From Streptomyces sp. AM 2-1-1 (GTDB lineage: Bacteria; Actinomycetota; Actinomycetes; Streptomycetales; Streptomycetaceae): a stretch of 64,000 bases of DNA. The translations under genes and the position numbers were made by a program. Under the pieces are notes generated by a model. It ran no database searches. It saw only the letters and a program-made list of their open reading frames with translations, and was not told the origin of the DNA. The stretch is taken from the NCBI RefSeq assembly GCF_029167645.1, contig NZ_CP119147.1, forward strand, positions 6,714,501 to 6,778,500, in the 5' to 3' direction. Of the stretch, positions 1 through 64,000 are shown one piece after another (position 1 is the first letter of the stretch; each line of letters begins with the position of its first letter).

Positions 1-1
1 C

Positions 2-1057
2 GCGCCCAACCGTGTCTGGATGCCGCCGATGTGCCAGTACAGCGCGGACGCGACCGGCCCGGACACCGGTGCGCCCAACGACTGGCACTTCGCGCACTAC
101 GCGTCGCGGGCGGTCGGCGGCACCGGCCTCGTGCTGGTGGAGGCCACCGGGGTCAGCCCCGAGGGCCGCATCAGCGCCAGGGACCTCGGCATCTGGAACG
201 ACCGCCAGGTCGAGGCGTTCCGGAAGATCACCTCCTTCCTGGCCGAGCAGGGGACGGTCCCCGGCATCCAGCTCGGCCACGCCGGCCGGAAGGCCTCGAC
301 CCTGGCGCCCTGGCTCGGCGGCGGCGCGGTGTCCGAAGAGGACGGCGGATGGCGGCCGCTCGGACCGAGCCCGCTGGCGTTCGACGAGGCGAGCCCCGTC
401 CCGGAAGAGCTGACGGTCGAGCAGATCAAGGACGTGGTCGGGCAGTTCGCGGAGGCCGCCCGGCGCGCGCTCGCGGCCGGCTTCCAGGTCGTCGAGATCC
501 ACGGTGCGCACGGTTACCTGATCGGGGAGTTCCTCTCCCCGGACAGCAACCACCGCACCGACGCCTACGGCGGTTCCTTCGAGAACCGCACCCGTTTCGC
601 GCTCGAAGTCGTCGACGCCGTGCGGGAGGTGTGGCCCGAGGAACTGCCGCTCTTCTTCCGCATCTCCGCCACGGACTGGCTCACCGAGAACGCGGACGAT
701 CCGCGCGAGGGGTGGACCGGGGACGACACGGTTCGCTTCGCGCGTGACCTCAAGGCGCACGGTGTCGATCTGCTCGACGTCTCCACCGGCGGCAACGCGC
801 CGCGCGCCGAGATCCCGGTGGGCCCCAACTACCAGGTCCCCTTCGCCGAACGCGTCCGCACGGAGGCCGGTCTGCCGGTCGCCGCGGTCGGCCTCATCAC
901 CGAACCGGTGCAGGCCGAGAAGATCGTCGTCGACGGACAGGCGGACGCCGTCCTCATAGGCAGGGAACTGCTGCGCGACCCCTACTTCGCCCGCACCGCC
1001 GCCCGCGAACTCGGCGGCGAGGTGCGCGTGCCGTCCCAGTACGGCCGCTCGGTCTGA
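2..1057 (+). CDS. NADH:flavin oxidoreductase, Old Yellow Enzyme (YqjM-like), 5' end cut off
   Basis: FMN-dependent ene-reductase of the OYE/YqjM class, probably cytosolic and NAD(P)H-dependent. The frame is open from base 2, so the start codon lies upstream of the window; the first residues read APNRVWMPPMCQYSA, the usual beta-1 region of YqjM proteins. HAGRKAS, the substrate-binding IHGAHGYLIGEFLSP, and the late phosphate-binding part VLIGRELLRDPYF are all in order. The native substrate is unknown, because these enzymes accept many activated alkenes. The next gene on the same strand starts about 150 bases downstream behind its own promoter-like sequence, so they are probably separate units. 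Confidence 0.93.
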   Translation, partial: APNRVWMPPMCQYSADATGPDTGAPNDWHFAHYASRAVGGTGLVLVEATGVSPEGRISARDLGIWNDRQVEAFRKITSFLAEQGTVPGIQLGHAGRKASTLAPWLGGGAVSEEDGGWRPLGPSPLAFDEASPVPEELTVEQIKDVVGQFAEAARRALAAGFQVVEIHGAHGYLIGEFLSPDSNHRTDAYGGSFENRTRFALEVVDAVREVWPEELPLFFRISATDWLTENADDPREGWTGDDTVRFARDLKAHGVDLLDVSTGGNAPRAEIPVGPNYQVPFAERVRTEAGLPVAAVGLITEPVQAEKIVVDGQADAVLIGRELLRDPYFARTAARELGGEVRVPSQYGRSV

Positions 1058-1094
1058 CCGGCGCACCACCCGCGTACGGACCGTCCCACCCGCT

Positions 1095-1114
1095 CCCGGG
1101 CCCGCCCGCCCGGG
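1095..1114 (+). terminator. GC-rich hairpin after the OYE gene
   Basis: CCCGGGC, six bases, GCCCGGG form a perfect 7-bp stem 38 bases after the OYE stop. A second small stem (CCGGACG/CGTCCGG) follows at 1123-1147. There is no U tract, as is usual for Streptomyces terminators. High local GC makes chance stems common, so this is tentative. Confidence 0.35.
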
Positions 1115-1209
1115 CGAGTGGGCCGGACGTGCGGGCCCGGGCGTCCGGACCCTGCCCCTCCGCGGCGGGAGCCGGGCGCGGGCCGGGCCCCCTCGATAAG
1201 GTGACCGCG

Positions 1210-1974
1210 ATGGCTACCACACAGGGACCCACCTTCCGCGAACTCGCCGTGCAGGCGCTCTCCTCGACCGAGCGCGGGTACGACCTGCTCGCGCCGAAGT
1301 TCGACCACTCGCCCTACCGCACCCCGGACCGCGTCCTGGACGCCGTCGCCGCGGCCCTGCGGCCGCTCGGGCCGTTCGCCTGCGGGCTGGACGTCTGCTG
1401 CGGAACCGGCGCGGGCGTGGGCGTCCTGCGCCAGGTCTGCCACGAGCGGGTCGCCGGCGTCGACTTCAGCGCGGGGATGCTCACCGTGGGCCGGGCCTCG
1501 CTGCAGGGCGCCCCGGACATCCAGGGAGCCCCGGACGCCCCGGACGCCCCGGACGTGCCGCCGGTCCACTGGGTGCGCGCCGACGCCCGGACCCTGCCCT
1601 TCGCGCCGGCCTTCGACCTCGCACTGAGCCTGGGGGCGTTCGGCCACTTCCTGCCCCGAGAACGCCCCGCCCTCTTCGCCCAGGTGCGCGCCTCGCTCCG
1701 GCCCGGCGGGCGGTTCGTCTTCCCGGTGGGCGCCCCGCCCGCACCCGGTTCCCGCGCGTACTGGACGCTCCTCGGATTCGACGCGGCCATGCGCGTGCGC
1801 AACGCCGTGTGGCGTCCGCGCTTCATCATGTACTACCGCACGTTCCGGCTGCCCGGCGTGCTCGCCGACCTCTCGGCCGCCGGCTTCGCGGTGCGCCTGG
1901 AACCCCTGGCGGACCTGGGGGCCCGCCCGGACGGCAGCCCGCGGGCCCGGCTCGTGGTGGCCACCGCACGATGA
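1210..1974 (+). CDS. class I SAM-dependent methyltransferase
   Basis: Cytosolic methyltransferase of about 254 residues. The SAM-binding motif I is LDVCCGTGAGVGVL (near residue 64), followed by an acidic motif II GVDFSAGML and a motif around LALSLGAFGHF. Acceptor unknown. Between motifs II and III sits a short APD-rich insertion encoded by near-identical 9-base units (about 1508-1556), probably a length-variable loop. Start chosen at ATG 1210: TAAGGT (1197-1202) looks like a -10 element seven bases upstream and there is no Shine-Dalgarno sequence, which suggests a leaderless mRNA. GTG 1201 in frame is an alternative. Confidence 0.85.
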   Translation: MATTQGPTFRELAVQALSSTERGYDLLAPKFDHSPYRTPDRVLDAVAAALRPLGPFACGLDVCCGTGAGVGVLRQVCHERVAGVDFSAGMLTVGRASLQGAPDIQGAPDAPDAPDVPPVHWVRADARTLPFAPAFDLALSLGAFGHFLPRERPALFAQVRASLRPGGRFVFPVGAPPAPGSRAYWTLLGFDAAMRVRNAVWRPRFIMYYRTFRLPGVLADLSAAGFAVRLEPLADLGARPDGSPRARLVVATAR

Positions 1975-2041
1975 CCCGCACCGCGTGGCGCCTCCCCCGG
2001 CTTCCGTACCATGGAGGCACCCGGACGAAGTGGAGCCCTCA

Positions 2042-2443
2042 GTGACCCCCGCCAGCGACACCGCCGTCCCGGCCGCGCCCCTCGCCCGGGGGCGCCTCAC
2101 AGCGAGCGGTGCCCGGGTGCTCGCCCATCCCTCACTGGCGGAGATCCGGGTGGAACACGTGCTGCACGCCCTGGCCGACCCGATACGGCTGCGCATCGTC
2201 CGGCAGATGGCCGTCGCCTCGGACGGGCTGACCTGCTCGCACTTCGTGCTCCCGGTCGCCAAGTCGACCCTGACGCACCACTTCCGGGTGTTGCGGGAGA
2301 GCGGGGTCATCCACCAGATCTACCGGGGCACCGCGAAGATGAACGAACTGCGCGGGGACGACCTGGAGAAGCTCTTCCCCGGACTGCTCGACGGCGTCCT
2401 GCGGGCCGCCGACCACGAGGCGGCGCGGCTCGCCGGAAGCTGA
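2042..2443 (+). CDS. ArsR-family winged-helix regulator
   Basis: Small DNA-binding repressor of about 133 residues. The winged helix is clear: HVLHALADPIRLRIVRQM (helix 1-2), KSTLTHHFRVLRESGVI (recognition helix) and a basic wing IYRGTAKMNEL. No cysteine or histidine cluster typical of metal-sensing ArsR members is visible, so the signal is unknown. It resembles HTH-20 type regulators that control nearby oxidoreductase or transporter genes. GTG 2042 chosen because GGAG lies at 2033-2036; an in-frame ATG at 1985 would add 19 unconserved-looking residues. Confidence 0.82.
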   Translation: MTPASDTAVPAAPLARGRLTASGARVLAHPSLAEIRVEHVLHALADPIRLRIVRQMAVASDGLTCSHFVLPVAKSTLTHHFRVLRESGVIHQIYRGTAKMNELRGDDLEKLFPGLLDGVLRAADHEAARLAGS

Positions 2444-2491
2444 CGGCGGCGGCGACCCCGCCGTTCCCTGTCCGGCCGTCTCCGCGTCGTC

Positions 2492-2514
2492 GGGCCGGGT
2501 CCACCGCCCGGCCC
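2492..2514. terminator. bidirectional hairpin between converging genes
   Basis: GGGCCGGG, TCCACCG loop, CCCGGCCC: perfect 8-bp stem lying between the ArsR stop (2443) and the stop of the opposing DUF305 gene (2523). Position between convergent stops supports a shared terminator. Confidence 0.55.
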
Positions 2515-2522
2515 CGGACACC

Positions 2523-3179
2523 TCAGGTGCGCAGCGACCGCATCCGGTCGATCTCCGCGGCCTGCTGCGCGGCGACGTCGGTGGCCATCTCCTCCACCCG
2601 GACGTTGTTCCCGTCGGTGAGGGCCTCCGTCGCCATGGTGAGAGCGCCCTGATGGTGGGCGATCATCAGATCGAGGAAGAGCCGGTCGAACTCCGCGCCC
2701 CGCGCGGCCCGCAGCCGGGCCAGCTGCGCCTCGGTCGCCATACCGGGCATCACCGTGTGATCGTGTGCCGCGCGCTCGTCGCCGTCATTGCTTTTCAGCC
2801 AACCTCGCATGGCCTCGATCTCCGGCTTCTGCCCGGCGGATATGCGCGCCGCGAGGCGTCGTACCGAGGGGGAACCGGCGTGCTCCTCGGCCAGGCCCGT
2901 CATGACGAGGGCCTGCTGGTGGTGGTGGATCATCCGCTGGACGTAGCTGTAGTCGGCGGAGTTCGGGGTGTCGGCGACCGTCTCCTCGCGCGCCTCGTCC
3001 GCCGTGAGCGTTCTGGCCTCCTCACCCGGCTTTCCGGGAGCGACCACACCCTGGCCCTCGCTCGGGCGGGGCGGAGCACTGTCGTCCGCGTCGCACGAGC
3101 AGAGTGCGAGAGTGGACACAACGACAGTCATGGCCAAGGCTGTTGAGCGCGATCGGATCCTCAGTCGGTCGAACAGCAC
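2523..3179 (-). CDS. DUF305 family lipoprotein
   Basis: Predicted exported lipoprotein of about 218 residues. The N terminus has basic residues, a hydrophobic stretch (ALAMTVVVSTLAL) and a lipobox-like CSC. Two DUF305 half-repeats follow: YVQRMIHHHQQALVM and LFLDLMIAHHQGALTM, each with the family's paired histidines, which suggests metal (possibly copper) binding on the cell surface. Start taken at GTG 3179, because GGAGG sits six bases upstream; an ATG at 3224 would add 15 residues with no better ribosome site. It is divergent from the secreted LVIVD protein, and the two may share control. Confidence 0.83.
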   Translation of the reverse strand: MLFDRLRIRSRSTALAMTVVVSTLALCSCDADDSAPPRPSEGQGVVAPGKPGEEARTLTADEAREETVADTPNSADYSYVQRMIHHHQQALVMTGLAEEHAGSPSVRRLAARISAGQKPEIEAMRGWLKSNDGDERAAHDHTVMPGMATEAQLARLRAARGAEFDRLFLDLMIAHHQGALTMATEALTDGNNVRVEEMATDVAAQQAAEIDRMRSLRT

Positions 3180-3354
3180 GGCGACCTCCGGTGCCCCAGG
3201 GAGTGTTGGTGACCGTCCTAGCATGCTTCCACGCCACGTTGATCAAAAACTTTCATTACGTCTCTGTTGCCATCTGTTGATGTGTACATGGAAGCGGCAA
3301 TACTGCCCGGGTCCGAGAACCGTTCGACCCCGAACGGACTCAAGGGAGGATGCA
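3180..3354. promoter_or_regulatory. divergent promoter region DUF305 / LVIVD gene
   Basis: This stretch is AT-richer than its surroundings. On the plus strand TTGATG (3277-3282) and AATACT (3299-3304) are 16 bases apart. On the minus strand TTGATC (complement of 3241-3246) and TGCTAG are about 17 apart. An AAGGGAGG ribosome site (3343-3350) precedes GTG 3355. Promoter calls are by eye. Confidence 0.45.
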
Positions 3355-4848
3355 GTGACCTTGTTGCACACCACCCGCGTGCGACGGAGACGACTGGGCG
3401 TGGCAACCGCCGCGGCCGGCCTCCTCGCGACGCTCTTGACCGCCACCAACGCCGTCGCGTCACCCGAACCCGGAGACGCCGCCACCTCGACCACCGCCGT
3501 GTCGTCGCAGGTGCGGGCCGAGGCGGAAGGGGCCATCGCCGACGGCGACATCCCCGGCGTCGACGAGATCGTCCACAGCGACAACATCGAGCACCTCGCC
3601 AACGTGCCGAAGGACGCGCTGCAGAGCCTCAACACCGATCTGGCCTTCCAGGGCAGGTACGCGTTCGCGGGCAACTACGACGGCTTCCGCATCTTCGACA
3701 TCCGCAACCCGAAGAAGCCGAAGACCGTCGCCCAGGTGCTCTGCCCCGGCTCGCAGAACGACATCTCGGTCTCCGGAAACCTGCTGTTCCTCTCCACCGA
3801 CTCCTCGCGCAGCGACAACTCCTGCGCCAGCACCACCCAGCCGGCCACCGAGAAGTCCTCCTGGGAGGGCATCAAGGTCTTCGACATCAGCGACAAGCGC
3901 CACCCGGAGTACGTCGCCTCCGTCGAGACGGCCTGCGGCTCGCACACCCACACCATCGTGCCGAAGCGCGACGACGTGTACGTGTACGTCTCCTCGTACT
4001 CGCCCAACGCGGCGTTCCCGGACTGCCAGCCGCCGCACGACGGGATCTCCGTCATCAAGGTGCCCCGCAAGGCACCCGAGCGGGCCGCGATCGTCAACTT
4101 CCCGGTGCTGTTCCCGGACGGCGGCAATCCGGGCGCGCCGGAGAACCCCGGTGTCTCCAAGACCACCGGCTGCCACGACATCACCGTGCTGCCGTCCCAG
4201 GACCTCGCGGCCGGGGCCTGCATGGGTGACGGTCTGCTGTTCTCCATCAAGGACCCGGCCAACCCGAAGATCATCGACCGGGTCCAGGACAACGTGAACT
4301 TCGCGTTCTGGCACTCGGCCACCTTCAACCAGGACGCCGACAAGGTCGTCTTCACCGACGAGCTCGGCGGCGGCGGAGCGGCGACCTGCAACGCGGAGAT
4401 CGGTCCCAACCGAGGCGCCGACGGCATCTACGACATCGTGGGCAAGGGGGACCACCGCAAGCTGGTCTTCCGGAGTTACTACAAGATCGACCGCTACCAG
4501 GCCGACGTCGAGGTCTGCGTCGCCCACAACGGCTCGATCATCCCGGTCAAGGGCCGTGACCTGATGGTCCAGGCGTGGTACCAGGGCGGCATATCCGTCT
4601 GGGACTTCACCGACTCCGGCAAGCCGAAGGAGATCGCCTACTTCGACCGCGGCCCCGTCACGCTCGACGCCGTCACCACGGCCGGCCCCTGGTCGGCGTA
4701 CTACTACAACGGCTACATCTACTCCAACGACATCGCCAAGGGGCTGGACGTCCTCGCCCTGAAGGACCGGCGGACGGACCCGGCCAAGAAGGTCCGGCTC
4801 GACGAGCTGAACGTCCAGACGCAACCGGACTACTTCGACCGCCACTGA
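3355..4848 (+). CDS. secreted LVIVD-repeat (beta-propeller-like) protein
   Basis: Exported protein of about 497 residues and unknown activity. Signal peptide: basic TRVRRRRLGVATAAAG, hydrophobic core, and a likely cleavage site after TNAVAS. The mature part has repeats of the LVIVD type, e.g. YDGFRIFDIRNPKKPKTV, WEGIKVFDISDKRHPEYV, GISVWDFTDSGKPKEIAYF and GLDVLALKD, which normally build a beta-propeller. CGSHTHTIVP and CHDITVLP carry histidines and cysteines that could bind metal or form disulfides. GTG start chosen for the AAGGGAGG site five bases upstream. A strong hairpin follows the stop. Function is not known for this family in actinomycetes. Confidence 0.85.
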   Translation: MTLLHTTRVRRRRLGVATAAAGLLATLLTATNAVASPEPGDAATSTTAVSSQVRAEAEGAIADGDIPGVDEIVHSDNIEHLANVPKDALQSLNTDLAFQGRYAFAGNYDGFRIFDIRNPKKPKTVAQVLCPGSQNDISVSGNLLFLSTDSSRSDNSCASTTQPATEKSSWEGIKVFDISDKRHPEYVASVETACGSHTHTIVPKRDDVYVYVSSYSPNAAFPDCQPPHDGISVIKVPRKAPERAAIVNFPVLFPDGGNPGAPENPGVSKTTGCHDITVLPSQDLAAGACMGDGLLFSIKDPANPKIIDRVQDNVNFAFWHSATFNQDADKVVFTDELGGGGAATCNAEIGPNRGADGIYDIVGKGDHRKLVFRSYYKIDRYQADVEVCVAHNGSIIPVKGRDLMVQAWYQGGISVWDFTDSGKPKEIAYFDRGPVTLDAVTTAGPWSAYYYNGYIYSNDIAKGLDVLALKDRRTDPAKKVRLDELNVQTQPDYFDRH

Positions 4849-4891
4849 CCCACCGCCGCACCGCAGGCGGGCGTCACGCGGAACCTTCCAC

Positions 4892-4923
4892 GCGGTCCGC
4901 CGGGAACCGTCCCGGCGGACCGC
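4892..4923 (+). terminator. perfect 14-bp hairpin after LVIVD gene
   Basis: GCGGTCCGCCGGGA (4892-4905), ACCG loop, TCCCGGCGGACCGC (4910-4923): a perfect 14-bp stem with a tetraloop, 44 bases after the stop. It is a convincing Rho-independent-like actinobacterial terminator without a U tract. Confidence 0.75.
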
Positions 4924-5211
4924 ACCCGCCCCCGAGAAAGCCGGGGCGCGGCGCCGGCCGGGGCCGTGGGGGAGTAATGCGTTGACCGGCGAACCGGGCG
5001 GGGAGATGCTGAAGCCCCGCTGGTTCCGGCGGCACCGGGGAACGCCGGAACCAGTCGGGCCCGGGGCGCCCCGTCGTCCCCGATGACGCGGCGTCGGCTC
5101 CACGCGGCCGCCGGCCCGACACGGGGCGGGCGGTCCGGCATCATCCCCGGACGAGCGTGGCCGGGTGATGCCCGCTCCGTCCGCGGCGCCCGGCTCACGG
5201 GCCAGGGCGCG
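4924..5211. other. no gene seen
   Basis: This stretch lies between the terminator and the frameshifted remnant. Open frames are present on both strands but show low-complexity Arg/Pro-rich translations without ribosome sites or recognisable motifs. I see no RNA gene or repeat here. Confidence 0.5.
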
Positions 5212-5663
5212 TCAGGGCCATAGCGAACCGGACAGGCACCTCTGCCGGCCGGGAGCCCGCACCCGAGGAGCGGAGCGCGTGCCGGGCGCCGCGTCCTCGC
5301 TCCCGTACCTCAGGACCGTCTCCTGGACGATCGCGAGCCGATCGGCGGCGATGAAAAGCAGGAGACCGGCTCGGGGCCGCCGGCGTCGGCCCCGAAGGCG
5401 ACCACGACGGGCGGTGCTTCGCCGAGGCGACGGGCGACTCCAGCAGTTCGCCGGGTGTCGGGGCGCAGAACACCGGATCGTGGAAGCCCGACGGACGACT
5501 GACGAAGAGGGGATCGGCGAAGACCAGCTCCACATCGTGGTGGCACGTCAGATCATGGCCGGCGGCGAGCCGGGGACGCGCGCCGTCCCACGCGACCACG
5601 TCCCAGCCCCACCAGGAGTCATTGGGGAAGCCGGATCCCGCCGGGGGGTTCCTGGCCGTCCAC
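5212..5663 (-). pseudogene. frameshifted remnant of a conserved hypothetical gene
   Basis: Protein-like sequence jumps frame here. Read on the minus strand, one frame gives SGFPNDSWWGWDVVAWDG, then CHHDVELVFADPLFVS and DPVFCAPTPG. A second frame continues TAGVARRLGEAPPVVVAFG and ADAGGPEPVSC. The third frame ends FIAADRLAIVQETVLRYGS. Adding one G at a G run (about 5449) and one T at the TTTT run (about 5353) restores one open frame of about 140 residues ending at 5212. A possible start GTG at 5663 would need a further shift. It directly follows the GNAT gene (3 bases). Decayed gene or homopolymer sequencing errors are both possible. Function unknown. Confidence 0.6.
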
Positions 5664-5665
5664 CC

Positions 5666-6274
5666 TCACTCCTCGTCCGCACGACGAGCCGTCCGGCGGT
5701 TCTGCGGCTGCGACCCGACGGGCCAGGTGCCCGAGGTGTCCGCCGCGGCGTGCACCGGGCGCGCGCCATCTGGTACTGGGCGTTCCATGCAGACGAGGCC
5801 GGGCCGTTCGTCCCAGGACGCGGCGACGGCGAAGCCGTGGCGGCGGTACAACGCGATCGCACCCTCCCGCCAACTCCAGACGGTGAGCCGTAGTGTCCGC
5901 ACACCGCTCTCCTCCGCGGCGGCGAGCGACTCCCCGATCAGCGCGGACGCCACGCCCGCGCCCCGGCATTCGGGGGTGGTCCACAGCCGTTTCATCTCCG
6001 CGTGTCCGTCCGGGCCGGGAGCGGTCAGGATCGCGCACCCCGCGGGACGGCCCCCGAGCCGGGCGATCAGGACGAGGTCGTCGGCGAACACGGTGGCGGG
6101 CGAGCGGATCTCGGACAGGTACCGGTGCGGGAGGGCAGCCGGATCGCTGACGTGCAGGCCCTTCTCGTCCTCCGTGCGCAGGTGGTAAGCGGTGAGGAGA
6201 GCGGGGAGGCCGTGCGCGGGGGAGTCCTCGCCCCCGGGCAGACGCAGGATGCGGACAGGCGGTCGTTCGGTCAT
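5666..6274 (-). CDS. GNAT-family N-acetyltransferase
   Basis: Acetyl-CoA-dependent acetyltransferase of about 202 residues, substrate unknown. The GNAT core is clear: beta-4 region HAEMKRLWTTPECRGAGVAS, with the pyrophosphate-binding R/QxxGxG/A signature RGAGVAS, followed by LRLTVWSWREGAIALYRRHG (motif B). About 35 residues at the C terminus are Arg/Gln-rich and look non-conserved; its stop codon abuts the frameshifted remnant downstream, so the tail may itself be altered. Confidence 0.83.
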   Translation of the reverse strand: MTERPPVRILRLPGGEDSPAHGLPALLTAYHLRTEDEKGLHVSDPAALPHRYLSEIRSPATVFADDLVLIARLGGRPAGCAILTAPGPDGHAEMKRLWTTPECRGAGVASALIGESLAAAEESGVRTLRLTVWSWREGAIALYRRHGFAVAASWDERPGLVCMERPVPDGARPVHAAADTSGTWPVGSQPQNRRTARRADEE

Positions 6275-6446
6275 CCCCGAACGTTCGCACGCGCCCCGGG
6301 GACGGGTGCCTTCGGGGCGGATCGTCAGGACGGGGGCCGTCCGGGCAGCGGCCGGCCGGACCGCTCCGGCGAACCGGGCGGGACGGCGCCACCGGGCGGG
6401 ACGGCGACGCCGGGCCGGACCCGGGACGAGCGCGCGTGAGCCCGGC

Positions 6447-6641
6447 TCAGCCCCTCGTCGGCCGGGTGGTCGTCCTGGTGGCGGCGGCCCACTCGACCAG
6501 CAGCCCTTGATACGTCGCCTCGTCGTCGGTGGACAGCACGAGGCCGTCCGAGCGCTGCAGCAGACCGCGGATCTCTTCGTTGACCACAGCGGCGGAGCGG
6601 GCGGAGCGGGCGGAACAGGACGAGGTAGGAGATCGGGACAT
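6447..6641 (-). CDS. small conserved hypothetical protein (64 aa)
   Basis: The short frame has protein-like composition in its second half: AVVNEEIRGLLQRSDG followed by DDEATYQGLLVEWAAATR, a pattern I recognise from small Streptomyces proteins near HAD or regulator genes. The N-terminal SARSARSA derives from tandem GGAGCGGGC units in the DNA. No domain, export signal or membrane segment seen. Function unknown; 84 bases separate it from the HAD gene upstream on the same strand. Confidence 0.55.
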   Translation of the reverse strand: MSRSPTSSCSARSARSAAVVNEEIRGLLQRSDGLVLSTDDEATYQGLLVEWAAATRTTTRPTRG

Positions 6642-6725
6642 GTCTCCAGGCTACGGCCAGAATCCGGACGATCCGGCTCGGGAACGGGCGGGACATCTCA
6701 CACTCGCCCCCGCCCCACGACGTGT

Positions 6726-7439
6726 CTATCCGGCGCTCCCGGGCCCGGACGCCACCAGCTCCAGGCGGCGCAGAGCGTCCGGCCGCTCGGTCACCGGCAG
6801 GTGGTCCACGAAGCGCACCCCGCACCCCAGCGCGGCGGCGCCGCCGTCCGCGTGACGGTCGTCACCGACCATCACCACCTCCTCGGGACGCAGACCGAGC
6901 CGTTCGCAGGCGGTACGGAAGAGCCGCGCGTCCGGCTTCTGCGCCCCGTGCTCGAAGGAGAGGACGTACGCGTCGACGAACTCGTCCAGCCCGTGGGCCC
7001 GGAAGACCGGGCGCAGGTCCCAGCCGATGTTGCTGACCACCCCGACCGCGATGCCGTTCGCCCGCAGGCCGCGCAGGACCTCCGCCGCGTCCGGGTACGG
7101 CCGCCAGGCGTCCGGGGACATGTGGCGCGCGTAGAGCGCGTCGTACGTTCCCTCGCCGGGCAGCTCGACCTCCCGCGCCAGCCCGGTGTACGCCGTGCGG
7201 TGCAGTTCCGCGCTCACGTCGCGGGAGGCGTACGCCTCGGCCAGGGCGGCCGGCACGCGCACGGGGCTCGGCCCGCCCGGGAGCGCGCCGGCCTCCGTCA
7301 GTGCGGCCACGTACCGGTCGAAGCCGGCCTCGTCGGTCTCCGTGCCCTGTTCCCGGAAGACCGCGCGGAGCCAGGAGCCGACCGACTCGATGCGGAAGAG
7401 GGTCCCGGAGAAGTCGAAGAGCACGCCCTTGGTCGTCAT
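6726..7439 (-). CDS. HAD-superfamily hydrolase (subfamily IA type)
   Basis: Cytosolic phosphatase-like enzyme of about 237 residues. HAD motif I is LFDFSGTLF, motif II is around VGVVSNIGWD, motif III lysine in EHGAQKPDARLF, and motif IV VVMVGDDRHADGG. Motif I has Ser where most HAD phosphatases have the second Asp (DxDxT), so the usual general acid/base is absent. Start at ATG 7439; the longer open frame upstream overlaps the neighbour and reads as non-protein. It lies 19 bases after the PAP2 gene and is probably cotranscribed with it. Confidence 0.88.
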   Translation of the reverse strand: MTTKGVLFDFSGTLFRIESVGSWLRAVFREQGTETDEAGFDRYVAALTEAGALPGGPSPVRVPAALAEAYASRDVSAELHRTAYTGLAREVELPGEGTYDALYARHMSPDAWRPYPDAAEVLRGLRANGIAVGVVSNIGWDLRPVFRAHGLDEFVDAYVLSFEHGAQKPDARLFRTACERLGLRPEEVVMVGDDRHADGGAAALGCGVRFVDHLPVTERPDALRRLELVASGPGSAG

Positions 7440-7458
7440 GAGGCCGATCCTGCCGCGC

Positions 7459-8181
7459 TCAGGATCCGGGTGACAAATTCCCCCTGCGTTCCCCGCCCCG
7501 CCCGGACCGCGCACGGAACGCCGTGTGGCCGGCGATCGAGAACGCCACCACACCCACCCCGAGCGCCACCCCGGCCACGACGTCGGAGAGCCAGTGCACA
7601 CCGAGGTAGACCCGGGTGAAGGAGACGCCCACCACCGAGACGCAGGCTGCCACGACCGCCGCGCTCCGGACCGCGGGCCCCGGGGACGCCCGCCACAGCA
7701 ACCACAGCAGCAGCCCGCACCCCACCGCGGCCGACATCGCGTGGCCCGAGGGAAAGGCCGCGTAGTGCGCGGAGTCCACCGGGTCCTGCCAGTGCGGGCG
7801 GTCCCGCCCCACGGCCGCCTTGATGCCCTGCTGGAGCAGGGCGGCGACGAGCACGGTCACCGCGATCCAGCCCGCCAGCAGCCGGGCCCGCCGCCACCAC
7901 AGGACCACCGCGGCGACCGCGACAAGGGCCCGCAGGGTCCAGGGATCCCAGACCCAGTCCGTCAGCACGCGGGCGGCCCGGACCTCCCCCGGGCGGGTGA
8001 CGGCCCGACGGTGGAGCCCTTCGGCGACGCCCTGGTCCAGCGAGAGCAGCGGTCCCCAGGCTCCGGCCACCATCACCAGCAGAACGAGAGCGAGCGCGCC
8101 GCAGACCGTCCCGGTCCGCACGGCACGCGCGACCGTCGTCGCAACGGAAGGGCCCGCCGGGGTGCGTACAGGAGAGGACAT
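7459..8181 (-). CDS. PAP2-family membrane phosphatase
   Basis: Integral membrane lipid-phosphate phosphatase of about 240 residues with six predicted helices. The three catalytic motifs are complete: KAAVGRDRP (motif 1), PSGHAMS (motif 2) and TRVYLGVHWLSDV (motif 3, with Thr in place of the usual Ser). Substrate could be undecaprenyl pyrophosphate or phosphatidic acid; the sequence does not say which. ATG 8181 chosen, with GAGG seven to ten bases upstream; GTG 8211 would add ten residues. Confidence 0.87.
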   Translation of the reverse strand: MSSPVRTPAGPSVATTVARAVRTGTVCGALALVLLVMVAGAWGPLLSLDQGVAEGLHRRAVTRPGEVRAARVLTDWVWDPWTLRALVAVAAVVLWWRRARLLAGWIAVTVLVAALLQQGIKAAVGRDRPHWQDPVDSAHYAAFPSGHAMSAAVGCGLLLWLLWRASPGPAVRSAAVVAACVSVVGVSFTRVYLGVHWLSDVVAGVALGVGVVAFSIAGHTAFRARSGRGGERRGNLSPGS

Positions 8182-8260
8182 ACGGCGATCCTCGCCCAGC
8201 AGGTCGCTCACCGGGGGACCCGCCTCGCCCGTACCGGCGTGTTCCGGCCGGGGCAGCGGC

Positions 8261-9199
8261 CTACGGGCGGAGCGTGCCGAGCGCCGGTACGAACGCCACC
8301 AGCAGGGGGACGACCGGCACCAGCGCGGCCGCCGCGGTGAGCCGCAGACGCCGCCCTGCGGTCAGCCGCTCCACCGGTTCCAGCAGCCGGTTCACCCGGC
8401 GCGGCACCGGGCCGTCCTGGGAGCGGCACGGGTCGAACACGCCGCGGTCCTCGTTGAGTCCCACGAGGGCGAGCGCGGTGGTCAGCCGTCCGAAGCGACG
8501 GGAAGCCACGTCGTCGGCGGCCATTTCCACCAGCCGGTGCATCTCGTCGCGGAACGCGGCGAAGACCGGAACCTGCGGAAACCCGTTGGCCAGGGCGGCC
8601 GAGCAGTGCAGCAGCCAGTCGTGCCGGGCGCGGGCGTGCCCCTGCTCGTGGGCGAGTACCGCGTCCAGCTGACGGCCTTTCAGGCGGACCAGGGCGGCCG
8701 TGGTGATGACGAGCCGCGGGGTCGAGCCGGGCAGCCACCAGGCGTCGGGCCGCGGCCCCTCCAGGATCATCAGACGTTCGTCGCCCGGCTCCTCGCCGTC
8801 CAGGAGCGGTGAACGGACCAGGAGTTCGGCGCGGCTCAGACTCCGCCGCCTGCGCGCGCGACGTACCTCGCGCAGCAGCATCGCCCCGCTCCACAGTCCC
8901 GCGCAGGCGAGCGCCACGGCCACCACCGCCGACCAGGGGCCGTAACCGGCCAGCGCGTACGCCTCGACCACCGCCTGCGGGGCCGGGGCGAAGACATGAC
9001 CCCGGACCGCCTGCCAGGCCGCCGCCGCACTGAACGTCATCGACAGGGCGAAGGAGACCAGTACCCCCGCCACCACGCACTGCCAGACCCACAGGGCCAC
9101 CACGGGCTCGCGCTCGGGCCACCGGGCCCGCGCCATCAGGCGGGGGGCCACCACGGCGGTCAGCGCGCCGAGCGACAGCAGGGCGAGGGCAACCAACAT
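8261..9199 (-). CDS. M56-family membrane metallopeptidase (BlaR1/MecR1-like protease)
   Basis: Membrane zinc peptidase of about 312 residues. Hydrophobic N-terminal helices are followed by a cytosolic loop with the zinc motif in DAVLAHEQGHARAR (HExxH), with a downstream EMAADDVASRRFG that supplies the third ligand, then more helices. Unlike BlaR1 it has no external sensor domain. Such genes usually sit next to a BlaI repressor; none is adjacent here. TAGGCT (complement of 9206-9211) ends six bases before the ATG, suggesting a leaderless transcript. Confidence 0.88.
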   Translation of the reverse strand: MLVALALLSLGALTAVVAPRLMARARWPEREPVVALWVWQCVVAGVLVSFALSMTFSAAAAWQAVRGHVFAPAPQAVVEAYALAGYGPWSAVVAVALACAGLWSGAMLLREVRRARRRRSLSRAELLVRSPLLDGEEPGDERLMILEGPRPDAWWLPGSTPRLVITTAALVRLKGRQLDAVLAHEQGHARARHDWLLHCSAALANGFPQVPVFAAFRDEMHRLVEMAADDVASRRFGRLTTALALVGLNEDRGVFDPCRSQDGPVPRRVNRLLEPVERLTAGRRLRLTAAAALVPVVPLLVAFVPALGTLRP

Positions 9200-9324
9200 G
9201 CGGTCAGCCTATGAGCGCGCGGAACCCGCCGATACGGCTCCGCCCGTCAAGTGACGTACGCCACGGCGCGCGGAGGCATGGAAGCGCACATCACCGCACC
9301 GGCGAGCGCTGCCGGGCGCGTGCG

Positions 9325-9891
9325 TCAGAGGCCCGCCAGCATGGCGAGCATGGCGAGGCCCATCGTCACCCGGCAGGCGAGTGCCAGTTCGGGCCGCGCG
9401 CCGACCGCCACGCGTGTGCCGGGCCGCCCGCCGGGGGCGACGGGTATCAGGCGCCCGGCGGCGCCCAGGACGTAGAGCGCGTAGTAGAGGAGGAGCAGTC
9501 CGGTCAGCAGGGGCAGGCTCGCGCCCGCAGCGTTCGCGCCGTGCCCGGCGTGGTGACCGGCCCCGGCCCCGGGGGCCATGGCGACGGCCATGTGGACCAT
9601 GGCCAGTGAGCCGACCAGGTGGTGGAGGTGGTGGCCGCCCCGTCGCGCCGCCCAGGCGGACCGCAGGGCGGCCCCGCCGAAGAGCACGGCGTACACGGCC
9701 CAGGCCCCGGCGGGAGGCGTGAGCAGAGCGGCCGGTACCGCCATCGCCGCCATGCCGAACCCCATGAGCGCCTCGGCGTGGGCGATGCGCCGTTCCTCAC
9801 CCGTCCCGGCGCGGGCCCGCAGCAGGCAGTAGGCGCCCGTCGCCGCGCACACCGCCATGAGCATCCAGCCGGACAGCGCCGGTCCGTGCAC
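9325..9891 (-). CDS. DUF5134 integral membrane protein
   Basis: Protein of about 188 residues with roughly five or six membrane helices (WMLMAVCAATGAYCLL, LMGFGMAAMAVPAALL, WAVYAVLFGGAALR, LPLLTGLLLLYYALYVLG, MGLAMLAMLAGL) and histidine-rich loops GGHHLHHLVG and AGHHAGHG. I assign it to the DUF5134 family from that pattern, with unknown function; the His clusters suggest metal handling. GTG 9891 is preceded by GGGGGAGG seven bases upstream. It stands upstream of the M56 peptidase on the same strand. Confidence 0.75.
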   Translation of the reverse strand: MHGPALSGWMLMAVCAATGAYCLLRARAGTGEERRIAHAEALMGFGMAAMAVPAALLTPPAGAWAVYAVLFGGAALRSAWAARRGGHHLHHLVGSLAMVHMAVAMAPGAGAGHHAGHGANAAGASLPLLTGLLLLYYALYVLGAAGRLIPVAPGGRPGTRVAVGARPELALACRVTMGLAMLAMLAGL

Positions 9892-10147
9892 AGCGCACCT
9901 CCCCCTCCGGCGTACGCACCGGTGTGCCGAAGCAGTCCCGTACTCGATTCCCCGGGTGCCGCCGGGACAACCCGGCGCACGGTGGTGCGCGGGGTGCACA
10001 AGGGGGAGCGACCGCGTTCGCGGTGGGCGCCGGCGGTCGGGTTACCCTCGTGCGCGACGCCGGAGCAGAGGTCCGGCGCCGACGCGGAGCACCGCCCGGC
10101 GGGGGCCCGGGAACACCAGTCGCCGGGGGAGAAACGGAGATCGTTCC

Positions 10148-10711
10148 ATGGAGATCGCCCCGCCGCGCGACGCGCACCGGCTCACCTTCCGCGACGCGGC
10201 CGACGACGACGTGCCCGCCCTCGTCGAGCTGGTCGAGTCCGCCTACCGGGGCGAGTCCAGCCGCGCCGGCTGGACCACGGAGGCGCACCTCCTCGAAGGC
10301 CGGCGGACCGACGAGGACGGGGTGCGCGAGGTGCTCGCGACCCCCGGTGGACGGCTGCTGGTGGCCGAGCAGGACGGTGCGATGGTCGCCTGCTGCCAGC
10401 TCGAACACCGCGACGACGCCGCCTACTTCGGCATGTTCTCGGTCCGCCCGGGCCGGCAGGGAGCCGGCCTCGGCAAGACCGTCATCGCCGAGGCGGAGCG
10501 GGTGGCCCGCGAGGAGTGGGGTGTCACCGAGATGCAGATGACGGTGATCTCCCTGCGCACCGAGCTGATCGCCTTCTACGAGCGCCGGGGGTACGCCCGT
10601 ACGGGCCGGATGAGCCCCTTCCCCTACGGCGACGAGCGCTTCGGGGTTCCGCTCCGCGACGATCTGGAGTTCGAACTGCTGGTCAAGGAGTTCGGGAGCG
10701 ACGAGCGGTAG
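10148..10711 (+). CDS. GNAT-family N-acetyltransferase
   Basis: Acetyltransferase of about 187 residues, substrate unknown. It shows AAYFGMFSVRPGRQGAGLGK (beta-4 with the R/QxxGxG/A pyrophosphate loop QGAGLG), VTEMQMTVISLRTELIAFYE (motif B) and RRGYARTGRMSPFPYGDERF. ATG 10148 follows a purine-rich GGAGAAACGGAG. The upstream gap (9892-10147) is shared with the divergent DUF5134 gene. Confidence 0.86.
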   Translation: MEIAPPRDAHRLTFRDAADDDVPALVELVESAYRGESSRAGWTTEAHLLEGRRTDEDGVREVLATPGGRLLVAEQDGAMVACCQLEHRDDAAYFGMFSVRPGRQGAGLGKTVIAEAERVAREEWGVTEMQMTVISLRTELIAFYERRGYARTGRMSPFPYGDERFGVPLRDDLEFELLVKEFGSDER

Positions 10712-10718
10712 GTCGCAC

Positions 10719-10739
10719 CCTCCGGCTCACCACCGGAGG
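10719..10739. terminator. hairpin between converging GNAT and GDPD genes
   Basis: CCTCCGG, seven-base loop, CCGGAGG: a perfect 7-bp stem eight bases after the GNAT stop and 46 bases before the opposing GDPD stop. Confidence 0.5.
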
Positions 10740-10784
10740 CCTGCCGTACGCGGCGTGCCCCGGTGGTCGCCCGGACCGCGATGC

Positions 10785-11453
10785 TCAGGCGCTGCGGATC
10801 TCCGGCCGGTCCGTCGTCGCCCCGTCGAGCCCGAACGCCTTCACCAGGGCCAGCTGTCCGGGGGTGTTCACCACCCAGGCGATGACCCGCAACCCGGCCC
10901 CGTGCGCGTGTTCCACGGTCTCCAGCGTCAGTCGCCGGAGGTTGAGCGCGAGGGTGGCCGCTCCGGCCGCCCGGGCCCGCTCGACCACGTCCGGGCCCCA
11001 GCGGCTCGCGATCAGCACGGTCGGCACGCCGGGCAGCAGCCGGCCGGTCTCCGCGACGGCTTCGTCGTGGAAGGAGGACACCTCCACCCGTCCCGCCAGA
11101 CCGCGTCGTGTGATCACCCCGGCCAGCGCCCGGGCCGCCGTGACGTCCTTGATCTCCGCCTGGACCGGCGAGGCCACCGCGTCGAGCACCTCCTCGAAGG
11201 TGGGCACCCGCTCACCCTGTCCCGCGTCGAGCTCCCGCAGCTCCGCCAGCGTCTTGTCCGCGATCCGGCCCGTCCCGTCGGTCGTGCGGTCCACCTCCGC
11301 GTCGTGCATCACCACGAGTGCGCCGTCCTTGCTCAGGTGCAGATCCAGCTCGACGGCGTCCATCCCCGCCCGCTCCGCCCGCACGAAGGAACGCAGGGTG
11401 TTCTCCGGCTCGACGCCCATGAGCCCGCGGTGGCCGATCGTGACGAAGGACAA
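10785..11453 (-). CDS. glycerophosphodiester phosphodiesterase
   Basis: GDPD-family enzyme of about 222 residues that hydrolyses glycerophosphodiesters to glycerol-3-phosphate and an alcohol. The catalytic start TIGHRGLMGVEPENTL (His, Arg, Glu, Asn), the metal site AVELDLHLSKDGALVVMHD and the strand PVQAEIKDV are canonical. WVVNTPGQLALVKAFGLDGA at the end closes the TIM barrel. No signal peptide, so probably cytosolic. Confidence 0.92.
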   Translation of the reverse strand: MSFVTIGHRGLMGVEPENTLRSFVRAERAGMDAVELDLHLSKDGALVVMHDAEVDRTTDGTGRIADKTLAELRELDAGQGERVPTFEEVLDAVASPVQAEIKDVTAARALAGVITRRGLAGRVEVSSFHDEAVAETGRLLPGVPTVLIASRWGPDVVERARAAGAATLALNLRRLTLETVEHAHGAGLRVIAWVVNTPGQLALVKAFGLDGATTDRPEIRSA

Positions 11454-11606
11454 GGCACTCTCCTGATTCCGGGGCGGCCGCGTCCCCGCCCGGGACCGCC
11501 TGCCGGGCCGAACCTACCCAACCGCCGGGACGGCAGGACACGAGTGACGGAAGTAACGTTGCCCTCAGGAGCGGCAGGAAAAACGACGGTGACCATGGGG
11601 ATCCGC

Positions 11607-11658
11607 AGGACAATTTATTGGATCTCACTTGTCCTGGGGAGCCACGCACGGATACGCT
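11607..11658 (+). promoter_or_regulatory. promoter with overlapping inverted repeat, DUF6421 operon
   Basis: AGGACAA (11607-11613) and TTGTCCT (11629-11635) are a 7-bp inverted repeat 15 bases apart. The right arm contains a -35-like TTGTCC, and TACGCT (11653-11658) is a -10-like element 18 bases on. Transcription would start near 11665, 26 bases before the ATG. The repeat over the -35 could be an operator. Confidence 0.5.
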
Positions 11659-11690
11659 CGCCGGACGCGAGGCCTGTGGAGGAAACGGTT

Positions 11691-13088
11691 ATGACGGAAA
11701 TTCTTGTACACGACGTCCTCGGCAGCGGCTCGGCCGCGGCCGAGCGGGTGGTCGACCACCCGGCATGGCCCGTGCTCAGGAACGCCGTGGAGGAGATCCG
11801 GCCCTGGCAGTCCAAGGACGGTTCGATCGACCTCGACGCGGAGGGCGCCCCCTCGGCCGCGGTCGTCGGCGCCGCCCTCGACCGGGTCGTCGGCGCGGTC
11901 GAGGAACTCTCGCCGCTGCTCCCGCACGACGCCGCCTACCACCGTGCCCTCGTCGGCGACCTGCGCCGCTGGGCCGACTCCGGCTTCGCGGTCCCCGACT
12001 TCCTGGACTCCCTCCTGGCCTTCCAGCCCGCCCGGAGCCGGGCCGACGGCCGCCAGCACCTCGTCGTCTTCGCGATGTACACCCAGAACGGCAACCCCGA
12101 CCGCAACCTCGAAGCGGTCGTCCTGCGCATGGTCTGGCCCGAGTGGCTCGCCGACCTCGAAGCCACCCGGTACGACAACCCGCTGTTCTGCGGCATCACC
12201 TTCGAGGGCTTCACCTCCGGGTACGACACGAACTCCGCGGTGCTCTTCCCCGAGACGATCGCCGTGCGCGAGGCCCCGGACCGCTTCAGCTGGGGCGGCA
12301 TCTTCTGCGACCGCGAGGCCGCGCGCTTCCGCCGGGTCACGGAGGCCGCCGTCGACCTGCTCGGTCTGGAGCTGCCGGCGGACATCCAGGAGATGGTCGG
12401 CGACCAGCAGCGCTGCGAGCAGGCCTTCGTCCTCTGGGACATGGTCCACGACCGCACCCACAGCCACGGCGACCTGCCGTTCGACCCCTTCATGATCAAG
12501 CAGCGCCAGCCGTTCTGGATGTACGGCCTGGAGGAGCTGCGGTGCGACCTCACCGCCTTCAAGGAGGCCGTGAAGCTGGAGGCCGAGGGCTTCCCGCAGG
12601 GCCGCGACGTGCAGTACGCGGTGCTCTTCGACCGCATGTTCCGCTTCCCGGTCACCGGCGAACGGGTCCGCAACTACGACGGTCTCGGCGGCCAGCTCCT
12701 CTTCGCCTACCTCCACAAGCACGACGTGGTCCGCTGGACGGACAACACCCTCAAGATCGACTGGGACCGTGCTCCGCAGGTCACCAACGAGCTGTGCGGC
12801 GAGATCGAGAAGCTCTACCGCGACGGCATCGACCGCCCCAAACTGGTCCACTGGTTCGCCGCCTACGACCTGGTCGCGGAGTATCTCTCCCCGCACCCGG
12901 GCTCGCGCTGGGCCAAGGGCCCCGACGCACTGGACCTGACGCAGCCGCCGCGCAAGCTCGTGGACGACGTGCTTCCCGACGAGTTTCCCCTGAGCATGTT
13001 CTATGAGGCGCTCTCCAAGAAGCTCAAGCACGTGGTCGCCGCCACCAAGGGAATCACCGCGGCGAGCGCCGAGCGGGTGGCGGCGTGA
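11691..13088 (+). CDS. DUF6421 family protein
   Basis: Cytosolic protein of about 465 residues with no characterised function. It has no signal peptide or membrane segment. Visible conserved-looking parts include LVVFAMYTQNGNPDRNLEAV, a FLDSLLAFQP helix, WDMVHDRTHSHGDLPFDPFM (histidine-rich, possibly metal- or catalytic), KQRQPFWMYGLEELRCDLTA and GGQLLFAYLHKHDVV. The HDRTHSHGD stretch is the best catalytic candidate. GAGGAAA lies before the ATG. It starts an operon in which the SDR begins 26 bases on and a threonine-aldolase-like gene overlaps that, so the three probably act in one pathway. DUF6421 assignment is from memory of the gene order. Confidence 0.8.
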   Translation: MTEILVHDVLGSGSAAAERVVDHPAWPVLRNAVEEIRPWQSKDGSIDLDAEGAPSAAVVGAALDRVVGAVEELSPLLPHDAAYHRALVGDLRRWADSGFAVPDFLDSLLAFQPARSRADGRQHLVVFAMYTQNGNPDRNLEAVVLRMVWPEWLADLEATRYDNPLFCGITFEGFTSGYDTNSAVLFPETIAVREAPDRFSWGGIFCDREAARFRRVTEAAVDLLGLELPADIQEMVGDQQRCEQAFVLWDMVHDRTHSHGDLPFDPFMIKQRQPFWMYGLEELRCDLTAFKEAVKLEAEGFPQGRDVQYAVLFDRMFRFPVTGERVRNYDGLGGQLLFAYLHKHDVVRWTDNTLKIDWDRAPQVTNELCGEIEKLYRDGIDRPKLVHWFAAYDLVAEYLSPHPGSRWAKGPDALDLTQPPRKLVDDVLPDEFPLSMFYEALSKKLKHVVAATKGITAASAERVAA

Positions 13089-13114
13089 GCAGCAGCCCTG
13101 AGGAGGCGGTGGCC

Positions 13115-13876
13115 ATGAACGGTGTCCGTAACGGAACCGGCCCACTCGAAGGCGCGGTCATCGCGGTGGCCGGAGCGGCCGGTCCCGCCGGCCGCGCCAC
13201 GCTGCTGCGCCTCGCGGAGGCGGGCGCCACCGTCGTCGGGGCGGACGCGCACCCCGACCGGCTCACCGAGGCGGTGGACGCCGCACGGTACGCGCACGGA
13301 GGCGCCAGCGTCACCGGGGAGACCGTGGACCTGCTCGACGTGGACGCCGCCCGTGCGTGGGCGGAGAGGACGGAGGCGGAGTTCGGGCGGATCGACGGCC
13401 TGGTCCACCTGGTCGGCGGCTGGCGCGGCAGCGCGAACTTCGCCGACTCCAAGCTCTCGGACTGGGACGCTCTGGAGAAGCTGCTCGTCCGCACCGTGCA
13501 GGCCACCTCCCTCGCCTTCCAGGCGGGTCTGCAACGCAGCGACCGGGGGCGTTACGTCCTGATCAGCGCATCGGGCGCCACCAGGCCGACTGCGGGAAAC
13601 GCGGCCTACGCGGCCGCGAAGGCCGCCGCCGAGGCGTGGACGCTGGCGCTGGCCGACGCCTTCCGCAAGGAGGGGGGCGAAGAGGGGCCCAGGACGGCCG
13701 CTGCCATCCTGGTCGTGAAGGCACTGGTGCACGACGCGATGCGCGCCGAGCGCCCGACTGCGAAATTCGCGGGGTTCACCGACGTGACGGAGCTGGCCGA
13801 GGCCATCGCCGGCGTCTGGGAACGCCCCGCCCCCGAGGTGAACGGAAAGCGCCTGTGGCTGACCCCGCAACCGTGA
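13115..13876 (+). CDS. short-chain dehydrogenase/reductase
   Basis: SDR of about 253 residues, substrate unknown. The nucleotide loop is VAGAAGPAGRATLL, a variant of TGxxxGxG. VVGADAHPDRL marks the end of beta-2, HLVGG replaces the usual NNAG, and the catalytic set is SASGA (Ser 151/153), Tyr 165 and Lys 169 in NAAYAAAKAA. ATG 13115 chosen because GAGGAGG (13100-13106) is eight bases upstream; GTG 13085 would overlap the DUF6421 stop. Second gene of the DUF6421 operon. Confidence 0.88.
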   Translation: MNGVRNGTGPLEGAVIAVAGAAGPAGRATLLRLAEAGATVVGADAHPDRLTEAVDAARYAHGGASVTGETVDLLDVDAARAWAERTEAEFGRIDGLVHLVGGWRGSANFADSKLSDWDALEKLLVRTVQATSLAFQAGLQRSDRGRYVLISASGATRPTAGNAAYAAAKAAAEAWTLALADAFRKEGGEEGPRTAAAILVVKALVHDAMRAERPTAKFAGFTDVTELAEAIAGVWERPAPEVNGKRLWLTPQP

Positions 13877-14934
13877 GGACCGACGCACGTCGTCATCACG
13901 ACCCGGAGATACGCGGCTTCGCCAGCGACAACTACGCCGGAGCCCACCCGGAGGTCCTGGCGGCCCTCGCCCTCGCCAACGACGGCCATCAGGTCGCCTA
14001 CGGCGGGGACGCGTACACGGACCACCTCCAGAGCGTCGTACGCGGCCACTTCGGCGACGCCGCGGAGACCTACCCGGTCTTCAACGGGACCGGCGCCAAC
14101 GTGCTCGCCCTGCAAGCCCTGACGGACCGCTGGGGGGCGGTGATCTGCGCCGAGTCCGCGCACATCAACGTGGACGAGGGCGGGGCCCCGGAGCGCATGG
14201 GCGGGCTGAAGCTGCTCACCGTCCCGACCCCGGACGGCAAGCTGACGCCGGCCCTCATCGACCGCGAGGCCTACGGCTGGGACGACGAACACCGGGCGAT
14301 GCCCCAGGTGGTCTCGATCACCCAGAGCACCGAGCTGGGCACCCTGTACACCCCCGAGGAGATCCGCGAGATCTGCGACCACGCCCACGGGCACGGGATG
14401 AAGGTCCACCTCGACGGTTCCCGGATCGCCAACGCGGCGGCCTCCCTGGAGCTGCCGATGCGGGCCTTCACCACCGACGCGGGCGTCGACGTGCTCTCGC
14501 TCGGGGGCACCAAGAACGGCGCCCTCTTCGGTGAGGCCGTCGTCGTGCTCGACCCCGGCACGGTCCGCGCGATGAAGCACCTGCGCAAGACGTCGATGCA
14601 GCTCGCCTCCAAGATGCGTTTCGTCTCCGTGCAGCTGGAAGCGCTGCTCGCGGGCGACCTCTGGCTGCGCAACGCCCGGCACGCCAACGCGATGGCCCAG
14701 CGCCTCGCCGACGGCGTCCGCGCCCTGGACGGAGTGGAGGTCCTGCACCCCGTGCAGGCCAACGGCGTCTTCGCCCGGCTGCCGCACGACGTCTCCGAGC
14801 GGCTCCAGAAGCGCTTCCGCTTCTACTTCTGGGACGAGGCCGCCGGGGATGTGCGCTGGATGTGCGCCTTCGACACGCAGGAGAGCGACGTCGACGCCTT
14901 CGTCGAGGCACTCGCGGAAGAGCTGGCAGGCTGA
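13855..14934 (+). CDS. threonine aldolase family protein (PLP enzyme)
   Basis: PLP-dependent fold-type I enzyme of about 359 residues resembling low-specificity threonine aldolase, which splits beta-hydroxy amino acids to glycine and an aldehyde. Evidence: GFASDNYAGAHPEVL at the start, PVFNGTGANVLALQ (phosphate loop), ESAHINVDEGG, KVHLDGSRIAN (Asp for pyridine N) and the Schiff-base lysine in SLGGTKNGALFGE (Lys 220). GTG 13855 has GGAAAG six bases upstream and overlaps the SDR by 22 bases; GTG 13873, overlapping the SDR stop as GTGA, is the alternative. Third gene of the operon, likely translationally coupled. Confidence 0.88.
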   Translation: MADPATVRTDARRHHDPEIRGFASDNYAGAHPEVLAALALANDGHQVAYGGDAYTDHLQSVVRGHFGDAAETYPVFNGTGANVLALQALTDRWGAVICAESAHINVDEGGAPERMGGLKLLTVPTPDGKLTPALIDREAYGWDDEHRAMPQVVSITQSTELGTLYTPEEIREICDHAHGHGMKVHLDGSRIANAAASLELPMRAFTTDAGVDVLSLGGTKNGALFGEAVVVLDPGTVRAMKHLRKTSMQLASKMRFVSVQLEALLAGDLWLRNARHANAMAQRLADGVRALDGVEVLHPVQANGVFARLPHDVSERLQKRFRFYFWDEAAGDVRWMCAFDTQESDVDAFVEALAEELAG

Positions 14935-14960
14935 CGGGTTCCCCGGAATCGCATAGAAAT

Positions 14961-15009
14961 GCGGCCGATCGGAAAACTATTTGTTTCCGGTCGGCCGCGT
15001 TCCTATGCT
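14961..15009 (+). promoter_or_regulatory. 15-bp inverted repeat over a promoter; leaderless start downstream
   Basis: Arms 14961-14975 and 14984-14998 pair over 15 positions with one G:T, loop of eight. The right arm overlaps TTGTTT (14981-14986), and TATGCT (15004-15009) lies 17 bases further. The ATG is only eight bases beyond TATGCT. The stem may end the upstream operon, act as an operator, or both. Confidence 0.55.
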
Positions 15010-15017
15010 CGCGGCCC

Positions 15018-15620
15018 ATGGAACTCATCCAGGACGACCCCGATCTCAGCGCCTACCTCGTCGCCGATGCGGCGATCGACCATCAGCACCCCCGCGTGAG
15101 GGAGACGGCGCAGCGGCTCGCCGCCGAAACGGGCAGCGATGCATACGCATACGCCAAGGCCGCCTTCACGTTCGTCCGCGACACCATCCCGCACTCCGCC
15201 GACTCGGGTGACCAGCGGGTCCCCTGGCGCGCTTCCGACGTCCTCGCGACCCGCAACGGCATCTGCTGTGCCAAGTCGCACGCTCTGGCCGCCCTGTTGC
15301 GTGCCGGCGGCATTCCCGCCGCGCTCTGCTACCAGCGGCTGGTGGACGAGGAGGGCGGGGAGCCCCTCGTGCACGGGCTCGTGGCCCTGCGGCTCCCCGA
15401 CCGGGGCCGCTGGGCCCGGATCGACCCCCGGGGCAACAGGCCGGGTGTCGACGCGCGATTCTCCCTGGACCGGGAGCGACTCGCCTGGCCGGTGTTCCCC
15501 GCCTTCGGCGGGGTGGACTACCCGCACCTGTACGCGGCGCCACATCCCAAGGTGCTGGAAGCGCTCCAGGAGGCGCGCGACCGGCGCCACCTGGGGGAGA
15601 CGCTCCCCACGGCGCTCTGA
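15018..15620 (+). CDS. transglutaminase-like domain protein
   Basis: Cysteine-protease-fold protein of about 200 residues. The catalytic triad regions are present: Cys in ATRNGICCAKSHALAALLR, His in GEPLVHGLVALRL and Asp in RWARIDPRGNRPG. An amidase or protease role is as likely as protein crosslinking; substrate unknown. There is no signal peptide. No Shine-Dalgarno sequence precedes ATG 15018, and the -10 element lies directly upstream, so the mRNA is probably leaderless. Confidence 0.85.
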   Translation: MELIQDDPDLSAYLVADAAIDHQHPRVRETAQRLAAETGSDAYAYAKAAFTFVRDTIPHSADSGDQRVPWRASDVLATRNGICCAKSHALAALLRAGGIPAALCYQRLVDEEGGEPLVHGLVALRLPDRGRWARIDPRGNRPGVDARFSLDRERLAWPVFPAFGGVDYPHLYAAPHPKVLEALQEARDRRHLGETLPTAL

Positions 15621-15740
15621 CCGGTTCCGCACGCGCCCCTTGACCGGTTGCGCCGCTTGCCGGCCGGCTCCGCACGAGGGGGGCGGCCGAGCACGCCTCC
15701 CGGAACGGTTCCGCACGTCTTGCGGACCGGCGGCCGTACG

Positions 15741-15782
15741 CACGGAGGTCCGGGGCGCCGTCCCGCGCCCCGGACCTCCGTG
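15741..15782. terminator. 18-bp bidirectional terminator
   Basis: 15741-15758 and 15765-15782 form a perfect 18-bp stem with a six-base loop, between the converging transglutaminase and acyltransferase genes. Just upstream (15622-15716) a short element close to GGTTCCGCACG recurs three times, with no clear role. Confidence 0.78.
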
Positions 15783-15807
15783 GGTGACCGACGTCAGTCG
15801 GTCCCGG

Positions 15808-16530
15808 TCAGCCGAGGCCGCGTGCTTCGGCCGCCGTCGGAGCACTGCCCCCGAGGTGCGCGGGCACCCACCAGGTGTCGGCGGCGTCCTTCGGGCGCAC
15901 CGGGTAGGCGCGCTGCGCGGCTTCCAGGAGCTCCTGGACCCGCTCGCGCAGCCGGCGGGTGAGGGCGCCCGCGTACTGGTCCGCGGGGGCTTCCATGGGG
16001 GCTCCGACCCTTATGGTGACCGGGATGTGACTCCGCCGGAAGTTGCGCGGGTGGCCCTTGGTCCACACCCGCTGGGTGCCCCAGAGCGCCATGGGGATCA
16101 GCGGGACCCCCGCCTCCTGAGCCAGCCGGGCGGCGCCCGACTTGAAGCTCTTCAGCGTGAAGGACGGCGAGATGGTCGCCTCGGGGAACACCCCGACGAT
16201 CTCGCCGGACCGCAGCGAGGCCAGGGCGTGCGCGTAGGCGTCCTCGCCCTGCTTCCGGTCGACGGGGATGTGCTTCATGCCGCGCATCAGCGGACCGGAC
16301 ACCTTGTGCCGGAAGACCGACTCCTTCGCCATGAACCGGACGAGCCGCTTCTGCGGGAGCGCGGCGAGGCCGGAGAAGACGAAGTCGAGATAGCTGATGT
16401 GGTTGCTGACCAGCACAGCGCCACCGGTTCTCGGAATGTTCTCCGAACCCTGAGTGTCGATCTTCAGGTCCAGCGCCTTGAACATGGTGCGAGCGGCGCC
16501 GATGACCGGCCGATAGACGAGTTCTGCCAT
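15808..16530 (-). CDS. 1-acyl-sn-glycerol-3-phosphate acyltransferase (PlsC-like)
   Basis: Membrane-associated lysophospholipid acyltransferase of about 240 residues. Block I is SNHISYLDFVF (HxxxxD), block II MKHIPVDRKQG, block III GVFPEATISP (FPEAT instead of FPEGT) and block IV VPLIPMALWG. It would acylate lysophosphatidic acid or a related lipid using acyl-CoA or acyl-ACP. ATG 16530 has AAGGAG ten bases upstream; an upstream ATG would add about 25 residues. Confidence 0.9.
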   Translation of the reverse strand: MAELVYRPVIGAARTMFKALDLKIDTQGSENIPRTGGAVLVSNHISYLDFVFSGLAALPQKRLVRFMAKESVFRHKVSGPLMRGMKHIPVDRKQGEDAYAHALASLRSGEIVGVFPEATISPSFTLKSFKSGAARLAQEAGVPLIPMALWGTQRVWTKGHPRNFRRSHIPVTIRVGAPMEAPADQYAGALTRRLRERVQELLEAAQRAYPVRPKDAADTWWVPAHLGGSAPTAAEARGLG

Positions 16531-16749
16531 CTGGAGAAGACTCCTTCTACTGCGCCTGAGGAGGGTTCTCCCGGCGGAAGTTACGCAGCCGTAGGTTTTC
16601 GGCATTGTGGCGATGGTGCCCCATGTGCGACGTGGTGGCCAGTCCCGGTGGGGCAGGGCGGCGAGATTCTCATCACGTACCCCGGTGGGGAATGCGCAAC
16701 CGCTTCCCGGTGCTGACGTCCTGAGAGGAACTCCGACGGAAGGACCACG

Positions 16750-17076
16750 GTGGACGGGACGACACGGACACGGAGACTGGACGCGGCCCAACTCGGTGCG
16801 GAGCTGGGGGAGAAGGCCACGCTGGTGCAGTTCTCCTCCGCTTTCTGCCAGCCCTGCCGCGCCACCCGCAGGACCCTCGCCGAGGTGGCGGCCATGGTGG
16901 AGGGAGTGGCCCACGTGGAGATCGACGCCGAGGCCCATCTCACTCTCGTCCGCAGCCTCCGGATCCGCAGCACACCGACCGTTCTGGTGCTCGACGCCCG
17001 GGGCACCGTCGTGCGCCGCGCGGCCGGACAGCCGCGGACCGTCGACGTCGTGGCCGCGCTCGGTCAGGCGATGTGA
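16750..17076 (+). CDS. thioredoxin-fold protein
   Basis: Small thioredoxin-like protein of about 108 residues. The active site is SAFCQPCRATRR (CxxC), the cis-proline loop is RSTPTVLVLD, and the C-terminal strand is RGTVVRRAAGQP. CQPC differs from the usual WCGPC, and Trp is replaced by Phe, so its redox potential or partners may differ. GTG start with GGAAGGA upstream. Divergent from the acyltransferase. Confidence 0.88.
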   Translation: MDGTTRTRRLDAAQLGAELGEKATLVQFSSAFCQPCRATRRTLAEVAAMVEGVAHVEIDAEAHLTLVRSLRIRSTPTVLVLDARGTVVRRAAGQPRTVDVVAALGQAM

Positions 17077-17148
17077 CGCGCCGTGACGCCGCTCCCACAT
17101 GACGATACGCACTTGACGGTACCGGCCACGCATCGTCACTCTGACGAC

Positions 17149-17229
17149 ATGCCGACGGAACTCCTTCTCTACGGCCGGGTCCACGTCGACCTGGCCCGCA
17201 ACGCGAGTGCGCGCTGTCCGGGTGCCTGA
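17149..17229 (+). CDS. putative cysteine-responsive leader peptide (26 aa)
   Basis: A 26-codon frame reads MPTELLLYGRVHVDLARNAS followed by ARCPGA. The RxHVDLAR-x-x-S-A pattern ending in Cys matches actinobacterial leader peptides found ahead of sulfur-assimilation and flavin reductase genes, where ribosome stalling at Cys is thought to sense cysteine supply. It ends 43 bases before the flavin reductase start. TTGACG (17113-17118) and a weak CACTCT (17137-17142) would place transcription near the ATG itself, so it may be leaderless. Confidence 0.7.
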   Translation: MPTELLLYGRVHVDLARNASARCPGA

Positions 17230-17272
17230 GCACCTACGGACCTGTACGCCCGCCTCGCATAAGGACATTTCC

Positions 17273-17779
17273 ATGACGGCTTCGCCCGAGCTCCGCACCG
17301 CCGTGCCCGCCTCTCCCGAGCTGCTCCGCTCCGTCTTCCGGCAGCACGCCGCGGGCGTCGCGGTGATCACCGCCGCCGGCGAGAAGCCCGTGGGGTTCAC
17401 CGCCACCTCGCTCAACTCCGTCGCCGCCGAGCCGCCGCTGGTCTCCTTCGGAGTGGCCGCCTCCTCATCCAGCTGGCCCGTGGTCTCCGGGGCCACGCAC
17501 ATAGGCGTGCACATACTCGCCGAGGACCAGGCGGAACTGGCCGCCACCTTCGCCCGCTCCGGCGCCGACCGCTTCGGCCCGGCGACGAGCTGGCACCACG
17601 GACCCGAGGGTGTGCCGGTGCTCGGCGGCGTGCTGGCCTGGCTGGTCTGCCGGGTGGTGGCCCGGGTTCCCGCGGGCGACCACTGCATCGTCATCGCCCA
17701 GGTCGAGGTCGGCGACCCCGAGGGCGGAGGCCGTCCGCTCGTCTACCACGGGGGCCGCTTCACCTCGCTGCGCGACTGA
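17273..17779 (+). CDS. flavin reductase family protein
   Basis: FMN-binding split-barrel flavin reductase of about 168 residues. Typical parts: FRQHAAGVAVITAAG, GFTATSLNSVAAEPPLVSF (flavin-binding) and HIGVHILAEDQAELAATFAR, with the late VYHGGRFTSL. It would supply reduced flavin to a monooxygenase or desulfonation enzyme; no partner monooxygenase is adjacent. AAGGA lies nine bases before ATG 17273. The upstream leader peptide suggests regulation by cysteine or sulfur status. Confidence 0.9.
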   Translation: MTASPELRTAVPASPELLRSVFRQHAAGVAVITAAGEKPVGFTATSLNSVAAEPPLVSFGVAASSSSWPVVSGATHIGVHILAEDQAELAATFARSGADRFGPATSWHHGPEGVPVLGGVLAWLVCRVVARVPAGDHCIVIAQVEVGDPEGGGRPLVYHGGRFTSLRD

Positions 17780-18035
17780 TCCCGAGCACGCCGCCGGGCC
17801 GGTCCGACCGGGGGACCCTCCGGTCCGGCCCTGCCGCTGCCGATCTCCGCCGGAGTCGCCGCGTTGGCCACATCACAGTTCCAAGCGCTTGCTTACCGGG
17901 CTCATGACGGGTGTACTGGCGAGTAATATTTCGCTCGGTGTGCCGGTCGCCCTGACCGGGAAACCGCCTCCCGGGGCGCCTATGCTGCGAGCGACCGAGG
18001 CAGCCCAGAACCCACGATGCAGTAGGAGAGCCGGC
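17780..18035 (+). promoter_or_regulatory. upstream region of etfB with LacI-like palindrome
   Basis: Contains CAAGCGCTTG (17882-17891), a perfect 10-base palindrome with the CG centre typical of LacI-family operators. TAATAT occurs in the AT-richer part around 17925, TATGCT at 17981-17986, and TAGGAGAG just before GTG 18036. No convincing -35 partner was found for TATGCT. Confidence 0.3.
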
Positions 18036-18821
18036 GTGAGCTTGAGGATCGTTGTCTGTGTGAAGTACGTGCCCGACGCGTCCGGTGAGCGGGGGTTCGC
18101 GGATGATCTGACGGTGGACCGTGAGGATGTGGACGGTCTGTTGTCGGAGCTGGACGAGTATGCGGTCGAGCAGGCGTTGCGGATCGCGGACGCGGCGGAC
18201 GGGGCGGAGGTCACGGTGGTGACGGTGGGTCCCGGGGACGCGAAGGACGCGTTGCGCAAGGCGTTGTCGATGGGTGCGGACAGGGCGGTGCACGTCGAGG
18301 ACGATTCTCTGCACGGCAGTGATGTGATGGGGACGTCGCTGGTGCTGGCGAAGGCGGTCGAGAGGACGGGCTTCGATCTGGTGATCTGCGGGATGGCGTC
18401 GACGGACGGCACGATGGGGGTGCTGCCGGCGGTGCTGGCGGAGCGTCTGGGTGTGGCGCAGGTGACGTTGTTGTCGCAGGTGGCGGTGGCGGGTGGCACG
18501 GTGACCGGGCGGCGTGACGGGGACGCGGCGTCGGAGGAGCTGGAGGCGCCGTTGCCGGCGGTGGTGTCGGTGACCGACCAGTCGGGCGAGGCGCGTTACC
18601 CGTCGTTCAAGGGGATCATGGCGGCGAAGAAGAAGCCGGTCGAGGCGCTGGATCTGGATGATCTGGGGATCGGTGCGGACGAGGTGGGTCTGGCGGGTGC
18701 GTGGACGGTGGTCGACGCGGCGGTGGCGCGTCCGGCGCGGACGGCGGGCACGATCGTGAAGGACGAGGGTGAGGGCGGCAGGCGGCTGGCCGAGTTCCTC
18801 GTGGGCCAGAAGTTCATCTGA
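18036..18821 (+). CDS. etfB: electron transfer flavoprotein subunit beta
   Basis: ETF beta subunit of about 261 residues, partner of EtfA. The heterodimer carries FAD and AMP and passes electrons from acyl-CoA dehydrogenases to the quinone pool. Diagnostic parts: IVVCVKYVPDASGER, DEYAVEQALRIAD, VVTVGPGDAKDALRKALSMG, LVICGMASTDGTMGVLPAVL and RYPSFKGIMAAKKKP. GTG start with GGAGAG upstream. Codon third positions favour G and T (GTG, GCG, GGT, TTG), unlike its neighbours, which favour C. Confidence 0.95.
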   Translation: MSLRIVVCVKYVPDASGERGFADDLTVDREDVDGLLSELDEYAVEQALRIADAADGAEVTVVTVGPGDAKDALRKALSMGADRAVHVEDDSLHGSDVMGTSLVLAKAVERTGFDLVICGMASTDGTMGVLPAVLAERLGVAQVTLLSQVAVAGGTVTGRRDGDAASEELEAPLPAVVSVTDQSGEARYPSFKGIMAAKKKPVEALDLDDLGIGADEVGLAGAWTVVDAAVARPARTAGTIVKDEGEGGRRLAEFLVGQKFI

Positions 18822-18931
18822 CGCGGCCGCGCCTCTGGTGCGGGGTGCCCGGGTGACGGGGTGGTGGGGATGCCCGCTCACCGTTCTGCCTTTCTCTTTT
18901 CGTCTCTGGTTTCGCAGGAAGTGGATGTGTC

Positions 18932-19891
18932 ATGGCTGAGGTTCTGGTTGTTGTCGATCATGTGGACGGTGCGGTCCGTAAGCCCACGCTGGAGTTGTTG
19001 ACGCTGGCGCGGCGGATCGGTGATCCGGTCGCGGTGGTGCTGGGTGCGGGTGCGGCGGACACGGTGGGTGTGCTGGCGGAGCACGGTGCGGTGCGGGTGC
19101 TGACGTCGTCGGAGCAGCGGTTCGCGGAGTATCTGGTGGTGCCGAAGGTCGACGCGTTGCAGGCGGCGGTGGCGGTGGTCGAGCCGGTGGCGGTGCTGGT
19201 GGTGTCGTCGGCGGAGGGCAAGGAGGTCGCGGCGCGGCTGGCGGTGCGGATCGGTTCGGGGATCATCACGGACGCGGTGGATCTGGAGGCGGGTGAGTCG
19301 GGTCCGGTGGCGACGCAGTCGGCGTTCGCGGCGTCGTTCTCGGTGAAGTCGCGGGTTTCGCGGGGGGTGCCGGTGATCACGGTGAAGCCGAATTCGGCGC
19401 CGGTGGAGCCGGTGGTGGCGGCGGGTGCGGTGGAGGAGCTGGTGGTGGAGTTCGGTGCGGTGGCGGGTGCGAAGGTGTTGTCGCGGACGCCGCGTGCCGC
19501 GTCGGGGCGTCCGGAGCTGACGGAGGCGGCGATCGTGGTGTCGGGTGGGCGGGGTGTCAACGGTGCGGAGAACTTCGCGGTGATCGAGGCGCTCGCGGAC
19601 TCGCTCGGTGCGGCGGTCGGTGCGTCGCGGGCGGCGGTCGACGCGGGGTGGTACCCGCACACCAACCAGGTCGGGCAGACGGGCAAGTCCGTTTCTCCGC
19701 AGCTCTACATCGCGTCGGGGATCTCGGGTGCGATCCAGCACCGGGCGGGTATGCAGACCTCGAAGACGATCGTCGCGGTCAACAAGGACGCCGAGGCCCC
19801 GATCTTCGAACTCGTCGACTACGGCGTCGTGGGTGACCTGTTCACCGTCGTCCCCCAGCTCACCGAGGAGATCAACGCCCGCAAGGGCTGA
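18932..19891 (+). CDS. etfA: electron transfer flavoprotein subunit alpha
   Basis: ETF alpha subunit of about 319 residues with the FAD-binding C-terminal domain: [53 protein letters not shown] and [19 protein letters not shown]. It lies 110 bases after etfB, so the two form one unit. G-ending codons dominate as far as about 19,770. The last 110-120 bases switch abruptly to the C-ending pattern used elsewhere in the window, which suggests a mosaic or converted gene. Confidence 0.95.
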
Positions 19892-19935
19892 ACCACACCC
19901 CCCGCGACGACCCTCGCGGAGGACCACGCACGGCC

Positions 19936-19978
19936 ACGGGCCGGGACCACGCGGACACCCCACGCGGCCCCGGCCCGT
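19936..19978 (+). terminator. hairpin after etfA
   Basis: ACGGGCCGGG (19936-19945) pairs perfectly with CCCGGCCCGT (19969-19978), with a 23-base interior that can partly pair. It begins 45 bases after the etfA stop. Confidence 0.5.
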
Positions 19979-19980
19979 TG

Positions 19981-20019
19981 GCGTGCGTCGTTGACGCACG
20001 CGTCCTCGCCTTATAGCTT
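19981..20019 (+). promoter_or_regulatory. promoter with 9-bp hairpin/operator, DUF6986 gene
   Basis: GCGTGCGTC, GTT, GACGCACGC (19981-20001) is a perfect 9-bp inverted repeat. It contains the -35-like TTGACG (19991-19996), and TAGCTT (20014-20019) lies 17 bases downstream. Expected start near 20026, about 50 bases before the ATG. The overlap suggests an operator. Confidence 0.5.
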
Positions 20020-20076
20020 CGCCATGCGGATCATCGATTCCGGAGAACGGAAACATCGAGCGCGGGGGGTACGGCC

Positions 20077-21369
20077 ATGGGCCGACGGGCCGAAGGGATG
20101 ACGAGCCTCGACGACGCGGTGCGCGAGGAGATCGACGCCTCCCTCGCCGACGTGGACGCGGAACTCGCGCGTCGCTACCCCGGAGATCCCGGCACCCGCC
20201 GGCCCGTCCACACGGTCTACGTACCGGCGGACGTGTTCGCCCCGTCCACGGTCCGCTCCTGGGGCGACCGGGCCCTGGCGGCACTCGACGAACACGCCCC
20301 CGACGCGGCCTCCTTCGCCGCCGTTCTCGGGCTCCCCGACGAGCTCGCGGAGTCCGTCCACGACCGGGTGCGCGCCAAGCTGGAGCGCGAGCCCGTGGAG
20401 GACCTGCGCGTCGACTTCGAGGACGGCTACGGCAGACGCCCGGACGCCGAGGAGGACGAGACCGCCGCCCGTGCCGCGCGGCTGGTCCAGCAGGCGTACG
20501 CGGACGGCACCGCACCCCCGTACGCGGGCATCAGGACGAAGTGCATGGAGACGGCCGTGCGGGCGCGGGGCATCCGCACCACGGACGTGTTCCTCACCGC
20601 TCTCGTCCGCTCCGGCGGACTGCCCGACGGGCTGGTGCTCACGCTGCCGAAGGTGACCTATCCGCAGCAGGTCACCGCCTTCGTCCGGCTTCTCGACGCC
20701 TTCGAGAGGACGCACGGACTGGCGGAGGGCCGACTGCGCTTCGAGATCCAGATCGAGACCAGCCAGTCCATCCTCGCGGCCGACGGGACGGCCACCGTCG
20801 CGCGGATGATCGACGCCGCCCGGGGCCGGGCCACCGGACTCCACTACGGCACCTTCGACTACAGCGCGAGCGTCGGGGTCAGCCCCGCCCACCAGGCGAG
20901 CGACCACCCCGCCGCGGATCACGCCAAGGCGGTCATGCAGGTCGCCGCAGCGGGCACCGGGGTGCGGGTGTCGGACGGCTCCACCAACGTGCTGCCGGTC
21001 GGCACCACCGACCGCGTCCACCAGGCATGGCGCCTCCACTACGGTCTGACCCGCCGCGCCCTGGCCCGCGCCTACTACCAGGGCTGGGACATGCACCCGG
21101 GGCACCTGCCGACCCGTTACGCGGCCGTCTACGCCTTCTACCGAGAGGGCCTGGACCAGGTGGCGGCCCGCCTCGCCGGGTACGTGGCCAAGTCCGGCGG
21201 ACAGGTCGTCATGGACGAGCCCGCCACCGCGAAGGCGCTCGCCGGCCACCTGCTGCGCGGTGTCGACTGCGGTGCCCTGGACACCGAGGAGGTCGCCCGG
21301 CTGACAGGCCTCGGCCGCCCCGGACTCGACGCGTACGCACGGACCGGGCACGGCCCGGCGACGGGCTGA
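20077..21369 (+). CDS. HpcH/HpaI aldolase / citrate lyase-like protein (DUF6986)
   Basis: TIM-barrel protein of about 430 residues resembling CitE/HpcH lyases. Family-type parts: VEDLRVDFEDGYGRRPDAEE (acidic metal site), IRTKCMET, GLVLTLPKVTYPQQVTAFVR, LRFEIQIETSQSIL (Glu of the metal site), GLHYGTFDYSAS and YYQGWDMHPGHLPTRYAAVY. The reaction is probably reversible C-C cleavage on a CoA ester or 2-oxoacid, or malyl/malate-synthase-like condensation; the substrate is not known. ATG 20077 has a weak GGGGGG site; ATG 20098 is an alternative. Convergent with the LacI gene, 15 bases apart. Confidence 0.8.
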   Translation: MGRRAEGMTSLDDAVREEIDASLADVDAELARRYPGDPGTRRPVHTVYVPADVFAPSTVRSWGDRALAALDEHAPDAASFAAVLGLPDELAESVHDRVRAKLEREPVEDLRVDFEDGYGRRPDAEEDETAARAARLVQQAYADGTAPPYAGIRTKCMETAVRARGIRTTDVFLTALVRSGGLPDGLVLTLPKVTYPQQVTAFVRLLDAFERTHGLAEGRLRFEIQIETSQSILAADGTATVARMIDAARGRATGLHYGTFDYSASVGVSPAHQASDHPAADHAKAVMQVAAAGTGVRVSDGSTNVLPVGTTDRVHQAWRLHYGLTRRALARAYYQGWDMHPGHLPTRYAAVYAFYREGLDQVAARLAGYVAKSGGQVVMDEPATAKALAGHLLRGVDCGALDTEEVARLTGLGRPGLDAYARTGHGPATG

Positions 21370-21384
21370 ACCCCGCTCGCACGC

Positions 21385-22413
21385 TCAGGCCGGCGGCCGC
21401 TCGCCCGAACCGCGGGCCACCAGGGTCGTCGGCAGCTCCACCCGGGCGGTGGAGTGGCCCGCGCCCTCCAGGCGGCGGAACAGGTGCTCCGCCGCGGTGC
21501 GTCCCACCGCCGCCGGATCCTGGGCGATCACCGTGATCCCGAGCAGGTCGCCCAGTTCGATGTCGTCGAACCCGACCAGTGCGACGGGCCGTTCGCGTTC
21601 GGCGAGCACCCGCACGGCGGTCACGGTCACCCGGTTGTTGCCCGCGAAGAGCGCGGTCACCGGTTCGGGGCCGGCGAGCATCCCCTCGGCGGCGGCGCGT
21701 ACCCGCTCCGGGGCGGTGGTGCCCAGGGAGACCCAGGCCTCGTCGACGGTGATGCCCGCGTCCGCCATCGCGGCGTGGTAGCCGCGCAGTCGCTCCGTCG
21801 TCGTGTGGATGCGCGGCTGGTCCCCGATGAAACCGATCCGGCGGTGGCCGTGCGCGACGAGGTGGGCCACCCCTTCCCGGGCACCGCCGAAACTGTCGGA
21901 GAGGATGGTGTCGGCGTCGACCATGCCGGCCGGCCGGTCCACGAAGACGGTCGCCACCCCCGCCCTTATCTCCGGCTCCAGGTAGCGGTGGTCGTCGCCC
22001 GCCGGGATCACGATCAGCCCGTCGACCCGCCGCGCGCACAGGGCGAGCACCAACTCCTGTTCGCGAACCGGGTCCTCGGCGCTGGAACCGTTGATCAGCA
22101 GCGCTCCGTGGGCGCGGGCGACCTCTTCCACGGCGCGGCTCAGCGGACCGTAGAACGGGTCCGCCAGATCCTCCAGGACGAGCCCGATGGATGCCGTACG
22201 GCCCTTGCGCAGGACGCGGGCGCTGTCGTTGCGGCGGAACCCGAGCGCGTCGATCGCTTCCTGCACTCTGCGCTCGGTGTCGGGCGTGACGCCGGCTTCG
22301 CTGTTCACCACCCGGGAGACCGTCTTGAGCCCGACTCCGGCCCGCGCCGCCACATCCTTCATGGTGGGCCGGTTGCCGTAGCGGGGCTCGGAATGACGGG
22401 TGGTCTCGGCCAC
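21385..22413 (-). CDS. LacI-family transcriptional regulator
   Basis: Sugar-responsive repressor of about 342 residues. The N-terminal helix-turn-helix is MKDVAARAGVGLKTVSRVVN. The hinge FRRNDSARVLRKGRTASIG leads into a periplasmic-binding-like effector domain (GLVLEDLADPFYGPLSRAV, RRVDGLIVIPAG, HGHRRIGFIGDQ, VALVGFDDIELGDLL). GTG 22413 chosen for AGGAC nine bases upstream; ATG 22446 would add 11 residues. It is divergent from the ROK kinase, with a palindromic operator between them, so it probably represses itself and the kinase. Confidence 0.9.
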   Translation of the reverse strand: MAETTRHSEPRYGNRPTMKDVAARAGVGLKTVSRVVNSEAGVTPDTERRVQEAIDALGFRRNDSARVLRKGRTASIGLVLEDLADPFYGPLSRAVEEVARAHGALLINGSSAEDPVREQELVLALCARRVDGLIVIPAGDDHRYLEPEIRAGVATVFVDRPAGMVDADTILSDSFGGAREGVAHLVAHGHRRIGFIGDQPRIHTTTERLRGYHAAMADAGITVDEAWVSLGTTAPERVRAAAEGMLAGPEPVTALFAGNNRVTVTAVRVLAERERPVALVGFDDIELGDLLGITVIAQDPAAVGRTAAEHLFRRLEGAGHSTARVELPTTLVARGSGERPPA

Positions 22414-22484
22414 GGTGCGCTGTCCTGTCGTAGGGTGCGGCGACATCGGTGTCGACGCCGCGGGGTTTCGGGGCTGTGGCGTCG

Positions 22485-22509
22485 AGCATAGGCCCTGGAC
22501 AACGTTGTC
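22485..22509. promoter_or_regulatory. LacI-type operator and -10 element between LacI and ROK genes
   Basis: GACAACGTTGTC (22498-22509) is a perfect 12-base palindrome with the CG centre expected for LacI-family repressors. It lies just upstream of a minus-strand TATGCT (complement of 22485-22490), which would serve the LacI gene, and about 80 bases before the ROK kinase start. The arrangement fits autoregulation and divergent control. Confidence 0.65.
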
Positions 22510-22587
22510 ATGGCAAGGGAGACTATGCGGACCGCAGGGCTGGAACCAGCAGGTCCGCCCTCCTAGCCGTCCGGAGAGCCCAGGCCC

Positions 22588-23514
22588 ATGCATACCGACC
22601 TCGTCGCCGCCCTCGATATCGGCGGCACCAAGATCGCCGGCGCGCTGGTGGGTGACGACGGCACGCTCCTCGTACGGGCGCAGCGGCCGACCCCCGCCAG
22701 GGAGCCCGGCGAGTCGGTGATGGGAGCGGTGGACGACGTCCTCGCCGAGCTGATGGCCTCTCCGCTGTGGGCGCGGGCCTCCGCGCTGGGCATCGGCAGC
22801 GCCGGCCCGGTGGACGCCTCCGCGGGCACGGTCAGTCCGGTCAACGTCCCCCACTGGCGCGACTTCCCGTTGGTCGAGCGGGTGGGCAGGACCATCGGCG
22901 GGCTGCCGGTCACCCTGGTCGGCGACGGTGTGGCGATGACGGCGGCCGAGCACTGGCAGGGGGCGGCGCGCGGGCACGACAACGCGCTCTGCATGGTGGT
23001 GTCGACCGGGGTCGGCGGCGGACTGGTGCTGGGAGGCAGACTCCACCCCGGCCCCACCGGAAACTCGGGCCACATCGGCCACATCAGCGTGGACCTGGAC
23101 GGCGACCCGTGCCCCTGCGGCGCGCGCGGCTGCGTGGAACGGATCGCCAGCGGCCCGAACATCGCCCGCAGGGCGCTGGACGGAGGCTGGCGGCCCGGCA
23201 CGGACGGGGACGCCACGGCGCGTGCGGTAGCCGCAGCCGCCCGGGCGGGGGACCCTGTGGCCCGCGCGTCCTTCGCGCGCGCGGCGCAGGCTCTCGCCGC
23301 GGGGATCGCCGCCACGGCGACCCTGGTCGAGATCGACATCGCGGTGATCGGCGGTGGGGTGGCCGGAGCCGGTGACGTGCTCTTCGCTCCGCTGCGACAG
23401 GCCCTGGCCGACTACGCGACGCTCTCCTTCGTGCGCGATCTCACCGTGACGCCCGCCGTGATGGGAAACGACGCGGGTCTCGTGGGAGCGGCCGCCGCGG
23501 CGACCGCCCGCTGA
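22588..23514 (+). CDS. ROK-family sugar kinase (glucokinase-like)
   Basis: Kinase of about 308 residues. ATP phosphate loop ALDIGGTKIAGALVG, catalytic Asp region around VTLVGDGVAMTA, sugar site GNSGHIGHISVDLDG, the ROK zinc motif DPCPCGARGCVE, and the adenosine-site AVIGGGVAGAGD. Substrate could be glucose, N-acetylglucosamine or N-acetylmannosamine; not decidable here. It lies opposite the LacI regulator and is likely induced by its own sugar substrate. Confidence 0.92.
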   Translation: MHTDLVAALDIGGTKIAGALVGDDGTLLVRAQRPTPAREPGESVMGAVDDVLAELMASPLWARASALGIGSAGPVDASAGTVSPVNVPHWRDFPLVERVGRTIGGLPVTLVGDGVAMTAAEHWQGAARGHDNALCMVVSTGVGGGLVLGGRLHPGPTGNSGHIGHISVDLDGDPCPCGARGCVERIASGPNIARRALDGGWRPGTDGDATARAVAAAARAGDPVARASFARAAQALAAGIAATATLVEIDIAVIGGGVAGAGDVLFAPLRQALADYATLSFVRDLTVTPAVMGNDAGLVGAAAAATAR

Positions 23515-23597
23515 GGCGCGGCCGCCGGGCCCGCCGGAGCGTTCCGTGCGGGCCGCCGCCGCTCGCGTGGGGCCACGACGGGTGACGAGGTGTCCGG

Positions 23598-23774
23598 TCA
23601 GTGCGCGGGCTCGGCCGCCCGCTGGGCGACCACCACGAGGAAGGCGTCCCGGTCCAGGTCCATCACGACCTCCGCCGCGAGCCCTTCGCCGCGGCGCGCG
23701 GCGGCGAACTCCTCCGCCGGCCAGCTGCCGCGCGGTCCGCCGGCGGGAAACTGTTCGAGCACCGTCTGACGCAT
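23598..23774 (-). CDS. small conserved hypothetical protein (58 aa)
   Basis: Short frame starting MRQTVLEQFPAGGPRGSWPA, then EEFAAARRGEGLAAEVVMDL and ending LVVVAQRAAEPAH. GGGAG lies six bases before the ATG, and composition is protein-like with good third-position GC. I recall similar small Streptomyces proteins but know no function. No membrane segment or export signal. Confidence 0.7.
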   Translation of the reverse strand: MRQTVLEQFPAGGPRGSWPAEEFAAARRGEGLAAEVVMDLDRDAFLVVVAQRAAEPAH

Positions 23775-24155
23775 GGTGAACTCCCTCTTCCGGTCTCCGC
23801 GATGTCGTCCGAGCGCCTGTCGCCCGTCGCGTACGGCCCGCTCCGGTGACGGCCCGCCGCACCCGCCCCGGCCCGCCTGTCCCGTACGGCCGGTACGACG
23901 GGGCGTCTGCGACGGGTACCCCGCCCACGGCTCCGTACAACAGGTTCGTCGCGCCGGGTTTTCGCGGCGGGGTGTTCAGGGCAAGCCACAGGGGGCTGGA
24001 GCCCTGCCGGACGACCGCGTCGCGACGGCGACGGTACCCGCCTCGCGCGTTCCGGTCCGACTGCCGCGCGGCTCGGCCCGGATCCGGTGCCGTGCGGTGC
24101 GGCGGCGGGACGCGAGCACGGCACGGACCACGAGATGCCTGGCGAAGGGGGAGTC
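23775..24155. other. no gene seen
   Basis: About 380 bases between the small divergent gene and the kinase-Nudix gene. Open frames here are Arg/Pro-rich shadows without ribosome sites. It presumably holds both promoters, but no clear -35/-10 pair was found. AAGGGGGAG at its end (24145-24153) is the ribosome site for the next gene. Confidence 0.45.
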
Positions 24156-25193
24156 GTGATCGTCTGGGTCAACGGTGCGTTCGGTGCGGGCAAGACGAGT
24201 GCCGCCCGCGAACTGCTGGACCTGATCCCGAACAGCACCCTGTACGACCCCGGGCTGACCGGCGCGGAGCTGCGCCGGCTGCTTCCCCACAAGCGGCTGG
24301 CGGAGGTGACCGACTTCCAGGACCTCCCCATCTGGCGACGCCTGGTCGTCGACACCGCGGCGGCCCTGCTCGCCGAGGTTCCGGGCACGCTGGTGGTGCC
24401 GATGACGTTGCTGCGCCAGGAGTACCGCGACGAGATCTTCGGCGGACTCGCCGCCCGCCGCATCTCCGTCCACCATGTGCTGGTCTCCCCAGGAGAAACG
24501 ATCCTGCGTCAACGGATCGCCGCGAGGGAGGAGTTGCCCGAGCACGCGGAACGCGGCCTCCGCGCCCGCCGCTGGTGCCTCGAACACATCGAGCACTACC
24601 GTGCGGCGCTCCCGTGGCTCACCGCCGACGCGTACGTCGTCGACACCGGCGCCCTCACCCCGCGCGCGACCGCGCTGCGGATCGAGGAGGCGCTGCGCAG
24701 CGGCCTCGCCGGGGAGTGCGGAATCGTCCAGAACCCCTCGCCGACCGCCGAGACCGTCGCCGCCGGTGTCCTCCTCTTCGACGGCCACGGGCGGGTCCTG
24801 CTGGTCGATCCCACCTACAAGGCCGGCTGGGAGTTCCCCGGCGGGATAGTCGAGACGGGAGAGGCTCCGGCCCGGGCGGGAGTCCGGGAGGTCGCCGAGG
24901 AGATCGGGCTGCGGCTGCGGACCGAACCCAGGCTGCTCGTCGTCGACTGGGAGGCGCCCCGGCCGCCCGGCTACGGCGGCCTGCGGTTCCTCTTCGACGG
25001 CGGTGTGCTCCGGGACGAGGACACCGCGGGGCTGCGGCTGCAGAACTCCGAACTGCGGGGCTGGCGCTTCGTCACCGAAGCGGAGGCCGCCGGGCTTCTC
25101 CCACCGACCCGTCACACCCGGCTGCGCTGGGCGCTCAGGGCCCGCGAGCGGGCCACCGTGCTCAACCTGGAGGCGGGGGTGCCGGTCGGCTGA
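24156..25193 (+). CDS. fusion of P-loop kinase (TmrB-like) and Nudix hydrolase
   Basis: Two-domain protein of about 345 residues. Residues 1-180: P-loop NTPase with Walker A NGAFGAGKTSAARELL, LVVPMTLLRQEYRDEIF, and HHVLVSPGETILRQRIAARE, resembling the AAA/TmrB-type kinases that detoxify tunicamycin or phosphorylate small molecules. Residues about 198-330: Nudix domain with a full box GGIVETGEAPARAGVREVAE then EIGL. Nudix enzymes cleave nucleoside diphosphate compounds. The pairing suggests handling of a nucleotide-linked metabolite. GTG 24156 follows AAGGGGGAG. Confidence 0.85.
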   Translation: MIVWVNGAFGAGKTSAARELLDLIPNSTLYDPGLTGAELRRLLPHKRLAEVTDFQDLPIWRRLVVDTAAALLAEVPGTLVVPMTLLRQEYRDEIFGGLAARRISVHHVLVSPGETILRQRIAAREELPEHAERGLRARRWCLEHIEHYRAALPWLTADAYVVDTGALTPRATALRIEEALRSGLAGECGIVQNPSPTAETVAAGVLLFDGHGRVLLVDPTYKAGWEFPGGIVETGEAPARAGVREVAEEIGLRLRTEPRLLVVDWEAPRPPGYGGLRFLFDGGVLRDEDTAGLRLQNSELRGWRFVTEAEAAGLLPPTRHTRLRWALRARERATVLNLEAGVPVG

Positions 25194-25346
25194 GCACGAC
25201 GGGCGACCGGGCCCTTCACCGCGGCCGGCCGCCCGCGGTGAGCGGCCCCCCGGGCGCTGCCCCCAGGCCGTAAGCCGCCCCTCAGCCGTGCTGCCCTCCG
25301 GCCGTACCCGCCCTCAGCCGTGCCGCCCGCCGGCCCTGGCCGTCCG

Positions 25347-26711
25347 TCAGCCCCGCCGCGACTCGGCGTAGTTGCGCAGGAACAGCGCCTCCGTGACCGC
25401 GAGGCGCTCCAGCTCCTCGGGCGAGACGCTCTCGTTCACCGCGTGGATCTGCGCCTCCGGCTCGCTCAGCCCGATGAGCAGGATCTCCGACTCGGGGTAC
25501 AGCCGCGCCAGCGTGTCGCAGAGCGGGATCGACCCGCCCATGCCCGCCGTCTGCATCTCCTCGCCGGGGTACGCGACCCGCATGGCCGCGGCCATCGAGG
25601 TGTACGCGGGGCTGGTCACGTCCGCACGGAACGGCTGCCCCTGCCCCACCTGTTCGACCCTGACGCGCGCGCCCCACGGGGCGTGCGACTCCAGGTGCGC
25701 GGTCAGCAGCTTCGTCGCGCCGACCGCGTCCTGGCCCGGCGGCACCCGCAGGCTGATCTGCGCCCGCGCGCTCGCCTGGACGGACGGCGTGGCACCGACC
25801 ACCGGCGGGCAGTCGATCCCGATCACGGTCACCGCGGGGCGTGCCCAGATGCGGTCCGCGACGGTCCCGGCACCGATCAACTCCACCCCGTCCAGCACCT
25901 TCGCGTCCGCGCGGAACTCGTCCTCCGGGTACTGCAGACCGTCCCAGGAGGCGTCGCCGGAGAGCCCGTCCACCGTCGTCGTACCGTCCGGGGCGCGCAA
26001 CGAGGCGAGCAGCTGGATCATCGCGGCGAGCGCGTCCGGGGCGGCGCCGCCGAACTGCCCCGAATGGAGGTTCCCCTCCAGGGTGTCGAGCGTCACGCGC
26101 AGCATCGTCATCCCGCGCAGGGTCGCCGTGACGGTCGGCAGGCCGGCCCGGAAGTTGCCCGCGTCCCCGATGACGATGGAGTCCGCGGCGAGCAGCTCGG
26201 GGTGCGCCTCCGCGTACCGCTCCAGCCCGCCGGTGCCCTGCTCCTCGGACCCCTCCGCGATCACCTTCACCGCGACCGGCACGCCGCCGTTCGCCAGGAG
26301 GGCGCGCAGCGCGAGCAGGTGCATGATCAGGCCGCCCTTGCAGTCCGCCGTGCCCCGGCCGTACCAGCGTCCGTCCCGCTCGGTCAGTTCGAACGGCGGG
26401 GAGATCCAGGCCGACTCGTCGAGCGGCGGTTGCACGTCGTAGTGGGCGTAGAGGAGTACGGTCGGGGCTCCGGCGGGTCCGGGCAGGTGGCCGTACACGG
26501 ACTGGGTCCCGTCGGGGGTGTCCAGCAGCGCGACGTCCTCGAAGCCCTCGGCGGTGAGAGCGGCGGCGATCCACCCGGCCGCGGCCTCGCTCTCGCTTCT
26601 CGGGAACTGCGCGGGATCCGCCACCGACTGGAACGCCACCAGCTCGCTCAGCTCCGTCTTGGCACGGGGCATCAGCGAGGCGACGGTTTCGAGGATCGGA
26701 CGGGCGGTCAT
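25347..26711 (-). CDS. M20-family metallodipeptidase
   Basis: Zinc dipeptidase of about 454 residues. Metal and catalytic motifs: VLLYAHYDVQPP (His, Asp), WYGRGTADCKGGL (Asp), VIAEGSEEQGTGGLE (catalytic Glu and metal Glu), SIVIGDAG (Asp) and the late QIHAVNESV (His). The dimerisation domain starts near LRVTLDTLEGNLHSGQFGG. It cleaves di- or short peptides in the cytosol, specificity unknown. AAGGAG seven bases before ATG 26711. Confidence 0.93.
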   Translation of the reverse strand: MTARPILETVASLMPRAKTELSELVAFQSVADPAQFPRSESEAAAGWIAAALTAEGFEDVALLDTPDGTQSVYGHLPGPAGAPTVLLYAHYDVQPPLDESAWISPPFELTERDGRWYGRGTADCKGGLIMHLLALRALLANGGVPVAVKVIAEGSEEQGTGGLERYAEAHPELLAADSIVIGDAGNFRAGLPTVTATLRGMTMLRVTLDTLEGNLHSGQFGGAAPDALAAMIQLLASLRAPDGTTTVDGLSGDASWDGLQYPEDEFRADAKVLDGVELIGAGTVADRIWARPAVTVIGIDCPPVVGATPSVQASARAQISLRVPPGQDAVGATKLLTAHLESHAPWGARVRVEQVGQGQPFRADVTSPAYTSMAAAMRVAYPGEEMQTAGMGGSIPLCDTLARLYPESEILLIGLSEPEAQIHAVNESVSPEELERLAVTEALFLRNYAESRRG

Positions 26712-26852
26712 GGGGACGCTCCTTGTGAGTGCGGCGCCGGGTGCGGTCGCGCGGGTCGTGCGCGACCGTGGACGACGCCGTTTGTCCGGCGTTGTCCCTA
26801 CGACGAAATCACTGCCGATCCTCCCACAGCGGACCCTGGCCGGATCGCGCCG

Positions 26853-26858
26853 TAGGAT
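26853..26858 (+). promoter_or_regulatory. -10 element TAGGAT of the reductase gene
   Basis: TAGGAT is the Streptomyces housekeeping -10 consensus, 48 bases before GTG 26907. No good -35 was seen 16-18 bases upstream. Confidence 0.4.
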
Positions 26859-26906
26859 GCCGTCAGTAGCTGGGGCAACTGGTCGGATCGGGAGCAGAAG
26901 CACATC

Positions 26907-28133
26907 GTGAGCAGCGAGAACGCAGACGCCGGGCGTGAGCACGAAGAGTCGTCGGTGTGGGACGTCGTGGTAGTCGGTGCGGGGCCGGCCGGTGCCTCAG
27001 CGGCCTACGCCGCAGCGGTCGCGGGCCGCCGTGTCCTGCTGCTGGAGAAGGCGGAACTGCCCCGCTACAAGACGTGCGGCGGTGGGATCATCGGATACTC
27101 CCGCGATTCGCTGCCGCCGGGCTTCGAACTGCCGCTGCGGGACCGTGTGCACGCCGTCACCTTCTCGCTCAACGGGAAGCTGACGCGCACCCGGCGTTCC
27201 AAGCGGGTGCTCTTCGGCCTCATCAACCGGCCCGAGTTCGACGCCCAACTGGTCGAGGAGGCGCAGAAGGCGGGCGCGGAGCTGAGGACCGGGGCCTCCG
27301 TCGCGCGGGTCGAGCAGCACGGCTCCTCCGTACCGGACCGGCGCACCGTCGCGGTGGTGCTGGCCGGCGGCGAGACGGTGCTCGCCCGGGCCGTCGTCGG
27401 GGCCGACGGGAGCGCCGGACGCATAGGCGCCCACGTCGGGGTGAAGCTCGATCAGGTGGACCTCGGCCTGGAGGCGGAGATCCCCGTCCCCGAGACGGTG
27501 GCCGAGGACTGGGCGGGGCGGGTGCTCATCGACTGGGGTCCCATGCCCGGCAGTTACGGCTGGGTTTTTCCCAAGGGCGACACGCTGACCGTCGGCGTGA
27601 TCTCGGCCCGCGGGGACGGCGCCGGGACGAAGCGGTACCTGGAGGACTTCATCGCCCGTCTCGGGCTGGCCGGTTTCGAGCCGAAGATCTCCTCGGGCCA
27701 CCTCACCCGCTGCCGCAGCGAGGACTCGCCGCTCTCCCGGGGCCGGGTCGTGGTCTGCGGGGACGCGGCGGGACTCCTGGAGCCGTGGACCCGTGAGGGC
27801 ATCTCCTTCGCGCTGCGTTCGGGACGGCTGGCGGGGGAGTGGGCGGTGCGCATCGCCGAGGCCCGCGACGCGGTGGACGCCCGCCGCCAGGCGCTCAACT
27901 ACGCCTTCGCCATCAAGGCCGGACTCGGGGTGGAGATGAACGTCGGGCGCCGGATGCTCAAGCTCTTCGAGCGCCGCCCCGGCGTCCTGCACGCGGTGCT
28001 CACCGGTTTCAGGCCCGCCTGGACGGCGTTCGCCGGGATCACCCGGGGGACGACCTCGCTCGCCGAACTGGTGCGCACGCATCCGCTGGCGCACCGCGCG
28101 CTCTCCGTGATGGACCGCCGGTCGGCGGAGTAG
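26907..28133 (+). CDS. geranylgeranyl reductase family FAD-dependent oxidoreductase
   Basis: Flavoprotein of about 408 residues, possibly reducing isoprenoid chains such as menaquinone side chains or polyprenyl lipids. FAD-binding Rossmann motif VVVVGAGPAGASAAY, LLLEKAELPRYKTCGGG (family hallmark), AVVGADGSAGRIG, and the second FAD motif VVVCGDAAGLLEPWTREGIS. The C-terminal part ends in amphipathic helices consistent with membrane association. GTG start. Probably monocistronic. Confidence 0.9.
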   Translation: MSSENADAGREHEESSVWDVVVVGAGPAGASAAYAAAVAGRRVLLLEKAELPRYKTCGGGIIGYSRDSLPPGFELPLRDRVHAVTFSLNGKLTRTRRSKRVLFGLINRPEFDAQLVEEAQKAGAELRTGASVARVEQHGSSVPDRRTVAVVLAGGETVLARAVVGADGSAGRIGAHVGVKLDQVDLGLEAEIPVPETVAEDWAGRVLIDWGPMPGSYGWVFPKGDTLTVGVISARGDGAGTKRYLEDFIARLGLAGFEPKISSGHLTRCRSEDSPLSRGRVVVCGDAAGLLEPWTREGISFALRSGRLAGEWAVRIAEARDAVDARRQALNYAFAIKAGLGVEMNVGRRMLKLFERRPGVLHAVLTGFRPAWTAFAGITRGTTSLAELVRTHPLAHRALSVMDRRSAE

Positions 28134-28226
28134 CCGATCGATGGGGTCCGGCCGGGGCGTCGTGCCGCGGCCGTGCTCCGAAGGCCCGGACCAGGGTGGT
28201 GCGGGCACCGGATCCCGTGCCCGGGG

Positions 28227-28694
28227 TCAGGCGCTGGACCCGTCCACCGTGATCCGGAAGACCGGGTGGTCGGGGCAGGCAGCCAGCAACTCCGCGTCGG
28301 TCGACCGGGCGGTGACGCCCTGGAAGTACTGGTTCACCTCCCAGCCCCAGCGCTTCAGGTAGGCGCGGACGACCCGCACCTTCAGTGCGTCGTCCGCGAT
28401 CTCCGCGGCGGTGAAGGTGCGGGTCCGGCGCCCCACCCGCAGCTCGCCCCCGCCGGCCACCCGCATGTTGCGCACCCACTGGGAGTGGCCCCGGGCCGAT
28501 ACCAGGTACTGCACCCCTTCATGGACGTGCGGATTCACCGGGACGCGCTGCATCGTGCCGCTCCTGCGCCCCACCACGGACATCTCGGCCGTGCCGAGGA
28601 TGCTGAAGCCGTGCCGGGCGAGCCGACCGACGACGCTGTTCAGCCGCGTGCCGACTGCGCCGGCCCGGAGGTAGTACGGCTCTGACTGCTCCAT
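28227..28694 (-). CDS. F420/deazaflavin-dependent nitroreductase family protein
   Basis: Protein of about 155 residues of the DUF385/Ddn family, which binds deazaflavin F420 in a split barrel. Typical motifs: MSVVGRRSGTMQRVPVN, YLVSARGHSQWVRNMR and AGGGELRVGRRTRTFTAAEI. Substrate unknown. It is divergent from a TetR regulator, with two matching palindromes in between, so it is the likely regulated target. Confidence 0.88.
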   Translation of the reverse strand: MEQSEPYYLRAGAVGTRLNSVVGRLARHGFSILGTAEMSVVGRRSGTMQRVPVNPHVHEGVQYLVSARGHSQWVRNMRVAGGGELRVGRRTRTFTAAEIADDALKVRVVRAYLKRWGWEVNQYFQGVTARSTDAELLAACPDHPVFRITVDGSSA

Positions 28695-28749
28695 GGTGCC
28701 CCCACATTCCTGGACCGGGTCGCCCGGCCCATCGGCTCTTCGCCCATTT

Positions 28750-28766
28750 TGAGAGCGCCGCTCTCA
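28750..28766. promoter_or_regulatory. TetR operator, site 1
   Basis: TGAGAGCGCCGCTCTCA is a perfect 17-base palindrome (8-bp arms, one central base) between the divergent F420-type and TetR genes. It matches site 2 in its outer arms. Confidence 0.7.
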
Positions 28767-28801
28767 CTTGAGATCAGTGTGCACCTCCAGCGCTCTCCGT
28801 G

Positions 28802-28818
28802 CAAGAGCAGTGCTCTCA
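28802..28818. promoter_or_regulatory. TetR operator, site 2
   Basis: CAAGAGCAGTGCTCTCA contains the perfect core AGAGCA-G-TGCTCT. Its centre is 52 bases from that of site 1, close to five helical turns. A half-site GCGCTCTC lies between at 28790-28797. Position 40 bases before the TetR start fits autorepression. Confidence 0.65.
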
Positions 28819-28858
28819 TTTCTGTTCGGCGATCCGAACGCATGGCACAATGGGCGTC

Positions 28859-29584
28859 ATGAGTGCCATCAGGGGAGCCAGGGAACGGGCCCGCGTCGAG
28901 ATCATGGCCGCCATCAAGGACGAGGCGAGGGCGCAGCTCGCGGCGGAGGGCCCCGCCAGGCTCTCGCTGCGCGCCGTCGCCCGCGAGCTCGGCATGGTTT
29001 CCTCGGCGCTCTACCGCTACTTCCCCAGCCGTGACGACCTGCTGACGGCGCTGATCATCGATGCCTACGACGCCATCGGCGGAGCCGCCGAGAAGGCCGC
29101 CCTGGACGGAGCCGCCCCACCGGCCCGCTCGCCCGCCGCCGCGTGGACGGCCGTCGCGTGCGCGGTACGGGAGTGGGCTCTCGCCCACCCGCACGAGTAC
29201 GCCCTGATCCACGGCACGCCGGTGCCCGGCTACGTGGCGTCCCAGGACACCGTCGGTCCGGCGTCCCGGGTCGGGTTCGCCCTCCTCGGCCTCGTGCGCG
29301 AAGCCCACCGGGGCGAGGGAGTCGCCACCCCGCCGCTCTCCGCCGCGCTGCGCCCCGAGGCCGTCCGGATCGCGGCCGAGCTCGCCCCCGACCTGCCGCC
29401 GGCGAACGCGGCCGCGCTCGTCATCGCCTGGGCCCAGCTCTTCGGGCTCGTCTCGTTCGAGCTCTTCGGGCAGTTCACCGGGGTGGTCGAGGACAGGGAG
29501 GCGCTCTTCCGTCAGGCGGCGGACGGGCTCGCGGTCTCCGTCGGCCTCGCCGTGCCCGGGTACGGCGCGACGGAAGGGCGGTAG
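28859..29584 (+). CDS. TetR/AcrR-family regulator
   Basis: Repressor of about 241 residues. The N-terminal helix-turn-helix is LSLRAVARELGMVSSALYRY followed by FPSRDDLLTALI. The C-terminal ligand domain includes WALAHPHEYALIHGTPVPGY, seen in WHG-type TetR proteins. ATG 28859 chosen because upstream bases hold the operator palindromes. It probably represses itself and the divergent F420-type oxidoreductase. Confidence 0.9.
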   Translation: MSAIRGARERARVEIMAAIKDEARAQLAAEGPARLSLRAVARELGMVSSALYRYFPSRDDLLTALIIDAYDAIGGAAEKAALDGAAPPARSPAAAWTAVACAVREWALAHPHEYALIHGTPVPGYVASQDTVGPASRVGFALLGLVREAHRGEGVATPPLSAALRPEAVRIAAELAPDLPPANAAALVIAWAQLFGLVSFELFGQFTGVVEDREALFRQAADGLAVSVGLAVPGYGATEGR

Positions 29585-29638
29585 CCACCCGCCGAAAGGG
29601 CTGCCCGGGGCGGTGGCGCCGGCGGGCCGCGCCCGGTC

Positions 29639-30385
29639 TCACCAGGTGATGGCGGAGTTCTCCGTCCAGAGCAGTGCCACGGCCGGGTCGCCTTCGACGG
29701 TGACGTCGGAGAGCGGAAGGCGGTTCCACAGCGCCAGGTAGAGGGCCTCCGCGCTCCCGCTCAGCACGCAGTCGGCGGCGCTCCCGCGGCCGTCGTCGCG
29801 CACGGTGCGCGGCGGTCCGGCGGAGAGGTGGACCGTCCAGGCGGCGTCCACGTCGTTCGCGTGCACCCGCAGGACGCGGGGGTCCTCCGTGCGTACCCGG
29901 CTCTTGGGGCGGGCGTGGAAGCCGGCCAGCAGTTCGTCCACGCCGTCGATCGCGCGGGCCGTGCCCACCGGGGTGTACGGCCCTCCGCGCGCCGATTCGG
30001 CGTCCACCCGGTGCACGGTCGTCTCGTGCAGCTGACGACGGGCCCAGAACGCCGACCCGGAGGCGGCGGGCATGAACGTCCAGCAGGCGAGGTCGTGGGG
30101 AGCGGCTTCCAGGGCCGCCACCAGGCCTTGGTGGCCCTCGGCGAACCAGGCGAGCAACTCCGCCCCGTCCACGTCCGGTTCGCCCTCGTCCGCGAGGTAC
30201 TCCGTGTGCCCTTCGGCGACGAACGCGGTCGCCCACCGGTGCACCGTGCCGGTGTGGCGCAGCAGGTCGCGCACCCGCCATCCCGGACAGGTGGGTACAG
30301 GAGCGTCCGTACCCGCCCGCTCGGCCGCCGCCATGAGCAGTCGGCCTTCGTCCCCGAGCTGCGTGATCTGTTCAGACATGTTCAT
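29639..30385 (-). CDS. maleylpyruvate isomerase family / mycothiol-dependent DinB-like protein
   Basis: Protein of about 248 residues of the TIGR03083 type. The N-terminal DinB-like bundle shows VPTCPGWRVRDLLRHTGTVH (metal His), GLVAALEAAPHDLACWTF and WARRQLHETTVHRVDAE (HExxxH-like metal ligands). The C-terminal SCP2-like part includes AADCVLSGSAEALYLALWNR. Family members use mycothiol in isomerisation or conjugation, which suits an actinomycete. Start ATG 30385 or 30379; neither has a strong ribosome site. Confidence 0.82.
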   Translation of the reverse strand: MNMSEQITQLGDEGRLLMAAAERAGTDAPVPTCPGWRVRDLLRHTGTVHRWATAFVAEGHTEYLADEGEPDVDGAELLAWFAEGHQGLVAALEAAPHDLACWTFMPAASGSAFWARRQLHETTVHRVDAESARGGPYTPVGTARAIDGVDELLAGFHARPKSRVRTEDPRVLRVHANDVDAAWTVHLSAGPPRTVRDDGRGSAADCVLSGSAEALYLALWNRLPLSDVTVEGDPAVALLWTENSAITW

Positions 30386-30452
30386 GGCCAGATGGTGCCA
30401 GGGGTGGCGGAAGGACGCCATCGGCTTCTCGCCCGATGCCGCCGGGCACGCG

Positions 30453-31784
30453 TCAGACGTGCGGCGGTGCGGTGCGGGAGACGTGTCCGAGGACGGCGGC
30501 GGCCGCGGCGAGCAGGGCGACCGTCGTCAGGGCCATCGGCAGCGAGAGCCAGTCGGCGAGGAAGCCGATGACGGGCGGCCCCACCAGCATGCCGCCGTAG
30601 CCGAGGGTGGACGCGGCGGCCACTCCTCCGGGTCCCGCGAGCGTGCCGGCCCTGCCGACCGCCACCGGGAAGATGTTGGCCAGGCCGAGCCCTGTCACGG
30701 CGAACCCGGCGAGCGCCAGGGGGATCGTGGGCGCGAGCGAGCCCAGCAACATGCCGGCCGCCGCGGCGGCTCCGCCGAACACCAGCGTCCGCGTCTGGCC
30801 GAAACGTTCCAGCAGGGCCGTGCCGGTGAGTCGGCCAACGCCCATGGCCAGTGCGAAGAGTGAGTAGCCGGCAGCGGCCGTGCTCGCGCCGGCGTGCAGG
30901 TCCTGGGAGAGGTGCAGCGCGCTCCACTCCGCGAGCGCCCCCTCGCCGTACGCGGTGCAGAGCGCGATCACCCCGAAGAGGACGACCACCCGGCGGACGG
31001 CCGGGCTCATTCGGGGAGACGGACCCCGGCTCTCCGGTGCGGACGGCCCCGACGGCACGGACCCCGCCGGCGCCGCGGTGGACGCGGACGACCCCGAGGA
31101 GGCGGAGGATCCCGAGGACGCGGACGTGCTGGTGGACGCCGCGGGTGCGGAGGCGGCGGCCGGGCCCGCCGAGGCGTTGCGGAGCATGACCGGCCCGGCG
31201 ACCGCGGTGACGAGGAGCCCCGCCGCGGCGAGCAGGGTCAGGTGGGTGACCGGGGAGAGGTGGTCGGCGGCGAGGCCGCCGATACCCGCGCCGGCCATGC
31301 CGCCGAAGCTGAACGCGGCGTGGAAGCTGGGCAGTACGGGCCGCCGGATGGTGGCGACCAGATCCACCGCCGCACTGTTCATGGCGACGTTCATCCCGCC
31401 GTAGGCGGCGCCGAAGACCAGCAGGAGCAGTCCCAGCGTGAGTGCCGAACCGGCGTGTGCGGGCAGCGCGATGCTCAGGGAGAGCAGGATCCCGCACCAG
31501 AAGCCGACCCGGTGGCTGCCGAATCGGTGGCAGAGCCGGCCGGTGACGACCATGGTGATCACCGCACCCGCCGAGACACCGAGCAGGGCGAGGCCGAGCG
31601 AGGAGACGGAGGCGCCGATGTGGTGCTTGATGGCCGGGATGCGTACGACCCAGCCGGCGAAGAGGAAACCGTCGAGAGCGAAGAACACGGTCAGCGCGGT
31701 GCGGAGCCGGCGCGCGGAGGGTGGGGCGCTGTCTCCGCCGCGACCCCCCGTTCGAACCGTCCGCAATTTGTTTAGGTGCGGCAC
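30453..31784 (-). CDS. MFS transporter
   Basis: Major facilitator of about 443 residues with two six-helix halves. Motif A-like VTGRLCHRFGSHRVGF between helices 2 and 3, and FGAAYGGMNVAMNSAAVDL in helix 4. Similar to the sugar/FucP-YbjJ type, substrate unknown. The central loop is a low-complexity Ala/Ser run of about 50 residues. GTG 31784 lies six bases after a TATGCT -10, so the mRNA appears leaderless. It is divergent from a ROK-family regulator that probably controls it. Confidence 0.88.
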   Translation of the reverse strand: MPHLNKLRTVRTGGRGGDSAPPSARRLRTALTVFFALDGFLFAGWVVRIPAIKHHIGASVSSLGLALLGVSAGAVITMVVTGRLCHRFGSHRVGFWCGILLSLSIALPAHAGSALTLGLLLLVFGAAYGGMNVAMNSAAVDLVATIRRPVLPSFHAAFSFGGMAGAGIGGLAADHLSPVTHLTLLAAAGLLVTAVAGPVMLRNASAGPAAASAPAASTSTSASSGSSASSGSSASTAAPAGSVPSGPSAPESRGPSPRMSPAVRRVVVLFGVIALCTAYGEGALAEWSALHLSQDLHAGASTAAAGYSLFALAMGVGRLTGTALLERFGQTRTLVFGGAAAAAGMLLGSLAPTIPLALAGFAVTGLGLANIFPVAVGRAGTLAGPGGVAAASTLGYGGMLVGPPVIGFLADWLSLPMALTTVALLAAAAAVLGHVSRTAPPHV

Positions 31785-31790
31785 AAAGTC

Positions 31791-31820
31791 AGCATAGGGG
31801 CGCGCCGGGGAACGGCACAA
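31791..31820 (-). promoter_or_regulatory. promoter of the MFS gene (leaderless)
   Basis: On the minus strand TTGTGC (complement of 31815-31820) and TATGCT (complement of 31791-31796) are separated by 18 bases. TATGCT ends six bases before GTG 31784, so transcription should begin at or beside the start codon. Confidence 0.65.
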
Positions 31821-31905
31821 GACACGTGCCGACGTGACCCGCGGCACGCCGTGACCTGGTGCCGAAGCGTCAGGGACGCCTCGGGATCGTGGGAGACTCG
31901 CCCCC

Positions 31906-33120
31906 ATGAACGGCAAGCTGTCCACCACGCGGACGAAGCTGGAGAGGGGTCGCAGCGCGCTCGGGCCGGCCCTGGAACTGGTGCACACGGGGCGCGCGCC
32001 CACGCGTGCCGTGCTGACCTCCGAACTGGGCGTCACCCGCGCCACCGCCGGCGCGGTCGCTGCCGAACTGGAGGCGCTCGGACTCATCAGGGTCGATTCC
32101 AGGCCCGGTTCGGCCGCCGGTTCGCAAGGCCGTCCCTCGCACCGGCTGTCGGTGCGCGAGACCGGACCCGTGGTGCTCGCCGCGCAGGTGCACGCCGACG
32201 GCTTCCGTGCGGCGCTGGTCGGTCTCGGCGGCAGGATCGTCGCCACCGCTCCCGGACGCGGCACCGCCATGGCCGACCCCGCACAGGTCCTCGGTGAGGT
32301 GGTGGCATCAGGCGCCCAACTGCTGCGCGAGAGCGGGCTGCGCTGCGTGGGCGCCGGCCTCGCCGTCCCCTCGGCCGTGGCGGAACCGGAGGGAACGGCT
32401 CTGAACCCGCTGCACATCGCCTGGCCCGCCGGCGCCCCCGTACGCGACATCTTCGGCGCCTGCGTACGCGAAGCGGGCATCGAGGGGCCGGTGTTCACCG
32501 GGAACGACGTCAACCTCGCGGCGCTGGCGGAACATCGGCACGGCTCCGGGCGCGGCGCCCAGCACCTGCTCTGCGTGGCCACCGGCCACCGGGGCGTCGG
32601 CGGCGCACTGGTGCTCGACGGGCGTCTGCACAGCGGGAGTTCGGGACTGGCGCTGGAAGTCGGCCACCTCACGGTGAACCCGGAGGGCAGGGCGTGCCAC
32701 TGCGGCGGCCGGGGCTGCCTCGACGTCGAGGCGGACCCGCTCGCCTTCCTCCTCGCGGCGGGCCGGCCGCCCGGCCCGGAGGAGTCGCTGCTCAAGCAGG
32801 CGGGCGACCTGCTGCGCGCGGAGTACGAGGACGTGGACGTACGCCGGGCCGCCGAGGCCCTCATCGACCGGCTGGGACTGGGGCTCGCGGGGCTCGTCAA
32901 CATCCTCAACCCCGACCGCGTCATCCTCGGCGGCCTCCACCGGGACCTGCTCGAAGCGGACCCCGAGCGGCTGCGGGCCGTCGTCGCCGACCGCAGCCTC
33001 TGGGGGCGCAGCGGCAGCGTGCCGATCCTGCCGTGCACGCTGGCGCACGACAGTCTGGTCGGCGCCGCCGAACTCGCCTGGCAGCCGGTGCTCGACGACC
33101 CGCTGACCGCTCTCGCCTGA
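31906..33120 (+). CDS. ROK-family transcriptional regulator
   Basis: Regulator of about 404 residues with an N-terminal winged helix (RAVLTSELGVTRATAGAVAA, then ELEALGLI) fused to a ROK sugar-binding domain. The ROK part includes GAGLAVPSAVAEPEG, VFTGNDVNLAALAE, ALEVGHLTVNPEG and the zinc motif ACHCGGRGCLDVE. The kinase phosphate loop DxGGT is degenerate (VLAAQVHADG), fitting a regulator, not a kinase. GGGAG precedes the ATG. Likely senses a sugar and controls the divergent MFS transporter. Confidence 0.9.
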   Translation: MNGKLSTTRTKLERGRSALGPALELVHTGRAPTRAVLTSELGVTRATAGAVAAELEALGLIRVDSRPGSAAGSQGRPSHRLSVRETGPVVLAAQVHADGFRAALVGLGGRIVATAPGRGTAMADPAQVLGEVVASGAQLLRESGLRCVGAGLAVPSAVAEPEGTALNPLHIAWPAGAPVRDIFGACVREAGIEGPVFTGNDVNLAALAEHRHGSGRGAQHLLCVATGHRGVGGALVLDGRLHSGSSGLALEVGHLTVNPEGRACHCGGRGCLDVEADPLAFLLAAGRPPGPEESLLKQAGDLLRAEYEDVDVRRAAEALIDRLGLGLAGLVNILNPDRVILGGLHRDLLEADPERLRAVVADRSLWGRSGSVPILPCTLAHDSLVGAAELAWQPVLDDPLTALA

Positions 33121-33389
33121 CCGGAGCCGGATTCGCCGGGGCCCGTGGCCGCAAGGGCGCGGCCGGCGCCCGGGAAGCCGTCATGATCCCCGGACACCGG
33201 GCCGTAGGGCCGTACGGGAAGAGGCACGCCCGGCCGTCCGTCGGCCGTTCAGGGGAAGGGGTCCCCCTGCACCGGCTGTGCCGGCCGTGCGAAGAAAGGC
33301 CCAGGAACGCCGGCCGTCCGGCGAAACGCGTCCCCGGCCCCCGGCCGCGTGGGGGAAGTGAAGTACGGTCAACGGGTGGTGCCCGCGCG

Positions 33390-33914
33390 TCAGCCGAGGA
33401 CCGCCGACCGGCCGGGGAAGGTCGCCGATGCTTCCACCGCTCCCGTGTACCGACCTCCGAACGGGCCGTCGGTCATGGATCCGTACACCGCGAGCGGCGG
33501 CAACGCCTTCGCCCCGGTGGAGGGCGTGGTCAGGGTGAACCAGACGACTTTGCCGGCCTCGCCGCCGGGGCGCACCCCCCAGCTCTCGCTGAACGCGGCG
33601 ATGAGGGCCAGGCCCCGCCCCGACGTGGCGAAGGTCTCCGCGACGTTCACCGTGGGCAGTCGGGGGTCCCGGTCGTGGACGGAGACCGTCAGGCGGTCGA
33701 GCAGCAGCTCGATGTCGACGGTGCACGACTTGTCCGGTTCCGCATGGCGGAGGACGTTGGTGAGAAGCTCGGTGACGCCCAGGGCCGCCCGGTCGATCAG
33801 GGGATCGAGATGCCAGTGGCGCAGTTGCGCCGACATGATTCTGCGGACCTGACCGATCCGCGACGGCAGTGCCTGGAGCTCCACCGTGCAGTGCCTGCTT
33901 GGCTCGCTGATCAC
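33390..33914 (-). CDS. anti-sigma-type ATP-binding protein (RsbW-like HATPase)
   Basis: Serine-kinase-like HATPase_c protein of about 174 residues. N-box ELLTNVLRHAEPDKSC, G1-like HDRDPRLPTV, and G2 ATSGRGLALIAAFSESWGV. Streptomyces encodes dozens of these; they regulate sigma or anti-anti-sigma factors by phosphorylation. No sigma partner is adjacent. GTG 33914 selected for GGGGAG eight bases upstream; ATG 33968 would add 18 residues. The last 45 residues are a non-conserved-looking tail. Confidence 0.87.
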   Translation of the reverse strand: MISEPSRHCTVELQALPSRIGQVRRIMSAQLRHWHLDPLIDRAALGVTELLTNVLRHAEPDKSCTVDIELLLDRLTVSVHDRDPRLPTVNVAETFATSGRGLALIAAFSESWGVRPGGEAGKVVWFTLTTPSTGAKALPPLAVYGSMTDGPFGGRYTGAVEASATFPGRSAVLG

Positions 33915-34244
33915 GGCTGCGACTCCCCGAAATAGGTCCGGAAGAAGACGGAGGAACGGATCCAGCATCTGGCTGGCTGCTGTTCTGGTCTGCTCTCGTG
34001 GTCCGCCCCGGCCGTGCGGCGCCCCCGTAGCCTCGCAGGGTGATCGCCGGAGAACCGACCGTGACGTGAGTTCAGCGTCGCTCAGGGCGTCCCCCTCCGC
34101 AACTCGCGGTGCCTGAACCGTCCCAGCCCGTCGGCGAGCCGTAGGAAGGACCCGGTGTCCCGCGGAGCGGGGCCCGTCCCTGCCGGGCTCCGCGAGCCGG
34201 TGGGGGCCGCCGGGGACACGGGCTCCCCGCGACGCGCGGGCAGG
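33915..34244. other. no gene seen
   Basis: About 330 bases upstream of the HATPase gene and downstream of the next minus-strand gene. Frames here are Arg/Gly-rich shadows. No hairpin or promoter stood out. Confidence 0.4.
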
Positions 34245-34562
34245 TCAGCGGTGCCGGCAGCCCGCGCTGCGCATGACCTCCAGGAAGTGGTGTATCGGTG
34301 CCGCCCCGTCCGGCGGCGCCCCGCGCTGTCCCATCGTGAGGCGGTAGCGCACGCCGTTGACCCGGGCGACGGCCGAATCCGCCTGGGAGAACCAGCGTTT
34401 CCACGCGCTGACCGCCCCCACGGGGGCGCTGTCGATCTCCCGGCCATAACTCGTCAGCAGGGCCACCCGCCCGTCCTTGACGATCACCTGCCCGGCATGG
34501 GTGAGCGACCGGGCCCAACGCTCGATCCGCACCCCCCGTGCGCTGAACTCGACGTCGTCCAC
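34245..34562 (-). CDS. conserved hypothetical protein (105 aa)
   Basis: Protein-like frame starting DDVEFSARGVRIERWARSLT, then HAGQVIVKDGRVALLTSYGR, EIDSAPVGAVSAWKRWFSQA and RVNGVRYRLTMGQ. The beta-rich pattern suggests a small barrel, possibly PH-like. No export signal or membrane helix. I recall similar Streptomyces proteins of unknown function. Start GTG 34562 is the conserved-looking one; ATG 34604 would add 14 residues. It is divergent from the PLP enzyme. Confidence 0.6.
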   Translation of the reverse strand: MDDVEFSARGVRIERWARSLTHAGQVIVKDGRVALLTSYGREIDSAPVGAVSAWKRWFSQADSAVARVNGVRYRLTMGQRGAPPDGAAPIHHFLEVMRSAGCRHR

Positions 34563-34772
34563 CGCTCGGCCGCCCCCCTCCGTGCATCCGCTCCTGGAAG
34601 GCATTCTTCCCGTCCCGGCACCGCTTCACGTGCGGGTGTCCGGTGAATTACGAGGACGCAAGGTGACGCCGGGCACCGTCCACCCGGCCGTCGGTCCCTC
34701 CCGGCCCCGCCCTCCCCCTGGAACACCTTTGAGGAGATCAAAGTCCCTGTTTGTGCAGGTGGGAGGAATATC

Positions 34773-34856
34773 GTGGGGGAGAGGGACCACCGGTTCCACG
34801 AGGAGGATCAGCGATGGGCAGCAGCGAGCGCGGACCGGACGCGGGGGCCGTCGTGA
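34773..34856 (+). CDS. possible upstream ORF overlapping the PLP gene start
   Basis: GTG 34773 has GGGAGG five bases upstream and opens a 27-codon frame (beginning [14 protein letters not shown]) that runs past ATG 34814 in another frame. It could couple or limit translation of the enzyme. It may equally be chance. Confidence 0.25.
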
Positions 34857-35947
34857 CGACCGACGTCGACCGCAGCGACTCCGCGTACCGGTCGTGGCTC
34901 AAGGAGGCCGTGCGCAAGGTGCAGGCGGACGCCAACCGGTCGGCCGACACGCACCTGTTGCGTTTCCCGCTGCCCGAGGAGTGGGGGATCGACCTGTACC
35001 TCAAGGACGAGTCGACCCATCCGACCGGCAGCCTCAAACACCGCCTCGCCCGCTCGCTCTTCCTCTACGGGCTCTGCAACGGGTGGATCCGCCCGGGGAA
35101 GCCGGTCATCGAGGCGTCCAGCGGCTCCACGGCCGTCTCCGAGGCGTACTTCGCCAACCTGATCGGGGTCCCGTTCGTCGCCGTGATGCCGCGGACCACC
35201 AGTCCCGAGAAGTGCCGGCTGATCGAATTCCACGGTGGGCGCTGTCACTTCGTCGACGACCCGCGGGCGATGTACGAGGAGTCGGCCGCACTCGCCGCGG
35301 AGACCGGCGGCCACTACATGGACCAGTTCACCTACGCGGAACGGGCCACCGACTGGCGCGGCAACAACAACATCGCCGAGTCGATCTATCAGCAACTGCG
35401 CCTGGAACGCTTCCCGGAGCCCGCGTGGATCGTCGCCACGGCCGGTACCGGCGGCACCTCGGCGACCATCGCCCGGTACGTCCACTACATGCAGCACGAC
35501 ACCCGGATCTGCGTTCCCGACCCCGAGAACTCGTGCTTCTTCGACGGCTGGACGCGGCACGACCCGCTCGCCACCAGCGACTGCGGCTCCCGCATCGAGG
35601 GTATCGGCAGACCCCGGATGGAACCGAGTTTCGTCCCCGGCGCGATCGACCGGATGATGAAGGTCCCGGACGCCGCGAGCGTCGCCGCGGTACGTGCCCT
35701 GGAGCGGGTGATGGGCCGGCGTGCGGGCGGCTCCACCGGGACCGGCCTCTGGAGCGCCTTCAAGATCGTCGCCGAGATGGTGGAGCGCGGCGAGCGGGGC
35801 AGTATCGTCACGCTGATCTGTGACTCGGGCGACCGCTACCTGGACAAGTACTACTCCGACGCGTGGCTGGACCAGCAGGGGATCGACATCGCCCCCCACG
35901 CCGCCGACCTCGACACCTTCCTGCGCACGGGAGGCTGGGCCACCTGA
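34814..35947 (+). CDS. PLP-dependent cysteine synthase family protein
   Basis: Fold-type II PLP enzyme of about 377 residues. The Schiff-base lysine is in [18 protein letters not shown], the substrate loop [17 protein letters not shown], and the phosphate loop [16 protein letters not shown]. The late [14 protein letters not shown] (Ser near the pyridine N) closes the site. It resembles O-acetylserine sulfhydrylase or cystathionine beta-synthase paralogues, and could alternatively serve in secondary metabolism or in cysteine degradation. GAGGAGG lies seven bases before ATG 34814. Confidence 0.9.
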
Positions 35948-36026
35948 CACCGGAGGGCCGCCGCGTCGCACCCCGGACGCACCGGCCACGGAGCGGGATC
36001 CCCGCAGTGGCCTCAGGGGGCGGCCC

Positions 36027-36479
36027 TCACCGCGGTGCGCGGGCCGGGGCTTCGAGGAGACCGTCGAGCACCCGTCCGAACATTCGCCGGCCGGCCACCG
36101 TGAGCAGGGGGTCGAGCCACCGTCCCGGCACGAACAGCCGTACGTCCTCCACCCACACCACGTGGGAGCCCGCCCTGGCGGGCACCACGTCGATCGACGC
36201 CCGGCCCCGGACCGTCCGCCCACGCTTCTCGAGACGGCAGAGTCCGGCGCGACCCGCCTCGGGCGGTGTCCAGCGCACGACTTCCATCGGGTCGTCGAAG
36301 GTGAGGGGACCGATACCGGTCCGGGCGACGAACACCGTGCCGACCTCGGTCCGCCCACCGGCCGGGACGAGGACCGAGGTGAGCGGCACGAGCGCACCGT
36401 GCCGCTCCCAGTCGGTCACCCGGCGCCAGGCCTCGGCGGGAGGAAGGGAGGTGAAACGTTCGATCCGGAAGACTGCCAC
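36027..36479 (-). CDS. SRPBCC-fold protein
   Basis: Protein of about 150 residues of the START/Bet v1-like superfamily (polyketide cyclase/dehydrase type). FTSLPPAEAWRRVTDWERHG opens the fold, with VVRWTPPEAGRAGLCRLEKR and VVWVEDVRLFVPG strands, and a long C-terminal helix LTVAGRRMFGRVLDGLLEA. It binds small hydrophobic ligands; function unknown. Confidence 0.85.
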   Translation of the reverse strand: MAVFRIERFTSLPPAEAWRRVTDWERHGALVPLTSVLVPAGGRTEVGTVFVARTGIGPLTFDDPMEVVRWTPPEAGRAGLCRLEKRGRTVRGRASIDVVPARAGSHVVWVEDVRLFVPGRWLDPLLTVAGRRMFGRVLDGLLEAPARAPR

Positions 36480-36636
36480 CGTCCGATCCTAAGGAGGTGG
36501 GACGCCGGAGGCGACACGTAGCGGAATCCACAACGGCGAGTCGCCCCGCCGGCCCGGCCCCCTCCGCGCCCCAGGCCGGTCCTCCGCCCCGCGAGCCACC
36601 GCACCGCACCGGGCTCCGCCCCGCTCCGGACGCCGT

Positions 36637-37494
36637 CTACGGGCCGAGGGGTTCGTCGCTCTCCGGTGTCCTCGCCGGCCCCGCGACCAGCAGACCGCCC
36701 GGCAGCAGCTCCTCGATCTCCGCCCGCGCCTCGGCCGAGAGCCCCGCGTCCGTCACGAAGGTGTCCACCTCGCCGAGCGTGGCGAAGGAACTCAGCCCCA
36801 TCGTTCCCCACTTGGTGTGGTCGGCCACCACCACCACGCGGCGGGCGGCCGACACCAGCCGCCGGTTGGTCTCGGCCTCCGCCAGGTTCGGCGTGGAGAG
36901 GCCCGCCCCCCCGGAGATTCCGTGCACCCCGAGGAAGAGCACGTCGAAGTGGAGCGAGCCGATGGCGCGGTCCGCCACCGGTCCGACGAGCGAGTCGGAA
37001 GGCGTACGCACCCCGCCCGTCAGTACCACCGTGGCCGCACCCGGGCGGGCGGCGCCGGAGGAGGCCGGCCGGCGGGCGTCGTGGAACACGTCGGCGACCC
37101 GCACCGAGTTGGTCACCACCGTCAGGTCCGGCACGTCGACCAACTGCCGCGCCAGCGCGTACGTCGTCGTCCCGCCCGACAGCGCGATGGCGCTGCCCGG
37201 CGCGGCCATCGCCGCCGCCGCCCGCGCGATGTCCTCCTTGGCGCTCGGCTCCAGCGCCGACTTCGCCTCGAACCCGGGCTCGTGGGTGCTCGTCCCGACG
37301 ACCGGCACCGCGCCGCCGTGCACCTTCTCGATGACGCCTTGGCGGGCCAGCGCGTCCAGGTCCCGTCGGACGGTCATGTCGGACACGTTGAGCCGGCGGG
37401 TCAGTTCGTTGACCCGGACACCCCCGCGCTTGCGCACCTCGTCGAGGATCAGGGCACGCCGCTGCTCCGCGAGCAGATTCTGATTCTCGCTCAA
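36637..37494 (-). CDS. DeoR/GlpR-family transcriptional regulator
   Basis: Repressor of about 285 residues. HTH: LILDEVRKRGGVRVNELTRR followed by VSDMTVRRDLDALARQGVIE and KVHGGAVP. The DeoR effector domain has IALSGGTTTYALARQL, VVLTGGVRTPSDSLVGP, DVLFLGVHGISGGAGLSTPN and VVVADHTKWG, and probably senses a phosphorylated sugar. Start at TTG 37494, which places SENQNLLAEQRR at the N terminus as in relatives; AGGAAAGGA is 12 bases upstream. TTG starts are uncommon. No sugar operon is adjacent. Confidence 0.88.
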   Translation of the reverse strand: MSENQNLLAEQRRALILDEVRKRGGVRVNELTRRLNVSDMTVRRDLDALARQGVIEKVHGGAVPVVGTSTHEPGFEAKSALEPSAKEDIARAAAAMAAPGSAIALSGGTTTYALARQLVDVPDLTVVTNSVRVADVFHDARRPASSGAARPGAATVVLTGGVRTPSDSLVGPVADRAIGSLHFDVLFLGVHGISGGAGLSTPNLAEAETNRRLVSAARRVVVVADHTKWGTMGLSSFATLGEVDTFVTDAGLSAEARAEIEELLPGGLLVAGPARTPESDEPLGP

Positions 37495-37741
37495 CGCCGT
37501 GTCCGGTCCTTTCCTCTGGCCGTACGGCACCGCGGCACCGCGGAAGGCCCGCCCCATTCTCCCACGCACCCCCCGGAAAGGGGTCAGGAGGTCCCGACGG
37601 GGGGAGATTCGGTGAGAGGCCGTCACGCGACGGCGATCCCGGCGAAGCTGGTGGGACGGCGGCGCCGGCCCCCGGTAAGCCGCCCGACCCACCGCGCCAC
37701 GCCCGCCGGACGGCCGGGCCGACCGGAGAGCGAGTACTCCC

Positions 37742-40192
37742 TTGGCCCCTGCCCCTCACGGTCCCCGGCCCCCCGGCCCCGCCCTCGAACTGCTCGTCCA
37801 CGGGGTCGGCGGCACCACCCCGCAGGAGATGCTCGGCGACCCGCGCACGGTCCGGGTCACCGGCGACCTCACCGCGGCGATCCACCGGCGGCCCGAGGAC
37901 GTGGACGCGGAGGAACACCCCGAGCGCTACCGCGACCGGCCCGTCGCCGAGGCCTACTGCTGGTCCAACCTGACCTCCGGCAACGGTTTCCGCGCCCTGT
38001 GGCTGCTGCTCCTCCCCTTCATGGTGATCAACCTCGCGCACTGGATGCGGCCGGCCGCGACCGGCCGCACGCGTGCGGTCCGCCTCTACGGCGTCCTGGT
38101 CCGGGTCCTGGCGCTCAGCCTCACCGTGCTGCTGACGGCCGCGGCCTGCGAGGTGGCACTCGACCTGGTGGCCTGGCAGTGCGCCGGAGTCTCCGCCTGC
38201 TCCCGGCGGCGCTCCTGGCTGGGCTTCCTCTCCGCCGAGCAGGGCGGCTGGTGGTCCCAGCCCGGCAGGCGGCTCGCCCTCGCGGCCGTTCTGCCCACGG
38301 GCCTCGTCACGCTGCTCCGGTACCTCTCCAACCGCACCTGGAGCGCCTACGAGTCGCAGCGCCCCCTTCTCGGCGACATCGCGCACACGGACGCACCCGG
38401 TGCCCCGGGCGAGGACGACGCCCCCTGCGACGTGCCGGAGCCGAAGCGCCTCGTCGAGGACGACACGCCGTCACCCGCCCCGCGTCCCGCGCTGGGCCGC
38501 CCCGGCTTCTGGTACGGGCGCCGGCTCGTCGCCCGGCTGCGCGCCGCGCACACCGCCGCGGGGCTCCTCACCGTCGCCCTCTTCGTCCAGCGGGCCGCCG
38601 CCGAGTACGACATGGCCCACTCGGGACCCGGCCCCGCCCTCTTCGGCCGCCTGCTGACCGTCGCCCTGACCCTCTGCGCCCTCGCCGTCGTGGCCGTCGT
38701 CTGCCGGCGGGGCCGCAGCGAGCGCCGGCTGGACCACTGCCTCGACCGCGCGGTCATCACCTTCCTGCCGTCCGCAGCCCTCGTCCTGCTGGGGGTCTCC
38801 CTCGTCCACGCGGCCTGGGCACGGCCCGGCTGGACCTCCTCGGGCACCCTCGTCGCCGGCGAGGACACCTTCCGGGCACTCACCGTCGGACAGGGCCTTC
38901 TCGTGGTGGCGCTCGCCGCCGTCGCGTCGAGCCTCCACCGCGGCGCCCCCGACGTGCGCACCGCGCTGCACGGCCTCGGCGGTCCGGCCGTCGCCATGCT
39001 GGCCTGCGCGGTGGGCGGTGTGATGAGCGGCGGTCTCGCCCAGCGCGTCGCCGACTGGCTCGACGGCCCGGGCACCCCCGGCATGGGAGCCGGCTCCGCC
39101 ATAGGGGGTCCGCCCGTCCTCCTGAGCTGGCAGGCGTCCGTGCTCCCGGTGCTGCTCCTGGTCCTCCTCGTACCGGTGGGCGTGCTCCTCGTCCGTACCG
39201 CCCGCCTGACCCGCCGGTACGAGGCGACCGTCGCCGCCGAGTACGCGGCGGAGTACCGGGGCGGCAGGCCCGAGCCCGGGCGCACCCGGCAGATCGCGCG
39301 GGTCCGGGCCACCGCCCGGCTCACCGACGAGGCTCCCTGGATCATCGGACTGGTCTCCGGCGCCACCCTTTTGCTGGGCGCGGCGGCCCTGGCGGGCTCC
39401 TGGGCCACCGGGCGGGTGCCCGGCCGGGCGATGGACGGGACCGGAGCATTCGTCGAGTCGGCGGCGGAGGCCGCCCAGTCGACGGGCTCCTGGATGGTGG
39501 GGTTCGGCTTCATACTCTTCGTCGCCTCCGGCCGGCGGGCCTACCGCGACGCCTCGGCCCGGCGGACCATCGGCATCCTCTGGGACGTCGGCACGTACTG
39601 GCCGCGTGCCGCCCACCCCTTCGCCCCGCCCTGCTATGCCGAGCGGGCCGTGCCCGACCTCGCCTCGCGGATGTCCGCCTGGACGGCGAGGACCGGCGGC
39701 CGGCTCGTCATCTCCGGCCACTCGCAGGGCAGCGTGCTCGCTGCCTCGGCGGTCTGGCAGCTCCCCGCCGTCACCCGCCACCGCGTCGCCCTCCTCACCT
39801 ACGGCTCGCCCGCCGAACGGTTGTACGGACGCTGGTTCCCGGCGTACTTCGGCCCCGCCGCACTGCGCGGGCTGCACGGCTCGGTCCACTGCTGGCGCAA
39901 CCTCTGGCGGGCCACCGACCCGATAGGAGGACCCGTCCGGATCCACGAGGAAGCGGGGCGCCCCGAGGTCGACCGGGGGCCGCTGAAGGATCCGCTGGTG
40001 CACGGCCGCACCGCCGAACTGCCCCTCCCCGAGCCCGTCCTGGGGCACTCCGACTACCAGGCCGACCCGGCGTTCGCCCGGGAACGCGCCGCCCTGCTGG
40101 CCGAACTCGGCCCTGTACTGCCCCGTCAGGGCGACCCGGCCGGGCACCGGGGCGCGGAGGGTCAGGGGAGCTCGGGCAGGTCCTCGGGGTAG
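37742..40192 (+). CDS. polytopic membrane protein with split alpha/beta-hydrolase domain
   Basis: Large membrane protein of about 816 residues. The N terminus has ALELLVHGVGGTTPQEMLGD, the beginning of an alpha/beta-hydrolase (oxyanion HG). Eight or more hydrophobic segments follow (about residues 85-610). The nucleophile elbow appears late as RLVISGHSQGSVLAASAV (Ser near residue 661), with a possible catalytic His in LGHSDYQAD (near 769). Thus a lipase-type core is interrupted by a membrane module. The start is TTG 37742 with GGAGAG upstream, no better choice seen. Its 3' end overlaps the convergent beta-helix gene by 31 bases. Function unknown. Confidence 0.75.
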   Translation: MAPAPHGPRPPGPALELLVHGVGGTTPQEMLGDPRTVRVTGDLTAAIHRRPEDVDAEEHPERYRDRPVAEAYCWSNLTSGNGFRALWLLLLPFMVINLAHWMRPAATGRTRAVRLYGVLVRVLALSLTVLLTAAACEVALDLVAWQCAGVSACSRRRSWLGFLSAEQGGWWSQPGRRLALAAVLPTGLVTLLRYLSNRTWSAYESQRPLLGDIAHTDAPGAPGEDDAPCDVPEPKRLVEDDTPSPAPRPALGRPGFWYGRRLVARLRAAHTAAGLLTVALFVQRAAAEYDMAHSGPGPALFGRLLTVALTLCALAVVAVVCRRGRSERRLDHCLDRAVITFLPSAALVLLGVSLVHAAWARPGWTSSGTLVAGEDTFRALTVGQGLLVVALAAVASSLHRGAPDVRTALHGLGGPAVAMLACAVGGVMSGGLAQRVADWLDGPGTPGMGAGSAIGGPPVLLSWQASVLPVLLLVLLVPVGVLLVRTARLTRRYEATVAAEYAAEYRGGRPEPGRTRQIARVRATARLTDEAPWIIGLVSGATLLLGAAALAGSWATGRVPGRAMDGTGAFVESAAEAAQSTGSWMVGFGFILFVASGRRAYRDASARRTIGILWDVGTYWPRAAHPFAPPCYAERAVPDLASRMSAWTARTGGRLVISGHSQGSVLAASAVWQLPAVTRHRVALLTYGSPAERLYGRWFPAYFGPAALRGLHGSVHCWRNLWRATDPIGGPVRIHEEAGRPEVDRGPLKDPLVHGRTAELPLPEPVLGHSDYQADPAFARERAALLAELGPVLPRQGDPAGHRGAEGQGSSGRSSG

Positions 40193-42597
40193 AGCAGGGT
40201 CAGGTCGTCCGTGCTCGTCTCGGCGAGCTGGGCGACCCGGCCCGCGTGCCGCTCCACCATCGACTCGAAGGTCTGGCGCGCGGTACGGCCGTTGCCGAAG
40301 GCGGGCCCCTTGGGCAGTGCCTCGAAGTACTTCGTCAAGGCCTCCCCGGTGCCGCCGGCGAGGCGGTACTCGTGCTCCCGCGCCTGCTGTTCGACGATCC
40401 GCAGGAGCTCGTCGGGCTGGTAGTCGCCGAAGGTGATGGTCCGGGAGAAGCGGGACGCCACACCGGGGTTGACGGCCAGGAACCGCTCCATCTCCCTGGT
40501 GTAGCCGGCCACGATCACCACCACGGCGTCGCGGTGGTCCTCCATCAGCTTCACCAGGGTGTCGATGGCCTCCCGCCCGAAGTCCCGGCCCGAGTCCTCG
40601 GGGGAGAGGGCGTACGCCTCGTCGACGAAGAGCACTCCGCCCCGCGCCCGGTCGAACGCCTCCTGGGTACGGATGGCCGTCGAGCCGATGTGCTCGCCGA
40701 CCAGATCCACCCGGGAGACCTCGACCAGGTGACCGCGCTCCAGCACGCCCAGGGAGGCCAGGATCTCGCCGTACAGCCTGGCCACCGTGGTCTTGCCGGT
40801 GCCGGGGGACCCGGTGAAGACGAGATGGCGACGGGCGGAGGCCGCCTTCAGCCCCGCCCGCTGCCGTCGGCGGCCCACCTCGATCATGTCGGTCAGCGCC
40901 CGGACCTCCCGCTTGACGCTTTCCAGCCCCACCAGGGTGTCCAGCTCACCGAGCACGGCGTCGGACCCGCGGGCCGGCTCGGCCGCGGGCTCCGGCACCG
41001 GGGAAGGCGGCGCCGCCCGCTGCGAAGGCATCGTGCCGAGCAGCCCGGGTGCCGCCGCCTGGGTCGCGGTCAGGACCGGCGGAGCGGCGACGGGCCCCCG
41101 CAGGGCGCTCTCGTCGCCGGTGCAGTCCTCCACGACCGGTCCGGCGCCGCCCGGTCCGTCGTGCGGGGCGCCGTCGGGGAGTTCGTAACCTCCACGCGCG
41201 CAGCGTTCGGTGCGGCACCGGGTGAGGGTGGTGCGGCACCCGTCCATCACGTGGAAGCCGTACCCCTCGCTGCCGGTCACCCGGCAGCCGTGGAAGGTGC
41301 CCCGGCCCTCCGCGGAGACGTAGAACCCCGCCTCGGCCGGATTGGTGACCGTGCAGCGCTCGATGGTGGGGTCGGCGCCCTTCGTGACGATGACCCCGGT
41401 CTGGGCCGCGTCGATGGTGCAGTTGTTGAGCGTGCCGCCACTGCCGTGGTCGCGGAACCAGGCGCCGGTGGACGCCTCCCGGATCCGGCAGTCGTCGAGC
41501 TGGGCGGTGGCCCCGTCGCTCACCGAGACGGCGGTGTTGCGGATCTGGCATAGATCGCTGTCCACCACGTCGGCGCGCGATCCCCGGTCGAGGACGAACA
41601 GGGCGTCGGGCACGTCGTGGACGCGGCAGGCGTCGAGTATCACCGTGGCGCCGTCGCTGACCCAGACGGCGGGGTAGTCGCCCGTGCTGTCGTGGATCTC
41701 GCACTGGTTGGCGTCGACCCGGGTGCCGGAGTCCCACACCGAGAGTCCGTTGCGGCCGAACCGGCGGACCGTCGAACGGGTCAGCGTCAGCACCGAACGG
41801 GACCGCAGATCGACCGCGTTCTCCGGGATGTCGTGGATGTCGCAGTCGGCGAGCGTCAGGACGGCGTCCGTGTCCAGGGTGATGCCGTCACCGGAAGTGC
41901 GGTGCACCGTGCAGTCGGTGAGATGGGCGGAGGCGCGCGCGGACACCTGGACGCCACTGCCCTTGACCTCGTACACCTCGCAGCCCACGGCCTCCAGTCC
42001 GCTGCCCTCGCCGGTCACGCTCAGCCCCGAGCCGGAGGCGTGGTGGACGCGGCACCGGTCGAGCCGGGGGTGTGCGCCGTCCCGCACCGACACACCGGAC
42101 TGTCCCGCGGACACGACCTCGCACTCCTCGAAGACGCCGCCGGCGCCGTCCAGGACGGCGATCCCGACACCGGCCGGATTGTCGACGGTGCACCGCCGCA
42201 CGGTGGGCCGGCCGCCCCCGCGCACCTCGATGCCGGCGGCCGAACGGGTCACGATCCGCAGGTCGACGAGGTCGGGGGCGCCCCCCTCCACCAGCACCGC
42301 GGGGGCCGCCGAATCCTGGCCCTCCACGTGCAGGTCCTGGATGACGGCGGAAGCCCGGACGGTGAGCGGCACACCGTCCACCGGAGCGATCCGGACCGAG
42401 CCGACCGCCCCCTCGGAACCGCGCAGCGTGACCGCCCGCTGTACGACGAGGTTCTCCCGGTACGTCCCCGGAGCGATCGTGAGGACGTCGCCCTCGGCCG
42501 CCGCTTCCAGGGCCGCGCCGAGCGAGGGGTACTCGCCGGTGCGGCGCCGCCATCGCGATGTGCCGGTGTGCGTCACCTGGACCGTGCCCTGTGCCAT
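40162..42597 (-). CDS. beta-helix repeat protein fused to CbbX/SpoVK-type AAA ATPase
   Basis: Protein of about 811 residues. Residues 20-480 form a right-handed parallel beta-helix of pectate-lyase type: some 18-20 coils such as VRRCTVDNPAGVGIAVLDGA and LDRCRVHHASGSGLSVTGEG, regularly carrying a Cys after the turn. A Pro/Ala linker (about 500-545) leads to an AAA domain near 550-811. It has Walker A FTGSPGTGKTTVARLYGE, Walker B GGVLFVDEAYAL, sensor VVIVAGYTREMERFLAVNPG and SRFSRTITF (arginine finger region). This AAA type is shared with CbbX, SpoVK and EccA. No signal peptide, so cytosolic; the partner is unknown. Confidence 0.85.
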   Translation of the reverse strand: MAQGTVQVTHTGTSRWRRRTGEYPSLGAALEAAAEGDVLTIAPGTYRENLVVQRAVTLRGSEGAVGSVRIAPVDGVPLTVRASAVIQDLHVEGQDSAAPAVLVEGGAPDLVDLRIVTRSAAGIEVRGGGRPTVRRCTVDNPAGVGIAVLDGAGGVFEECEVVSAGQSGVSVRDGAHPRLDRCRVHHASGSGLSVTGEGSGLEAVGCEVYEVKGSGVQVSARASAHLTDCTVHRTSGDGITLDTDAVLTLADCDIHDIPENAVDLRSRSVLTLTRSTVRRFGRNGLSVWDSGTRVDANQCEIHDSTGDYPAVWVSDGATVILDACRVHDVPDALFVLDRGSRADVVDSDLCQIRNTAVSVSDGATAQLDDCRIREASTGAWFRDHGSGGTLNNCTIDAAQTGVIVTKGADPTIERCTVTNPAEAGFYVSAEGRGTFHGCRVTGSEGYGFHVMDGCRTTLTRCRTERCARGGYELPDGAPHDGPGGAGPVVEDCTGDESALRGPVAAPPVLTATQAAAPGLLGTMPSQRAAPPSPVPEPAAEPARGSDAVLGELDTLVGLESVKREVRALTDMIEVGRRRQRAGLKAASARRHLVFTGSPGTGKTTVARLYGEILASLGVLERGHLVEVSRVDLVGEHIGSTAIRTQEAFDRARGGVLFVDEAYALSPEDSGRDFGREAIDTLVKLMEDHRDAVVVIVAGYTREMERFLAVNPGVASRFSRTITFGDYQPDELLRIVEQQAREHEYRLAGGTGEALTKYFEALPKGPAFGNGRTARQTFESMVERHAGRVAQLAETSTDDLTLLYPEDLPELP

Positions 42598-42673
42598 GGC
42601 GCTGTCTTGCCCCCACCTCGTGCCGTGTGCGATCCCTCGTGCCCGTACACACCGTCGTGCGACCGCGCGGTGC

Positions 42674-42714
42674 CGTCGGCCTTCCGACGACGGCGGGGCG
42701 GATCCGCCCCGCCG
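42674..42714. terminator. two hairpins upstream of the beta-helix gene
   Basis: CGTCGG-CCTT-CCGACG (42674-42689) is followed at once by a perfect 24-base palindrome, 42691-42714, with arms CGGCGGGGCGGA/TCCGCCCCGCCG. They lie between the Rv1733c-like stop and the beta-helix start, both on the minus strand, so they could terminate the former. Confidence 0.4.
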
Positions 42715-42841
42715 AGGGGAAGGGCGGGCCGGACCACCGTAGCGCGCGCGGAGGGCGGGAGTTGACGACTCCGGCCCCGGGCCCGCCGGCGTGCGGCCGC
42801 GGACCCGGGCGTCGGACCGGCCCGGACGGCGATCCGGGCGT

Positions 42842-43450
42842 TCACGAGCCCGTTCCGGTTCTTCCCCAGTCCGGGCCCACCGACGCCCAGGCCCGGTCCA
42901 GCCGTGCGTGCCGCCGCCGCACCATGGAACGCAAGGCGGTCCGCCGCGCCGTCTCCACGGCTCCGGCCGCCAGCAGGAACGCCCCCGCCCCGGCCAGGCT
43001 CGCGTGGATGCGCGCGGTGATCAGGTCCATCGGGCGCGGGGCGACGGCACCCCGGTCGTCGGTCCATATCCTCACCCGCTCGCCCGGCTCCGTCAGGCGC
43101 GCGCCGACCGGGACCGTGCCGTGCCGTTCACCGCCGTCCGGCGCCCTCCACGTCGCCGTCACGGCCTGCCCGGTCGCGGGTCCCGCACCCCTGCCGGGAT
43201 CACCCGCGGGCGCCTCCGCGCGCGGGGACACACTCAGCACCACCGCGCTCGTCTCCCGGCGGTGCGCGTGCTGCTCCCGGATCAGGTCGCGCAGGGCGGA
43301 GTCGGTGAGCAGACCGCAGAGGCAGCCCGCGGCCGGCGCGAGGAGAACCACGAGGAGGAGGGCCCCCAGCGCCAGCCACGCCTCATGCCGGTCCGTGGCG
43401 CGGCGCAGCGCGTTGCGCCGCCAGCGCCAGACCCCCGAGACCGTACGCAC
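42842..43450 (-). CDS. Rv1733c-family membrane protein
   Basis: Protein of about 202 residues with two membrane helices (LALGALLLVVLLAPAAGCLC and ITARIHASLAGAGAFLLAAG) enclosing an extracellular loop with VTATWRAPDGGERHGTVPVG and GERVRIWTDDRGAV. This matches the Rv1733c family of actinobacterial membrane proteins, of unknown function. GTG 43450 chosen so that the basic RTVSGVWRWRRNALRR precedes helix 1; ATG 43495 would add 15 residues. Confidence 0.8.
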   Translation of the reverse strand: MRTVSGVWRWRRNALRRATDRHEAWLALGALLLVVLLAPAAGCLCGLLTDSALRDLIREQHAHRRETSAVVLSVSPRAEAPAGDPGRGAGPATGQAVTATWRAPDGGERHGTVPVGARLTEPGERVRIWTDDRGAVAPRPMDLITARIHASLAGAGAFLLAAGAVETARRTALRSMVRRRHARLDRAWASVGPDWGRTGTGS

Positions 43451-43583
43451 CGCCCCCGCCCCCTCGTCTCTTCGCCGGTGTGCCGCCGACAGCACCCGGA
43501 CGTGCTCGGGGGAGTGCGGTCAGCGGCCCCACCACTCTCTTGGCCCCCGTGCACCCCGGCCGTCCCCGTCGGCCGCGCGGGAT

Positions 43584-44408
43584 TCACTCCAGAACGCGCA
43601 CCGGGTCCCCGACCCGGATGGTCCCGGTGCCCTCGGGTACGAGGTTCTGGCCGAAGATCAGTTTCGTCCCCGCCCTGCGGTGCCGGGCGAGGGTGCGCAG
43701 CGGCTCCCTGCCCCGTTCGCCCGTCGACTGGTCGGTGGTGGTGACCACGCACCTGCCGCACGGCTTCGCGACACGGAAGGCGACCTCCCCGATCGCGATG
43801 CGCCGCCAGCCGTCCTCCTCCCAGGGGCCGACGCCGTCGACCACGGCGTTGGGGCGGAAGCGGTCCATCGGCAGCGGGCCTTCCTCACGGTGGTCGCCGC
43901 CCGCGATCAGTGCGTTGAGGGCGTCCAGCGAGGCGACCGTGGTCACCAGCAGCGGGTAACCGTCCGCAAGGCTCACGGTCTCGCCCGGCCGCGCGTACGC
44001 CGGGTCGAGGGGCCTGCGGTAGGACGGCGCGTCCTGATGGACGAGCCGGACCTGCGCACCGAGGAGCCCGCGCAGCCACGCGTGGGCGGCCGGCTCCGCC
44101 TCCACCACCTCGGACTTCTTCCCGAACAGCTCGACCACCACGGTGTCCGCCCGCTCCGGTGGCGCCACCCTCAGCGGTTCCCGGCCGGGGGCGGAGAGCT
44201 CCACTCCGCCGTCACCCGCGGGCCGTGCGGAGATCCCCGTCAGGCGGGGCTCCTGACGCTGCGTGAGCGCCGTGCCCGCGTCGTCCACCACCATCCAACG
44301 ACGGTCGCCGGCGAGTCCCCACGGCTCGACGACGGCCTCGTCGACGGTCAGAGCGGCCAGCGACTTGACGGGGTGGACATGGAGGGAGCGCAGAACGGGA
44401 AGGTCCAT
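43584..44408 (-). CDS. MOSC-domain protein
   Basis: Protein of about 274 residues with an N-terminal MOSC beta-barrel (LHVHPVKSLAALTVDEAVVE, GDRRWMVVDDAG) and a C-terminal MOSC domain (MDRFRPNAVVDGVGPWEEDG, then KPCGRCVVTTTDQSTGER, with the conserved Cys likely to ligate molybdenum). Related proteins (YcbX, mARC) reduce N-hydroxylated compounds or carry sulfur. Cytosolic; electron partner not evident. Confidence 0.9.
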   Translation of the reverse strand: MDLPVLRSLHVHPVKSLAALTVDEAVVEPWGLAGDRRWMVVDDAGTALTQRQEPRLTGISARPAGDGGVELSAPGREPLRVAPPERADTVVVELFGKKSEVVEAEPAAHAWLRGLLGAQVRLVHQDAPSYRRPLDPAYARPGETVSLADGYPLLVTTVASLDALNALIAGGDHREEGPLPMDRFRPNAVVDGVGPWEEDGWRRIAIGEVAFRVAKPCGRCVVTTTDQSTGERGREPLRTLARHRRAGTKLIFGQNLVPEGTGTIRVGDPVRVLE

Positions 44409-44486
44409 CCGCTCATTTTGTCAGCATGCCCGGCGTCCCCGTCACCCGCCCGCACATACGGCCGAAGTCGTACCTCCGGCCGCTGG

Positions 44487-45029
44487 TCAGTACCCCCGGC
44501 TCTGGTACGGCCGGTCGTACGGCTCCTCATAGGGAGAGGGCGCCGGGGCGGGGCGGGGTGCGGCCGGACGCATCGCCTCGTAACCGCTGGGCGCGGGACG
44601 CGGCGGCTGCTGCTGATAGCCGCGCGCCGGGGCCTGCTGCGCCGGGAACCCGCGGGCGGGCGTCTGCTGTTGCGGGTATCCGCGGGGCGGGGCGGGCTGC
44701 TGCGGGATGTACGGCGCGGGGGCGTGCTGCAGCTGTGCGGGCTGCATCTGCGCGGGGCGCATCGGGGCCTGCGGCTGGTACGGCTGCGACATCGGCTGCT
44801 GTGGGTAGCCATAAGAGCCGGCGGGCTGGGAAGGAGCAGCGGGAAGGGCCGGCAGGGAGGACGGCAGCGCGGGGAGATAGCTGTTGCCGGTCTCGTAGGC
44901 GGCGGGCACTCGGATCGGTGCGATCTGAGGCGTGCCTCGCTCCGCGACCAGGGAGTCGTAGATCGGAGTGTCGGCGAACGACGGTGCGGCGTAGTAGCCG
45001 CTGCCGTAGCTGGAGCGGGGGGAGGTCAT
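44487..45029 (-). CDS. DUF6643 protein, Pro/Gln-rich
   Basis: Protein of about 180 residues. The first 50 residues look conserved (SSYGSGYYAAPSFADTPIYD, SLVAERGTPQIAPIRVP); the rest is low-complexity Pro/Gln/Ala with repeated ARGF/YP, QQPAP and YQPQAP segments. I recognise it as DUF6643. It has no membrane segment or signal. It is probably intrinsically disordered. AGGTGG lies directly before the ATG. Confidence 0.72.
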   Translation of the reverse strand: MTSPRSSYGSGYYAAPSFADTPIYDSLVAERGTPQIAPIRVPAAYETGNSYLPALPSSLPALPAAPSQPAGSYGYPQQPMSQPYQPQAPMRPAQMQPAQLQHAPAPYIPQQPAPPRGYPQQQTPARGFPAQQAPARGYQQQPPRPAPSGYEAMRPAAPRPAPAPSPYEEPYDRPYQSRGY

Positions 45030-45265
45030 ACCACCTAAGTTAAGCCCACGATGTGCTGGTTGGGGAGGCCGCCCAGAAGGTTGTTTCGCGAGTTGTGCGC
45101 CAGCTGTGTTCCCCAATGCGAGCGAACTTCTCATAAAGGGTCACCATGGGCTGTAGTGATCGTGTAAAGAGCGCTCCCCCGGGTGTCGTAAGGTCCTGCC
45201 GCGTCCCGGTTTGAGGACACGACAGGAACGGGGCGAAGGGCCCCGGAAGCGGCGCCGACCGCGCG
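45030..45265. promoter_or_regulatory. AT-richer leader of the DUF6643 gene
   Basis: This 236-base stretch has lower GC than its surroundings and no biased third codon position. A 35-codon frame on the minus strand (45040-45147) starts ATGGTGACC without a ribosome site and looks non-coding by composition. TTTACA (complement of 45163-45168) is a -35-like element, but no -10 at proper spacing was found. It may be a long 5' leader. Confidence 0.35.
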
Positions 45266-45643
45266 TCAGAAGACCGCGTCGGCCACCGCCGCTCCGGCGA
45301 AGGACAGCCCGACACCCGCCCCCACGGTGAGCACCAGGTAGCCTCCCGCGGTCCCCAGCCGCCGGGCCGAGGTGAGCGTCAGCAGTTCGTACGAGAACGT
45401 CGACCAGGTCGACAGGGCGCCGCAGAAGCCGGTGGCGAGCAGGAGTTGGACCCGGGTCCCCAGGTCCCCGTCGGTCGCGGCGGCGGAGACGAAGCCCAGT
45501 ACCAGTGCGGCCGGCGCGTTGGCGGCGAAGGTGCCCCACGGCAGGGCCGTGTGCAGGCGGTACTTGGCATCCACCCCGATCAGGTAACGCAGTGGCGCCC
45601 CCACCAGGCCGCCGGCGAGGACGAGCAGCCAGTCGACGATCAC
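45266..45643 (-). CDS. crcB: fluoride channel FluC/CrcB, second copy
   Basis: Four-helix fluoride exporter subunit of about 125 residues. GGLVGAPLRYLIGVDAKYRL, GTFAANAPAALVLGF and the signature GFCGALSTWSTFSYELLTL (polar track for fluoride). FluC channels are dual-topology dimers; two tandem genes usually encode oppositely oriented subunits of a heterodimer. GTG 45643 overlaps the stop of the upstream copy (GTGA), indicating translational coupling. Confidence 0.92.
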   Translation of the reverse strand: MIVDWLLVLAGGLVGAPLRYLIGVDAKYRLHTALPWGTFAANAPAALVLGFVSAAATDGDLGTRVQLLLATGFCGALSTWSTFSYELLTLTSARRLGTAGGYLVLTVGAGVGLSFAGAAVADAVF

Positions 45644-46134
45644 GCTTCCTCCGCGGGGTGGCCGGCGCGGCCTTCGTGACCGGGGTGGCCGCCCGTCCCG
45701 AGGAGCGCGTGGGTGGCCAGTGCGCCCACCGTGACGGCGGCCAGGGCGCCCACCACCGTCAGCACCAGGCAGCCGACCGCGTATCCGGGCCGTCCGTCGT
45801 CGAAGAGCTCCCGAACGTCGTCCGTGTAGTGCGAGAACGAGGTGAATCCGCCGAGCAGTCCGGTGCCCAGCAGAGGGCTCACCAGCCGGTGGGTGCCGGG
45901 AAACCTGAGCTTCACGGTGACCATCAGGACCCCTATGAGGAAGCACCCGACGACGTTGACCAGCAGGATCGTCCAGGGGAACGCCGTCGGGGCGTCGGGC
46001 CAGAGGCGTTCGGCCTCCCAGCGGGCGGCCGCCCCGGCGGCGCCACCGATCGCGACGGCTCCGACGACGGAGAGCTGGACCCCGGGATGGTGATCGGGGT
46101 GCGGAAAACGATGCAGGCGCATCTTCGTACTCAT
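45640..46134 (-). CDS. crcB: fluoride channel FluC/CrcB, first copy
   Basis: Four-helix FluC subunit of about 164 residues, longer than its partner due to an N-terminal His-rich MSTKMRLHRFPHPDHHPGVQ and a C-terminal GGHPGHEGRAGHPAEEA tail. Core motifs: GGAAGAAARWEAERL, WTILLVNVVGCFLIG and GLLGGFTSFSHYTDDVREL (fluoride track). It presumably pairs with the overlapping downstream copy and protects against fluoride. I looked for a fluoride riboswitch in 46135-46343 and saw no match to its conserved core. Confidence 0.9.
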   Translation of the reverse strand: MSTKMRLHRFPHPDHHPGVQLSVVGAVAIGGAAGAAARWEAERLWPDAPTAFPWTILLVNVVGCFLIGVLMVTVKLRFPGTHRLVSPLLGTGLLGGFTSFSHYTDDVRELFDDGRPGYAVGCLVLTVVGALAAVTVGALATHALLGTGGHPGHEGRAGHPAEEA

Positions 46135-46343
46135 CCGCCGAGCCTATGGAGCCGCCGGCGCCTTCGGCGTGCGGGGCGCGCGCGTACACGGGGTTGCACC
46201 CGGCCGGGCGAGTATGAGGACGCCCGCAGCGAGATACAGCTACTTATATGCCTGTAATGGGAATTGAGTAGTTCCCTCCGCATGTCGCGCCGCGACGTGC
46301 CTTCGAGGGAGAGCGATCCGCTCTCCGTACCCGGGAGCATGCC

Positions 46344-47306
46344 TTGCCCCTCAACGAGCCGGACGCGGTCCGCCAGCTCGAACGCCGTCAGCCGAGCGCC
46401 TACCTGCTGGCGTCGGTGCGCGGATTCGGCCAGGTCGACCTGCAACCAAGTCTCTGGACCGGGGTCCTCATCCTCGCCGGACTCTGGGCGGCGGGGTGGC
46501 GCATCGGCCTCTTCGCCACCCTCGGCACCCTGATCTCCACCGCCGCCGCCTACGCAGTGCGCGCCGACCGCTCCGGCATCGCCCTCGGCCTCCAGGGCTA
46601 CTGCGGATGCCTCACCGGCATCGCCCTGGTCACCTATCTGGGGCACCACCCCGCCACCTACGTCCTGACCGTCGTCGGCGCCCTCGTGTGCACCCTGCTG
46701 ATGGCGGCTCTCGCCACCCTCCTGACACCCTTCGCGCTCTCCCCGCTCACCGCGCCCTTCTGCCTCGTCTCCGGCGTCATGGTGCTCGGCGCACCGTCGT
46801 TCGCCAGGATCTGGCACGGGGCGCCGAAGGGGGTGTCCAGCACCACGAGCGGGGACACCGGCATCACCTGGGACGACCTGTGGCACGCCTTCTTCACCAA
46901 CGTGTCGCAGATCTTCCTGGTCGACGCGTGGTACGTGGGCCTGATCATGCTCGTCGGCCTCGCCTGCGCCGGCCTGCGCGTCGTCGCGTTCGCGGCCGCC
47001 GGCAGCGTGGTCGGCATCGTCGCGGCGTGGGCGCTGGGCGCCCCCACCTCGCTGATCGCCGAGGGCATCTACGGATACAACGCCGTCCTCGTCGCCATCG
47101 CCGTCGGCGCGGTCTTCCTCGCCCCCACCGTGTGGAACGGCGCCTTCGCGCTCTTCGGCGCGGCCGCCACCACCGGTCTGACGGCCTCGCTCACCTCGCT
47201 CTTCAAACCCTTCGGCGGCCACACCTTCACGTGGCCGTTCATCCTCACGACCTGGGTACTCATGGCCGCGGTTCCCCTGCTACCGCGCTTCCGCAAGAGC
47301 GGCTGA
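46344..47306 (+). CDS. urea transporter (UT family)
   Basis: Channel-type urea transporter of about 320 residues with roughly ten helices in two pseudo-repeats. Typical stretches: GLWAAGWRIGLFATLGTLIS, GIALGLQGYCGCLTGIALVT (first repeat) and SLIAEGIYGYNAVLVAIAVG (second repeat, with the LxxxGIYGYN-type motif). It lets urea in down its gradient. TTG 46344 with GGGAG six bases upstream; ATG 46339 is out of frame. First gene of the urease module and transcribed with it, ureA starting 58 bases on. Confidence 0.9.
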   Translation: MPLNEPDAVRQLERRQPSAYLLASVRGFGQVDLQPSLWTGVLILAGLWAAGWRIGLFATLGTLISTAAAYAVRADRSGIALGLQGYCGCLTGIALVTYLGHHPATYVLTVVGALVCTLLMAALATLLTPFALSPLTAPFCLVSGVMVLGAPSFARIWHGAPKGVSSTTSGDTGITWDDLWHAFFTNVSQIFLVDAWYVGLIMLVGLACAGLRVVAFAAAGSVVGIVAAWALGAPTSLIAEGIYGYNAVLVAIAVGAVFLAPTVWNGAFALFGAAATTGLTASLTSLFKPFGGHTFTWPFILTTWVLMAAVPLLPRFRKSG

Positions 47307-47364
47307 ACCCGCCCGCGCCGTACCCCGGACCCCTCTCCGTCACGCACCCTGGAAGGTACCGACG

Positions 47365-47670
47365 ATGAACCTCGCACCGCGCGAGATCGACAAACTGCTG
47401 GTGTACGTCGTGGCCGACCTGGCCCGCAAACGCCAGGGCCGTGGTCTCAAGCTCAACTACAGCGAGTCCGTGGCCCTGATCTCCGAGGCGATCCTGGAGG
47501 CGGCCCGGGACGGCAAGAGCGTCGCCGACTGCATGGAGCTCGGCCGTCACGTCGTGGGCGAGGCCGACACCATGCCCGGGGTGCGGGAGATGCTCGGCCT
47601 GCTGCAGATCGAGGCGTCGTTCGTGGACGGCACCAAGCTGGTGTCCTGTCACGACCCCATCGGCGGATGA
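47365..47670 (+). CDS. ureA: urease subunit gamma
   Basis: Small structural subunit of about 101 residues, normal length. Diagnostic start MNLAPREIDKLLVYVVADLA, RKRQGRGLKLNYSESVALIS, and the late MPGVREMLGLLQIEASFVDG TK. Assembles with UreB and UreC into the nickel enzyme that hydrolyses urea to ammonia and carbamate. GGAAGG eight bases before the ATG. The next gene overlaps its stop by four bases (ATGA). Confidence 0.97.
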   Translation: MNLAPREIDKLLVYVVADLARKRQGRGLKLNYSESVALISEAILEAARDGKSVADCMELGRHVVGEADTMPGVREMLGLLQIEASFVDGTKLVSCHDPIGG

Positions 47671-48728
47671 CCATGGTGTCCGACCACCGGGTGATCGCCG
47701 TCTGCGGCCACGAGGCCGGGTACGGAACGGCCCTGCGCGACCTCGAAGGCTCCGGCGTCACGGTCGTGTCCGACGGCCGCGAGCTGTACCGGGCCGTCGC
47801 CGGGACGGGACCGGGCGAGGAGCCCGTCTGCGTCGTGCCGATGACCCTGGGGCGGGACGCGCGGCTCGTCGCCGACACCGCCCGGACCCTCCGCGCGCTG
47901 CCGCCGGGCACCGGCCCCCGGGCCCTGCTCGCCGCACCCTTCGGTACGTCCCAGCACCTCGTCGCCTGGCTGCGCGCGGCGGCCGGCCGGGTGCCCGCCG
48001 GCTCCGCGCTGCTCGTCACCGCCCCCGCCGGCGACCCGTTCGACGACGCCGAGTTGCACCGGGTCACGGCCCTGGTCCGCCGGTACGGCAACCACCCCCT
48101 CGTCGAGGTCGCGTTCACCGGCGGCGACCCCGATCCGGCGGAGGGGGTCCGGCGCTGCCTCCTCCTCGGCGCGGACCGGGTGGTGGTCCTGTCGGCCGCC
48201 TTCGCCGTGCCGGACCCGGCGGCCCCCGTCGCACCGGATCTGCCCGGCATCCGCGTCGAGCACGCCGGCCCCCCGGTCTCCCGGACCGCGCTGGCGAGGA
48301 TCCTCGCCGAACGGGCCGTCGACGCCCGACGCCGCTGGTCCGAGCGGAACGACGACGGAATCTCCGCCGGGCTCTCCGCGGCCGACGACCACGGACACGG
48401 CCACACCCACCCCCCGGGCGAGGGCCACGACCACGACGGCCACAGCCACTCCCCGGGCGAGGGCCACGACCACGACGGTCACAGCCACCGGCACAGCCAT
48501 CCTTCGGGCGAGGAGCACGACCACGCCCACGAGCACCCCGGTCACGGTCACACCCACCCCCCGGGTGAGGACCACGCCCACGACCACGGCCACCCGCACG
48601 ACCACCACGGCCACCCGCGCGACCACGACCGCCACCGGCCCGAATCCGGCCACCACCACGGCCCCTCGCATCCGCACCCCGGCACGACCGCCGACGGCGC
48701 GGCCCGACCCGTCAGGAGCTCCGCATGA
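47667..48728 (+). CDS. CbiX/SirB-like chelatase protein with His-rich tail, in urease operon
   Basis: Protein of about 353 residues between ureA and ureB, overlapping both by four bases. Residues 1-230 resemble a CbiX/sirohydrochlorin chelatase half-fold: [58 protein letters not shown] and [20 protein letters not shown], with His in GHEAG and SQH as possible metal ligands. Residues 240-345 are extremely His/Asp-rich (units like [13 protein letters not shown]), as in nickel-storing UreE or HypB tails. No ureE is present in the module. I infer nickel storage or delivery to urease; a tetrapyrrole chelatase role is the alternative. Confidence 0.8.
48412..48489 (+). repeat. 39-bp tandem repeat encoding His-rich units
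   Basis: Two nearly identical 39-base units (48412-48450 and 48451-48489) each encode [13 protein letters not shown] or H. Degenerate copies continue to about 48,690. The tail length may vary among strains by slippage. Confidence 0.75.
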
Positions 48729-49240
48729 CGTTCCGCCAGAAGTACCTCTACGGCGAGGACCCCGTCGAGATCAACGCGGGGCGCCGGACGGTCAAGCTGA
48801 CCGTCAGCAACACCGGCGACCGCGCGATCCAGATCGGCTCGCACTACCACTTCTTCGAGGTCAACTCGGCGCTGTCGTTCGACCGGCAGAAGGCGCTCGG
48901 CATGCACCTCAACATCCCCGCCGGCACCTCCGTGCGCGTCGAGCCGGGCGGCACCCGCGAGGTGGAGCTCTGCACCTACGCCGGGACGGGCCGCCTCGTC
49001 GGCTTCAGCGGGCTGCTCAACGGCAGCCTCGCCTCCCACCCCGCCCGGGTCGAAGCGGTACGCAAGGCCATCGAGCGCGGATTCGAGGGAGCCGGCCCCC
49101 GCCGCACCTGGGCCGACGACAGCGAGACGCGGTCCAAGGCGACACCGCGGGGCGGCGGCGCCGCGCCGTCCACCGAGAAGGGCGGCCAGGCGGCCGACAA
49201 GCAGGCCAAGTCCAAATCCAAGAAGAAGGGTTCACGCTGA
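48725..49240 (+). CDS. ureB: urease subunit beta with C-terminal extension
   Basis: Structural subunit; 171 residues, compared with about 103 for the family. The core is canonical: [59 protein letters not shown] and [12 protein letters not shown]. The last 50 residues are a polar, Lys-rich tail ending [13 protein letters not shown], of unknown use. ATG 48725 overlaps the His-rich gene's stop (ATGA), and its own stop overlaps ureC (TGATG), so translation is coupled. Confidence 0.95.
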
Positions 49241-50964
49241 TGCCCATCCTGCCGCGCAAGCAGTACACCGACATGTTCGGCCCCACCGTCGGTGACCGCT
49301 TCCACCTCGCCGACACCAACCTCGTCGTCGAGGTCGAGAAGGACTTCAGCGAGGGCCAGTACGGCGACGAGGTCCTCTACGGCGGTGGCAAGACCATGCG
49401 CGACGGCATGGCCTCCGACCCGCAGGCCACCAGCGCCCAGGGCGCGCTGGACACCGTCATCACCAACGTCGTCCTCATCGACCCCGTCGTCGGCGTGGTC
49501 AAGTGCGACATCGGCATCAAGAACGGGCTCATCGCGGGCATCGGCAAGTCCGGCAACCCGCAGACCCAGAACAACGTGCACCCCGACCTCATCATCGGCC
49601 CCGGCACCGAAGCCATCGCCGGCGAGCACCTCATCGCCACCGCCGGAGCCATCGACACCCACGTCCACCTGATCGCCCCTCAGCAGGCGGAACAGGCACT
49701 CACCAACGGCATCACCACCCTCATCGGCGGCGGCACCGGACCTTCCGACGGCACCAACGGCACCACCTGCACCCCGGGTCCGTACAACATCGCCCGGTTC
49801 CTGCAGGCGGCGGAGACCTTCCCGGTCAACCTCGGCATCATGGCCAAGGGGAACGGCAGCCTGCCGGAGGCGCTCAACGAGCAGATCGTGGCCGGAGCCT
49901 GCGCCCTCAAGGTGCACGAGGACTGGGGCGCGACCCCGGCCGTCATCGACAACGCCCTCAGCGTCGCCGACCAGCACGACGTCCAGGTCGCCATCCACAC
50001 CGACAGCCTCAACGAGAGCGGATTCTTCGAGGACACCCGCTCCGCGATCGACGGCCGCACCATCCACACCTTCCACAGCGAGGGCGCGGGCGGCGGCCAC
50101 GCCCCCGACATCATGCGTGTGGCGGGCGAGCCGAACGTACTGCCCTCCTCCACCAACCCGACGCTGCCGTACACCAAGAACTCGGTGGACGAACTGCTCG
50201 ACATGGTCATGGTCTGCCACCACCTCAGCCACGACATCCCCGAGGACGTCTCCTTCGCCGACAGCCGGGTCCGCGCCGAGACGATCGCCGCCGAGTCGGT
50301 CCTGCACGACCTCGGCGTGATCAGCATGTTCTCCTCGGACTCGCAGGCGATGGGCCGGGTGGGGGAGTCCGTCACCCGGGCGTTCCAGACCGCCCACCAC
50401 TGCAAGGACAAGCTGGGCACGCTGGAGGGCGACTCCGCCCGCAACGACAACCAGCGGGTGCTGCGCTACCTGGCCAAGGTCACCATCAATCCGGCCATCG
50501 CCACCGGCATCTCCGACCACATCGGTTCGATCGAGAAGGGCAAGCTCGCCGACATCGTGCTCTGGCCCATCCACTCCTTCGGCGCCAAGCCGAAGATGGT
50601 GATCAAGGGCGGCATCATCTCCTGGGCGCAGATGGGCGACCCCAACGCCTCGCTGCCCACGCCGCAGCCGGTGATCTACCGCCCCATGTTCGGGCAGTAC
50701 GGCAAGGCGTTGCAGGCGACGCACGCCACCTTCATGTCGCAGGCCGGCATCGCCGCCGGAGTCCCCGCCGAGCTGGGGCTGGAACGCCTGATCCTGCCGG
50801 TGAGCCGGACGCGGACGATCGGCAAGCACAACATGATCCGCAACGACGCCCTGCCGGACATCAAGGTGGACCCGGAGACCTTCAAGGTCACGCTCAACGG
50901 CAAGGTCGCCACCATCGACCCCGCCCAGGAACTCCCCCTCAACCACCTGTTCTTCCTGGTCTAG
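49240..50964 (+). CDS. ureC: urease subunit alpha (catalytic)
   Basis: Catalytic subunit of 574 residues. Nickel ligands and catalytic residues are intact: [12 protein letters not shown] (His141, His143), the carbamylated lysine [11 protein letters not shown] (Lys224), [11 protein letters not shown] (His253), [17 protein letters not shown] (His279), the mobile flap VCHHLS (Cys326, His327, His328) and [12 protein letters not shown] (Asp367). HVHLIAPQQ differs slightly from the common HIHWICPQQ. It should be fully active once nickel is inserted by UreD/F/G. Confidence 0.97.
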
Positions 50965-50972
50965 GGCGACGC

Positions 50973-51719
50973 GTGTACCAGGAAGAGGGCGACCCCGCCC
51001 CGATGACGGGGGCGGGGCCCGCGGGCGGCACCCAAGGGCTCGGAATGCTGCTGGTCAGCCTCCAGCTGACCGACTCGGCGTTCCCGAGCGGCTTCTACAC
51101 GCTCTCGCACAGCCTGGAGGGGTACGCGCAGGCCGGGGCGGTCGACGCCGACAGCCTGCCGTCCCTCCTGGCGGACCTGCTGCTGCACGCCGTGGGTCCC
51201 GCCGACGCCACCGCGCTCGCACTCGCCCACCGGGCGACGTGTGCGGGCGACCCGGAGGCCGTCGTCGGGATCGACGAGCACCTGTTCGCCACCAAGCTCG
51301 GACGGGAGATGCGCCAGGCCGCCACCCGGACCGGTCGGCAGCTCCTCGACCTCGGGCAGGAGGTCTTCGACCGTCCCCAGATCGGCGACTACTTCGGCCG
51401 TGTCGTACGCCGGGAAGCTCCCGGCACGCAGGCGGTGGCCGCCGGCGTCATCTACGCGGCGACCGGCGTGCCGGTCCGCCAGGCCGTCGCCTCGGACCTC
51501 TTCGCGTTCTGCGCGAGCTTCGCGGGTGCGGCCCTGCGCCTGCGGCTCACCGACCACCGCAGGGCCCAGACCCTGCTGTGGGGCGTCGCTCCCGTCATCG
51601 GGACCGCCGTCGAGGCCGCGCTGCGCCGCGAACTCGCCGACGTCGGCGCCTCCGCCTTCGCCTCGGACGTCATGTCCGGCCGCCACGAACGGGCCGAGGC
51701 CCGGCTCTTCGCCAGCTGA
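50973..51719 (+). CDS. ureF: urease accessory protein UreF
   Basis: Maturation factor of about 248 residues that joins UreD and UreG in the nickel-insertion complex. UreF signature: LQLTDSAFPSGFYTLSHSLE near the N terminus, then LGREMRQAATRTGRQLLDLG and ASDLFAFCASFAGAALRL, with the C-terminal SGRHERAEARLFAS. GTG 50973 has AGGG six bases upstream; ATG 51003 is an alternative. Begins eight bases after ureC. Confidence 0.93.
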   Translation: MYQEEGDPAPMTGAGPAGGTQGLGMLLVSLQLTDSAFPSGFYTLSHSLEGYAQAGAVDADSLPSLLADLLLHAVGPADATALALAHRATCAGDPEAVVGIDEHLFATKLGREMRQAATRTGRQLLDLGQEVFDRPQIGDYFGRVVRREAPGTQAVAAGVIYAATGVPVRQAVASDLFAFCASFAGAALRLRLTDHRRAQTLLWGVAPVIGTAVEAALRRELADVGASAFASDVMSGRHERAEARLFAS

Positions 51720-51741
51720 CCCCACCACTCACGGAGCACCC

Positions 51742-52362
51742 ATGGACGACAACGTACTGCGCGTCGGAATCGGCGGACCGGTCGGTTCCGGCAAGACCGC
51801 CCTCATCGAGGCACTCGTACCCCTGCTGATCGAGCGGGGCCGTCGCCCCGCCGTCATCACCAACGACATCTACACCCAGGAGGACGCCCAGCACGTCCGC
51901 CGCACCCTCGCCGGGGTGCTGGACCCGGAGCGGGTCGTCGGCGTGGAGACGGGTGCCTGCCCGCACACCGCCGTACGGGACGACCCCACCATGAACCTCG
52001 CCGCCGGCGCCGAGATGCTGGAGCGCTTCCCCGACACCGACACGCTGCTGTACGAGTCCGGCGGCGACAACCTCACCCTCACCTTCAGCCCGGCGCTCGT
52101 GGACCTCTTCCTCTTCGTGCTCGACACCGCCGAGGGCGAGAAGATGCCGCGCAAGCGGGGACCGGGCATCACCGAATGCGACCTCCTCGTGATCAACAAG
52201 ATCGACATCGCGCAGTACGTACGCACCGACATCGGCGTCATGGAGTCGGACGCCCACCGGGTCCGTGACAACCGCCCGGTCGTCCTCACCGACTGTCTGA
52301 CCGGCGTGGGCATCGACGACATCGCGCTCTACCTGGAATCGCGCCGCAAGGTCCTGATCTGA
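51742..52362 (+). CDS. ureG: urease accessory GTPase UreG
   Basis: SIMIBI-class GTPase of 206 residues that delivers nickel to UreC. P-loop GIGGPVGSGKTALIEAL, NDIYTQEDAQHVRRT, metal-binding GVETGACPHTAVRDD (CPH), ESGGDNLTLTFSPALVDL, VINKIDIA (guanine) and TDCLTGVGIDD. GGAG seven bases before the ATG. No His-rich N terminus, unlike some UreG proteins; the histidines in this operon are on the CbiX-like protein instead. Confidence 0.97.
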   Translation: MDDNVLRVGIGGPVGSGKTALIEALVPLLIERGRRPAVITNDIYTQEDAQHVRRTLAGVLDPERVVGVETGACPHTAVRDDPTMNLAAGAEMLERFPDTDTLLYESGGDNLTLTFSPALVDLFLFVLDTAEGEKMPRKRGPGITECDLLVINKIDIAQYVRTDIGVMESDAHRVRDNRPVVLTDCLTGVGIDDIALYLESRRKVLI

Positions 52363-52363
52363 C

Positions 52364-53323
52364 GTGCGGTCCACTCCGCCCGCCCCCGGAACCGACCGGC
52401 TGACCCCCGCGTACTACGCCGCGGTCCGCGTCCCCCCGGACGTCGAGGCCCTGGCGTCGGTACCCGACACCCTCGCCGCGGGCTCCCCGGCCAAGGTGGG
52501 CGTGCTCGACCTCGCCTTCGAGGTGCGGGGCGGGCGGACCGAACTCGTCGAGCGCTACCAGAAGTCGCCCCTGCAGATCATGCGCCCGCTGTGGATCGAC
52601 CCCGCCATGCCCGGCATGAGCCACGTCTACCTGATGGCCACCGGTGGCGGGGTCGCCCAGGCCGACCGCTACCGGACGGACTTCCGGTGCGGGCCCGGCA
52701 CCCAGGTGCACCTGACCACCCAGGCGGCCACCAAGGTCTTCCGGATGGAGCACGACTTCGCGAGCCAGCGGGTGCACCTGACGGCGGAGGAGGGAAGCTA
52801 CGTCGAGTACCTGCCGGACCCGCTGATCCTGTTCAAGGACGCACGGTTCTATCAGCGCACCGAGGTCACGGTCGCGCCCGGCGCGACCGTGGTGCTCGGC
52901 GACACCCTCACCGCCGGGCGGCTCGCCCGCGGCGAGCGCCACGACTACCGCGTACTCGCCACCGACCTGCGGTTCGCCCGCCCTGACGGCACCCTCCTCG
53001 CCGTCGACACCGTGCGCCTGACCCCGGGCGGACCCGGCGGGGGAGTGGTGGGTCCGGGGGTGTTCGCCGGGTACGACCACGCCGCCTCGGTCTTCGTCGT
53101 CACCGACCGGGTCCCGGCCACGGAGGTGGCCGACACGCTGCACGCCGCGCTGGCCGGTTCCGGCGTTCTCTTCGGGGTCAGCACACTGCCCGGGGAGTGC
53201 GGCGCCTGGGTCCGGTTCCTGGACGACAGCCCCGTCCGGGTCGCCGCCGCCCACGACGCCGTCCGCCACGCGGTGCACCTGCTGCTCACCGGCCATCACG
53301 CTCCGGACCTGCGCAAACCGTAG
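52364..53323 (+). CDS. ureD: urease accessory protein UreD
   Basis: Scaffold protein of about 319 residues for the UreD-F-G complex, thought to channel nickel to the apoenzyme. Signature parts: VGVLDLAFEVRGGRTELVER, YLMATGGGVAQADRYRTDFR, HLTTQAATKVFRMEHDFASQ and YLPDPLILFKDARFYQRTEV. GTG 52364 lies next to the ureG stop (TGACGTG). Last urease gene of the operon. Confidence 0.94.
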   Translation: MRSTPPAPGTDRLTPAYYAAVRVPPDVEALASVPDTLAAGSPAKVGVLDLAFEVRGGRTELVERYQKSPLQIMRPLWIDPAMPGMSHVYLMATGGGVAQADRYRTDFRCGPGTQVHLTTQAATKVFRMEHDFASQRVHLTAEEGSYVEYLPDPLILFKDARFYQRTEVTVAPGATVVLGDTLTAGRLARGERHDYRVLATDLRFARPDGTLLAVDTVRLTPGGPGGGVVGPGVFAGYDHAASVFVVTDRVPATEVADTLHAALAGSGVLFGVSTLPGECGAWVRFLDDSPVRVAAAHDAVRHAVHLLLTGHHAPDLRKP

Positions 53324-53432
53324 TCCGTCTCCGGCCGTTCACGCCGAGCGGACGCACATGGCCCACCCGGCTCGGTCCGCCCCTCCGCCACTGCCCCCAT
53401 CAAGCCGCCCCCACCCCCCGAGGTGCTTGCCG

Positions 53433-54782
53433 ATGAACACCGCTCCCGCGCCGATGCCGCCCGCGTACGACTCCGGCGACACCGCCTGGCTGCTCGCAGC
53501 CACCGCCATGGTGCTGCTGATGACGCCCGGACTGGCGTTCTTCTACGGCGGCATGGTGCGCACCAAGCACGTGCTGATGATGGTCAAGATGAGCTTCGCC
53601 GCGCTCGCCTTCGGCACGCTCCTCTGGTGGGCCATCGGGTACACCCTCGCGTTCGGCCCCGACGTCGGGGGCGCCGGCGTGATCGGCGGCCTCGACCACG
53701 TCTTCATGCGGGGCATCGAGCTGACCACCCTGTCCGGGCACATCCCGACGTACGTCTACAGCACCTTCCAGATGGGTTTCGCCATCATCACGGTGGCTCT
53801 GATCAGCGGATCCATCGCCGACCGCGCCACCATGAAGGGCTGGCTCGTCTTCGTCGTGCTGTGGCTCCTGATCGTGTACGTTCCGCTCGCCCACTGGGTG
53901 TTCGACACCGACGGCTGGATCGTGAAGCACCTCGGCGCACTCGACTTCGCCGGCGGCCTGCCCGTCGAGCTCAACTCCGGTGTCGCCGGCCTCGCCGTCG
54001 CCCTGGTGCTGCGGGCGCCGCCCGACTTCGCCCGCCGCGAGGAACGGCCCAACAACATCCCGCTCGTCGTGATCGGTGTCGGCCTCCTGTGGTTCGGCTG
54101 GTTCGGCTTCAACTCCGGCTCCGCGCTGAGCGACCAGGGCACGGCGTCGGCGGCCTTCATCAACACCCAGCTCGGTGCCGCCGGTGCCATGGTCACCTGG
54201 CCGCTGGTGGAGAAGTGGCGCACCGGCAGGGTCACCACCATGGGAGTCGTCTCCTCGGCCGTCGCCGGCATGGTCGCCATCACCCCCGCCTGCGGCGAGA
54301 TCAACACCCTCGGCGCGGTCATCACCGGACTCGTGGTGGGCGCCGTCTGCGCCTTCGCCATCACGCTGAAGTACAAGTTCGGCGTGGACGACACCCTGGA
54401 CGTGGTCGGCGTGCACGGCGTCGGCGGTCTGATCGGCCTGATCATGGTCGGCCTCTTCGCCACCGCCCGGATCAGCGGCAAGGAAGGGCTCTTCTACGGC
54501 GGAGGGTGGGGACTCCTGGGCAAGCAGGTCCTCGCCATCCTCGCCGTGATCGCGTTCTCGTTCGTCCTCACCTGGCTCATCGCGAAGGTGGTCGACCTGA
54601 CCGTCGGCTTCCGCGACAAGGGGGAGTACGAGGGGGTGCCCGGGGAGGAGCAGGAGCGCGCGTACGACTTCCAGACCGCCGAACGCCTCGGCGCCCTGGT
54701 CTCCGGCAAGCCCGTGAACAGCGACGGCGAACTCGTCAAGCAGATCACCGCGCTGCTGCGCGCCCGGGAGGACTCCAAGTGA
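53433..54782 (+). CDS. amt: ammonium transporter (Amt family)
   Basis: Amt channel of about 449 residues with eleven helices. MTPGLAFFYGGMVRTKHVLM (helix 1-2), TYVYSTFQMGFAIITVALIS, GVAGLAVALVLRAPP, VGLLWFGWFGFNSGSAL (central His/Trp region) and VVGVHGVGGLIGLIMVGLFA (twin-His region). The C-terminal 70 residues are hydrophilic. It moves ammonium, the product of urease upstream. GAGGTG seven bases before the ATG. No GlnK or GlnD gene follows, unlike the amtB-glnK-glnD locus, so this is probably a second transporter dedicated to urea nitrogen. Confidence 0.94.
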   Translation: MNTAPAPMPPAYDSGDTAWLLAATAMVLLMTPGLAFFYGGMVRTKHVLMMVKMSFAALAFGTLLWWAIGYTLAFGPDVGGAGVIGGLDHVFMRGIELTTLSGHIPTYVYSTFQMGFAIITVALISGSIADRATMKGWLVFVVLWLLIVYVPLAHWVFDTDGWIVKHLGALDFAGGLPVELNSGVAGLAVALVLRAPPDFARREERPNNIPLVVIGVGLLWFGWFGFNSGSALSDQGTASAAFINTQLGAAGAMVTWPLVEKWRTGRVTTMGVVSSAVAGMVAITPACGEINTLGAVITGLVVGAVCAFAITLKYKFGVDDTLDVVGVHGVGGLIGLIMVGLFATARISGKEGLFYGGGWGLLGKQVLAILAVIAFSFVLTWLIAKVVDLTVGFRDKGEYEGVPGEEQERAYDFQTAERLGALVSGKPVNSDGELVKQITALLRAREDSK

Positions 54783-54806
54783 CCCCGGCGCCCGGACCCA
54801 TCCCGC

Positions 54807-55988
54807 TCACGGCTCCGGAGCCGGCTCGGGCCGGGGGTAGGTGCGCCCCTTCCAGGCCGCGCCCCGCCCCCGGTAGTGCCGCACCGCCGAGTCGACCGTC
54901 ATCAGGAGGTAGAGCGAGGCCGTGAAGGGGAGCAGCGGAGCGAGCCAGAGCGACTGGCGGTAGTACGTCAGCATCGGCAGGTACGTCCCCGTCATCACCG
55001 CCCAGGCCAGGCCGCCCGCCCACCCGGCGACCGCATCGCCCGCGACCGCCCCGGCCACCAGCGTCACCGGCGGGGCGAGATAGACGAGAGCGAGCCCCGG
55101 CACCGTCCCCGCCAGCAGCAGCGGACTGTGCCGCAGCTGCGCGTACGCGCTGCGCGAGACCATCCGCCACAGCTCCCCGAGCCCCGGGTAGGGGCGGACA
55201 CTGTCCACCCGCTCGGCCAGCCCCAGCCAGATCCGCCCCCCGGTCCGCTTGACCGCCCGTGCCAGCGAGACGTCGTCGATCACCGCCTGCCGGATGGACT
55301 CCGGAACGCCCGCCCGCACCGCCGCCCCCGTGCGCAGCAGCACACAGCCCCCGGCGGCCGCCGCGGTCCGGGATCCGGTGCGGTTCACCCTGCGGAAGGG
55401 GAAGAGCTGCCCGAAGAAGTAGACGAAGGCCGGCACCACGAGCCGCTCCCAGAAGCTCTCCACCCGCAACCGCGCCATCTGGGAGACCAGGTCGTAGCCG
55501 TCCGGCCCCGCGGGCCCGGCCGCCGCCACCAGCTCCCGCAGGCTGTCGGGCTCGTGGGCGATGTCCGCGTCGGTCAGCAGCAGGAACTCGGGGTCGTCCC
55601 GCCGGGCCACCGCGATCCCGTGCCGCACGGCCCACAGCTTGCCCGTCCACCCCGGCTCCGGCTCACCGGGATCGACGACCCGCAGGACGGGGCCGCCGCA
55701 GCGCCGTCCCAGCTCCCGCGCCAGCTCCCCGGTCCCGTCCGTACTGCCGTCGTCGACGAGCACGACCACGAGCTTGCCCGGGTAGTCCTGTGCCAGCAGC
55801 GAGGGAAGGCTCACCGGCAGCATCCGCGCCTCGTCCCGGGCCGGCACGACGACGGCGACCGAGGGCCAGCGCGCCGGCAGGGACCTCAGGGGCAACCGCT
55901 GGTCCGTGACCCAGAAGAACCCCTGGCCGAGCAGGAGCCACACCCACGCGACCAGCGAACCCACGGCGATCCAGGCAACGGCGCTCAT
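54807..55988 (-). CDS. family 2 glycosyltransferase (HpnB-like)
   Basis: Membrane glycosyltransferase of about 393 residues. An N-terminal helix AWIAVGSLVAWVWLLLGQGF is followed by the GT-A domain: VAVVVPARDEARMLPVSLPS, VVLVDDGSTDGTGEL, and LLTDADIAHEPDSL (DxD-type). Then SQMARLRVESFWERLVVPAF and C-terminal helices. This matches the HpnB type linked to hopanoid synthesis, although no hopanoid genes are nearby. ATG 55988 chosen; GTG 56006 adds six residues. Divergent from the racemase gene. Confidence 0.85.
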   Translation of the reverse strand: MSAVAWIAVGSLVAWVWLLLGQGFFWVTDQRLPLRSLPARWPSVAVVVPARDEARMLPVSLPSLLAQDYPGKLVVVLVDDGSTDGTGELARELGRRCGGPVLRVVDPGEPEPGWTGKLWAVRHGIAVARRDDPEFLLLTDADIAHEPDSLRELVAAAGPAGPDGYDLVSQMARLRVESFWERLVVPAFVYFFGQLFPFRRVNRTGSRTAAAAGGCVLLRTGAAVRAGVPESIRQAVIDDVSLARAVKRTGGRIWLGLAERVDSVRPYPGLGELWRMVSRSAYAQLRHSPLLLAGTVPGLALVYLAPPVTLVAGAVAGDAVAGWAGGLAWAVMTGTYLPMLTYYRQSLWLAPLLPFTASLYLLMTVDSAVRHYRGRGAAWKGRTYPRPEPAPEP

Positions 55989-56045
55989 CCGCCGAGTCTG
56001 CCCCACCGAGGCCGGCTCCGGAGGGGGGTGGCATAAGGTGACCGG

Positions 56046-56831
56046 GTGAAGATCGCGCTCATGGACTCAGGAATCGGCCTGCTGGCCGCCGCGGCCGAGA
56101 TGCGCCGACTGCGCCCCGACGCCGATCTGGTGCTCTCCTCCGACCCCGGCACCATGCCCTGGGGACCGCGCGGGCCCGAGACCATCGTCACCCTCGCGCT
56201 CGCCGTGGCCCGGGCCGCTGCGGAGCTCCGCCCGGACGCGCTGATCGTCGCCTGCAACACGGCGTCCGTGCACGCGCTGCCCGCCCTCCGCGCGGCACTC
56301 GAACCCGGTCTGCCGGTCATCGGCACCGTACCGGCGATCAAACCGGCGGCCGCGAGCGGTGCTCCGATCGCCATCTGGGCGACTCCGGCCACCACCGGCA
56401 GCCCTTACCAGCGAGGGCTCATCAACGAGTTCGCGGACGGCGTGGACGTCACCGAGGTGCCTTGCCCCGGACTGGCCGACGCGATCCAGTACGCCGACGA
56501 GGCCGCGATCGACCGGGCCGTGGCCGCCGCCGCCGCCCTCACCCCCGAGGGCGTCCGCACCGTGGTCCTCGGCTGCACCCACTACGAACTGGTCGCGGAC
56601 CGGGTGGCCGCCGCCCTGCGGCGGCCGGGCCACCCTCCGGTCGTCCTGCACGGGTCCGCAGGCGCCGTCGCCGCGCAGGCGCTGCGCCGCTTCGGGGCGG
56701 AACCCGCTCCGTCGGCCGAACCGACCGGAACTCTCACCGTCCTGCTCGGCGGAGACGAGGCCCCCCTTCCGGAGGCCGCCCTGACCTACGCCGAGGGACG
56801 GCTCCTGCGGGGCGTGGGCGCCGTCCGCTGA
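56046..56831 (+). CDS. aspartate/glutamate racemase family protein
   Basis: Cofactor-independent racemase-like enzyme of about 261 residues. Start KIALMDSGIGLLAAAAEMRR (Asp/Ser of motif I), the first catalytic Cys in DALIVACNTASVHALPALR, and the second in VVLGCTHYELVADRVA. It closely resembles glutamate racemase MurI but is shorter on substrate loops, so it could be a paralogue with another amino acid substrate. TAAGGT (56034-56039) ends six bases before GTG 56046, suggesting a leaderless mRNA. Confidence 0.88.
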   Translation: MKIALMDSGIGLLAAAAEMRRLRPDADLVLSSDPGTMPWGPRGPETIVTLALAVARAAAELRPDALIVACNTASVHALPALRAALEPGLPVIGTVPAIKPAAASGAPIAIWATPATTGSPYQRGLINEFADGVDVTEVPCPGLADAIQYADEAAIDRAVAAAAALTPEGVRTVVLGCTHYELVADRVAAALRRPGHPPVVLHGSAGAVAAQALRRFGAEPAPSAEPTGTLTVLLGGDEAPLPEAALTYAEGRLLRGVGAVR

Positions 56832-56883
56832 CCCCGCGGACCCCCCGATCGGCCCCGCGAGGGACACCGCGGGAGCACGGGGC

Positions 56884-57465
56884 ATGGGTACGCTGCTGAG
56901 CATGACGGACCACCCCGGTCGTGCGGCGCACGGCTCGACCCAGGCCCCGTCCACCGTGTGGACCGGCAAGGCGACGAACCGCGCGCAGTGGCTGCTGGCC
57001 TTCGCGGGAGCGGGCTGCCTGGCCCTCGGCGTCCAGATCGCGCTGGAGTCCAACTGGACCTCGGGCGTCGCCCCCCTGGTGATGTCGGTGGTCGGCTGCG
57101 GCGCCGCCGGACTCCTGATGCTCTACGGCACCCTCGCCTTCGTCCACGTCGCGGTGAAGGTGGACGGCGACGCCCTGGAAGTCCGCTGCGGACACATGGG
57201 CCTGCCCCGCCGCCGCATCCTGCTCACCCACGTGGTGGGAGCCGAGTTCGTCCCCCGTGTCACCCCGCGCCAGTGGGGAGGGTGGGGCTACCGCTGGCGC
57301 CCCGAGCAGGGCACCGCCGTGGTGGTGCGCCGGGGCGAGGCGCTGCTGCTCCGGCTCGGCGACGGCCGCACGTTCACCGTCACCGTGGACAACGCCGAGG
57401 CCGCCGTACGGTTCATCCGCGACCGGCTCCGCCTCCCGGCGGGCGGCAAGACCTCCGGGGCCTGA
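56884..57465 (+). CDS. membrane protein with two helices and PH-like domain
   Basis: Protein of about 193 residues of unknown function. Two hydrophobic helices (WLLAFAGAGCLALGVQIAL and VMSVVGCGAAGLLMLYGTLA) are followed by a beta-rich part with VKVDGDALEVRCGHMGLPRR, GYRWRPEQGTAVVVRRGEAL and FTVTVDNAEAAVRFIRDRL, which looks like a bacterial PH-type fold. ATG 56884 has GGGAG eight bases upstream; ATG 56902 is possible. Confidence 0.75.
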   Translation: MGTLLSMTDHPGRAAHGSTQAPSTVWTGKATNRAQWLLAFAGAGCLALGVQIALESNWTSGVAPLVMSVVGCGAAGLLMLYGTLAFVHVAVKVDGDALEVRCGHMGLPRRRILLTHVVGAEFVPRVTPRQWGGWGYRWRPEQGTAVVVRRGEALLLRLGDGRTFTVTVDNAEAAVRFIRDRLRLPAGGKTSGA

Positions 57466-57544
57466 CGCCGCCGGAGCCCGTGCTCCGCGCGCCGGGCATC
57501 GACCGGCTGCCGGGCGCCCGGCCGGCCGCCGTAGACTCCCGCAG

Positions 57545-59134
57545 GTGAGCGCCACCATCACCTCCGTCGACGAACCGTCGCCCGTTCCCGCCTCCCGCCA
57601 CCGCCGGCGGTGGTTCCGTCTGGCCAGACCGGCCGCCGCCGTGCTCTGCGGAGCGCTGCTGTACGTGAGCTTCCCGCCCCGGCCGCTGTGGTGGCTGGTG
57701 CTGCCGGCCTTCGCCCTGCTGGGCTGGGTCCTGCGCGGGCGCCGCCCGCGCGCCGCGTTCGGCCTGGGACTGCTGGCCGGGCTCGGCTTCATGCTGCCGC
57801 TGCTGCACTGGACCGGCGAGGACGTCGGCGCGGTGCCGTGGCTGGCGCTGGCCGTGGCCGAGGCGCTCTTCGTCGCGCTGGGCTGCGTCGGCATCGCGGC
57901 CGTGTCCCGGCTCGCGTACTGGCCCTTCTGGGCGGCGGCCGTCTGGACCCTGGACGAGGCGGTCCGGGCCCGCGTGCCGTTCGGCGGATTCCCCTGGGGC
58001 AAAATCGCCTTCGGGCAGGCCGAGAGCGTCTTCCTGCCGATCGCCGCGCTCGGCGGCACTCCGCTCCTCTCCTTCGCGGTGGTCCTCTGCGGTTTCGGCC
58101 TCTGCGAGGCGGTCCGGCGGATTCACGGGTACCGCGCGAGCGGCGAACTGCCGCGGGCGGCGACCGCGACGGCCGCGGCGGCGGTGCTCCTCCCCGTGGC
58201 GGCCGCCTTCGGCTCGCTCCCGCTGGTCGACAACGCGGCGGAGGACGGCACCGCGACCGTCGCCGCCATCCAGGGCAACGTCCCCCGTCTCGGCCTGGAC
58301 TTCAACTCCCAGCGCCGCGCCGTGCTCGACAACCACGTCCGGGTCACCGAACAGCTCGCCGCCGACGTGAAGGCCGGTAAGGAACCGCAGCCCGACTTCG
58401 TCCTCTGGCCGGAGAACTCCTCCGACCTCGACCCCTACCGCAACCCCGACGCCCGCGAGGTCATCGACCGGGCCGTCGGGGCCATCGGGGTCCCCACGGT
58501 CGTCGGCGCGGTCGTCGAACCCGACACCGGCAAGCTCCGCAACACCCTGATCGAGTGGGATCCGGTGAAGGGCCCCATGGGCACGTACGACAAGCGGCAC
58601 ATCCAGCCGTTCGGCGAGTACATGCCGATGCGTTCGGTGGCCCGCGTCTTCAGCAAGGACGTCGACCGTGTCCAGCGCGAATTCGGCTCCGGCACCGAGG
58701 TCGGCGTCTTCGACCTGGCCGGCACCAGGGTCGGCCTGGTCACCTGCTACGAGGCCGCGTTCGACGACGCCGTCCGCGACACCGTGAAGGCCGGCGGCCA
58801 ACTGATCGCCGTGCCGAGCAACAACGCCACGTTCGGCCGCAGCGAGATGACCTACCAGCAGCTCGCGATGTCCCAGGTGCGGGCGGTGGAGCACGGGCGC
58901 TCGGTGGTCGTGCCGGTCACCAGCGGAGTCAGCGCCATCATCCGCCCGGACGGAACGGTCGTGGAGAAGTCCGGGATGTTCACCCCCGCGGCTCTGGTGG
59001 ACGAGGTTCCCCTGCGCTCCTCCCTGACCCCCGCCACCCGGCTGGGCGCGCTTCCCGAGGGGATCGTCTCCCTCGTCGCCGCCGCCGGTCTCGTCCTCGT
59101 CGCCGTCCGCTCCCGCGGGCGCCGCACCGTCTGA
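57545..59134 (+). CDS. lnt: apolipoprotein N-acyltransferase
   Basis: Membrane enzyme of about 529 residues that N-acylates the lipid-modified Cys of lipoproteins. N-terminal helices (AVLCGALLYVSFPPRPLWW and others to about residue 225) precede a nitrilase domain with Glu290 in DFVLWPENSSDLD, Lys350 in MGTYDKRHIQPFGEYMP and Cys401 in VGLVTCYEAAFDDAV. Streptomyces often carry two copies. TAGACT (57532-57537) ends seven bases before GTG 57545 and no Shine-Dalgarno is present, so the transcript is probably leaderless. Confidence 0.94.
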   Translation: MSATITSVDEPSPVPASRHRRRWFRLARPAAAVLCGALLYVSFPPRPLWWLVLPAFALLGWVLRGRRPRAAFGLGLLAGLGFMLPLLHWTGEDVGAVPWLALAVAEALFVALGCVGIAAVSRLAYWPFWAAAVWTLDEAVRARVPFGGFPWGKIAFGQAESVFLPIAALGGTPLLSFAVVLCGFGLCEAVRRIHGYRASGELPRAATATAAAAVLLPVAAAFGSLPLVDNAAEDGTATVAAIQGNVPRLGLDFNSQRRAVLDNHVRVTEQLAADVKAGKEPQPDFVLWPENSSDLDPYRNPDAREVIDRAVGAIGVPTVVGAVVEPDTGKLRNTLIEWDPVKGPMGTYDKRHIQPFGEYMPMRSVARVFSKDVDRVQREFGSGTEVGVFDLAGTRVGLVTCYEAAFDDAVRDTVKAGGQLIAVPSNNATFGRSEMTYQQLAMSQVRAVEHGRSVVVPVTSGVSAIIRPDGTVVEKSGMFTPAALVDEVPLRSSLTPATRLGALPEGIVSLVAAAGLVLVAVRSRGRRTV

Positions 59135-59154
59135 AGATTCCGTGAGGCACCCGC

Positions 59155-59643
59155 ATGGCTACTCCCGACTTCATCCGTGAGATCAGGGCCACCGCAGGCC
59201 ACCAGCTCCTCCTGCTTCCCGGGGTGAGCGCGGTCGTCTTCGACGAGCAGGGGCGGGTACTGCTCGGCAGGCGGGCCGACACCGGCAAGTGGTCGATCAT
59301 CGGCGGCATCCCGGAACCCGGTGAGCAGCCCGCGCGGACCGCCGAGCGCGAGGTCCACGAGGAGACGGCCGTGCGCTGCGTGGCCGAACGGGTGGTGCTG
59401 ACCGAGGCGCTCGAACCGGTGGAGTACCCCAACGGGGACCGCTGCCAGTACCTCGACGTCACCTTCCGGTGCCGGGCCGTCGGCGGCGAGCCGCGCGTCA
59501 ACGACGACGAGTCGCTGGAGGTGGGCTGGTTCGACCTGGACGCGCTGCCGCCGCTGGCCGAGTTCGCCCGCTTCCGGATCAAGCAGTCGCTCACCGACGG
59601 CCCCACCTGGTTCCGGCCGGCCGGGAGCGACGATCTCGCCTGA
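59155..59643 (+). CDS. Nudix hydrolase
   Basis: Nucleoside-diphosphate-X hydrolase of 162 residues. The Nudix box is GGIPEPGEQPARTAEREVHE followed by ETAV, complete. GVSAVVFDEQGRVLLGRRAD precedes it and RCQYLDVTFRCRAVGGEP follows. Substrate unknown. GTGAGG lies seven bases before the ATG, and the gene begins 20 bases after lnt, so it is probably cotranscribed. Confidence 0.92.
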   Translation: MATPDFIREIRATAGHQLLLLPGVSAVVFDEQGRVLLGRRADTGKWSIIGGIPEPGEQPARTAEREVHEETAVRCVAERVVLTEALEPVEYPNGDRCQYLDVTFRCRAVGGEPRVNDDESLEVGWFDLDALPPLAEFARFRIKQSLTDGPTWFRPAGSDDLA

Positions 59644-59661
59644 GCGAGCCGTCGCCGTGGC

Positions 59662-60789
59662 TCAGAGCCGTGCGCAGATCCGCCGGCTCCGGCTCCAGTC
59701 GGTGAACCAGTCGCCCATCGAGACGGGGAAGCACCATTCGGTGGGAGCCGGCCCGGGGGAGAAGGACGCCGGGTCCGGGGCCGGACGGTTCTCGTCCCTC
59801 AGGAACGAGCGGTAGATCTTGGACGCCTCCGGATTGCGGTCGCACCGCCATACCCCGTGCGGGCAGTAGTCCGTGATCGTCTGGTAGACGGGCGGGTGCA
59901 GATCCATCCACGCGAGCATCCCGCGCATGTACTCGGCACTGTCGCCGTTGCGGAAGAGTCCCCACTCCGGGTACGAGATCGGCTTGCCGTGTTCGGCCGC
60001 GAAGTCCACGTGCTTCCGCAGCCCGTATTCGCCGTTCACCTGGTCGTCGAAGTTCTCGCCCGGCGGCTGGTCGTACGCGTCCATGCCGATGATGTCCACC
60101 ACGTCGTCGCCGGGGTAGCACGCGGTCCACGGAACGGCGTCCCGTCCCCGGCTCGGCGCGAAGTCGAAGCGGAACCGCTGGCCCGGCACCGAGCGCATCG
60201 CGGTGACGATCCGCCGCCAGTACGCCTTCCAGGCCTCCGGATCGGGTCCGCAGCGGTGGGTGTAAGTGGTGCCGTTCATCTCCCAGCCGAGCACGATCAC
60301 CGTGTCCGGCACACCCAGCCCGACCAGCCGCTCGGCGAGCTTGCGGAAGTGCCGGTCGTAGAGCCCCGCGGCGCCGGTCAGCAGACGCCTGCGCACCGCG
60401 AGGTCGGAGACCCGCTCCTCGTTGCGCTCCAGCATCGGCGTGTTGAGGACGAACATCCGGTCGGGATCAGCCTGTCGCCAGGCCGCCCACGCGTCCAGGA
60501 AGTCGACGGAGCCCTCGATGTTCACCCACAGGTCGCCGGGGAGGTAGCTGTGCCCGACGCGCAGTTCCTTCCCGCCGAGCCAACGCGACATCTCGGCGAT
60601 GCGCTCCACGCCCTCGGGGCCGTAGTCCAGATACGCCCCGACCGCCGTGGAGCGCGGATCGGGGTGCGGTGCGGCACCGTCGGCCGAGCCGGCCTCCGTG
60701 ACCCGGAACCCGGAAGCACCGCTGACGGCGAGCACGCCGGCCGCGAGGGTGCCCGCACAGAGATTGACGATTCGGCGACTACGGGACAC
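59662..60789 (-). CDS. secreted glycoside hydrolase family 26-like protein
   Basis: Exported TIM-barrel glycosidase of about 375 residues, likely a beta-mannanase or related endoglycanase. The signal peptide is SRSRRIVNLCAGTLAAGVLA with a hydrophobic core. Catalytic acid/base Glu170 in VIVLGWEMNGTTYTH and nucleophile Glu275 in KPISYPEWGLFRNGD fit the GH26 pattern. Other barrel parts: RVGHSYLPGDLWVNIEGSVD, DVVDIIGMDAYDQPPGE. GTG 60789 has AGGAG five bases upstream. It starts 68 bases after the P450 gene on the same strand. Confidence 0.83.
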   Translation of the reverse strand: MSRSRRIVNLCAGTLAAGVLAVSGASGFRVTEAGSADGAAPHPDPRSTAVGAYLDYGPEGVERIAEMSRWLGGKELRVGHSYLPGDLWVNIEGSVDFLDAWAAWRQADPDRMFVLNTPMLERNEERVSDLAVRRRLLTGAAGLYDRHFRKLAERLVGLGVPDTVIVLGWEMNGTTYTHRCGPDPEAWKAYWRRIVTAMRSVPGQRFRFDFAPSRGRDAVPWTACYPGDDVVDIIGMDAYDQPPGENFDDQVNGEYGLRKHVDFAAEHGKPISYPEWGLFRNGDSAEYMRGMLAWMDLHPPVYQTITDYCPHGVWRCDRNPEASKIYRSFLRDENRPAPDPASFSPGPAPTEWCFPVSMGDWFTDWSRSRRICARL

Positions 60790-60857
60790 GGCTGCTCCTG
60801 GAGGGTCGGCGGATCTCCGCCCGGCGGGCGGGCGGGGCACGGGCCCCCGTGCGGTGC

Positions 60858-62144
60858 CTACGGCGACGGGACGGGATCGAAGGACAGCGGCAGACCGAGG
60901 ACCCGGTTGTCGAAGCTGGAATCCACCAGCTCCGGTTCTCCGAACGCCCGCGCGGTGTCGGTCCGCGTGAGGACCTCGGTGAAGAGGGCCCGCATCTCCA
61001 GGCGGGCCAGGTGCGCGCCGAGGCAGTGGTGCGGGCCGCCGCCTCCGTACCCCAGATGCGGATTGGGCGAGCGGGTGATGTCGAAGAGGTCCGGCTCCGC
61101 GAACACGGACGCGTCCCGGTTGCCGGAGGCGTAGAAGAGCACGGCCTTGTCACCTGGTCGGAACGTGCGGCCACCGAGTTCGTACGCGGTGGTCACCGTC
61201 CGGCGGAACTGGATGATCGGCGTCGAGTGCCGGACGATCTCCTCCACCGCCCCGTCGAGGTGCCCCGCGAGGTCGGACTCGAGCAACGCGCGCTGCTCGG
61301 GGAAGCGCGACAGCAGGGCCATCCCGTGCGCGAGGGCGTTCCTCGTCGTCTCGACCCCCGCGACCAGCAGCAGCGAGAAGAATGCGCCCAGTTCGCGGGC
61401 GTCGAGCGACTGCCCGTCCACGTCGGCGCGGACCAGGGCCGAGATCAGGTCGCCGGTGGGCCGTCGGCGGCGCTCGTACGCCAGCCGCGCCATCACCAGT
61501 TGCATCCGGGCGAGCGAGCGCAGCCCCCGGCCCGGCACCCGCACCCGGGCGAGTCCGCGCCGCTCCACTCCGACATGGCTCGACGCGTGGTCGATCTGGG
61601 TGGCGATCCACGGCCGGTACGTCCCCGGAACGCCCATCAGGTCGCAGATGACCTCGAAGGGCAGCCGGGCGGGGGCCGAGCGCATGAAGTCGGTTGACCG
61701 CTCGGCGACCGCCTCGTCCATGAGGCGGCGGGTGACCCGGGTGATGTTCTCCTCGGCCCGGGCGAGCAGGCGCGGGGTGAAGGCGCGGGAGACGATCCGG
61801 CGCAGTCCGGCGTGGTCGGCGCCGTCCAGGTTGACCATGGAGTTGCCGAAGAGGGCCTTGGCCCAGCGGGCGGGTTCCGGGACGGTGACCCCCGGCGCAC
61901 TCGCGAAGACGCTCGGCTGCCGGCTCGCCGCCTTGATGTCGGCGTGCTTCACCAGCGCGTAGAAGGAGAGCCCTGCCTCACGGCCGCTACGGGCGGTGAA
62001 GCGCACCGGGGCGTCCAGCTCGCGCAGGAGCGCGAACGCCCGCAGCCGCTCGGTGCGCGGCAGGCGCCAGAACGCGGGGTCCGCCAGATCGACGTCCCTG
62101 GGACGCGTCGTACGCATACCGGGGGCCTGTCCCGGAACGCTCAT
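60858..62144 (-). CDS. cytochrome P450
   Basis: Class I bacterial P450 of about 428 residues, a heme monooxygenase of unknown substrate. I-helix oxygen-activation motif [16 protein letters not shown]-helix [15 protein letters not shown] (ExxR), and the heme loop [20 protein letters not shown]. The loop has Tyr where the consensus FxxGxxxCxG has Phe. No ferredoxin or reductase gene is adjacent. GAAGGTGG lies five bases before ATG 62144. It is divergent from the tyrosinase operon. Confidence 0.93.
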
Positions 62145-62351
62145 GGGCACCACCTTCGGCAATCGGGCCTCCCATGCTGGCGCCCCCCTGCACAGCCGGG
62201 GCCCGACGTGGCCGCGAACCGTTCCGATTTCCCACGGTTGAGCGATTGGCCCCCGGCACGGCGAGCCGCTCCGCGCGAGAGAGCCGCGCACACCGTCTGA
62301 TGGGCGGCGAAAGAAGCCGCGCCGACAAGCGCATGGACCGATGAGCACATC

Positions 62352-62431
62352 AGTACGACGGAACGCCAGCACGACGGAACGCCCGTACGACGGCTCGTCG
62401 GTATGACGATCGGCCGGTACGACACGAGAGA
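62352..62431 (+). repeat. five 16-bp tandem repeats before the melC operon
   Basis: Five consecutive 16-base units begin at 62352, 62368, 62384, 62400 and 62416, with core GTACGACGG. Units 1 and 2 differ at one base (AGTACGACGGAACGCC and AGCACGACGGAACGCC); units 3-5 are more diverged. The array ends 12 bases before the melC1 start and so lies in the leader or promoter. It could be a multi-site regulator target. Confidence 0.75.
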
Positions 62432-62442
62432 GGTGGGCGCAC

Positions 62443-62940
62443 ATGGGTTCGAGAACGCAGGTCGAAGGCGCGGGAGGTGAGGGGCGCGCCGCCACCCGCC
62501 GGGGCGTGCTGCGCGCCCTGTTCACGGTGGGCGCTGTCGCCGGTACCGGCGCCGCCTGGGGGCCGATCGTCGCGCCGGACCGGGACGCCGCGGCGCCCGC
62601 TGCGGCGCCGCGGCCCGGGGAGATCACCGAGACGTACCGGGGGAGGAGGATCCGGGTGCTCGCGGCGGCCGCCGCACCGGCCGCCGCCGGGCCGGGAATC
62701 CGGAGGGCGAGCGCCGCGTCCCACCCCGGGGTCAGCATCGACGGCGTGCCCCTGCACCTCATGCCACGGGCCGACGGGAGCTACCTCAGCGTGGTCACCC
62801 ACTACGAGTCGCACCCCACCCCCCTCGCGGCCGCGCGCGCCGCGGTCGACGTCCTGGGCGCCGCCGGGCTGTCCGCCGCGCCCCACAGCATCTCTACCGA
62901 AGGACAGGTGGAAGGTGTACAGCCGAAAGAACCAGCGTGA
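62443..62940 (+). CDS. melC1: tyrosinase co-factor / copper chaperone MelC1
   Basis: Caddie protein of about 165 residues that loads copper into tyrosinase and helps its export. A twin-arginine signal ([20 protein letters not shown]) leads the protein; the MelC1 domain includes [32 protein letters not shown] and [20 protein letters not shown]. The Ala/Pro-rich linker (about residues 40-95) is long. GAGAGAGG lies upstream of ATG 62443. Its end overlaps melC2 by 26 bases. Confidence 0.93.
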
Positions 62941-63775
62941 TCTCACCCGGACGGAACGGAAGAGGTTCGTCGACGCCGTGCTGACGCTCAAGCGCTCGGG
63001 GCGGTACGACGACTTCGTGGCGACGCACCGCGAGTTCTACGTCACCGACGGGGAGGACCGTCCCCGGGCGGCGCACATGACCCCGTCGTTCTTCCCCTGG
63101 CACCGCCAGTACCTGCTGGAGTTCGAGGGGGCCCTGCGCGCGATCGACCCCGCGGTCTCCGTGCCGTACTGGGACTGGACCCGCGACCGCTCGCCGCAGG
63201 GTCCCCCGTGGACGCCGGACTTCCTCGGCGGCAACGGGCGGGAGAGCGACCGGCAGGTCGTGACGGGCCCCTTCGCCTACCAGGAGGGAAACTGGCACCT
63301 CGGCAACGGTGTGACCGACCGGCCCTACCTCACCCGCGACTTCGGGAGGCCCGCCGATCCGGTGGCGCTGCCCACGGCGAAGGACGTGCGGGCGGCCCTG
63401 AGCGATCCGCTGTACGACGCCGAGCCGTGGAACAGCCTCAGCAGGACCGGCTTCCGCAACCGGGTGGAGGGGTGGAGCATCCGGGGAGTGCGGGCGATCG
63501 GCAACCACAACCAGGTGCACCGCTGGGTCGGCGGCGCGATGGCGGGGGCGGGATCTCCCGAGGACCCCGTCTTCTGGCTGCACCACGCGTTCCTCGACCG
63601 GCTCTGGGACCGCTGGCAGAAGGCGCACCCGGGATCCGGCTACCTGCCCGCCCGGGAGCTCGCGGACGACGATCCGCAGCGCGGCCGGGTCTTCGCCCGT
63701 AACGCCCCGCTGCCGCCCTGGGACGTGGCGCCGTCCCGGCTCCTCGACCACAGCCGCACCTACCGCTACGCCTGA
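62915..63775 (+). CDS. melC2: tyrosinase MelC2
   Basis: Type-3 copper monophenol monooxygenase of about 286 residues that oxidises tyrosine to dopaquinone for melanin. CuA ligands His38 (VATHREFYV), His54 (AAHMTPSFF) and His63 (PWHRQY); CuB ligands His198 and His202 ([12 protein letters not shown]) and His224 ([12 protein letters not shown]), at the spacing of characterised Streptomyces tyrosinases. It has no signal of its own and is co-exported with MelC1 by Tat. GTG 62915 lies inside melC1, so translation is coupled. Confidence 0.95.
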
Positions 63776-63788
63776 TCCCGCCGGACGC

Positions 63789-63840
63789 CACGGCGGCCGG
63801 TCTCCCCTCCGGGGATGAGGAGGGGAGACCGGCCGCCGTG
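63789..63840. terminator. 22-bp bidirectional terminator
   Basis: 63789-63810 and 63819-63840 form a perfect 22-bp stem with an eight-base loop GGGGATGA, 13 bases after the melC2 stop and 12 bases before the stop of the convergent chaplin gene. One of the longest perfect stems in the window. Confidence 0.88.
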
Positions 63841-63852
63841 TGCGTGGTCGGA

Positions 63853-64000
63853 TCAGTGACCGTAGGCGTCCTCGTGGTGCAGCGGCTGCGGCTGGGCCGA
63901 ACCGTTGACGCAGGTGTTGCCGAACGCCGGGTTCAGCAGACCCACGACGTTGATCGTGTTGCCGCAGACGTTGACCGGGACGTGCACGGGCACCTGGATG
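63853..64000 (-). CDS. chaplin (C-terminal part, cut by window edge)
   Basis: The visible 48 residues include a chaplin domain: IQVPVHVPVNVCGNTINVVG, then LLNPAFGNTCVNGSAQPQPL and the end HHEDAYGH. The two Cys, the GNT and the NPAFGN motifs are diagnostic. Chaplins are secreted amyloid-forming proteins that coat aerial hyphae and spores. The start lies beyond base 64000, so whether it is a short chaplin (ChpD-H type) cannot be seen. The HHEDAYGH tail is not part of the core domain. Confidence 0.93.
   Translation of the reverse strand, partial: IQVPVHVPVNVCGNTINVVGLLNPAFGNTCVNGSAQPQPLHHEDAYGH

Follow-up and report, generated by a model that had tools for sequence, protein, structure and literature searches.

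A His-tailed chelatase-fold protein in actinobacterial urease operons: a probable nickel metallochaperone-like accessory protein

Introduction

The metallochaperone UreE hands nickel to UreG, from which it goes on to UreD, UreF and apo-urease, as outlined in parts of PMC7055735. In the same parts of that work the tail of K. aerogenes UreE is described as dispensable for urease activity, so the case for a His-tailed candidate such as the one presented here should not rest on its tail. Class II chelatases have two catalytic His residues, and the tail of CbiXL from B. megaterium is dispensable for cobalt insertion, according to parts of PMC7689651. Parts of a nickel/cobalt survey (PMC2667541) name CbiX a single time, as an indicator of B12 synthesis. 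Among the titles and abstract openings retrieved from the open-licence PMC literature, none describes a urease operon that includes a CbiX-like protein.

Here we analyse a gene, hereafter X, that lies between ureA and ureB in a 64-kb stretch of Streptomyces DNA (the window, i.e. the whole stretch that was analysed). Judged from sequence comparisons and a predicted structure, X is probably a nickel metallochaperone-like urease accessory protein built on a chelatase scaffold.

Organization of the operon

The host genome comprises 7.2 Mb in two contigs. Pfam and NCBIfam searches revealed the gene order urea transporter, ureA, X, ureB, ureC, ureF, ureG, ureD and Amt at 46,344-54,782 of the window, all on the + strand. 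A urea transporter of the UT family (46344..47306; PF03253, 281 bits) precedes ureA, which encodes the urease gamma subunit (47365..47670; PF00547). X follows (47667..48728; ATG start, 353 aa) and was recognised by its homologues, gene order and fold. As originally predicted, it overlaps both neighbours by four bases: ATGA at 47667-47670 contains the ureA stop and ATGA at 48725-48728 the ureB start. Downstream lie ureB, for the urease beta subunit (48725..49240; PF00699; 171 aa, including a Lys-rich stretch at the C-terminus that length comparison shows to be an extension), ureC, for the alpha subunit (49240..50964; Pfam and NCBIfam), ureF (51003..51719; PF01730), ureG (51742..52362; TIGR00101), ureD (52364..53323; PF01774) and the ammonium transporter gene (Amt, 53436..54782; PF00909). 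UreG contains CPH, starts with MDDNVLRVGIGG and lacks an N-terminal His extension. All six metal-site and flap motifs searched in the window UreC were found. Counts of UreC active-site motifs across loci were made with overly strict patterns and were discarded; the motif check concerns the window UreC alone.

The original prediction had listed ureF, ureG and ureD, and no ureE, in this module. This holds, and a ureE elsewhere in the genome, which it had regarded as evidence against its reading, was not found: UreE_N and UreE_C have 0 matches each in the window genome.

Two other features of the genome deserve mention. A second urease operon, of the canonical Streptomyces type, lies at G000:C1:6430000-6446000 (L040), and its UreG has a His-bearing N-terminus, MHLDHSHEGPAAVGADAARPDGSRRA (MHLDHSHEG...). 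Upstream of the X operon, on the - strand (45266-46134), are two adjoining small membrane proteins that we take to resemble a CrcB/Fluc fluoride channel pair.

Relatives of X and their genomic context

A protein search with X, in which the 8000 best candidates were scored, retrieved at least 339 relatives. Those named among the best 120 of the 339 are mostly Streptomyces proteins called 'cobalamin biosynthesis protein CbiX' or 'sirohydrochlorin chelatase', and 119 of these 120 have at least 7 His after the core, the remaining one being annotated as partial. A broader profile search raised the number of relatives to 645, and the best 120 of these include proteins from Cellulomonas, Arthrobacter, Nocardioides, Mumia, Georgenia and Kitasatospora.

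We assembled 49 X loci: 35 from a species-genome collection, the window, eight from the genus, L041, two from the order of genome G343 and two found via UreG. L093 shares an exact 2-kb stretch with L008 (Streptomyces sp. or43), as does L160 with L032; these are the same strains, hence the 49 loci amount to 47 distinct ones. X lies immediately after ureA in 49/49 loci, all of them urease operons (the ureA of L023 is only a remnant), and ureB starts within ~100 bases 3' of X in 42 of the 44 testable loci. Such conservation in 47 distinct loci indicates that X is not a chance open reading frame. The named families with X are Streptomycetaceae, Cellulomonadaceae, Sanguibacteraceae, Nocardioidaceae, Micrococcaceae and Microbacteriaceae. 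An association of the homologues mainly with cobalamin or siroheme genes, which the original prediction had held to speak against it, did not emerge from these loci, which were examined for their urease genes: the relatives whose context was seen are in urease operons. The relatives that carry the above database names are probably misnamed and belong with urease.

X is uncommon. It occurs in 9/121 genomes sampled from the genus, including G113, whose two contig-edge fragments of X are not among the 49 loci, in 2/296 genomes of the phylum sample and in 2/149 in the order of G343. When we searched from the window UreG instead, close UreGs (E <= 1e-68; 78-100% identity) were found in 4/314 class genomes, and all four encode X; three of them (G000, G335 and G786, the strain of L032) were already known and only G797 was new.

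The surroundings of the operon vary. Most Streptomyces X loci are flanked by both a urea transporter and Amt. In loci of Cellulomonas, Arthrobacter and related genera (L027-L034, L036-L039, L160) the urea transporter is encoded downstream of ureD, and the stretch contains no Amt match.

The position of X raises the possibility that it is an assembly factor or a bound part of apo-urease, which would aid UreA/UreB assembly or guard the nickel site until UreDFG arrives. The four-base overlap between X and ureB, present in 22 of the 28 testable Streptomyces loci, is consistent with such a role, as is the longer C-terminal extension of UreB in X operons (median 155 residues from the match start, n=42, vs 100, n=50; 49025-49240 in the window). 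However, this tight coupling is not conserved, since a gap of 19-90 bases separates X from ureB in 11 of the 12 named non-Streptomyces loci, and the chelatase fold and constant His tail described below would be left unexplained. In L023, moreover, X is still open together with ureF, ureG and ureD even though ureA and ureB-ureC are internally deleted. We therefore regard a role in assembly as quite unlikely.

The L023 locus of Streptomyces sp. A 4/2 (L023:7900-9010) is peculiar in itself: its ureA and ureB-ureC are remnants with seemingly clean in-frame internal deletions, which may be biological or an assembly artefact, and X, the three accessory genes and both transporters still match. The UreB extension is Lys-rich, with an ending of KKKGSR or a close variant in many Streptomyces, a feature less marked in other families. 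It is reminiscent of the extension of the Helicobacter urease that allows assembly into larger particles.

Core and tail of X

The long His/Asp-rich stretch seen in the original prediction was confirmed. The tail (residues 242-353; 48390..48728) has low pLDDT and contains 36 His and 18 Asp+Glu within 112 aa. With 36 His it provides the densest 100-aa stretch in His among open frames of at least 100 codons in the window; the runners-up have 23 His, in a wrong frame of ureC, and 20.

The tail follows an ordered core (~residues 8-240; 47688..48386; pLDDT mostly 89-97). Full-length X matched nothing in Pfam or NCBIfam at E <= 1, UreE_N and UreE_C included, and the core alone scores 14.8 bits against Pfam CbiX (PF01903), below the gathering cut-off of 22. 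A search of the PDB with an X sequence profile gave only chance matches (Rad23 fragments); a fold search with the predicted single-chain structure succeeded and identified a two-lobed chelatase fold. Profile comparison gave a probability of 47% with the two canonical chelatases of the window genome and of 96% with 13 Streptomyces CbiXL sequences, these being the ones that passed a motif filter (the filter removed five of the 18 fetched loci, degraded paralogues among them). Hence, the description of X as 'CbiX-like' stands for fold and profile, but not for family membership by score.

We aligned the window X with 121 relatives picked from the best 120 of each search. H15, E16, G37, R38, G62 and R63 are invariant in all 122 sequences and H97 is present in 121. 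The tail, in comparison, ranges from 23 to 115 residues and from 8 to 39 His. H15 and E16 belong to a GHE motif (G14 H15 E16; 47706..47714), the site of the apparently retained chelatase His; the case for H15 as the first catalytic His depends on the 47% alignment and the motif, because the 96% alignment starts at residue 25 of X. The second catalytic His is missing: no His at residues 59-96 reaches 85% conservation among the 122 sequences. Depending on the alignment, its position is occupied by the invariant R63 (G62 R63, 47850..47855, is profile-aligned with the second catalytic His of CbiXL) or by the variable residue 66. The MxCxxC Fe-S motif of CbiXL is found in 0/122 X and in 13/13 filtered Streptomyces CbiX. 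By these comparisons X keeps the chelatase fold but lacks defining features of working sirohydrochlorin chelatases.

It is very improbable, in this light, that X is a working chelatase making a nickel- or cobalt-tetrapyrrole tied to urease. The fold and the one catalytic His apparently kept would suit such an enzyme, but the second His has no conserved counterpart and CbiX-family genes above the cut-off exist elsewhere in the window genome. The ability of small CbiX-type enzymes to insert Ni or Co, which the original prediction had cited as background, does not transfer to X because of this missing residue.

Further CbiX-like proteins, with a degraded HGT or second-His motif, were seen in some genomes of the genus (L142, L155 and L157); these are apparently separate decayed chelatase paralogues.

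UreE and UreG in operons with and without X

The original prediction expected proteins like X to co-occur with ureABC and with the absence of ureE. The first part is upheld by the 49 loci. As for the second, no UreE_N match was found in 14/14 X genomes (including G113, with X only as fragments), which agrees with the expectation but carries little weight, since UreE is scarce anyway: it occurs in 5/49 ureG-bearing genomes of the phylum sample, and UreE_N exceeds the cut-off in 6/46 in the order of G343. With 5/49 as the base rate, finding none in 14 genomes is unsurprising by chance (~0.2, a hand calculation that ignores kinship). UreE_N was also absent from G449, an X-less sister genome, and most actinobacterial urease operons sampled are without UreE. 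We accordingly rejected UreE absence as the chief evidence. These figures come from the UreE_N search; a tblastn with UreE against the X loci was not counted, as only L094 among its six query frames is surely UreE.

The UreG proteins are more informative. We compared 124 UreGs with a called start, from 43 X operons, nine UreE operons and 72 operons with neither (L007, L013, L026 and L035 were excluded for contig ends, L103 because the motif was not found and L116 for lack of a start). In X operons UreG starts 5-7 residues ahead of the core, with no His there, in 43/43 cases, one of which is a repeat because of the duplicated strains. L160 and L161 are outside these counts, and both of their UreGs start short and without His. 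The UreGs of UreE operons also have no His in the extension (9/9), which has 3-4 residues in seven of them; a strict rule that UreE-type UreGs have no extension fails, as the other two have 10 and 23 residues. Where neither UreE nor X is present, the extension has at least one His in 42/72 operons, including all 11 other operons of the window genus that were fetched. In the remaining 30/72 the called extension is also His-free, although start calling is not flawless (the calls for L053, L113 and L114 look wrong), which puts the true count somewhat below 30 but above zero. Strict complementarity, with one of UreE, X or UreG His in each operon, was thus rejected. None of these devices is obligatory, and urease seems able to manage without them.

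The X-type UreGs form a single clade (support 100/98, and 99 in another tree), and so the linkage of X with urease may go back to one evolutionary event. In a larger quick tree L119 is sister to this clade (96). Both of these, joined by all nine UreE-type UreGs, make up a 53-row set (97) separate from the other 71. The trees have long branches, and the quick tree was built without bootstrap and without an outgroup to root it. L119/L158 have no X between ureA and ureB and no UreE, and their UreG extension is 38 residues long with six His. This one contrast would fit a UreE-using ancestor whose descendants replaced UreE, one branch with X and the other with a His-rich UreG.

Proposed role of X

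We lean, with modest confidence, towards X being a nickel-holding metallochaperone derived from CbiXL, UreE-like on another fold, that replaced UreE in this lineage. X would have arisen from a CbiXL-type cobaltochelatase already endowed with a His-rich tail, its gene would then have been placed between ureA and ureB in one actinobacterial urease clade, and the second catalytic His and the Fe-S motif would have been lost. The flexible tail may gather Ni(II). What was once the cleft of the chelatase (H15/E16, with R38, R63 and H97 also conserved) may hold the metal or pass it to the short UreG, from which it would go onward to UreD-UreF-urease. A more specific version, in which a single event converted a tetrapyrrole metal chelatase into a urease-specific nickel chaperone replacing UreE, the cleft serving for Ni(II) hand-off to UreG and the tail as a store, is one that we hold tentatively, at slightly less than an even chance.

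As for the original proposal that X substitutes for UreE, the operon-dedicated gene, the chelatase fold, the His tail, the short His-free UreG and the place of the X UreG clade among UreE-types all speak in its favour. The general scarcity of UreE and the 30 operons with no device weaken it, and the second urease of the window genome, with its own His-bearing UreG, counts against our preferred explanation. The operons with no device also suit an alternative in which X is an Hpn-like nickel store or buffer co-expressed with urease, and UreG obtains its nickel from the general pool, as in other operons without UreE; the wide variation of the tail is what one would expect of a store. We nevertheless consider this unlikely. 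X is bound to one urease clade and one position despite the second urease in the window genome, and the ordered core is over-conserved for mere storage. The invariant core speaks more for a specific role in transfer than for a mere store.

X is one defined, testable candidate for nickel supply to UreE-less actinobacterial ureases. If the metallochaperone role is true, a metal-inserting enzyme has been remodelled as a protein metallochaperone. UreE and the His-extended UreG would then be joined by an independent means of delivering nickel, employed in a single urease clade from Streptomyces, Cellulomonas, Arthrobacter and their kin and masked by database names like 'cobalamin biosynthesis protein CbiX'.

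Comparison with known systems

One of the closest described proteins is CbiXL (e.g. of B. megaterium, and Streptomyces CbiX), which shares with X the two-lobed class II fold, the N-terminal active-site His and the His-rich C-terminal tail. X differs in lacking the second catalytic His and MxCxxC, in its location in urease operons and in scoring under the Pfam CbiX cut-off. The sirohydrochlorin ferrochelatase SirB of B. subtilis (5zt7-5zta) has ~10% identity to X, in which its second catalytic His is not found and a tail is added. UreE resembles X as a urease-operon gene with a His-rich C-terminal tail (in some members) that occurs alongside a UreG without N-terminal His, but X has no UreE domain match, and the UreE fold differs from the chelatase fold. 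The His-extended UreG of Streptomyces and other Actinobacteria likewise brings a His-rich segment to urease maturation without UreE, whereas in X operons this segment sits on a separate protein of chelatase fold. Finally, Hpn and other His-rich nickel stores are similar to X in their His-rich sequence, but X combines such a sequence with a folded, conserved domain of ~230 residues and a strict linkage to urease.
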